From the NCBI GenBank assembly GCA_021850705.1, contig JAJZKU010000009.1:1-34165 (forward strand): 34,165 nt of DNA. Reading direction: 5' to 3'. The DNA is from Microcaldota archaeon (GTDB taxonomy: Archaea > Micrarchaeota > Micrarchaeia > Micrarchaeales > CABMGC01). The position numbers and the translations under genes were made by a program. A model generated the notes under the pieces. The model worked only from the letters and a program-made list of their open reading frames with translations, had not been told where the DNA came from and searched no databases. Each line of letters opens with the position of its first letter. Position 1 is the first letter of the stretch. This document shows positions 1 to 34,165 of the stretch, one piece after another.

Positions 1-92
1 ATTGCTCAAGACTACATCTAATTCCCATTAGGAATTTTCACAACCACCTGTAGAAGAAACTACAGATAGCGCTATTTTATTATAGTGTTAGG

Positions 93-100
93 TTTAAATA
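93..100 (+). promoter_or_regulatory. TATA-box-like element for tRNA-Val
   Basis: TTTAAATA located 32-39 nt upstream of the tRNA 5' end, as expected for an archaeal TATA box. Confidence 0.45.
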
Positions 101-131
101 GGTTTCTATCGTCAGATTGACATAGCTATAC

Positions 132-202
132 GGGTTCGTAGTCCAACGGTAAGACGCTACCTTCACACGGTAGAGACCGGAGTCCGACTCTCCGCGGACC
201 CA
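132..202 (+). tRNA. tRNA-Val (anticodon CAC)
   Basis: Acceptor GGGTTCG (132-138)/CGGACCC (195-201), discriminator A202; anticodon arm CTACC-TTCACAC-GGTAG; T arm CGGAG-TCCGACT-CTCCG. No encoded CCA. Confidence 0.93.
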
Positions 203-253
203 TTTTGAAAAATACGAAGACAAAACAGAAGTTCTAATACACTTTACTTATAA

Positions 254-487
254 CTATAAATATTCTTCAATGTCTTTCCACTTAAGGCCCGTCTGCTTAA
301 GTATCCTGTTCATTATTTGTTGTCTTAGTTCCTTCTGTGCTATCTGTATTACAGTAAAGTGTCCTTTCTGGTCCGACAATACGACATGATCACCTTTTCC
401 CTGTCTTGCAGAATAACCATAATGTTCTTGCAGTACTTTGATTAGTTTGTGAGGTTTTACTGGTCTCAGAGTACTTATAAAATCGCC
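254..487 (-). CDS. hicA: HicA-like mRNA interferase toxin reading frame (no canonical start codon)
   Basis: Manual translation in frame with the upstream HicB stop: GDFISTLRPVKPHKLIKVLQEHYGYSARQGKGDHVVLSDQKGHFTVIQIAQKELRQQIMNRILKQTGLKWKDIEEYL*. HicA-like pattern (RPVKPxxLIKVLxxxxGY..RQxGxHxxL...I..ELxxxxMNRILKQTGL). Absent from the supplied ORF track. Confidence 0.8.
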   Translation of the reverse strand, partial: GDFISTLRPVKPHKLIKVLQEHYGYSARQGKGDHVVLSDQKGHFTVIQIAQKELRQQIMNRILKQTGLKWKDIEEYL

Positions 488-718
488 TTAGCTTCTTGCA
501 ATCAGACTTTTAAGTACTGGTGACTTTACTTCACTACGCTTCTTTTCGAGCAGGAACGCTACTGCCGTATCTACCGCATCCTTAAGTTCGTTCTCCAATT
601 CGCGCAGGCTCTTGGCCTGATCCTGAATATGGAGCTCGTCTATAGTCCCTACAAATAGCTTTCCGTCCCTCTTAATATCAGCCTTAAATCCGTATATCTC
701 CATCTTCATGCTTATCAC
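488..718 (-). CDS. hicB: HicB-like antitoxin (start may be ATG at 709)
   Basis: 76 aa with HicB-like N-terminal fold pattern (FKADIKRDGKLFVGTIDELHIQDQAKSLRELENELKDAVDTAVAFLLE) directly upstream of a HicA-like frame. Confidence 0.75.
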   Translation of the reverse strand: MISMKMEIYGFKADIKRDGKLFVGTIDELHIQDQAKSLRELENELKDAVDTAVAFLLEKKRSEVKSPVLKSLIARS

Positions 719-816
719 TAAATATATTCATATTGCACATATAAAATGCTTCGCCTGTATTAGTCCAAAAACCAATACGGAAAAGTATCATAAATCTGGA
801 ATATCAAGATAACACT

Positions 817-1236
817 ATGAAAGAAAATTCAGTAACTCAAAAGGAACCCTTAGGATGCAGCATAGCCTGTGTGGCATTTATAAAAAATGTAAGTTACAAA
901 ACAGCAAAAGTCAGGTATTTCAACAAGCTTGGAGATGCAAAGAAGACAGGGTATATGTGCAAAGATGTAGTCAAAGCCTTAAACCGTGCAGGAAAAGCTT
1001 ACGATTACGTGTATATTAAAGGAAGGCAAAACTTCAAAGAAGACAGCATAGTGTTCATAAAACGTTCAAAGCGTTATCCAAAAGGCCATTATCTGGTCAA
1101 AGCGAAGAAAGGCTGGATGGATCCGTGGATAAACTTTAACGTTAAAAAACCGGTATTAGAAAGAGCAAGATCAGGATTCCGTCAAAAGCTTCCGGACAGG
1201 CCAATTTACCTAATTCTCCCAAAAACAGCATCATGA
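817..1236 (+). CDS. C39-like papain-fold cysteine peptidase domain protein
   Basis: Q-x4-GCSIAC (Gln + catalytic Cys), GHYLV (His) and MDPW (Asp) spaced as in peptidase C39-like domains; 139 aa stand-alone. Confidence 0.6.
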   Translation: MKENSVTQKEPLGCSIACVAFIKNVSYKTAKVRYFNKLGDAKKTGYMCKDVVKALNRAGKAYDYVYIKGRQNFKEDSIVFIKRSKRYPKGHYLVKAKKGWMDPWINFNVKKPVLERARSGFRQKLPDRPIYLILPKTAS

Positions 1237-1431
1237 AGCGTAAAATGCTATCTAAGAAGTATTATCTCAATCAAAGCACTTATCTGTATTGATCAATATC
1301 TTTTCCATGCATTACGATTTAGTCTAGCAATGCATTATCAAATCTCACTTTTTAATGAAATATCCATATTCTATATTAAATTATCGGATCGATCTCAGTA
1401 AGGCATAATAATCATAAAATTCCTTCTGGAT

Positions 1432-1764
1432 ATGATACAAATGGTATTTGCTGTTCGAAAAGAAGAAGAGCTAAACGAAAAGCTTGTCAGGGTTCACAGG
1501 GCAGGCTTCGAGAAACGTGACAGGGAAGGATTCTTGGCGCTGTTTGACGGTAATGTCTCAGATGCCATAGAGAAATTCACATTGGCCGGGAAGCACAGCC
1601 GCAAGCTTGCCGTTCTACTGCAAAGCGCTGAAGAAAGGAGCAGGGCAATGGAGGGAAGCCTGGAGATGAGCAATAGGGTGGCAAATCTGCGTGCGCTAAA
1701 TAATGGAAACGGCAGAAGGACCGGTGCATCCATGCTTAAGCTGCTTACGGAGCTTAAGAGATAG
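1432..1764 (+). CDS. hypothetical protein
   Basis: 110-aa ORF, highly charged and helical; no family recognised. An antisense ORF overlaps it, but this strand has the more natural composition. Confidence 0.5.
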   Translation: MIQMVFAVRKEEELNEKLVRVHRAGFEKRDREGFLALFDGNVSDAIEKFTLAGKHSRKLAVLLQSAEERSRAMEGSLEMSNRVANLRALNNGNGRRTGASMLKLLTELKR

Positions 1765-1835
1765 TGACAAGTCCAATAGTTTATACATAATAATCTTATT
1801 GTACTTATTTCAATAATATTTGCTATAATTATATC

Positions 1836-2561
1836 GTGTTAGATATGCGTTCAAGAAGAATCGGTTTTTCAGTAGGTAAAGAAGCGGCAATAAGCGGCAC
1901 CATGTTTACTCCTGAGCATATGGAAAATCCTTGTCCAGCAGTGCTGTTCATACATGGGTGGTCAAGCAATGAATCTGGATATAAGCCAAGGGCAGAGGCG
2001 CTTGTAAAGTTAGGTTACGTCTGCCTTACGTTTGACCTTATAGGGCATGGGCACAGTTCAGGAAGTATTGAGACAGTAACATTAAAGGAAAACATAGATG
2101 CTGCTGTTGCAGCATACGATTTCCTTGCATCACAGGAAGGCGTTGACAACGAAGCCATAAGCATAGTCGGTACAAGCTATGGCGGATATCTTGCTGCAGT
2201 ACTGCCTTCGAAAAGAGAGGTAAAATCCCTTGTCCTGCGCGTTCCTGCAATATATGAAGACGAACGTGATGCAAAGACAAAGGATTCAAAGAAGCCGATG
2301 CACCTTGCAAACGAGCAGGCAAGGCCCAGAGACAATCTTGCACTGAATTCCATATCTGGATTTGGAAAAAAGATACTTCTGATAGAAGCTGAGCACGATC
2401 AGGTAATTCCACACCATATAATTGAATTGATAATAAAAGCTGCAAAGCCTAACTCTCTTGAGCATGTTGTTGTAAAAGGATCAGACCATCAGTTCTCAAA
2501 GCCCGAATGGCAGGAGGAGTTCATAGAGCTGCTCATAAAATGGTTTGGAGATATGCGATGA
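1836..2561 (+). CDS. alpha/beta hydrolase (prolyl-oligopeptidase/acyl esterase-like)
   Basis: FIHGWSSNE oxyanion region, GTSYGGY nucleophile elbow, EAEHDQVIP (Asp), GSDHQF (His). GTG start. Confidence 0.85.
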   Translation: MLDMRSRRIGFSVGKEAAISGTMFTPEHMENPCPAVLFIHGWSSNESGYKPRAEALVKLGYVCLTFDLIGHGHSSGSIETVTLKENIDAAVAAYDFLASQEGVDNEAISIVGTSYGGYLAAVLPSKREVKSLVLRVPAIYEDERDAKTKDSKKPMHLANEQARPRDNLALNSISGFGKKILLIEAEHDQVIPHHIIELIIKAAKPNSLEHVVVKGSDHQFSKPEWQEEFIELLIKWFGDMR

Positions 2562-2591
2562 ATCACAAGATATCTCCTCCATAAGCCCAGA

Positions 2592-3380
2592 TTATAAGAT
2601 ATTCTCCTTCCTGAAGCTCTTTATTCCGATGTATATTATTACAGCATCAAAAAGTATGAGGAATGCAAGCACTCCGTAAAAGAATGATGGAGTAAGGTCG
2701 AATATGCCGAATATCGAAGCAAAAGGCAACACCATGACCGGCAGCACAAGCAGCGAGCTTATCTGCTGCGCTTCCTTTATCCCGCTCACATGCGATGATA
2801 CAAGGACTACTACTCCTATGGCTGCAAGTGAGAGGAACGGTGAGAGCAGTATTATCAGTATCCATGATGTTGTCGGGAGTATGTAGGTGTTGAAGGTCCT
2901 GAATGCAAGATAGTTGATGGTAGACCCATATACTGCGAATACTACAAGTGTCAGCAAAACAGTCGGCAGCAAAGATGCGAATATCTTGCCTACCAATAAT
3001 TCTGATGTCTTCACAGGCGTTGAAAGCAGTGCTTCAGATGTCCTTCTCTCCTTCTCCCCGGCAAAGCTATCGGCAGCAATGACCGAAGCTGTGAAGATTG
3101 GCATTGTCATGAAGGTAGGGCCGAGAATATAGACTGCAAAGTAGGACATGAAGACCGCCCCATTCACTTTAGTGCTGGAGATCTGCTCAGCCGTTCCTAT
3201 TATGCGCGTGGCTATCCCGCTTAAGTTATAGGTGCTTATGTAGAAGGTTAGCAGGGGAAAGAGCAGTGCGAAGAAGACAGGAACTGCAATCATTGGCATG
3301 TATATGGCCTTGCTGCTGAATACCTCGTTAAGGTCATTCATCATCACAGCATAAGATTTTTTGAGATCCATAATTATCAC
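2592..3380 (-). CDS. ABC-2 type transporter permease (NatB-like)
   Basis: Six-TM pattern and SFAGEKERRTSEALLSTPVKTSELLVGKI motif; overlaps the ATPase gene by 4 nt. Confidence 0.85.
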   Translation of the reverse strand: MIIMDLKKSYAVMMNDLNEVFSSKAIYMPMIAVPVFFALLFPLLTFYISTYNLSGIATRIIGTAEQISSTKVNGAVFMSYFAVYILGPTFMTMPIFTASVIAADSFAGEKERRTSEALLSTPVKTSELLVGKIFASLLPTVLLTLVVFAVYGSTINYLAFRTFNTYILPTTSWILIILLSPFLSLAAIGVVVLVSSHVSGIKEAQQISSLLVLPVMVLPFASIFGIFDLTPSFFYGVLAFLILFDAVIIYIGIKSFRKENIL

Positions 3381-4264
3381 AGCATATCTTCTATCAACGG
3401 CTCACTGTAATCCACACTTACAATATACGCTCCATTTCCAATCAGGTACTTTATGGCCTCATTTATGTCCTTGTAATTTCTTACAGTTATCCTTATGTTT
3501 GAGCCAAGGGCAGCATTGAAGTGCGGCACCTTTCTTGCAACCGCATCAGTTAAAGGATCTGCAAGTTTTATGTTTATCCTCGCTCCTTTCAATATGCTTC
3601 CATACAGATCGCTGTGCCTGAGGCTCTTGGATATCCTGCCCTTCTTGATTATGAAAAGATTGGCATTGAACCTTGCGGCTTCGTTAAGCCTCTGTGTAGC
3701 ATACAGCACAACCTTTCCTTCAGCTGCAAAGTCCTCAAGCATAAGGTGGACCTTCTCTGCAGATGCTGCATCAAGGAAAGCGGTAGGTTCATCCAGAAGG
3801 AAGACATCTGGATTGCCTAGAAGAGCCCTGCATATCGCCACCTTCTGTTTTGTTCCCCTGCTCAGCTCCCCTGCTTTTCTGTCGATATATTGGTATGCGT
3901 CAAGCTTCTTCAGGAATATGCGTGACATATTCATTGTCTCAGTGTTGCTATTACCATATAGCTTTCCAAAGAATAGGAGGTTCTTGATCACAGGCAGCTT
4001 GTCATACAGCGCATAATTATCCGATAGAAGAGACACTCTGCCTCTTGCCTCATCATCGTAATACGGGTCCTTTCCAAACACCCTGACGCTTCCGGAATCA
4101 GGTCTGTACAACCCGCCTATACATCTGAGCAGTGTGCTCTTCCCGGCTCCGTTCGGACCTATAACTATATTCATGCCTTTGCCAACAGATAAGCTGATTT
4201 TGTTCAAAGCAACAGTATTCCTGAACAGCTTTGTAACCCTATCAGCGTATATCCCAACTGCCAT
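3377..4264 (-). CDS. ABC transporter ATP-binding protein
   Basis: Walker A GPNGAGKST, signature ELSRGTKQKV, Walker B DVFLLDEPTAFLD. Confidence 0.93.
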   Translation of the reverse strand: MAVGIYADRVTKLFRNTVALNKISLSVGKGMNIVIGPNGAGKSTLLRCIGGLYRPDSGSVRVFGKDPYYDDEARGRVSLLSDNYALYDKLPVIKNLLFFGKLYGNSNTETMNMSRIFLKKLDAYQYIDRKAGELSRGTKQKVAICRALLGNPDVFLLDEPTAFLDAASAEKVHLMLEDFAAEGKVVLYATQRLNEAARFNANLFIIKKGRISKSLRHSDLYGSILKGARINIKLADPLTDAVARKVPHFNAALGSNIRITVRNYKDINEAIKYLIGNGAYIVSVDYSEPLIEDML

Positions 4265-4333
4265 ACCTGATAATTTTCAGTCAATCCTTTTAAGTCATAC
4301 TGGTTACTATCTGTTAGAATGCTGAATTCCGTC

Positions 4334-5662
4334 TTACTTAAACAGTTTTATGCGTATTACCTTTTTCATCTCTGCCTCTCTAAGGACATAGTAGGCCGCT
4401 ATCAGCAGCATTATCATTACGCTTCCTATGATCAATGCTTCGTTAGGCATGCCTGCAAGCATAATGAAGATGAGTATCATGCCTACTACCGGGAGGTAAG
4501 GATACAGAGGCATCTTGAATGGTGAATTGAATTTGTTCCTTCTGAAGTGCATTACATCGAGACCTACTATCAGGTAATTGAAAAGAAGGCCGAAATTGGA
4601 TATCGCAGCTATAATGTATATGTTACCTGCAAAGAGTACCAGTATCCCTATCACTGCAGATATCAGTATGCCGTTCTGCGCAACATCAATTTTATTGTTG
4701 TATTTCCTGAAGTACTTAGGAAGAAGATGGTCATCGCTTATCTGGTAAAGGTAACGCGAAGATGTAAGTATCATGGCAAGAGTTGCAGATGTTGTAGCTA
4801 TCAGAGCTCCTATATCTACTACGACAAAGAGCCATGATGGTGCATGCACTGCACTCAACGCATAATTCAGAGGGTCTGCAGCTATCTTGTACTGAGCTGC
4901 AGGTGCGAGTATAAGCATGGCGCTAACTACAAGTACATATAATACAATACTTATTACTACGGCAGAGAGAATGGCCTTAACGTAGCCCTTTGATCCTCCC
5001 TCTATTCTATCTGTAAGTGAGGATATGGATTGGAATCCTGAGTATGCAAAAAATACGGCTACGCTTGCCGCAAATATTCCCTGAAGTATATTTCCTTGGA
5101 AGACAAAGCTTACGTTAGACAGGCCTATCTGAGGATTGCTAAATGCCACATATAATGCAAATATAATAAATAGAATTAGTACACCTATCTTTACAAGAAC
5201 TAGCCAAAAGTCAGCTTTTGCCGCTTTCCTAACTCCGAACATATTGACTACAGCCAATGCTAGAATGAGTCCTATTGCAGAAGGTATTGCATATACGGCA
5301 AGAGGTACGCCCATAAGGCTTGAAAGATAAGATCCGAACCCAAGCGCTATTGCACCTATCGAAGTAGAGTATGCCATATATCCAAGAATTCCAGATACGA
5401 ATCCCATCTCGCTTCCAAGAGCTTTATAAGTATAAGAATAAGCTGCGCCCTTTACATTAGGCAGCAGCGAGCCAAGTTCTCCAAGCTCCAACGATATTAT
5501 TACTGCCAGAACACCAACAAAGAGGAATGCGAATATTGCATAAGCACCTGCAAGGGCTATTGCAGTTCCGCTAAGGACATATATTCCTGCTCCTATTATT
5601 GCACCAAGTCCTACCGCAGTTGCAACCGCAGAGCTTATCTGCTTACTGTTTTTCGCCATCAA
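4334..5662 (-). CDS. APC superfamily amino acid permease
   Basis: About 12 TM segments; GLGAIIGAGIYVLSG motif typical of APC transporters. Confidence 0.9.
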   Translation of the reverse strand: MMAKNSKQISSAVATAVGLGAIIGAGIYVLSGTAIALAGAYAIFAFLFVGVLAVIISLELGELGSLLPNVKGAAYSYTYKALGSEMGFVSGILGYMAYSTSIGAIALGFGSYLSSLMGVPLAVYAIPSAIGLILALAVVNMFGVRKAAKADFWLVLVKIGVLILFIIFALYVAFSNPQIGLSNVSFVFQGNILQGIFAASVAVFFAYSGFQSISSLTDRIEGGSKGYVKAILSAVVISIVLYVLVVSAMLILAPAAQYKIAADPLNYALSAVHAPSWLFVVVDIGALIATTSATLAMILTSSRYLYQISDDHLLPKYFRKYNNKIDVAQNGILISAVIGILVLFAGNIYIIAAISNFGLLFNYLIVGLDVMHFRRNKFNSPFKMPLYPYLPVVGMILIFIMLAGMPNEALIIGSVMIMLLIAAYYVLREAEMKKVIRIKLFK

Positions 5663-5709
5663 CTCTCCACCATATCAACTAAGTAAACATAATCCTATAC
5701 TCTCGTCAT

Positions 5710-5726
5710 TTCTCATTTAATGAGAA
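5710..5726. promoter_or_regulatory. Perfect 17-bp palindrome (candidate operator)
   Basis: TTCTCATT-T-AATGAGAA between divergent genes 4334..5662(-) and 5845..6288(+). Confidence 0.5.
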
Positions 5727-5844
5727 TATTAAACTATTGGATTTCTTATGCATACATCATTTTTTAGCAAGTGTGACTGCATGCATACTGACAATATACG
5801 TTTACCGCAACAAAGTATTAAAGCTTTTGAAGAGATAAAGGAGC

Positions 5845-6288
5845 ATGCGGGTAGATTTTGGAGGGGATGAAGAATTCAACGCACCGATAGACAAAGTGCG
5901 CAGTTTTGTAATGGATATAAAGGAGGTTGCGTCATGCATACCCGATTCCAGCAATTTTTCAAGAACAGATGCAAACCACTTTACAATGAGCATTGAGCCA
6001 GGTCTAGGTGTGGTTAAGGGCTCGCTTCCGCTTCACTGCAGCCTTGAAAGCAAAGGCAAAGATAATTACACTTACACCATAGAGGGGAAGGGCTTGGGCA
6101 GTGAGGTAAGTGTAACCCTTTCATTAAATCTATATGAAAAGGGCAATTCAACAGGGATCAAATGGGAAAGCAGCATAAACATAAAGGGAATAATGGGCGG
6201 AATAGGGGAAGCTGTGATAAGAAAGATAACCCAGGAGTATGTAGAAAAGATAATAGCAAATGCAAGGCAGAAGATAAACGAAGGATGA
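5845..6288 (+). CDS. CoxG-like / SRPBCC superfamily protein
   Basis: VDFGGDEEFNAPIDKVRSFVMDIKEVASCIPDSSNF...; CoxG-like start and SRPBCC pattern. Confidence 0.8.
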   Translation: MRVDFGGDEEFNAPIDKVRSFVMDIKEVASCIPDSSNFSRTDANHFTMSIEPGLGVVKGSLPLHCSLESKGKDNYTYTIEGKGLGSEVSVTLSLNLYEKGNSTGIKWESSINIKGIMGGIGEAVIRKITQEYVEKIIANARQKINEG

Positions 6289-6292
6289 TACT

Positions 6293-7513
6293 ATGGATAA
6301 GACATTCGAAAGATCATTAAACGACATGAATCGCATATACAAACTTGATGATGAAGAGATGAAGGTGGTTGAGAATTCAGATAAAGCAGCAGAGGAGCTC
6401 TCTGTTTATGAGTATGAACACTATCTGAAGCATGAGTTCAATGCAGAGGCACCTGGCATACTTGCAAAGTACGGTCTGCTCGGAATTCCTATAAGCAAGG
6501 AGTACGGCGGTCTGGGAATGAATCCGATAGTCTCTGTCCTTGTAAAGGAAAGACTGGGACAATTGGGACTGGGCATATCTAGCTTCATAAACGTGCAGAT
6601 GTTCCTTTGCGCACAGACCATACAAAGATGGGGTACAGACACACAGAAAAATGAGCATCTACCAAAAGCAGTTAAGAAAGAGAGAGTTTATGCCTTCGGA
6701 CTGACTGAACCAGAGGCAGGAAGTGATCCTGCTTCCATGCAGACTATGTACGAAGTGCAGGGCAATGGCTACGTGCTAAACGGTACAAAATACCTGATCT
6801 CAAACGGCACAATCGCAGATTATATTCTTGTCTTTGCGCACAGCAAATTTTCGCAGAAGGAGATTACTGCATTCATAGTGGATGCAAAATCACAGGGCAT
6901 AAACCGGACTGAACTTCATGAAAAGATCGGCCTGTTTACTTCTGATACCGGAATGATCGAACTTGATGGTGTACAAGTACCCAAAGAGAATGTGCTGGGA
7001 CCAATTGGCAAGGGAATCAACATCGCATATTCTGCACTGCTCAATGCTAGACTGGGAGTCGCTTCAAGTTGCGTCGGTGTAATAGAAGGTTCATTAAAAG
7101 CATCAATAGAACGTTCAAAGTCAAGGATACAGCACGGGAAGGAGATAGGAAAGCACCAGTTAATACAGCAGCACATCTCTGCCATAAAGCAGAATCTGGA
7201 GATGGCAAAATGGCCAGTATACTTTGCAGCATTCAGGAAAGCAGAATACGAACACAATTACGATAATAAGGAATTGATGGGAGAAGTCGAACTGAGGGTA
7301 TCGCTTGCAAAAAGGATAGCAAGCAGACTTGCATTTGAATCTGCAGACCGTGCAGTGCAGATCCACGGCGGCTTCGGCTATTCATTAATCTCACCTGTGG
7401 GACAGCTGTTCTGCGACAGCAGAGTTGCACGTATATACGAAGGCACGGATGAGATACAGGATCTAAAGATAGCAGAAAGCATTCTGGGAAAGGACTTCTC
7501 AGCATATAGGTGA
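6293..7513 (+). CDS. acyl-CoA dehydrogenase (paralog 1)
   Basis: AFGLTEPEAGSDPASMQT, HGGFGYSLISPVGQLFCDSRVARIYEGTDEIQ (ACAD signatures incl. catalytic Glu in YEGT). Confidence 0.95.
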   Translation: MDKTFERSLNDMNRIYKLDDEEMKVVENSDKAAEELSVYEYEHYLKHEFNAEAPGILAKYGLLGIPISKEYGGLGMNPIVSVLVKERLGQLGLGISSFINVQMFLCAQTIQRWGTDTQKNEHLPKAVKKERVYAFGLTEPEAGSDPASMQTMYEVQGNGYVLNGTKYLISNGTIADYILVFAHSKFSQKEITAFIVDAKSQGINRTELHEKIGLFTSDTGMIELDGVQVPKENVLGPIGKGINIAYSALLNARLGVASSCVGVIEGSLKASIERSKSRIQHGKEIGKHQLIQQHISAIKQNLEMAKWPVYFAAFRKAEYEHNYDNKELMGEVELRVSLAKRIASRLAFESADRAVQIHGGFGYSLISPVGQLFCDSRVARIYEGTDEIQDLKIAESILGKDFSAYR

Positions 7514-7514
7514 C

Positions 7515-8030
7515 ATGATGGTACTTTTAGATTTCAACGGAAAAAAACCAAAAGTTGACAAGAGTGCATTTGTAGCGGAGAATGCTACGTTGATAGGAGA
7601 TGTGAAGGTGGGAAAGGATGCAAGCATATGGCCCGGCGTAGTGCTAAGAGGAGACATGCACCACATAAGGATAGGGAAGAATGTCAGCGTTCAGGATAAT
7701 TCAGTGATGCATGGCACTGCTAATAAGTATCCTACGGTAGTCGGTGACAACGTATCGATAGGGCACAACGCAATAGTTCATGGATGTACAATAGGTTCAA
7801 ACTGTCTGATAGGCATGGGGAGCATAATACTGGAAGGCGCTGTTGTGGGAGATTGGTGCATAGTGGCAGCAGGTGCAGTAGTTCTTGAGAAAGCAAAGAT
7901 ACCATCGAACAGCATAGTGGCAGGAGTTCCTGCAAGAATAATAGGCAAGGTAAGTGATAGGCACAGAACGCGCATAACAGAAAATTGGAAGGAGTATGTA
8001 AAACTGAAGAACAAGTATATGCAATGGTAG
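7515..8030 (+). CDS. gamma-carbonic-anhydrase / CaiE-PaaY-like hexapeptide-repeat protein
   Basis: Left-handed beta-helix repeats; three His ligands in SVMHG...VSIGHNAIVHGC. Confidence 0.88.
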   Translation: MMVLLDFNGKKPKVDKSAFVAENATLIGDVKVGKDASIWPGVVLRGDMHHIRIGKNVSVQDNSVMHGTANKYPTVVGDNVSIGHNAIVHGCTIGSNCLIGMGSIILEGAVVGDWCIVAAGAVVLEKAKIPSNSIVAGVPARIIGKVSDRHRTRITENWKEYVKLKNKYMQW

Positions 8031-9259
8031 ATAAGATGGATGATCTCTTCAGCATGGATGTCGATGGGCTTGCAAGATTGGGACTAGTCTCAAAAGATGA
8101 GGAGAAGATACTTTCCAAAGCCGACGTTGCTGCAGAGGAGACATCATTATCAGAGTACGAGCATTATCTGAAGCATGAATTCAATAGCGATGCAATTGCA
8201 ACAGCAAGGAAGCATGGTCTGTTTGCAATCAATGTAAAGAAGGAATATGGCGGAAACGAGGTAAGGCCGCTGATACATTCGCTCGTACAGCAGAGACTTG
8301 CACAGAGCGGACTTGGCTTTCCTACTTTATATGATGTACAAACATTCATATCACAACCGTCGATATCAAGATGGGGGACAGAGGAACAGAAGAAAAGATA
8401 TCTTCCAAAATCAGCTACAGGCGAATTCATATTTTCATTCGGACTGACGGAACCTGAAGCAGGAAGCGATCCGAGAATAATGAAGACAACCTACAGGAAG
8501 GAAGGTGACTCATACATTATAAACGGTGAGAAATACCTGATATCCAACGGTTCGATATGCAATTACATGATACTCTTTGCAAAATCCTCTGAGAACCAGA
8601 ATGAGATAACTGCATTCATAATAGATGCCAAGGAGAATGGCTATTCAGTAGAAGCGCAATTAAGGGAGAAAATCGGTCTATTCACGGCAGATACTGCAAT
8701 GATAAGCCTGGAAGAGATGGTCGTACATGAATCAGAGACCCTAGGAGGAATTGGAAACGGATTGCGAATCGCCTACAGTGCACTTATGAGTGGCAGAATA
8801 GGGATAGGTTCCGCATGCATAGGTGTAATAGAAGGTTCATTAAAAGCATCAATAGAACGTTCAAAGTCAAGGATACAGCACGGGAAGGAGATAGGAAAGC
8901 ACCAGTTAATACAGCAGCACATCTCTGCCATAAAGCAGAATCTGGAGATGGCAAAATGGCCGATATATAACGCAGCGATAAGCATGGAAGAGTACAATAA
9001 AGATTACAATAACAAGAAGTTGCTTCTTGACGCTGACTTAAAATCGGCAACTGCAAAAAGGATAGCAAGCAGGCTGGCATTTGAATCTGCAGACCGTGCA
9101 GTGCAGATCCACGGCGGCTTCGGCTATTCATTAATCTCACCTGTGGGACAGCTGTTCTGCGACAGCAGAGTTGCACGGATATACGAAGGCACGGATGAGA
9201 TACAGGATCTTAAGATAGCTGCTGACTTACTGGGAAAAGAATTTGAAGCGTTTAGTTGA
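8024..9259 (+). CDS. acyl-CoA dehydrogenase (paralog 2)
   Basis: FSFGLTEPEAGSDPRIMKT, HGGFGYSLISPVGQLFCDSRVARIYEGTDEIQ. ATG at 8024 (ATGGTAG overlap with upstream stop) preferred over the track start at 7985. Confidence 0.93.
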   Translation: MVDKMDDLFSMDVDGLARLGLVSKDEEKILSKADVAAEETSLSEYEHYLKHEFNSDAIATARKHGLFAINVKKEYGGNEVRPLIHSLVQQRLAQSGLGFPTLYDVQTFISQPSISRWGTEEQKKRYLPKSATGEFIFSFGLTEPEAGSDPRIMKTTYRKEGDSYIINGEKYLISNGSICNYMILFAKSSENQNEITAFIIDAKENGYSVEAQLREKIGLFTADTAMISLEEMVVHESETLGGIGNGLRIAYSALMSGRIGIGSACIGVIEGSLKASIERSKSRIQHGKEIGKHQLIQQHISAIKQNLEMAKWPIYNAAISMEEYNKDYNNKKLLLDADLKSATAKRIASRLAFESADRAVQIHGGFGYSLISPVGQLFCDSRVARIYEGTDEIQDLKIAADLLGKEFEAFS

Positions 9260-9263
9260 TATC

Positions 9264-10031
9264 ATGACAAAAGTATTATTCGAATCAGATGTGGTCTCTA
9301 AGATAACTATAAACAGGCCTGAAAAGCACAACGCTCTTGATGCTGAAACTGCAATGCTGATTACCAAGTATGTAAAAAAAGCGTCTTCTGATGGCAGATG
9401 CAGGTGCATCATAATAACCGGGGCTGGTGATAAAGCATTCTGTGCAGGAGCCGATGTGAGCCACATTGCAAAGCTGAAGACAGGAAAAGAAGCTAAAGAG
9501 TTTTTTGACATGCTGTACAAAATGCGCAAAGAGATAACCGATTCTCCAAAAGTGGTGATAGCGGCAATAAACGGCTACTGCCTCGGCGGCGGAAACGAAC
9601 TTGCAATGGCATGCGACCTTAGGATAGCTTCAACAGATTCCATTTTTGGACAGCCTGAAGCAAGGCTGGGAATCGTACCTGGAGGCGGAGCAACATATGC
9701 TCTTCAGGGCATTGTTGGGATAAGCAGGGCAAAAGAGATGATACTTACTGGCAAGAGTATAAGTGCAGGCAAGGCATTGCGTATAGGACTTGTCAACAGC
9801 CTGTGCGATAAAAAGGATCTTATGAAAAATGCACTGGAATTATGCGAGTCCATTGTCTTATGTGGTCCAAATGCGGTAGCTTTGGCAAAGTCGGCAATGA
9901 ACAACGAAGCCAAAGCTGACTACAGATACGAAAGGAGAGCTTTTGTAGATTCTGTCATTAGTAAGGAAGGCAGAAAGGGCCTGCAGGTATTCCTTGAACG
10001 CAGCAAAACAAAGTCTGGAAAGAAGAAATAG
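9264..10031 (+). CDS. enoyl-CoA hydratase/isomerase family protein
   Basis: NRPEKHNALD, GAGDKAFCAGADV, AAINGYCLGGGNELAMACDLRIA, EARLGIVPGGGAT crotonase motifs. ATG at 9264 preferred over TTG at 9243. Confidence 0.93.
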   Translation: MTKVLFESDVVSKITINRPEKHNALDAETAMLITKYVKKASSDGRCRCIIITGAGDKAFCAGADVSHIAKLKTGKEAKEFFDMLYKMRKEITDSPKVVIAAINGYCLGGGNELAMACDLRIASTDSIFGQPEARLGIVPGGGATYALQGIVGISRAKEMILTGKSISAGKALRIGLVNSLCDKKDLMKNALELCESIVLCGPNAVALAKSAMNNEAKADYRYERRAFVDSVISKEGRKGLQVFLERSKTKSGKKK

Positions 10032-10039
10032 GTCATTTG

Positions 10040-11254
10040 ATGGAAGACGCATACATAATAAGGGCATTCCGAAGCCCTGTAGGGAAATTCATGGGAAAGC
10101 TTTCGGATCTCTCTGCAGTTCAGATAGCAACAGAGGTTACAAAAGGAGCATTTGAAAGATCAGGGATCGATAGCAGACTCATAGAAGAAGCAATAATTGG
10201 AAATGTCCTCTCCGCAGGCGAGGGACAGAACCCGGCAAAGCAGGTTGTAATGCACTCCGGCATGCCTAAGAACGTAGCAACGGTAAACGTAAACATGGTC
10301 TGTGCCTCTGGTCTTAAGGCAATAGCACTTGCCGCGCAGGCAATAAAGACAAATGATCTTAACATGGTGTTGGCAGGGGGCATGGAGAGTATGACAAATG
10401 CTCCGCATACTGTAAAAGGAGTAAGGAGCTTCAGGAAATTCGGGAATGTAGAACTAAAAGAAATATGCAACTATTCCGTGAGTTCGGGGAAAGAGTATCT
10501 TTTGATAGATGAAATGATAAATACAGGCTTATGGGATTGCTATGCAGATGTGCATATGGGCACAATAGCAGAGATGATGGTTGCTAAGGACAGTATAACC
10601 AGAGAGGAACAGGATCAGTTTGCATACGAGAGCCATATGAAAGCAGCTGCTGCCGTTGATTCGGGAAAGTTTGCAGCGGAGACAATTCCTATAAGGCTTA
10701 AAGACGGTGTATTTTCTGTAGACGAAGGAATAAGGAGAGACACGAGCATTGAAAAGCTCGCAAAACTCAAGCCTGCTTTTGCAGAATCAGGAACAGTTAC
10801 GGCTGGCAACTCATCGCAGCTAAGTGACGGTGCAGCAATTGCAATAATCGCATCTAAGCAGATGGTTGATGAACACGGTTTCAAGCCTATTGCAAAGATT
10901 GAGTCATATGCGGATTCAGGCATAGATCCTAACTGGTACGGGCTCTCTCCTATAGACTCGATGAACGCTGCGCTCAAAAAGTCTGGTTACACTCTCGAAG
11001 AGATGGACTTAATCGAGATAAACGAGGCATTCTGCGTACAGACGCTAGGAGTTGCAAAGGAGATGAATATAGACATGAACAAGCTTAATGTTAACGGAGG
11101 AGCAACAGCGCTTGGCCATCCTCTGGGTGCTACCGGAGCGGTTCTTCTAACAAAGGTAGTGCACGCACTGGCAGACAGGAAGAAGGAGCTGGGGATAATA
11201 TCATTATGCCATGGTGGAGGAGGTTCTTCCTCAATGGTGATAAGCAGGGTATAG
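10040..11254 (+). CDS. acetyl-CoA acetyltransferase / thiolase
   Basis: NMVCASGLKA catalytic Cys, NGGATALGHPLGATGA and terminal CHGGGG motifs. Confidence 0.93.
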   Translation: MEDAYIIRAFRSPVGKFMGKLSDLSAVQIATEVTKGAFERSGIDSRLIEEAIIGNVLSAGEGQNPAKQVVMHSGMPKNVATVNVNMVCASGLKAIALAAQAIKTNDLNMVLAGGMESMTNAPHTVKGVRSFRKFGNVELKEICNYSVSSGKEYLLIDEMINTGLWDCYADVHMGTIAEMMVAKDSITREEQDQFAYESHMKAAAAVDSGKFAAETIPIRLKDGVFSVDEGIRRDTSIEKLAKLKPAFAESGTVTAGNSSQLSDGAAIAIIASKQMVDEHGFKPIAKIESYADSGIDPNWYGLSPIDSMNAALKKSGYTLEEMDLIEINEAFCVQTLGVAKEMNIDMNKLNVNGGATALGHPLGATGAVLLTKVVHALADRKKELGIISLCHGGGGSSSMVISRV

Positions 11255-11256
11255 AT

Positions 11257-12105
11257 ATGGCTGAGAAGATAACTGTTATAGGTCCTGGGACTATGGGTAC
11301 GGGCATAGCACAGGCATTCCTCGCAGCCGGTTTTCAAGTTGTGCTTATCGGAAGAAGCGAAGAATCATTGCAAAAAGGTCTTGCGATAATAAGGTCAAGG
11401 ATGGACAAGGCAAAGGAAAAAGGCAAACTATCACAAGAGGAGATGGATTCGGCTCTGAATAACCTGAGCCTCTCTACCAATTATGATGATGGAAAGGGAT
11501 CATCTGCAGTGATAGAAGCAGTATCTGAAATAGCAGACACGAAGAAGGCGGTCTTCAAAACTGCAGAAGAGCACATAAGCAACGCAATACTTGCAACGAA
11601 TACATCTTCAATACCTATAGATGAGTTATCAGAAGCGGTGAAGGACAAGGACAGGTTCATAGGCATGCACTTCTTCAATCCCGTGCCTGTGATGAAGCCA
11701 GTAGAGGTTATAGTGGGAAACAGCACATCAAAAAACACCGAACAGATTGCAATACAGCTGATAAGCAAATGCGGGAAGGTTCCTGTAACCGTGAAGGATT
11801 ATCCCGGTTTTGTGGCAAACAGCGTACTGATGCCTATGCTAAACGAGGCCATTATCCTGCTTGAGAAAGGCGTGTCTACAAAGGAAGGCATAGACACGAT
11901 AATAAAGCTGGGACTAAATCATCCAATGGGCCCGTTGGAGCTTGCAGACTATATAGGGCTTGACGTATGCAAGGACATAATGGAGTCGATATACAATGAG
12001 ACAAAGGACCTGAAGTTCAAACCTGCCGGAATGCTGGTTAAGCTGGTATCCGAAGGTAAGCTCGGAAGGAAGTCTGGAGAAGGCTTCTACAAGTACGATA
12101 AATAA
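11257..12105 (+). CDS. 3-hydroxyacyl-CoA (3-hydroxybutyryl-CoA) dehydrogenase
   Basis: Rossmann ITVIGPGTMGTGIAQ, GMHFFNPVPVMKPVEVI, KDYPGFVANSVL. ATG 11257 preferred over track start 11206. Confidence 0.93.
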   Translation: MAEKITVIGPGTMGTGIAQAFLAAGFQVVLIGRSEESLQKGLAIIRSRMDKAKEKGKLSQEEMDSALNNLSLSTNYDDGKGSSAVIEAVSEIADTKKAVFKTAEEHISNAILATNTSSIPIDELSEAVKDKDRFIGMHFFNPVPVMKPVEVIVGNSTSKNTEQIAIQLISKCGKVPVTVKDYPGFVANSVLMPMLNEAIILLEKGVSTKEGIDTIIKLGLNHPMGPLELADYIGLDVCKDIMESIYNETKDLKFKPAGMLVKLVSEGKLGRKSGEGFYKYDK

Positions 12106-12117
12106 TTTTGTGAGACA

Positions 12118-12723
12118 ATGGACTGGGACAGAATTGCTGATGAAAAGACGTTGGAGAAGACTGTAAGCGCGCTCCGCTCAAAGAATATAGAGATAATAGT
12201 CGCAGAGAATGGCAATGAGGCTAAGGAAAAACTCTTGTCAATGATAAAAGAAGGATCCACAGTAATGGAGGCATCATCCACTACACTGAAGCAGATAGGG
12301 GCACATGAAGTTATAAATGAAAGCGGAAGGTTTGTACCTCTGAACAAAGAAATCTCAAAGGAAAACGATTCTGCAAAAAGAGCAGAGTTGAGAAGGGCTC
12401 TCCCAAGTCCTGATTATGCGGTAGGAAGCGTGCATGCTGTTACAGAGGACGGGCAGATGCTCATAGCTTCTGCAAGCGGAAGTCAGCTGCCATCATATTC
12501 CTTTACCGCAAAGAAGGTAATACTTGCAGTAGGGATTCAGAAAATAGTAAAGAATGTTGACATGGGGACAAGGCGGATATACGAGCACTCACTTCCTATG
12601 GAAACAGAGCGCATGATGAAAGCATATGGCATACCAAGCTCTGTCAACCAGATACTCATTATGGAGAAAAGCATTCCGGGAAGGATAACCGTGATATTCA
12701 TAAAAGAGAGACTTGGTTTCTGA
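12118..12723 (+). CDS. LUD domain protein (LutC/YkgG-like)
   Basis: GSTVMEASSTTLKQIGAHEVI ... DYAVGSVHAVTEDGQMLIASASGSQLPSYSFTAKKVILAVGIQKIV matches LUD pattern. Confidence 0.85.
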   Translation: MDWDRIADEKTLEKTVSALRSKNIEIIVAENGNEAKEKLLSMIKEGSTVMEASSTTLKQIGAHEVINESGRFVPLNKEISKENDSAKRAELRRALPSPDYAVGSVHAVTEDGQMLIASASGSQLPSYSFTAKKVILAVGIQKIVKNVDMGTRRIYEHSLPMETERMMKAYGIPSSVNQILIMEKSIPGRITVIFIKERLGF

Positions 12724-12779
12724 TGCGCTGACCTAACATATATATTAACTTCTAACATGAAATAATGTAACTGGTTGGA

Positions 12780-13745
12780 ATGGCATCAATCAAGAAAAAC
12801 AAAAGGATTAATTCTTCAAGAACAGAGGCAAACGAAAAAAATCAGGCAGCGATGGAATATCTGCTTTCATACGGCTGGACAACTCTCATAATAGCAGTAG
12901 TAATCCTAATTCTTGCAGTATTTGGAATACTGAGTATTGCATCTACGCCTAGAGCAGAGCCTGGTGCATGCAGCGTTTATCGTCCATACGGTCCCGGCAA
13001 TCCGAGCATGGTAAGCCTTATCGGCACCTGCTATAATGAACTACCTAGATATGTAATGGAATCAAAAGGTGCAGGAGATTTTGTCTTTGTAAACGGTTCT
13101 GATAACTACACCAGCTATCTTAACATAGTCGGAAAGAACATAACCATAACTGCATGGGTGAATGTCAATGGTGCCCCGTATCATGATGTAGTTGACAAGG
13201 AGGATCAGTATGGGATGAAACTGGACTATAACAATCAACCTCATGCATGTGCTCCGTCCTATTATACCGGGCTCTGTCTAGAGTGGGACACTTATAATGA
13301 ATGGAACGGCGTAAGTTATCCAATACCAAACGGGAATTTTGGACAGTGGGAGTTTATTGCTGTTGAAATGACTGGAAATTACAAATACTGGTATGCAAAC
13401 GGCCAATTGATAGGCAGTCAGTATGTCTCAACAGGGATAAATTACGTTCCTTCCAATTTTGTAATAGGTGCAATAACTCCCGGATATCCAGGTTATGGCA
13501 GTGCAGAGTGGTTCAACGGCTCAATTGCAAATGTGCAATTATACAACGCATCACTAAGCACAGACCAGATAAAACTGCTTTATGATGAAGGGATAGGTGG
13601 CGTACCTGTACAGCTGCGAAGTCTTGTAGGCTGGTGGCCGCTTAATGGCAATGCTAACGACTACAGCGGAAATGGAAACAACGGTCACCTTTACAACAAC
13701 ACTTTTACAGGAAGCTTAAGGATATCTAATTATGTTGTACCATAA
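12780..13745 (+). CDS. class III signal peptide (prepilin-like) protein with LamG/concanavalin-like domain
   Basis: EKNQAAMEYLLSYGWTTLIIAVVILILAV class III signal; LamG features WVNVNG...YWYANGQLIGS...FNGSIANVQLYNASLSTDQIKLLYDEG. TATA-like CATATATATTAA upstream (approx. 12738-12749). Confidence 0.85.
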   Translation: MASIKKNKRINSSRTEANEKNQAAMEYLLSYGWTTLIIAVVILILAVFGILSIASTPRAEPGACSVYRPYGPGNPSMVSLIGTCYNELPRYVMESKGAGDFVFVNGSDNYTSYLNIVGKNITITAWVNVNGAPYHDVVDKEDQYGMKLDYNNQPHACAPSYYTGLCLEWDTYNEWNGVSYPIPNGNFGQWEFIAVEMTGNYKYWYANGQLIGSQYVSTGINYVPSNFVIGAITPGYPGYGSAEWFNGSIANVQLYNASLSTDQIKLLYDEGIGGVPVQLRSLVGWWPLNGNANDYSGNGNNGHLYNNTFTGSLRISNYVVP

Positions 13746-13805
13746 TGCTAAAATCCTCAACGCCTTCCACATATATTTATAATAACATAATGCGCTAAAT
13801 CTATC

Positions 13806-14675
13806 ATGGATTATGAGGGAGCGGTAGAAGTCATAAACCAGCTTGAAGCTGGCTCTTCTTCAGAAGAGGAATTTACCATAGATGCATTAAAGGCCATAAA
13901 CAATGAGATAAGGCTCAAAGAATTTACAAGGCAGCAGAATGATGTAGAAGCGGTGAAGCTCATCAAGTCCTTATCAAGCCCATCTACGTACCAGCAGCAA
14001 ACCGCAAAACCTGAAACGAGTATAGCACAGCCGATAATAATGCCTCAGCCGCAGATTCAGGTTCCTGCACAGACAAAGCCACAGGAACAGCCGGTTGCCT
14101 CTCAGGCAAAACCAAAGACATCTGCCCAGTCAGCAGCATCAAAAGAGCTCTCTTCTGCAACAGAGGAACTGAAAAGCATTATGGGTGCCGCTTCAAAGAT
14201 AGAGCTTCCGAAGATGAAATTCAATGTTAAGCCAAAAGAGGTCAAAATTCCTCCTGTCCAGGAAGTAAAACCTGTTCCTAATGTACCAATCCAGCAGCCA
14301 AGTCCAGCCGTACATGTACAAGCACCTGTACAGCAAAAGCCGCAGATAGTTAAGAAAGAGCAGAACATTCCGCAAAAACAGGTTTCATCTAATCAGGTTT
14401 CCCAGATGCGCGCAAGGACCTTCAAATCAATACTGGTAGGTCTGCCGCTCCATGATCAGATAGAAGAGCTTACTAAGATAAGTACAGGGATAGACAGGAG
14501 AGCATTCGATAAGGCACACATGAATATAATAATAAACGAGATAAATGCGCTCTACGAGTACTCAATGGCAGAGCAGAAGACTACCAATGTGTTTGAACAG
14601 AGGCTTAGGGACATGAGGACCCAGAGACTGGCTGAGGTAATGGAAAAACTAGGCAAGAAGGGTGTTGCAGGATGA
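13806..14675 (+). CDS. hypothetical protein with central P/Q-rich linker
   Basis: 289 aa; helical N- and C-terminal parts separated by P/Q-rich linker; 4-nt ATGA overlap with downstream TadC-like gene. Confidence 0.75.
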   Translation: MDYEGAVEVINQLEAGSSSEEEFTIDALKAINNEIRLKEFTRQQNDVEAVKLIKSLSSPSTYQQQTAKPETSIAQPIIMPQPQIQVPAQTKPQEQPVASQAKPKTSAQSAASKELSSATEELKSIMGAASKIELPKMKFNVKPKEVKIPPVQEVKPVPNVPIQQPSPAVHVQAPVQQKPQIVKKEQNIPQKQVSSNQVSQMRARTFKSILVGLPLHDQIEELTKISTGIDRRAFDKAHMNIIINEINALYEYSMAEQKTTNVFEQRLRDMRTQRLAEVMEKLGKKGVAG

Positions 14676-15928
14676 GCATAGGCAAAAAGAAAGAGATAAA
14701 GCAGCCCGAGCTAAGACAGATTATAGGATTTACAAAGCCCAAGAAGATCCTTTTCTTCAAGACAAAACCGAAGCCGATATACGGTGCACCTATAAAACAG
14801 CCTCAACAGGCAGCGGCACAGCCTAATCAACAAGGACAACCTTTCATCGCGCAGCAGAATGTATCTCCGCAGGTTCCGCCAGCCCAGCCGCCAACCCAGC
14901 AGCCGGTTGTAAAGCCTGCTGTTCAAAAAGGGAAACGGCCTATGCAGCCGCATCAGGGTTTCTTCAAAAGCAAACCTAAACCTGTTGCTTCAAAGCCCCA
15001 GGCCCAGGGAGTCCCTACATATCAGATATTTAACCAGCAGGATGGCTCACAGAAACCGCAAAAGCCTGCACCAAAGTTCATGGATATAAGGATAAAAAAG
15101 ATACTTAACAAGCAGAAGGATCTTGAGCTCTCGATGCGTGAGCAAAATATCAAAGGAACTCCATATTCATTCATACAAAAAATAATGTACATGTCCATAG
15201 GCATAGCAGTTGCCATGGGGATCGTTGTAACTATCCTGTTTTATGAGTTAACCCTGATTGATACTGCAGTAACTGTCAGCCCGCTCATAGGAGTAATGCT
15301 GGGGTTAGTCGCAGCGATTGCAGGATATATGGTCATATTCAACAACCTCATACTTTATCCTGTAAAGAAGGCGAGGAATTCAGGAAAGGAGATAGAGAAG
15401 GACGTGCTCTTTGCAGCAAGAGACATGATAATAGCGATGAGGTCAGGAATGCCATTATACAATGCAATAGTCACGGTAAGCACAGGATATGGCACCGCGA
15501 GCAGGGAATTTGGAAAGATAGTAGAGACTGTGCAGCTTGGAACTCCAATAGAGAATGCGATAGACAGTGTCTGCTTAAAGACGAAGTCTCCGACATTCAA
15601 CAGGATTATGCTTCAGTCAAGCACAAGCATAAAGGCAGGTGCTGATGTCATAGGCGCGCTGCAGGAAGCGATAGACGAGGTAAGCCAGGAAAGGGTAATC
15701 GAGCTCAGGAGATACGGGCAGAGATTAAATGCGCTTGCTATGTTCTATATGCTTTTCGGAATAATATTCCCGAGCATGGGGATAGCAGTAGCTACCATAA
15801 TGACAACATTCATAAGCATAGTGACTATAAACAACACAACGCTTGGGATGGTATTCGTTGGAATAGTGATTCTTCAGTTCGTATTCCTGAACATGATAAG
15901 GTCCGCAAGGCCTGTATACGCTACATAG
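14672..15928 (+). CDS. TadC/GspF-like pilus/secretion platform protein with P/Q-rich N-terminal extension
   Basis: Cytosolic RDMIIAMRSGMPLYNAI...LGTPIENAI and C-terminal TM segments typical of T2SF domain; residues ~40-140 P/Q-rich. Confidence 0.8.
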   Translation: MSIGKKKEIKQPELRQIIGFTKPKKILFFKTKPKPIYGAPIKQPQQAAAQPNQQGQPFIAQQNVSPQVPPAQPPTQQPVVKPAVQKGKRPMQPHQGFFKSKPKPVASKPQAQGVPTYQIFNQQDGSQKPQKPAPKFMDIRIKKILNKQKDLELSMREQNIKGTPYSFIQKIMYMSIGIAVAMGIVVTILFYELTLIDTAVTVSPLIGVMLGLVAAIAGYMVIFNNLILYPVKKARNSGKEIEKDVLFAARDMIIAMRSGMPLYNAIVTVSTGYGTASREFGKIVETVQLGTPIENAIDSVCLKTKSPTFNRIMLQSSTSIKAGADVIGALQEAIDEVSQERVIELRRYGQRLNALAMFYMLFGIIFPSMGIAVATIMTTFISIVTINNTTLGMVFVGIVILQFVFLNMIRSARPVYAT

Positions 15929-15935
15929 GGGTTTT

Positions 15936-16931
15936 ATGGCAACAGTAGTATTCGAGAGATTGCTTGGAAGAGGGGTTTCCCAGTTCGTGTCAGAGGAGCT
16001 TGACCTAGCAGGCATAAAAATGACTGCGAACATGATAATAGAGATTGCAATACTCGGGTCTATAATATCCATGATAGCAGTAGCGTTCGTCCTGGCGATA
16101 TATCTGCAGTTCAATCCAATCCTTGCATTCTTCGGAGGAGTATTGGCCGGAGGGATGATAATACTCATCATATATGCAGCTATAGAGTTCAGAATTGAGC
16201 AGAGGAAGAGCTTTGTAGAGAACATACTACCGCTATATCTTGACTTAACAGCCGCAAACGTAAGGTCAGGACTTGCCCTGACAAATGCAATGACGATTGT
16301 TGAAAGACCCGAATTCAAGAAATTCAACGACGATATAAAGCTGATGGGCAAACAGCTCTATTCCGGAGAATCGATGGAACGCGTACTAACGCAGCTTACA
16401 TCAAGGTACAGGTCCCAGGAACTGAAGAGAACAATACGTATGGTTCTAGAAGCAGAGAGGTACGGAGGAGGCATGACCGACCTTTTGAAGCAGATATCCA
16501 AGGACCTTAGAAATGAGCACATCATTCAGAAGGAGGTATCAGGACAGCTGTTTATGTACATGATATTCATAGCATTCGCTGCACTTGCAGCAGCTCCTGT
16601 ACTCTTCGCAATGACGAGTCAGATGATAGGCATAACACTTAATATATGGTCCAAGATATCCCTGAATTCGCTATCCAGCGTTCCTTCTACGGGCATATCA
16701 TTCCTCAAATTCAGCACCCCTCAGATAACCCTTGCGGGATACCAGGACTTTGCGCTTGCATCTATCATTCTCATAACAGGAATGTGCGCTTTCATAGTCT
16801 CTGCAATATCATCAGGAAGAATGATACGTGGTATGAGATACCTGCCGCTGTTCATACTGATGGGGCTTCTGGTATATTTCATAGTAAGTCTGGTAGTAGG
16901 CAACATATTCAGCACGATAGCCGGCGGCTGA
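15936..16931 (+). CDS. TadC/GspF-like pilus/secretion platform protein
   Basis: PLYLDLTAANVRSGLALTNAMTIVERPEF...MGKQLYSGESMERVL...RTIRMVLEAERYGGGMTDLLKQISKDLR, T2SF-like pattern with multiple TM segments. Confidence 0.85.
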   Translation: MATVVFERLLGRGVSQFVSEELDLAGIKMTANMIIEIAILGSIISMIAVAFVLAIYLQFNPILAFFGGVLAGGMIILIIYAAIEFRIEQRKSFVENILPLYLDLTAANVRSGLALTNAMTIVERPEFKKFNDDIKLMGKQLYSGESMERVLTQLTSRYRSQELKRTIRMVLEAERYGGGMTDLLKQISKDLRNEHIIQKEVSGQLFMYMIFIAFAALAAAPVLFAMTSQMIGITLNIWSKISLNSLSSVPSTGISFLKFSTPQITLAGYQDFALASIILITGMCAFIVSAISSGRMIRGMRYLPLFILMGLLVYFIVSLVVGNIFSTIAGG

Positions 16932-16976
16932 GATCAGGCATTCATACAAAGAGAAAGACAAAGTATGAAGATCAGA

Positions 16977-17648
16977 TTATAGTATATTCTTCACTATCGT
17001 CTTCAGTATCATAAATCCATCGCTGAAGGTGCGAAGCTTCGCCTCTCCGGCCTCTCTTTTTTTCTCTGTGCTTGGTATCTCTATGACTTTGAGATCTGCC
17101 TTCATAGCATTTATGTTTATCTCGGTCTCTATCCCAAAGCCATTCTCCTTAAGGTTCAGTTTGTTTATTACATCCTTCCTGAAGCTTCTGTATCCATAGC
17201 ACATATCACTGTACTTCGAACCAAAGAAAAGATTTACGATGAAGACAAAGAATTTGTTCCCAACCACCCGTATTCCAGAGATATCCTCGCTGCCACCTCC
17301 GACCATGAAGCGCGATCCCATGCAGACATCATAGCCTATTCTTATGCTCTCAACAAGAAGGTTGAGCTCCTTGGGTTCGTTAGATAAATCAGCGTCCATC
17401 GAGACTATTATACTGCCTTTAGCGGATCTGAATCCCTTTCTCAAAGCTGAGCCCTTCCCCTTATTATCGTATATTACTCTTGCTCCTAGCTTCTTTGCTA
17501 TTCTTACTGTATTGTCTGAAGAGTGGCCGTCAACAACAAGTATCTCGCACCGTTTGCACCTGAGATTCTTCCTGATACCATGTATTACCTTTCCTATATT
17601 CTTCTCCTCGTTAAGAGTGGGTATCACTACAGAGACATAATCGTTCAC
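16977..17648 (-). CDS. family 2 glycosyltransferase (dolichyl-phosphate sugar synthase-like)
   Basis: VSVVIPTLNEEKNIGKVI, VDGHSSDNTV, VSMDADLSNEP, GSRFMVGG. Confidence 0.92.
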   Translation of the reverse strand: MNDYVSVVIPTLNEEKNIGKVIHGIRKNLRCKRCEILVVDGHSSDNTVRIAKKLGARVIYDNKGKGSALRKGFRSAKGSIIVSMDADLSNEPKELNLLVESIRIGYDVCMGSRFMVGGGSEDISGIRVVGNKFFVFIVNLFFGSKYSDMCYGYRSFRKDVINKLNLKENGFGIETEININAMKADLKVIEIPSTEKKREAGEAKLRTFSDGFMILKTIVKNIL

Positions 17649-18814
17649 TTCATTGCACCTGTTGAGAATATCTTTATAACATCGTTGTCCTTCAGGATAT
17701 AATCCTTTGGTATGCGAAGCTTTTTCTTTGCATCTATACCGTACTTCATGCCCTTTGCTATATCTGTATGTATCCTCTCTGCAAGCTGTAATGCTGTGGA
17801 ACCGCTGTCCATGAGCACTGCGTCAGGAAGAACATTTCCAAAGTGATCGGTGAACTTGTTTTCATCCTCTACAGGATATGCCACTATCTTATGCAGGACC
17901 TGGAAGACCACCTTAGACAGGATATCGTTTATTCCTGTCCCGTTATGCCTTTGCAGGTATTCGCTCATAATCTGTATGCCATGCTCCTGCTCCAGAGTGG
18001 GTTTTCCTATAATGTGTATGCTGCCTCCAGTATACCTTATGAGTCCTGCAGCTTCTGCTTTCTTTATTGCAAGTTCCATAGCTCCAGAGCACTCTATCAC
18101 CTCATAACCCCTGAGCCTGCTCCTCAACCACTCAAGCTTCTTTGTATCGGATTTGTCCATCTTGTTTGCAGCTATGACTATCGGCTTGCTATCCTCAAGA
18201 AACCTGGATGCGAACTTTGTACATTCGTCTGCGCTCCAGTTTATCTTATTCGATGTAAGGTACTCTGCAGAGATGGCATGCCTCACCTGTTCCTGGGTGG
18301 CCTTGAATCCTGAGAGAAGCATATGCAATCCATTTATTGCATCATCGTTCCTTGAAAGCTGCTGCATGTGCCTCGCTATTATTCCTGATACCCACTCGAC
18401 AAGCTCCTTCCTCACCATAATGACCTCTTCTGCCGGATCTGCCCACTCAACTCTCTCTCCGTGCATATCTGTCTCACCGCTGCAGTCAACAACCTGTATA
18501 AGCGCATCTGCTCCGGCAAGGTCATTCAGGAACTGGTTGCCCATCCCCTTTCCGAGATGGGCTCCCGGTACAAGGCCTGCAACATCTACTACATTTACAG
18601 GAATCTTCCGTATTCCATTGGTGCAGGTGGAGTTCCTCGGTCTGCACTTGACCCCGAGCTCTATCTCAACGCACTCCTTTGAAACATGCGCAACTCCCAG
18701 ATTCGGCTTTATCGTGGTAAATGCATAATCTGCTATATGCACCTCATTCATGGTCAGGGCTGAGAATATGGTCGACTTGCCCTTGTTCGGCGCTCCTATA
18801 AGCCCTATAAGCAT
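17645..18814 (-). CDS. Obg/YchF-like (Ygr210-type) GTPase with C-terminal TGS domain
   Basis: GAPNKGKSTIFSALT, DVAGLVPGAHLGKGMGNQFLNDL, ANKMD G4 motif (GTP-type rather than YchF ATP-type NxxE), C-terminal LRIPKDYILKDNDVIKI. Confidence 0.9.
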   Translation of the reverse strand: MLIGLIGAPNKGKSTIFSALTMNEVHIADYAFTTIKPNLGVAHVSKECVEIELGVKCRPRNSTCTNGIRKIPVNVVDVAGLVPGAHLGKGMGNQFLNDLAGADALIQVVDCSGETDMHGERVEWADPAEEVIMVRKELVEWVSGIIARHMQQLSRNDDAINGLHMLLSGFKATQEQVRHAISAEYLTSNKINWSADECTKFASRFLEDSKPIVIAANKMDKSDTKKLEWLRSRLRGYEVIECSGAMELAIKKAEAAGLIRYTGGSIHIIGKPTLEQEHGIQIMSEYLQRHNGTGINDILSKVVFQVLHKIVAYPVEDENKFTDHFGNVLPDAVLMDSGSTALQLAERIHTDIAKGMKYGIDAKKKLRIPKDYILKDNDVIKIFSTGAMK

Positions 18815-18904
18815 AAAATCATCAAAAAAGCAGTTATCTCAATTGCTAATGATACTATTAAAAAGCTACAAACATATTAAAAATATACATGAGATAAATA
18901 TTTC

Positions 18905-19201
18905 GTGGTAAAGATGCCTAAGGAGAGTCCTAGTGAAAAGAGAGTTGTAGTAGTAGATCCGAAGCTTATCATGGAGCGTATGCTGCATTATAGGGAGAGA
19001 CAGCATGCATGGCACGCCTTCAAGAAGATCTACTGGGGCATATATGCCTTTATAATAGGGGTTGCCCTAATATACTACAATGCGCTCGGACTTACGATAA
19101 ATATTTTCTTAGGGATAGCCGTATTGCTCTTCGCCGTGATGTTCATAATCTCAGGGCTTGTAGAATCGCTTCATCACAAACTTATGAAGAAGTACGGCTG
19201 A
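18905..19201 (+). CDS. small two-TM membrane protein
   Basis: 98 aa with two predicted TM helices; 25 nt upstream of secF. Start may be ATG at 18914. Confidence 0.7.
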   Translation: MVKMPKESPSEKRVVVVDPKLIMERMLHYRERQHAWHAFKKIYWGIYAFIIGVALIYYNALGLTINIFLGIAVLLFAVMFIISGLVESLHHKLMKKYG

Positions 19202-19225
19202 ACTATATCTTCGTTGCTGATTTAA

Positions 19226-20380
19226 ATGCAAATAAAGCTACCTAACATATACAACAACAAGAACGTCAAGTTCTTCATTCTGATACCGATAGCTATGATG
19301 CTGGTCTCAATCTATCTTTCACAGGGAATAGTCCTAGACTCATCACTCGGCGGAGGCATAAGCATGGTCATACAGACAAACACTACTCTCAGCGCTTCAC
19401 AGATAGCCTCTCTGGTAAGCTCAAGACTGAATACCCCCTCCCCTTCAATAGTAAAGAGCAGTGGGACGGTAGGCATAACCATAGCAGCAAATACCAGTCT
19501 ATCGAACGCTGAGAACTATCTGATAAATCTCTACTCTTACAACTCAAACTACACCTCATACTATGTCAATTACACCAACTACTCTATAGGCCTGCAGCAC
19601 AACCCTTCCAATGCCACTATCCGTGCGCTGCAGAACAAGACATCTGCTGCGCTTGCTTCTAATCTCAATGGCATGTCATCAAGCCTATCTTCAGAGCTGC
19701 AGGAACTCAAGCCGTTCATAGGTACAAAGAGCTACAACAGCTCCAACCCGAGCGAGATGCTGGCTGTTGCCCAATCTGCATACTCAAATGCAAGCAAAGT
19801 CTACCAGAATCAGGTAATAAACAAACTCCATGCTGTAATTCCATTCACCTCTTATTCATATGAGCAGGTATCTGCAATACAGGGCAAGTTCTTCCTAGGT
19901 ACTATAGAGCAGATAATAATAATCGCATTCATACTAATCTCGATAGTTGTACTGATAATATTCAGGAGCATAGTCCCGTCATTTGCAATAGTATTCGGCG
20001 CTGCAAACGACATAATAGTGGCACTCGGTGCAATGGCAATATTCAAGATACCCCTGGGAGTGACCAGCATAGCCGGACTTCTTATGCTTTTAGGTTATTC
20101 GATAGATACGGACGTGCTTGCAGGTATAAGGATACTTAAAAGGAGTGAGGGCACTCCGGAGGACCGGGCATACTCTGCATTTAAGACAGGAATGACTATG
20201 ACGAGTGCAGCAATAATCTCATTCGCAGTGCTCTTTGCAGTATCTTTGATAGCTTATGTACCAACTTATTACGAGATAGCGGGAGTCGTACTATTCGGAT
20301 TGATAGGAGATATATTCACAACATGGTTTGGTAATGCAGTAATGATACTGACATATGCAAAAAGGAAAAGGAGAATGTAA
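19226..20380 (+). CDS. secF: protein-export membrane protein SecF
   Basis: RND-type: GGGISMVIQTN; EQIIIIAFILISIVVLIIFRSIVPSFAIVFGAANDIIVALGAMAIFKIPLGVTSIAGLLMLLGYSIDTDVLAGIRILK. Confidence 0.88.
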   Translation: MQIKLPNIYNNKNVKFFILIPIAMMLVSIYLSQGIVLDSSLGGGISMVIQTNTTLSASQIASLVSSRLNTPSPSIVKSSGTVGITIAANTSLSNAENYLINLYSYNSNYTSYYVNYTNYSIGLQHNPSNATIRALQNKTSAALASNLNGMSSSLSSELQELKPFIGTKSYNSSNPSEMLAVAQSAYSNASKVYQNQVINKLHAVIPFTSYSYEQVSAIQGKFFLGTIEQIIIIAFILISIVVLIIFRSIVPSFAIVFGAANDIIVALGAMAIFKIPLGVTSIAGLLMLLGYSIDTDVLAGIRILKRSEGTPEDRAYSAFKTGMTMTSAAIISFAVLFAVSLIAYVPTYYEIAGVVLFGLIGDIFTTWFGNAVMILTYAKRKRRM

Positions 20381-21966
20381 TGGCAGCAAAAAAATATCTT
20401 AAGGATTTCAGGATACTCTCTCTGATAGCGATAGTAGTCATACTTGCAATATTTGATTATCACTACGGTCTCCATCTCGGGATAGAATTTGCGGGAGGAA
20501 CGCAAATACCGATAACGCTGCAGCATTCTGTGAATCCGGCAGAGATGGCAAACATAACGAGCATATTGCAGCAAAGATTGTCCACCTTCGGCTTGAAGGA
20601 GATACAGGTTACCGGCATAGGGGATTCACAGGTTCAGGTGGAGATACCCACTGTCTCTCCCTCGGAGATAAACGATACTATAAACATAATAAACTCCCAG
20701 GGAATCTTCCAGGGAGTAATAAACGGCAAAGAAGCCATAAATGGCTCATCAATACTCTCGGGAAGCGTAGGCGCCGCCCAGCCTATAGAATCAGGGGGAA
20801 ACGTCACATGGCAGGTAAACTTCTATATAACTACAAGTGCTGCTCAGAAATTTGCAAAGGTAGCGTTTGGACAGGCAAACAAGCCAATATACTTCTTCCT
20901 TGACAGGCCAACATCTGCCATAATGCTGCTCAACGCATCTACACTTCAGGGCAACCTCTCACTGTCACAGACATCGGAGCTAAGCGTGCTACAAAACACA
21001 CTGCTTCTTGACGGCAATTCCATACTTATAAAGACATACGCCCCTGGACAGAATTATTCTCCAGTATATGCTTTCCTTAATTCAAGCAGGGCAACCCATA
21101 ATTTGGTGCTGCTTGCATATAACACTCCAAATGCGATAGTGCAGGATGCGAACTCACTTAATTATACGCTATCATTCCATACTCCGCAGAACATCACTCC
21201 CACTATAGGCGCGGTCCAGGCAAATATAACCAGCACGGAGTACATAGTAAACACGTGGCCTGCAGTCGGTCTTCTGTCTGCCCCTATACTGAATCCGGGA
21301 GTTACAAACGGTAACATAAGCCAAGGTTATATCATATCAGGAGCAGCACCCAGCACCCTTCCATTTCCTGGAAAGGTAGCGTATGCAGAGAACCAGTCAA
21401 AGACCATAACGAGCATATTGCAGGGAGGTGCCCTTCCAGTACTTGTAATAGTTGGCACACCAACTGTAACTCCACCTACCATAGGCTCCCAGTTCGAGAG
21501 CGTGAGTCTTATAGCACTCATAATAGCAGTACTGGCGATAAGCGTAATAATAGTATTCAGATACAAACGTTTATTCCTCATAGCTCCGATACTCCTTACA
21601 ACATTTGCAGAATTATTCATAATACTTTCAATAATAGGGCTTGTTGGAACAATAGATCTTGCAGCAGTTGCAGGAATAATAGCGGTAATAGGTACGGGAG
21701 TGGACGCACAGATAATCATAACAGACGAACTTCTTGTGGCGCATGGATCTGACCCGCATATGATAAAGACAAGGCTTGGCGATGCATTCTATATAGTCTG
21801 GGCAGATGCTGGTCTTCTGGTGATAGCGATGCTGCCACTCTTCTTTTCAACATCTCTAATATCTGTAATAGGCTTCTCCGAATCGACCATAATAGGCGCG
21901 CTCCTTGGAGCGTTCCTGACAAGACCGACATACGGTTCCATAATATCCAAGCACTACTCAAAGTGA
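20380..21966 (+). CDS. secD: protein-export membrane protein SecD
   Basis: LGIEFAGGTQIPITLQ; GLKEIQVTGIGDSQVQVEIP; C-terminal TM block with AVIGTGVDAQIIITDEL. TAATG overlap with secF. Confidence 0.9.
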   Translation: MAAKKYLKDFRILSLIAIVVILAIFDYHYGLHLGIEFAGGTQIPITLQHSVNPAEMANITSILQQRLSTFGLKEIQVTGIGDSQVQVEIPTVSPSEINDTINIINSQGIFQGVINGKEAINGSSILSGSVGAAQPIESGGNVTWQVNFYITTSAAQKFAKVAFGQANKPIYFFLDRPTSAIMLLNASTLQGNLSLSQTSELSVLQNTLLLDGNSILIKTYAPGQNYSPVYAFLNSSRATHNLVLLAYNTPNAIVQDANSLNYTLSFHTPQNITPTIGAVQANITSTEYIVNTWPAVGLLSAPILNPGVTNGNISQGYIISGAAPSTLPFPGKVAYAENQSKTITSILQGGALPVLVIVGTPTVTPPTIGSQFESVSLIALIIAVLAISVIIVFRYKRLFLIAPILLTTFAELFIILSIIGLVGTIDLAAVAGIIAVIGTGVDAQIIITDELLVAHGSDPHMIKTRLGDAFYIVWADAGLLVIAMLPLFFSTSLISVIGFSESTIIGALLGAFLTRPTYGSIISKHYSK

Positions 21967-21970
21967 TAAG

Positions 21971-22606
21971 ATGCCCAGGTACTGCCCAACATGCAACAGG
22001 TCGGAGGCAGACGTTAAGTTCTATGGCAACTTCTGCGAGATATGTGCAGGAGAGAAACTCTCAGCAGAGCTCATAGACAAGGTAGAGATACAGAAGTGCA
22101 AAGAGTGCCAAAGGATAAGGGTTAAAGGAAGGTTCATAACTGAGAACAGGACCAATCTTGAAGAGGCTTTGCAGCAGAGCTTCAAGAAGAATCATGTGCA
22201 TCTTATCGATTATGATGCAAAGGAGGCAATAGTAAAGGTGTCTGTAGAAGGTCCGGAGGGCAAGCTTACGGTTGACAGGAAGATAAAGCTCAAATACGGC
22301 AAGACGCTATGCGACAGGTGCTACAAGGTAAAATGCGAATACTATGAAGCTGTATTGCAGTTAAGGGGGGACAAGAACAGGATAGAGAAAGTAGTAAGGC
22401 ACGTAAAGGCCCTCTTCGAGAGGAACAATGAGTTCATATCAAAGATGGAATCGAAGGATGGGGGCATAGATGTATATCTGAGCAGCAAGAGGCTTGCGAC
22501 GGAGTTTGTCGCATACTATAAACTGTATCCAAAGATGTCATATACTCTTGCAGGAGTCAAGAACGGCAAGAAGCAGTACAAGAACACCTACGCCATACAT
22601 CTATAA
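21971..22606 (+). CDS. NMD3-family protein
   Basis: Zinc-binding CPTCNRSEADVKFYGNFCEICAG and CKECQRIRVKGRF, CDRCYKVKCEYYEAVLQLRG. Confidence 0.88.
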   Translation: MPRYCPTCNRSEADVKFYGNFCEICAGEKLSAELIDKVEIQKCKECQRIRVKGRFITENRTNLEEALQQSFKKNHVHLIDYDAKEAIVKVSVEGPEGKLTVDRKIKLKYGKTLCDRCYKVKCEYYEAVLQLRGDKNRIEKVVRHVKALFERNNEFISKMESKDGGIDVYLSSKRLATEFVAYYKLYPKMSYTLAGVKNGKKQYKNTYAIHL

Positions 22607-22644
22607 TCAGATACGAATTATATCTTACTTCTAAGTAATTCCTA

Positions 22645-23244
22645 TCATATAATCCAAGGAATTATCTTCTTTTTATCTTTGGCGTATCTGGAATAGACTC
22701 TGGGAAATCTTCTGCTGAGTGCTCTTTCCTCAATCTTTATCCTGTACAGATAGACAGGCATCATAACTGCAAGCATGATAATGGCACCTATCCATGAACG
22801 CAGTATTATCGCATATCCAAACAACATTAACAATGCGCCTGTGTACGAAGGATGCCTGACAAACCTGTAAGGACCGCTAATTATAACGGCATGATCATCA
22901 TACAATCCCACTATCGGAGAGAAATACCTTCCAAGTACAAGGATTGCCCAGAATCTAAAGAGCATACCTGATAAAAAGATCGCTAGTCCCAAATAAGTGA
23001 ACCATGGACTAAGCAATGATATTTCATTTACGGATAAATAAATGACAATGACAAAGCAGCCCACACTACCTACAATTATCAACACAGTGGACCAAATATC
23101 CTCAAATACTATTCTTCCCTTGCTTCTTATGAACGGAGTAGTCCAGCTGAATATCATCTCGAAGAAGAACCACACGAGCCAGAGTATGTAGAAGATTAAA
23201 AATGCAAACAAGCTTGGAAACAGATCTATTATGCTAACTACCAC
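22645..23244 (-). CDS. isoprenylcysteine carboxyl methyltransferase-like membrane methyltransferase
   Basis: GPYRFVRHPSYTGALLMLFGYAI and C-terminal RIKIEERAL..RFPRVYSRYAK ICMT motifs. Confidence 0.85.
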   Translation of the reverse strand: MVVSIIDLFPSLFAFLIFYILWLVWFFFEMIFSWTTPFIRSKGRIVFEDIWSTVLIIVGSVGCFVIVIYLSVNEISLLSPWFTYLGLAIFLSGMLFRFWAILVLGRYFSPIVGLYDDHAVIISGPYRFVRHPSYTGALLMLFGYAIILRSWIGAIIMLAVMMPVYLYRIKIEERALSRRFPRVYSRYAKDKKKIIPWII

Positions 23245-23322
23245 AAAAATTCCCCAAAACGCAATATCTCCAATAGAAGAATAGTATATATTTAATAAAT
23301 ATGTTACTAAGATAAAACTAGT

Positions 23323-24465
23323 ATGCGACCTATACTCAGCCAGTTCAAGGATGAAGGCTTTGCCCTCCCTGATTATAAAAACAGCAACATGCAGATAATG
23401 AAAGAGATAGCCTATGGCAACAACAGACGGACAGGCGAGAAGGGCAAAAAGATATTTCTGCTTATAGACGGACTTGGATATAACTTACTTACAAAAGTCG
23501 TTCCAAATCTTCCTGGCTATCCTGAATTAAGCAGCTTATCCACAGTATTCCCATCAACAACTTCTGTAGTGCTGTCATCTATAGAGAGCGGGATGACTCC
23601 TTCAGAACATGGGATAATAGCATGGCAGGTATACGTGAAGGAGATAGGCGGAATAATATTGCCGTTTAAGGATTCACTGATATTATCAAAAAACTTCAGA
23701 CTGAGCAGTGCTGGAATAAGCACAGTACTTCCTGAACCTAGACTACTTACAAGAATCTCAGAGAAGAAAAAGACACTGCTTCAGTATCAGGAAGCCGTGA
23801 CAAGGCCGTATGACCACACTCTAAAGAATACCGAGATGCGTTATCACGCAAATCACCTGGACATGCTTGTAGGACTAAGAAGGGCCGTATTACAGGACAA
23901 TCATGATTTCATATACGCATATACTGACGTAATAGACCACGCACAGCACAGGTACGGTCCGTCTGCGGAAGAAGCAGCACATTCGGTAAAGGCATTCTTT
24001 AACGATTTCGAGAAGATACTGCTCCCTGCGCTGATAAGGAGCGATTACAATCTAGTGATAACTGCAGATCATGGGACTATAGACGCATCCACTAAGATAT
24101 CCGTAAACCATGATGATAAGATGATGGATTATCTCATAATGCCTCCTTATGGTGATCCGAGGATAAGGTACTTCCATGTTGAGAATGGGAAGGAGGACAG
24201 GTTCGAGCGCTATTTCAACAACAAATATGGCAAATACTCGATGCTGATCAGATCTGAAGATGCTATAAAGACAGGCATCTTCGGAAGCACTAATATAAAA
24301 GAGAGTATGAGAACCAGATTCGGAACACATATCGCAATCATGAAAGGGCATGGTACATTTGAATACAACTATCCTGTTGCATCGTCAAAGCACAAATGGC
24401 CGATGATCGGGCATCACTCTGGTATGTCTGAAGATGAGATGAGGGTCCCTCTCGTAGTCTACTGA
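23323..24465 (+). CDS. alkaline phosphatase superfamily (nucleotide pyrophosphatase/phosphodiesterase-like) protein
   Basis: LLIDGLGYNLL, FPSTTSVVLSSIESGMTPSEHGI, TDVIDHAQHRYGP, ITADHGTI metal/nucleophile motifs; TATA-like ATATATTTAATAAATA just upstream. Confidence 0.88.
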   Translation: MRPILSQFKDEGFALPDYKNSNMQIMKEIAYGNNRRTGEKGKKIFLLIDGLGYNLLTKVVPNLPGYPELSSLSTVFPSTTSVVLSSIESGMTPSEHGIIAWQVYVKEIGGIILPFKDSLILSKNFRLSSAGISTVLPEPRLLTRISEKKKTLLQYQEAVTRPYDHTLKNTEMRYHANHLDMLVGLRRAVLQDNHDFIYAYTDVIDHAQHRYGPSAEEAAHSVKAFFNDFEKILLPALIRSDYNLVITADHGTIDASTKISVNHDDKMMDYLIMPPYGDPRIRYFHVENGKEDRFERYFNNKYGKYSMLIRSEDAIKTGIFGSTNIKESMRTRFGTHIAIMKGHGTFEYNYPVASSKHKWPMIGHHSGMSEDEMRVPLVVY

Positions 24466-25107
24466 TCACTTTCTACCTTCCCATTCATCCATAAACCTGT
24501 CAAGATACTCGCAGATAAACCTGTCTCTCTCCGCAGCGATGCGTTTTCCTTCTCTAGTATGCATTCTATCCTTAAGTAGCAGGAGTTTCTCATAGAAATG
24601 GTTAACCGAAGTCCCTTCGGATGACTTATATGCGGCAAACGTCTTGTGCATGACAGGTTTTATTTCAGGATCATATATCTGCCTGCCTTTGTAGCCGCCA
24701 TATGCAAAACATCTTGCTATCCCTATAGCTCCTATAGCATCTATTCTATCTGCATCCTGCACTATTCTGCCCTCAAGCGTCTTCATTTTGTCCTTTACTC
24801 CAGAACCTTTGAATGATACATTACCAACTATATAACATACCTTATCTACTATCTCAGGATCAGTATCTATACTTTCAAGCCAATCTCTCGCAGCTTTCTC
24901 TCCTGCCTTCATATCTCCATTGCTGAACTTCCAGTCCTTTATATCATGCAGTAGTGCTCCAAGTTCTACAACTTCCATATCGGCATTCTTCTCAGTCTCG
25001 GCTATCCTCTTTGCAATATTCCATACTCTATAGACATGCCACCAGTCATGCCCCGTACCTTCCCCATACATGGTTTTCTTCACATGCACTGCAGTCCGTT
25101 TGATCAT
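24466..25107 (-). CDS. HD domain phosphohydrolase
   Basis: GHDWWHVYRVWNIA, LGALLHDIKDWKF, VQDADRIDAIGAIGIARCF. Confidence 0.92.
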   Translation of the reverse strand: MIKRTAVHVKKTMYGEGTGHDWWHVYRVWNIAKRIAETEKNADMEVVELGALLHDIKDWKFSNGDMKAGEKAARDWLESIDTDPEIVDKVCYIVGNVSFKGSGVKDKMKTLEGRIVQDADRIDAIGAIGIARCFAYGGYKGRQIYDPEIKPVMHKTFAAYKSSEGTSVNHFYEKLLLLKDRMHTREGKRIAAERDRFICEYLDRFMDEWEGRK

Positions 25108-25186
25108 TTTATCAACCTATCAAAACATTTATTCTGCAGATGGATTTATGCGTTGCCATGCACAGAATGCATTTCATCGGATGCGT

Positions 25187-25981
25187 CTATGAATAATGGG
25201 CGTTAACATCATAAACGAAGTTATAACTTCCGAATGAGAAAACTACGCTGGCTCCGTTCTGTGTTTTTGCATAGCCCTTGATATACAATGGGATATTGTA
25301 CTGCGCAGAAAGGCACCCTGAGAAGTTCAGGAATGCAGGTACATATCCCGGTTCTCCTACCAAGGTTCCATTGACCATCAATGTAGCTGTACCGTTTATA
25401 TTATAACACGGCTGCCCATTATACGAGTTCAGACCGAACGATTTTATTGATACGTTATCAAGCGTCTGAAGTTCAGCTATCTGATCCGTGACGTTCAGGA
25501 ACGGCTTATATGGCTTTGCCCATACGCAGTTTGGCCCATTAAACTGTCTGTTCTGATTGTAATATAATGTACATATCATTCCAGGCTGAGTGAGATTTGT
25601 CAACGTTGCATTAATCACGACAAAGCTACCATTGTAATTGTGCAGTATACTAAGTAATAGATAAGTAACATTGCCATGCTTGTTATAGCTAAACACGACT
25701 TTCGGATCTGAGTTATTAACAGTTATGCTGCCATTATAATCAATACTAGCAGCCTTTGCAGAATTAAGCTTAGAAAGCATTATTGATGCAAGTGTTCCTG
25801 CACTGCGATTTTTGGCAGTAAGGATTGCATATGGGAGCGACCCGTACGTAAAGGCAACATATCCAAGTATAAGCACTACAATAAGCAAAATAACAAGTCC
25901 TACATGCCTGTTCTTTTTATTCCCCTTCTTATTATCTACCTTTTCTTTCTGCTGCGTCGCGGCCTTGTTTTGCTGTGCCAT
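25187..25981 (-). CDS. single-TM exported hypothetical protein rich in N-glycosylation sequons
   Basis: Q/K-rich N-terminus, TM HVGLVILLIVVLILGYVAFTYG, then ectodomain with many N-x-S/T. ATG at 25981 preferred. Confidence 0.7.
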   Translation of the reverse strand: MAQQNKAATQQKEKVDNKKGNKKNRHVGLVILLIVVLILGYVAFTYGSLPYAILTAKNRSAGTLASIMLSKLNSAKAASIDYNGSITVNNSDPKVVFSYNKHGNVTYLLLSILHNYNGSFVVINATLTNLTQPGMICTLYYNQNRQFNGPNCVWAKPYKPFLNVTDQIAELQTLDNVSIKSFGLNSYNGQPCYNINGTATLMVNGTLVGEPGYVPAFLNFSGCLSAQYNIPLYIKGYAKTQNGASVVFSFGSYNFVYDVNAHYS

Positions 25982-26059
25982 ATGTATCCAGATATAAAGA
26001 ACCGCTAACATTTATAAATAGCAGTCTAGGGGACAGATGCCTTGTAGCTGATGATGGTA

Positions 26060-26130
26060 TGGGGGTAAGGAGAATTGAACTCCTGCTTACGCAGTGTAAA
26101 TGCGTCGTACTACCACTAGACAATACCCCC
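26060..26130 (-). tRNA. tRNA-Val (anticodon TAC)
   Basis: Reverse complement GGGGGTA...ACGCA-TTTACAC-TGCGT...AGGAG-TTCAATT-CTCCT-TACCCCC-A; all stems pair. Confidence 0.95.
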
Positions 26131-27339
26131 TTATTTGTGTTTCCTGCAGAAACCATCTATTCTTTCCATCGCTTCTTTTATTATTCTTTTATCTGGAAGC
26201 GTTACTATCCTTATATGGTTATCGCTTCCGAATCCGGAGCCTCTTGTAACCTGCACATTGGCTTCAAGAAGAAGCCTTTTTGCGAATTCAGTATCATCCT
26301 TAATCTTTATATCCTTTATATTAAGCCTTGGGAGCACATAGAAAGCGCCATTCGGTCTTACCGCATCCATATACCTGCTCTCATTTATCAGTTTGTATGC
26401 AAAGTTTGTCCTGTCAGCTATCTCTTTTACCATGTAACTGATAGCCTTCTTATGCTCCCTTATATTTCGCATCCCTTCTGCTATGGCATATTGGGCAGGC
26501 ATATTCACGGATAAACGCATCTGTGCATACCTGACAACACGCTCCTTGAATTCCTTAGATACCTTGTCATCTCCTGGTACTAACATGTATCCTATCCTGA
26601 AACCAGGAGCGTCAAAGTTCTTTGATGCACCGTTAAGTATGACATGCTTTGTGCCTTTTGCTATCTGTGCAAGGCTTGTAAACTTAGCTCCGTTAAACAG
26701 TATCTCATCATAAATCTCATCGCTTACAAGTATGAGATCATTGTCATTAGCTATGCTCACTACCTCTTCCATTATCTTCCTGTCAAGTACGGTTCCCGTA
26801 GGATTGTTCGGATTCGTAACAAGCATATACTTTATCCTTTTAGAGCCTTTCAAAGATTTTCTCAGATGATCAAGGTCTATTGCCCACCCATTATTTTCAT
26901 CGTAGTTGCCATAAATTGCGCGGCCATGGTTTATCTCAAGAAGGCTCTTGTAAAGTGTGTAGTAAGGCCTGAACAATACTGCCTTATCTCCTTTATCCAT
27001 AAGCACGCTGTTGAGGAATATGAGGGATTCGCTGACACCATTTGTCACTATTATATCCTCTTCAACATTAAGGTCCAGATTATACATTCTTCTGTATCTA
27101 TGGGCAACAGCTTCGCGTAGTCCCTGTGCTCCATAAAAATACTCATACTGCGACTTGCCATCTCTTAGCGCTTTTATGTAAGCGTCAATGATGTATTTAG
27201 GAGTCTTGAAATAAACTGCAGGATCGCCTCTGCTCAGCTTTATGACCTTTCTTCCCTTTGCCATAAGCTCCTTTGCGATTTTGTCCTGTTCCTCTACAGG
27301 ATTTCCTGCATAGTTGCTGGCTTCTGAGAAAATACTCAT
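26131..27339 (-). CDS. pyridoxal-phosphate aminotransferase class I/II (aspartate/alanine aminotransferase-like)
   Basis: VTNPNNPTGTVL, LVSDEIYDEILF, NGASKNFDAPGFRIGYM (PLP Lys). Confidence 0.93.
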   Translation of the reverse strand: MSIFSEASNYAGNPVEEQDKIAKELMAKGRKVIKLSRGDPAVYFKTPKYIIDAYIKALRDGKSQYEYFYGAQGLREAVAHRYRRMYNLDLNVEEDIIVTNGVSESLIFLNSVLMDKGDKAVLFRPYYTLYKSLLEINHGRAIYGNYDENNGWAIDLDHLRKSLKGSKRIKYMLVTNPNNPTGTVLDRKIMEEVVSIANDNDLILVSDEIYDEILFNGAKFTSLAQIAKGTKHVILNGASKNFDAPGFRIGYMLVPGDDKVSKEFKERVVRYAQMRLSVNMPAQYAIAEGMRNIREHKKAISYMVKEIADRTNFAYKLINESRYMDAVRPNGAFYVLPRLNIKDIKIKDDTEFAKRLLLEANVQVTRGSGFGSDNHIRIVTLPDKRIIKEAMERIDGFCRKHK

Positions 27340-27438
27340 ATTAAATTATGGTAATAAAGGTATTAAAAAGTGTTTTCAAACAGCCAAACAACACGCAAGG
27401 ATATTATAATCATACGCACTTATACTAATCGTGTTATT

Positions 27439-27921
27439 ATGGCAGCGAATCATAATCCATATGATAATAAGGCAAGAATAATAATCGAAAAGTCCAACTA
27501 TATGGTCATCGGCACCAGCACAAAGAATGGCAAACCATGGACCGCCCCTGTACTCTTTGTTCATGACACTTCTTTCAATATATATTTCTTATCTGCAGTA
27601 GACTCGTTGCACGCTGAGAACATCCTTGATAATGCAAATGTCTCAATATCGATCTTTGATTCTCACCAGAAGGTGGGCAGTTACGAGGGCGGCGTACAGG
27701 CAGACGGGAAGGCAAAACCGGTTGAAAAAAATGACATTGAGAGGGTGATAAGATCATACTGCAAAAAGCTATTTCCAGACTCCGACATAGAGCCTACGGA
27801 AAGATATGTCCCCGATAACTATTTAGGAGTCGCAGAATTCAGATTCTTTGAGATTAAACTGGACAATGTATACGTAACAGGGGAAGAGAGACGCGTTAAG
27901 GTTGAGCTTGGAAAAAATTAA
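27439..27921 (+). CDS. pyridoxamine 5'-phosphate oxidase-like family protein
   Basis: MVIGTSTKNGKPWTAPVLFVHDTSFNIYFLSAVDSLHAENI..NVSISIFD split-barrel flavin-binding pattern. ATG at 27439 preferred. Confidence 0.85.
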   Translation: MAANHNPYDNKARIIIEKSNYMVIGTSTKNGKPWTAPVLFVHDTSFNIYFLSAVDSLHAENILDNANVSISIFDSHQKVGSYEGGVQADGKAKPVEKNDIERVIRSYCKKLFPDSDIEPTERYVPDNYLGVAEFRFFEIKLDNVYVTGEERRVKVELGKN

Positions 27922-27929
27922 GATAATAG

Positions 27930-28598
27930 TTATTTATCCTCAAGATGCGCCTGCTCTATCATGTATCTTCCAGTGCTGCCGTTCCACTCTGTTTTTGCCT
28001 TCTCAATGATTATCTTTTTACTGAACAACGGCGCATCAAGCACAAAGCTCTCAGCCTCTCCTCCTTCAAATAGCATATTCACCTTGTATCTCCTGTTCAG
28101 CTCCTGCAGCCTCTTTATTATTTCATGGTCTATTCTTGCTCCAAGAAAACTTTTGTCGAATCCCTCTGCAGAGACAGAGGTTATTATCGCATTGAAATCA
28201 GATGCAAGCTCATTCAATTCCTCAAGAGGTTCTATGTGCCACAAAGGCGCAACCGGCTCTATCCCAAGGGTTTTGCATATGTTGTTTATCCTGTCTGCCT
28301 GATATGAGCTGTATGTTGCACCTGTAACAAGGAGCTTCACATCATTCTCTTTAAGAACCCGTTCCAGGTCAGCAAGCTCAAGCTCCTTCTCGCCTTTGGT
28401 ATCCGCAAAGACCTGCCTTATTCCAAGGGCTTCAGCCTGCAATGAGGTGTAAGCAGTATTAGGATAATGGAACATGTAGCTGTACTGGTTCTCAGGCCGC
28501 ATCGTTATAAGAAGATCTATCTTCTTCCCTGATCTTACCGCTTTGTGGAGTGCAAGGGTGGAATCCTTCCCACCGCTGTAAAGGCACGCGTTGCTCAT
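27930..28598 (-). CDS. dph6: diphthine--ammonia ligase (ATP-pyrophosphatase)
   Basis: PP-loop YSGGKDSTLALHKA; LLVTGATYSSYQADRINNICKTLGIEPVAPLW; FEGGEAESFVLDAPLF. Confidence 0.9.
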   Translation of the reverse strand: MSNACLYSGGKDSTLALHKAVRSGKKIDLLITMRPENQYSYMFHYPNTAYTSLQAEALGIRQVFADTKGEKELELADLERVLKENDVKLLVTGATYSSYQADRINNICKTLGIEPVAPLWHIEPLEELNELASDFNAIITSVSAEGFDKSFLGARIDHEIIKRLQELNRRYKVNMLFEGGEAESFVLDAPLFSKKIIIEKAKTEWNGSTGRYMIEQAHLEDK

Positions 28599-29236
28599 TC
28601 GGCATTACCGTTGCTGTTATTCTTTGCAAGCTTCTTCTTAACATGCTTAAGTGCGGAGAAGGTATCCCTGTCAATCTCTTCGAGGCGCATTCTTATGTAC
28701 CTCGTCTGCGAAAGCATGTTCGGTATGACCCTGTAATCAAGTGCATTTACTCTTCTTTTAGTCTTGTCTATCTCAATCGCTATCCTTCTGAGGCTCTGCT
28801 CCCTCTGCGCAACTTCGACTACGGAATCAACCGCTTTCCTGAAGGATTCATTTATGTCGTCTGCTGCAAGACTTGTCCCCAATAGCATAGGATTTGTCTG
28901 CTCTGTCTGTACGAGCCTGTTTATTCCTGGTATGCGAACGCCCATGATGTTCTTTATCTTTATGCTTATTCCGCTCTGCGGGTCAACATACATGGCAACT
29001 TCCTCAAGTTCAAAATTGCCTACGTAAGCAGAGGCTATTGCCACAGTCCTGTAAGAATTCTTTATTATCTCATTGAGCGCGCTCCTTGACTCCTTTGACT
29101 CTTTGAGAAGCTTCAGGAACTCTATTACAAGCACCTCCCTCTTTCTCTTAAGGATAGAGTGGCCCTTCCTCGCGATAACGGTCCTCTTCTTGAGGTTTAT
29201 CAGGTTCATCCTTGTCGGATTTATCATCGTTGCCAT
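28595..29236 (-). CDS. atpD: A-type ATP synthase subunit D
   Basis: NPTRMNLINLKKRTVIARKGHSILKRKREVL; KRRVNALDYRVIPNM. ATG at 29236 preferred over track start 29272. Confidence 0.93.
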   Translation of the reverse strand: MATMINPTRMNLINLKKRTVIARKGHSILKRKREVLVIEFLKLLKESKESRSALNEIIKNSYRTVAIASAYVGNFELEEVAMYVDPQSGISIKIKNIMGVRIPGINRLVQTEQTNPMLLGTSLAADDINESFRKAVDSVVEVAQREQSLRRIAIEIDKTKRRVNALDYRVIPNMLSQTRYIRMRLEEIDRDTFSALKHVKKKLAKNNSNGNAE

Positions 29237-29237
29237 T

Positions 29238-30626
29238 TTATTTGCCCTTATCCTTATTGTAGTACTTTGCAATGAACTCGGATTTTATCCTCGTCAGTTC
29301 CCTCTCAGGCAGCTCCGAGAGCAGGTTCCATCCTATCGAAAGCGTATCTTCTATTGTTCTTCTTTCATAGGTTCCCTGCCTTATGAAGTTATTCTCGAAA
29401 TCGTCTCCGAACTTAAGGTACATCCTGTCGCTTTCAGAAAGCGCTTCGGCTCCTACTATAGCGCTCAGGCTCTTAGCGTCCTGCGCCTTTGCATAAGCTC
29501 CGTATAGCTGGTCAGAGACATTCTTATGGTCTTCCCTTGTCTTTCCGTGTCCTATCCCGTTTCCCATAAGCCTCGATAGAGATCCGAGAGGCTGCACCGG
29601 CGGATAGATGCCCTTGTTAGTCAGCTCCCTGCTCATGTATATCTGCCCTTCGGTAATGTATCCTGTAAGGTCCGGTATAGGGTGTGTAACGTCATCGCTA
29701 GGCATAGTTACTACATTGAGCTGCGTTATGCTTCCCTTTCTACCCTTCACGACCCCTGCCCTCTCGTATATGCTTGCAAGGTCCGTATACATGTATCCCG
29801 GGTATCCTCTCCTTCCAGGCACCTCTTCCCTTGCGCTTGAGAGCTCTCTCAAGGCCTCTGCATAGTTGGTCATGTCGTTTAGTATTACCAATACGTGCAT
29901 GCCCTGGTCGTATGCAAGATACTCTGCAGTGGTGAGTGCAAGCCTTGGGGTTAGTATTCTCTCTATGCTTGGGTCATCTGCAAGGTTCATGAACGCAACC
30001 GTCCTTTTGAAAGAACCTGTCTTCCTGAACTCATTTATGAAGTACTGCGCATCGTCGTATGTTATCCCAATGCCTGCGAAAACCGCTGCGAATCCCTCGC
30101 TCTGGTTCTTTACGGTAGCCTGTCTCATTATCTGTGCCGTAAGCTGGTTGTGCGGAAGTCCTGAAGACGAAAAAATAGGAAGCTTCTGCCCTCTTACCAG
30201 CGTGTCAAGCCCGTCTATAGATGATATGCCTGTCTCTATGAAGTCGCTAGGCATGGCTCTTGCTGCAGGGTTTATAGGATAGCCGTTTATGTCCCTTCTC
30301 TGGTCATAAGCAATCGCAGGTCCGCCATCCTTCGGCCTTCCCTGACCATCGAAGATCCTTCCGAGCATGCTCTCCCCGACGCCTACCATAAAGGTTTCTC
30401 CCAGGAAGGACACGGATGTATTGTCGACGTTTATCCCGCTCGTGGGACCGAATACCTGTACGACTGCACTCTTGTCAGTAGTCTCAAGCACCTGTCCCAG
30501 TCTCTGCTCTCCGTCATGCAGCCTTATTTTGACTATCTCGTTATACTTGGCGTTGCCCTGCTTTCCAACAACTACCAAAGGTCCCGCAACGCTCTCTATC
30601 GTCTTAAAATCTATCTCGAATTTCAT
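29238..30626 (-). CDS. atpB: A-type ATP synthase subunit B
   Basis: [52 protein letters not shown] at 30626; longer track start is an overlap artifact. Confidence 0.95.
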
Positions 30627-30630
30627 ATAA

Positions 30631-32403
30631 TCACTTCTCCTCTGCTTCAATGTATGCCTCGGAGGTTTCGCTGAACTCATTGTCCATCTCCTCGGCAATC
30701 TTCTTCTCAGTCTTCTCGACCTCCTGCTCCTTAACCTCCTTAAGCCTTGCAATCTGGTCTATTATCTTCATCTTTGTTATATTGTCAAGTGGAATTCCTT
30801 CCTTAAGGGAATCCTCTGCCTTCTTAGAGAAGCGCAGCATCGCCCTCAGCATGAACTCCTGTTTCTTCAGGCTCGTATATGCGTCAATCTCATCGAATGC
30901 GCTCTGTCTCAGGAAGCTCTCCCTTATCATCTTCCCAACCTCAAGCACAAGTCTCTCATGGTCAGGAAGCGCCTCTGCACCGACAAGCTGGACTATATCC
31001 TTGAGCTCCGCCTCTCTCTGCAGTATCTGCATGCACTCTCTCCTCATCGAGAGAAATTCCTTGCCAAGGTTCTTCTCATACCAGCTCTCAAGCGAGTCTA
31101 TGTAAAGGGAGTAGCTCGACAGCCAGTTTATCGAAGGGAAGTGCCTTGAATTCGCGAGCGAAGCGTCAAGTGACCAGAAGGCCTTGACCACCCTTAGCGT
31201 TCCCTGGGATACCGGTTCCGAAAGGTCTCCTCCAGGAGGTGAGACCGCACCGACAAGCGTTACAGAACCTATCTTTCCTGAGAGCGTCTCGACCTTTCCT
31301 CCTCTTTCATAATACTCCGCAAGCCTCTTTGGCAGATATGCAGGATAACCCTCCTCTCCAGGCATCTCTTCAAGCCTTGCCGATATCTCTCGCATAGCCT
31401 CTGCCCATCTTGATGTAGAGTCTGCCATGATTGCAACGCTGTATCCCATATCCCTGAAATATTCGGCGATGGTTATGCCAGTATAGATGCTCGCCTCTCT
31501 TGCAGCTACAGGCATATTGCTCGTATTCGCTATTAACACGGTCCTTTCCATGAGCGGCCTCCCGCTTCTGGGATCCTTAAGCTCAGGGAACTCCGTAAGA
31601 ATCTCGGTCATCTCGTTTCCTCTCTCTCCGCATCCTACGTAGACTACGATGTCGCTATCCGCATACTTTGCGAGCTGGTGCTGTATTACCGTTTTTCCTG
31701 CCCCGAACGGACCTGGGACTGCAGCAGTTCCTCCCTTCGCTACAGGGAAGAGCGTGTCTATTACTCTCTGCCCTGTTACTAATGGCTCATCAGACCTGAA
31801 TCTGTTCTTGTATTTTGAAGGCTTTCTTACAGACCTTCTCTGAAGCATTGTTATCTCATTGCTCTTTCCCTTGCTCTCTACTACCGCTATGGTATCTTCC
31901 ACAGCAAAGCTTCCCTGCTTTATGCTCTTTATCTTCCCGCTGACGCCGTAAGGCACCATTATGTAGTGCTTTATCAGCTCGGTCTCCTGTACATGCCCTA
32001 TTATCTGCCCTTCGCTCACAGATGACCCTGCATGAACTCCTTTATCAGGAACGAACTTCCACTTCTTCTTCTTGTCCACAGGATCAGCAACTATCCCCTT
32101 CTCTATGAAGACTCCGCTCTTTGACCTGAGGACCTCAAGAGGGCGTTGTATACCGTCATATATATTGCTCAGTATTCCAGGACCTAGCTCCACGGAAAGA
32201 GGCAGCTTTGTAGACTCTACACTCTCTCCCGGGCCTATTCCCGTAGTGTCCTCATACACCTGTATGATCGCTCTGTCCTTTCTCAGCTGTATGATCTCTC
32301 CGACGAGTCCGTCCTTTCCTACCTTCACAACGTCATACATGCTGCTTCCAAGCATATCCTTTGCAACTACTAGCGGTCCTGAAACCTTTTCGATAACTCC
32401 CAT
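30631..32403 (-). CDS. atpA: A-type ATP synthase catalytic subunit A
   Basis: [14 protein letters not shown]-loop; [34 protein letters not shown]. Confidence 0.96.
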
Positions 32404-32413
32404 TTAAATCACG

Positions 32414-32758
32414 TTAAACATTTTTTGTAATATCAATGCCTATTGCGCGCATGATAAGGCTGCGCAGCGTATCCTCTTCCTCTACGGGCTCCTTCTCTTC
32501 TGGTATCTCCACAAAGAGGGGCAGTATGCTGCTTGAGATTGCCTCTTGCAGCTTTCTGTCCTTGACCAGCTTCTTTACTCCTGAGGTTATTATAACTATG
32601 CCTGTCTCTTTATCGTCAAGAACGCTCTTCAGTGCAGCTTCTGCAGTTGCCTGATCATAAGCTTCGTACGAGCTGGCTATTCCGCCAAGCTTGAAGCCCA
32701 GGGACATGAGCCTGTTTCCTATCATAACTATTTTGTAACTATCTAATTTTTCCTCCAA
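32414..32758 (-). CDS. atpF: A-type ATP synthase subunit F
   Basis: KIVMIGNRLMSLGFKLGGI...GIVIITSGVKKLV...LPLFVEIPE and operon position. Confidence 0.9.
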   Translation of the reverse strand: MEEKLDSYKIVMIGNRLMSLGFKLGGIASSYEAYDQATAEAALKSVLDDKETGIVIITSGVKKLVKDRKLQEAISSSILPLFVEIPEEKEPVEEEDTLRSLIMRAIGIDITKNV

Positions 32759-33786
32759 ACCATCAGCCTCTCTTTCTCCTCATTGCTAAGCCCGTACATG
32801 CTTCCGTGTATAATTACCCTTACCGTATCAACCTCTATCTCCTTGAAGTAAAGGTATGCGAGTATGGAACCGAACGACAGCACGCTGTGGCCTAGCAGCC
32901 TTACGCTGTCTTTCAACATAGAACTCCTAAGCGCTATCTCAAAGGAGAGCAGCTCCTTGTTCCTACTCTTTTTGTATATGTCAAGGGCGTTCTGCATATC
33001 TGCAATCTTTATGCTCTCCACAAAAGATTCAAGATCCTTGGAACTCTCATACATCTTTGAGAGCTCTCCCTTTGCGATGGTTCCATGTTCCGCAATCATA
33101 GGTTCCATCTCTGTAAACTTTATCCCTGCCCTCTTTGCTTTTATAAGGAGCATAAGGTTCCTAACATCTATGCTTATCTTCAGCATTCTAGACGATTGAG
33201 GATGTACAGTACGGAGCTTTGAGATAGTACTTCCAAGCTTTGAATAATATCCGATGTCTATCACATTTACCGCGTCTATGGCCATTCTCCTCTTTTTGTA
33301 CTCGTCAGCAGCGGATCTAAGGATATCTGCATAAGGGGAATTGATCATAAGTTTTGATAGCAGTGCTTCAACACTTTCTTCAGACATAGCCTCTTTGATA
33401 ACCTGCCTGTTGTACCTTCCTTCATCAACCACATACTTCGAGATTGAGTCATAAGAAGCTCTTCTTCCCTTTGCCTCTATAGCGAGCCTTATGTTTGAAA
33501 GGTCCCACTTCCCGACTATGCTCCTCATGAGCTTCCTGTCGGTTGTAGGAGAGATGTCTACCAGCTTTCCCAGCCTTCTTGCAAGATTCTTGCTCAACGC
33601 AAAGTCGATAAGCTCTTCCTTTATGCTCATTCCTCCGAATTCCTCAAGATCCTGCCTGTAGTCTGTCTGGTAAAGAAGCGATATTATCGCTCCGGTGTCC
33701 TTTGCCTTCATTATCTCCTCCATCTGCCTGCCGTCTAGCAGGAAGGACTCCATAGCCTTTACTCTAGCGTTAGAGTATCCATACAA
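32743..33786 (-). CDS. atpC: A-type ATP synthase subunit C (probable TTG start at 33786)
   Basis: YGYSNARVKAMESFLLDGRQMEEIM N-terminus; position between E and F. Confidence 0.85.
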   Translation of the reverse strand: MYGYSNARVKAMESFLLDGRQMEEIMKAKDTGAIISLLYQTDYRQDLEEFGGMSIKEELIDFALSKNLARRLGKLVDISPTTDRKLMRSIVGKWDLSNIRLAIEAKGRRASYDSISKYVVDEGRYNRQVIKEAMSEESVEALLSKLMINSPYADILRSAADEYKKRRMAIDAVNVIDIGYYSKLGSTISKLRTVHPQSSRMLKISIDVRNLMLLIKAKRAGIKFTEMEPMIAEHGTIAKGELSKMYESSKDLESFVESIKIADMQNALDIYKKSRNKELLSFEIALRSSMLKDSVRLLGHSVLSFGSILAYLYFKEIEVDTVRVIIHGSMYGLSNEEKERLMVWRKN

Positions 33787-33805
33787 AGTCCTGGCCTTTA
33801 TCAGA

Positions 33806-34162
33806 TCACCTTTTTCCTCCTGCCTTTCTCTTAGAAGGCTTTGCTGCCTTGTGCTTCCTGTCAGACGCGTTCTTCGGAGCAGTCCTGCCGCTGTCATGCT
33901 TCTTTCCAAACATGAAGGCAGATATCTCTGCCCTTATGAGCTCACTGTTCTCCTCAACTATCTTTGCAGGCGTTGCATCAAGCCTTATCCTTCCGTCTTT
34001 CGACTCTATGATAAAGCCCTCTCCGTCCATATGCTTTACCGCATAGCCCTTAAGCGAAGCTGCAGCCCTCTTATTGACAGTCACTATTATCTCATCCGTC
34101 GTCTTTTCCATCTCCTTTATAGCAGATTTCAGCATCCTGTCAAGGTTCTGGTCAGAAAGCAT
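33806..34162 (-). CDS. atpE: A-type ATP synthase subunit E (probably truncated at window edge)
   Basis: GFIIESKDGRIRLDATPAKIVEENSELIRAEISAFMFG C-terminal E-subunit pattern followed by Lys/Arg-rich tail. Confidence 0.8.
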   Translation of the reverse strand: MLSDQNLDRMLKSAIKEMEKTTDEIIVTVNKRAAASLKGYAVKHMDGEGFIIESKDGRIRLDATPAKIVEENSELIRAEISAFMFGKKHDSGRTAPKNASDRKHKAAKPSKRKAGGKR

Positions 34163-34165
34163 CCT

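What the first reader, a model, noticed from the sequence alone, without database searches (positions are those of the whole stretch)
254..718. HicB-TAA-HicA in one reading frame, with no canonical start codon for HicA
The HicB frame ends at TAA (490-488). The same frame continues immediately as GGC GAT TTT ATA AGT ACT CTG AGA CCA GTA..., encoding a convincing HicA of about 70 aa ending at TAG (256-254). No ATG/GTG/TTG lies between the HicB stop and the conserved HicA N-terminus, so the ORF caller missed it. Possibilities: a non-canonical start (ATA 478 or CTG 469), termination-reinitiation coupled to HicB, stop readthrough giving a HicB-HicA fusion, or a toxin silenced by start loss. The putative catalytic His (KGDHVVL) is retained and no in-frame stops have accumulated, which argues against simple decay. 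The antitoxin-first order makes translational coupling plausible.
Basis: partly seen in the sequence, partly recalled or inferred. Interest (0 to 1): 0.75.

Follow-up and report, generated by a model that had tools for sequence, protein, structure and literature searches.

The report
Archaeal toxin gene starting at AUA
A small archaeal toxin gene that lacks any normal start codon is an intact gene under selection that almost certainly starts at AUA, and its relatives and other genes across the same archaeal order (Micrarchaeales) also start at 'forbidden' codons, so standard gene finders miss or mis-start them.

Summary
On the minus strand HicB ends at TAA (490-488), and the same frame continues as an intact HicA (ATA 478-476 to TAG 256-254) with no ATG/GTG/TTG before the conserved domain. 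It is not an error or a simple start loss. In 15 homologues from Micrarchaeales genomes the codon at this position is ATA (7), ATT (2), ATC (1) or ATG (5): the first two bases never change. It lies 10-12 nt from the hicB stop in 14 of 15, usually 3 nt after a GGTGAT-type Shine-Dalgarno. hicA dN/dS between the complete ATA copies (window, L003, L005, L006) is 0.05-0.09, as low as hicB. HicB's frame differs between relatives, so stop readthrough is not the conserved mechanism. Best explanation: ribosomes finishing hicB re-initiate at AUA, placed by the Shine-Dalgarno. This is wider than HicA. RNase HII has AUA/AUU/AUC at the same position in 28 of 39 Micrarchaeales genomes, including the window's own (ATT). 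A survey of three genomes found metG, fen1, polC, aRF1, uS4 and others starting at ATA, ATC, CTG or ACG (enrichment p = 2e-8). All evidence is comparative; no expression data exist. Caveat: 3 of 7 ATA copies of hicA are damaged.

The parts
491..709 (-). hicB antitoxin CDS (73 aa from ATG at 709; stop TAA 490-488 not included)
   Evidence: predicted HicB-like fold; Pfam UPF0150-like below cut-off
488..490 (-). hicB stop codon TAA, 12 nt upstream of the hicA start
   Evidence: hicB stop at -10 to -12 in 14 of 15 relatives
482..487 (-). Shine-Dalgarno-like GGCGAT, starting 9 nt before ATA (GGTGAT in L005, L006, L015)
   Evidence: matches the Micrarchaeales 16S tail GGAUAGAUCACCUC; GGTG at -9 is the modal spacing for ATG genes
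476..478 (-). inferred hicA start codon ATA
   Evidence: ATA x7, ATT x2, ATC x1, ATG x5 at this column in 15 relatives
254..478 (-). hicA toxin CDS (74 codons plus TAG)
   Evidence: PF07927; dN/dS about 0.05-0.1; AlphaFold model matches 1whz and the HicA chains of 6g26
736..746 (-). probable TATA-type promoter element of the hicBA operon (TTTTATATG), about 30 nt upstream of the hicB ATG
   Evidence: read from sequence; TTTTATAT/TTTAATAT-like element upstream of hicB in most relatives; inference
132..202 (+). tRNA-Val (CAC) whose 3' end faces the hicA 3' end; context, not part of the module
   Evidence: tRNA 3' ends also face hicA in several relatives

Best explanation
This is an intact hicB-hicA toxin-antitoxin operon of a Micrarchaeales archaeon in which the toxin is translated from a near-cognate AUA start codon (478-476). 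A Shine-Dalgarno-like GGCGAT, 3 nt before the AUA and just after the hicB stop, positions a 30S subunit or a ribosome that has just terminated on hicB; Met-tRNAi then decodes AUA by start-site placement rather than by a perfect codon match. This is one instance of a trait of the whole archaeal order, in which SD-placed AUA, AUU, AUC, CUG and ACG starts serve roughly 1% of conserved genes, including essential ones. Shown here: the gene is intact and selected, no canonical start exists, the AUN position and spacing are conserved, and the trait recurs in unrelated genes. Inferred: that AUA is the codon used, that initiation is coupled to hicB, and (least certain) that the weak codon is kept to hold the toxin below the antitoxin.
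For: Third-base-only variation ATA/ATT/ATC/ATG at one column in 15 homologues. No in-frame ATG/GTG/TTG back to the upstream stop in 9 of the 10 AUH copies. hicB stop at -10 to -12 nt in 14 of 15. Purifying selection on hicA equal to hicB. SD match at -9 in the AUH copies window, L003, L005 and L007; combined p 5e-6 over the six AUH copies tested, of which L008 and L010 match weakly. GGTG at -9 is the modal SD spacing for ATG genes in three genomes. RNase HII has ATA 12, ATT 12, ATC 4, GTT 4, ATG 5 in 39 genomes, own genome ATT, same geometry, versus 1 near-cognate of 19 readable outside the order. Genome survey: near-cognates at the SD-defined codon 26/62 vs 48/432 at control offsets, p 2e-8; gene identities confirmed. 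In the window hicA is the only one of 31 homology-supported ORFs without a canonical start near its conserved N-terminus.
Against: No ribosome profiling, proteomics or transcript data exist here for these uncultured archaea. Three of seven ATA copies are damaged (TGA at codon 5 in L004, 13-codon deletion in L011, frameshift and insert in L015), so the toxin is being lost in some genomes. The window's own SD (GGCGAT) is weaker than in most sister copies. The start-fidelity factor aIF1 is present in 51 of 53 genomes searched, so no simple loss explains relaxed start choice. L008 has an alternative GTG three codons upstream. If AUH starts are general in the lineage, a toxin-specific throttle is not needed.
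Confidence: 0.85

Rival explanations
1. Silenced or decaying toxin: hicA lost its ATG in the ancestor of the ATA group and is no longer translated; only hicB is still needed.
For: 3 of 7 ATA copies are damaged; the L005-L011 comparison, involving a deleted copy, has dN/dS 0.8.
Against: Among complete ATA copies dN/dS is 0.05-0.09 with dS about 0.2-1.8, as strong as hicB. The AUN codon and the SD stay conserved while neighbouring synonymous sites change. ATT and ATC copies in other lineages are intact. RNase HII, a housekeeping enzyme, has the same start usage.
Confidence: 0.08
2. Stop readthrough: ribosomes read the hicB TAA and make a HicB-HicA fusion as well as HicB.
For: In the window, L003 and L004 the two frames are the same.
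Against: In L005, L006, L011, L015, L007 and L010 the hicB stop is at -11 nt, out of frame with hicA. The stop codon and its 3' context vary. The conserved feature is the SD-AUN spacing, not the reading frame.
Confidence: 0.02
3. Another start: CTG at 469-467, or an internal start that makes a shorter toxin.
For: CTG is a stronger near-cognate in many systems, and G093 uses CTG starts in several genes.
Against: The CTG column is CTA, CTC, CTT, TTG or ATG in relatives, and the SD at -9 points to ATA. ATG copies have their ATG at the ATA column. The window has no canonical codon in its first 20 codons.
Confidence: 0.05
4. Sequencing or assembly error that changed ATG to ATA.
For: The window is a metagenome-assembled genome.
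Against: Seven separate assemblies read ATA and three more read ATT or ATC.
Confidence: 0.01

Closest known systems
HicBA/HicAB type II toxin-antitoxin systems (PF07927 HicA; E. coli HicAB; B. pseudomallei HicAB structure 6g26)
   Same: HicA profile and fold, G-x-H motif, adjacent small HicB-fold partner, one operon
   Different: Antitoxin gene first; HicB lacks a recognisable DNA-binding domain; toxin start codon AUA/AUU/AUC instead of AUG; E. coli HicAB is toxin-first and uses two promoters (PMC5535158)
Near-cognate starts in bacteria: infC (AUU) and pcnB (AUU) of E. coli (own knowledge)
   Same: AUH start codon kept by evolution, for a gene whose level must stay low or regulated
   Different: Here it is archaeal, in a toxin and in RNase HII, and near-cognate starts are spread over many genes of one order
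Archaeal translation initiation with AUG, GUG and UUG (review PMC7531240)
   Same: SD pairing with the 16S tail, aIF1 present
   Different: The review names only AUG, GUG and UUG as archaeal start codons; aIF1 is reported to discriminate against non-canonical starts (PMC8211752, PMC6237735)

Membership tests
HicA toxin | match to the HicA profile above the curated cut-off | tested here: met
   28.1 vs 27 bits; 12 of 12 homologues match
HicA toxin | dsRBD-like alpha-beta-beta-beta-alpha fold | tested here: met
   AlphaFold model pLDDT 81.6; best PDB hits 1whz (E 2e-4, TM 0.82) and the HicA chains of 6g26 (TM 0.63)
HicA toxin | conserved catalytic histidine (G-x-H) | tested here: met
   H31 and G29 invariant in the alignment
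HicA toxin | mRNA-cleaving toxicity relieved by HicB | not testable with these tools
   needs expression assays
HicB antitoxin | HicB/UPF0150 profile match | tested here: not met
   UPF0150-like at 14.8 bits for the window and up to 24.3 in relatives, cut-off 27.3
HicB antitoxin | HicB fold next to hicA in one operon | tested here: met
   model pLDDT 84; four best PDB hits 2yzt, 3k6q and 6g1n are HicB or HicB-like, E 0.03-0.6, probability 0.9-1.0; hicB stop 10-12 nt from hicA
Near-cognate translation start | no ATG/GTG/TTG in frame between the preceding stop and the conserved N-terminus | tested here: met
   9 of 10 AUH copies; L008 has a GTG
Near-cognate translation start | codon aligned with ATG of orthologues, SD at the usual spacing | tested here: met
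Near-cognate translation start | protein N-terminus or initiating ribosome mapped to the codon | not testable with these tools
   no proteomics or ribosome profiling available here
Stop-readthrough fusion | both frames in register in homologues | tested here: not met
   hicB stop out of register in six relatives

The most novel reading that the evidence does not exclude
The archaeal order Micrarchaeales has relaxed start-codon choice: a rigidly spaced GGUG-type Shine-Dalgarno (9 nt from its first G to the start) defines the start, so AUA, AUU, AUC, CUG, ACG and perhaps GUU serve as start codons for a percent or so of all genes, essential ones included (uS4, DNA polymerase II large subunit, MetRS, aRF1, FEN1, RNase HII). 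The HicA toxin is one gene in which the weak codon has persisted across a deep clade.
Probability: 0.75. Interest if true: 0.82.

Novelty: new variant of a known kind. Interest (0 to 1): 0.72.

Why it matters
Gene callers accept only ATG/GTG/TTG, so in these archaea toxins are missed and enzymes are mis-started or lost from annotation. A whole order that places starts by Shine-Dalgarno spacing and tolerates AUA/AUU/AUC/CUG/ACG would challenge the view that archaeal start choice is limited to AUG/GUG/UUG and policed by aIF1. It also gives ready-made natural constructs (RNase HII, HicA) for testing how the archaeal 30S subunit recognises start codons.

Tried and rejected
Reading the window as a readthrough fusion (rejected: frames differ in relatives). 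CTG 469 as start (column not conserved). Loss of aIF1 as cause of relaxed starts (aIF1 present in 51 of 53 genomes). A toxin-only explanation (rejected as sole cause: RNase HII and others do the same). A first genome survey was swamped by antisense shadow ORFs and was redone with shadow removal. Searches of viral contigs gave no answer twice, so plasmid or virus copies are unknown. Five literature searches on archaeal or DPANN non-canonical starts, one on non-AUG starts with ribosome profiling and four on toxin-antitoxin or HicA start codons found no report of this usage in Micrarchaeota; only open-licence papers are held, so this does not prove novelty.

Full report
OBSERVATION. On the minus strand the hicB frame ends at TAA 490-488, then GGC GAT TTT ATA AGT ACT CTG AGA CCA ... 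runs in the same frame to TAG 256-254. There is no ATG, GTG or TTG between the stop and the conserved domain, nor in the first 20 codons of hicA. The product matches Pfam HicA_toxin above its gathering score (28.1 vs 27 bits), as do all 12 homologues scanned. An AlphaFold model from 12 homologues is a confident alpha-beta-beta-beta-alpha fold (pLDDT 81.6) whose best PDB matches are 1whz and the HicA chains of the B. pseudomallei HicAB complex 6g26. The upstream protein fails the Pfam cut-offs, but its model resembles HicB antitoxins (2yzt, 3k6q, 6g1n).

ORGANISM. The window is contig C21 of a 647-kb archaeal genome in 24 contigs, 79% complete. Named homologue records are metagenome-assembled Candidatus Micrarchaeota, two of them labelled Marsarchaeota. 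By the tool's kinship table the homologues lie in the two families of the window's own order; I call this order Micrarchaeales, a name inferred from the record titles. No further member was found among 302 genomes of the phylum at E <= 1e-17.

START CODON IN RELATIVES. Fifteen homologues that keep the N-terminus were compared at the junction. The codon at the window's ATA is ATA in seven (window, L003, L004, L005, L006, L011, L015), ATT in two (L007, L008), ATC in one (L010) and ATG in five (L009, L012, L013, L014, L016). The first two bases never vary. The hicB stop lies 10-12 nt upstream of this codon in 14 of 15, and 26 nt in L009. In nine of the ten AUH copies no canonical start exists in frame back to the preceding stop; L008 has a GTG three codons upstream. 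A tree of the operon puts four ATG copies in one clade, and all AUH copies plus the ATG copy L009 in the other, with at least two AUG/AUH changes. The AUH state is therefore old and has been kept.

SELECTION. Between ATA copies (window, L003, L004, L005, L006) hicA dN/dS is 0.05-0.11 where dS could be estimated, the same as for hicB. Without L004, which carries a stop, the range is 0.05-0.09. The protein is under strong purifying selection although it has no AUG. Three of the seven ATA copies are damaged: L004 has TGA at codon 5, L011 a 13-codon deletion, L015 a frameshift and insert. Toxin loss with antitoxin retention thus happens in some genomes, but does not describe the window copy.

SHINE-DALGARNO. 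The 16S tails of relatives read GGAUAGAUCACCUC. The six bases from -9 to -4 are GGTGAT in L005, L006 and L015, GGTGAG/GGTGAA in L003/L004, GGCGAT in the window and GGGGAT in L007. Over the six AUH copies tested the match to GGTGAT is stronger than elsewhere in the operon (combined p 5e-6, not corrected for shared ancestry), though L008 (GGTG at -10) and L010 match poorly at -9. In three other genomes of the order GGTG beginning 9 nt before ATG is the commonest spacing. The ATA therefore stands exactly where the ribosome of this lineage expects a start.

WIDER TRAIT. A survey of conserved ORFs in G079, G093 and G032 (426, 464 and 533 after removal of shadow ORFs) looked for genes without canonical starts. 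RNase HII stood out. At the codon placed by the SD, 39 genomes read ATA 12, ATT 12, ATC 4, GTT 4, ATG 5, other 2; in 21 of the AUH cases no ATG/GTG/TTG was found upstream, back to the preceding stop or over the 16 codons examined. The window's own genome reads GGTGATCTT ATT (L253). Outside the order only 1 of 19 readable RNase HII genes lacks a canonical start (my reading of the printed junctions). Near-cognate codons ATA/ATT/ATC/CTG/ACG are enriched at the SD-defined position: 26 of 62 non-canonical codons against 48 of 432 at control offsets (Fisher p 2e-8; G093 alone 5e-7; G032 alone not significant, p 0.06). Clear cases with orthologues carrying ATG or TTG at or next to the aligned codon, identities checked by NCBIfam, are metG ATA (G079), fen1 ATC, aRF1 CTG and a tRNA-binding protein CTG (G093), and polC ACG, uS4 ACG, topoisomerase VI B ACG and aIF2-alpha ACG or ATA (G032). 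I count roughly 2 to 8 such genes per genome surveyed, so about 1% of conserved genes; this is a hand count, biased low because genes with a chance canonical codon upstream are missed. Within the window hicA is the only such gene among 31 homology-supported ORFs; a second flagged ORF has TTG ATG just inside.

MECHANISM. The operon probably starts from a TATA-type promoter about 30 nt upstream of hicB (inference). Ribosomes translate hicB from ATG, stop 12 nt before the hicA start, and the terminating or a new 30S subunit is held by GGCGAT so that AUA lies in the P site, where Met-tRNAi starts hicA. Reinitiation at a weak codon would keep the toxin below the antitoxin. That last step is inference: since unrelated genes use the same kind of start, the codon may simply be tolerated. 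aIF1, reported to reject non-canonical starts in other archaea (PMC6237735, PMC8211752), is encoded in 51 of 53 genomes searched, so the basis of the relaxed choice is open.

KNOWN OR NEW. HicA/HicB modules are known, and rare AUH starts such as E. coli infC and pcnB are known (own knowledge). A review of archaeal initiation lists only AUG, GUG and UUG (PMC7531240). No paper found in the held library describes AUA/AUU/AUC, CUG or ACG starts as a feature of Micrarchaeota, nor a HicA with such a start. I therefore call it a new variant of a known kind. The lineage-wide trait is the more interesting result and is open to direct test.

Noticed in passing
G000:C7:16322-17020 (L253) and 38 other genomes: RNase HII of Micrarchaeales starts at AUA/AUU/AUC (sometimes GUU) 3 nt after a GGTGNT Shine-Dalgarno in most genomes.
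   Followed up: yes
G032, G079, G093: metG, fen1, aRF1, polC, uS4, topoisomerase VI B, aIF2-alpha and others appear to start at ATA, ATC, CTG or ACG at the SD-defined position.
   Followed up: partly
window 132-202; L052, L053, L055, L058, L061: hicBA lies with its toxin end facing the 3' end of different tRNA genes (Val, Pro, Val, Ile, Arg, Leu), which suggests insertion of a mobile cassette at tRNA genes.
   Followed up: partly
upstream of hicB in L054, L061, L062: A near-palindrome TATCTAAAGAGATA/TATCTATAGAGATA just before the hicB ATG could be an operator.
   Followed up: no
L004/L053, L011/L059, L015/L064: hicA copies damaged by an in-frame TGA, a 13-codon deletion, or a frameshift with insert, while hicB stays intact.
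   Followed up: partly
L261 (G258:C55): RNase HII in a genome outside the order also shows GGTGATGCC ATA with no canonical start.
   Followed up: no
L024 (G143:C15:3362-3562): A paralogous HicA also lacks ATG at its expected start (ATC GTC AAG TAT), without a clear SD; other paralogous HicA genes use ATG or TTG.
   Followed up: no
window 817-1236 +: Divergent ORF of 139 aa with weak Peptidase_C39 and Paratox matches, below cut-offs.
   Followed up: no
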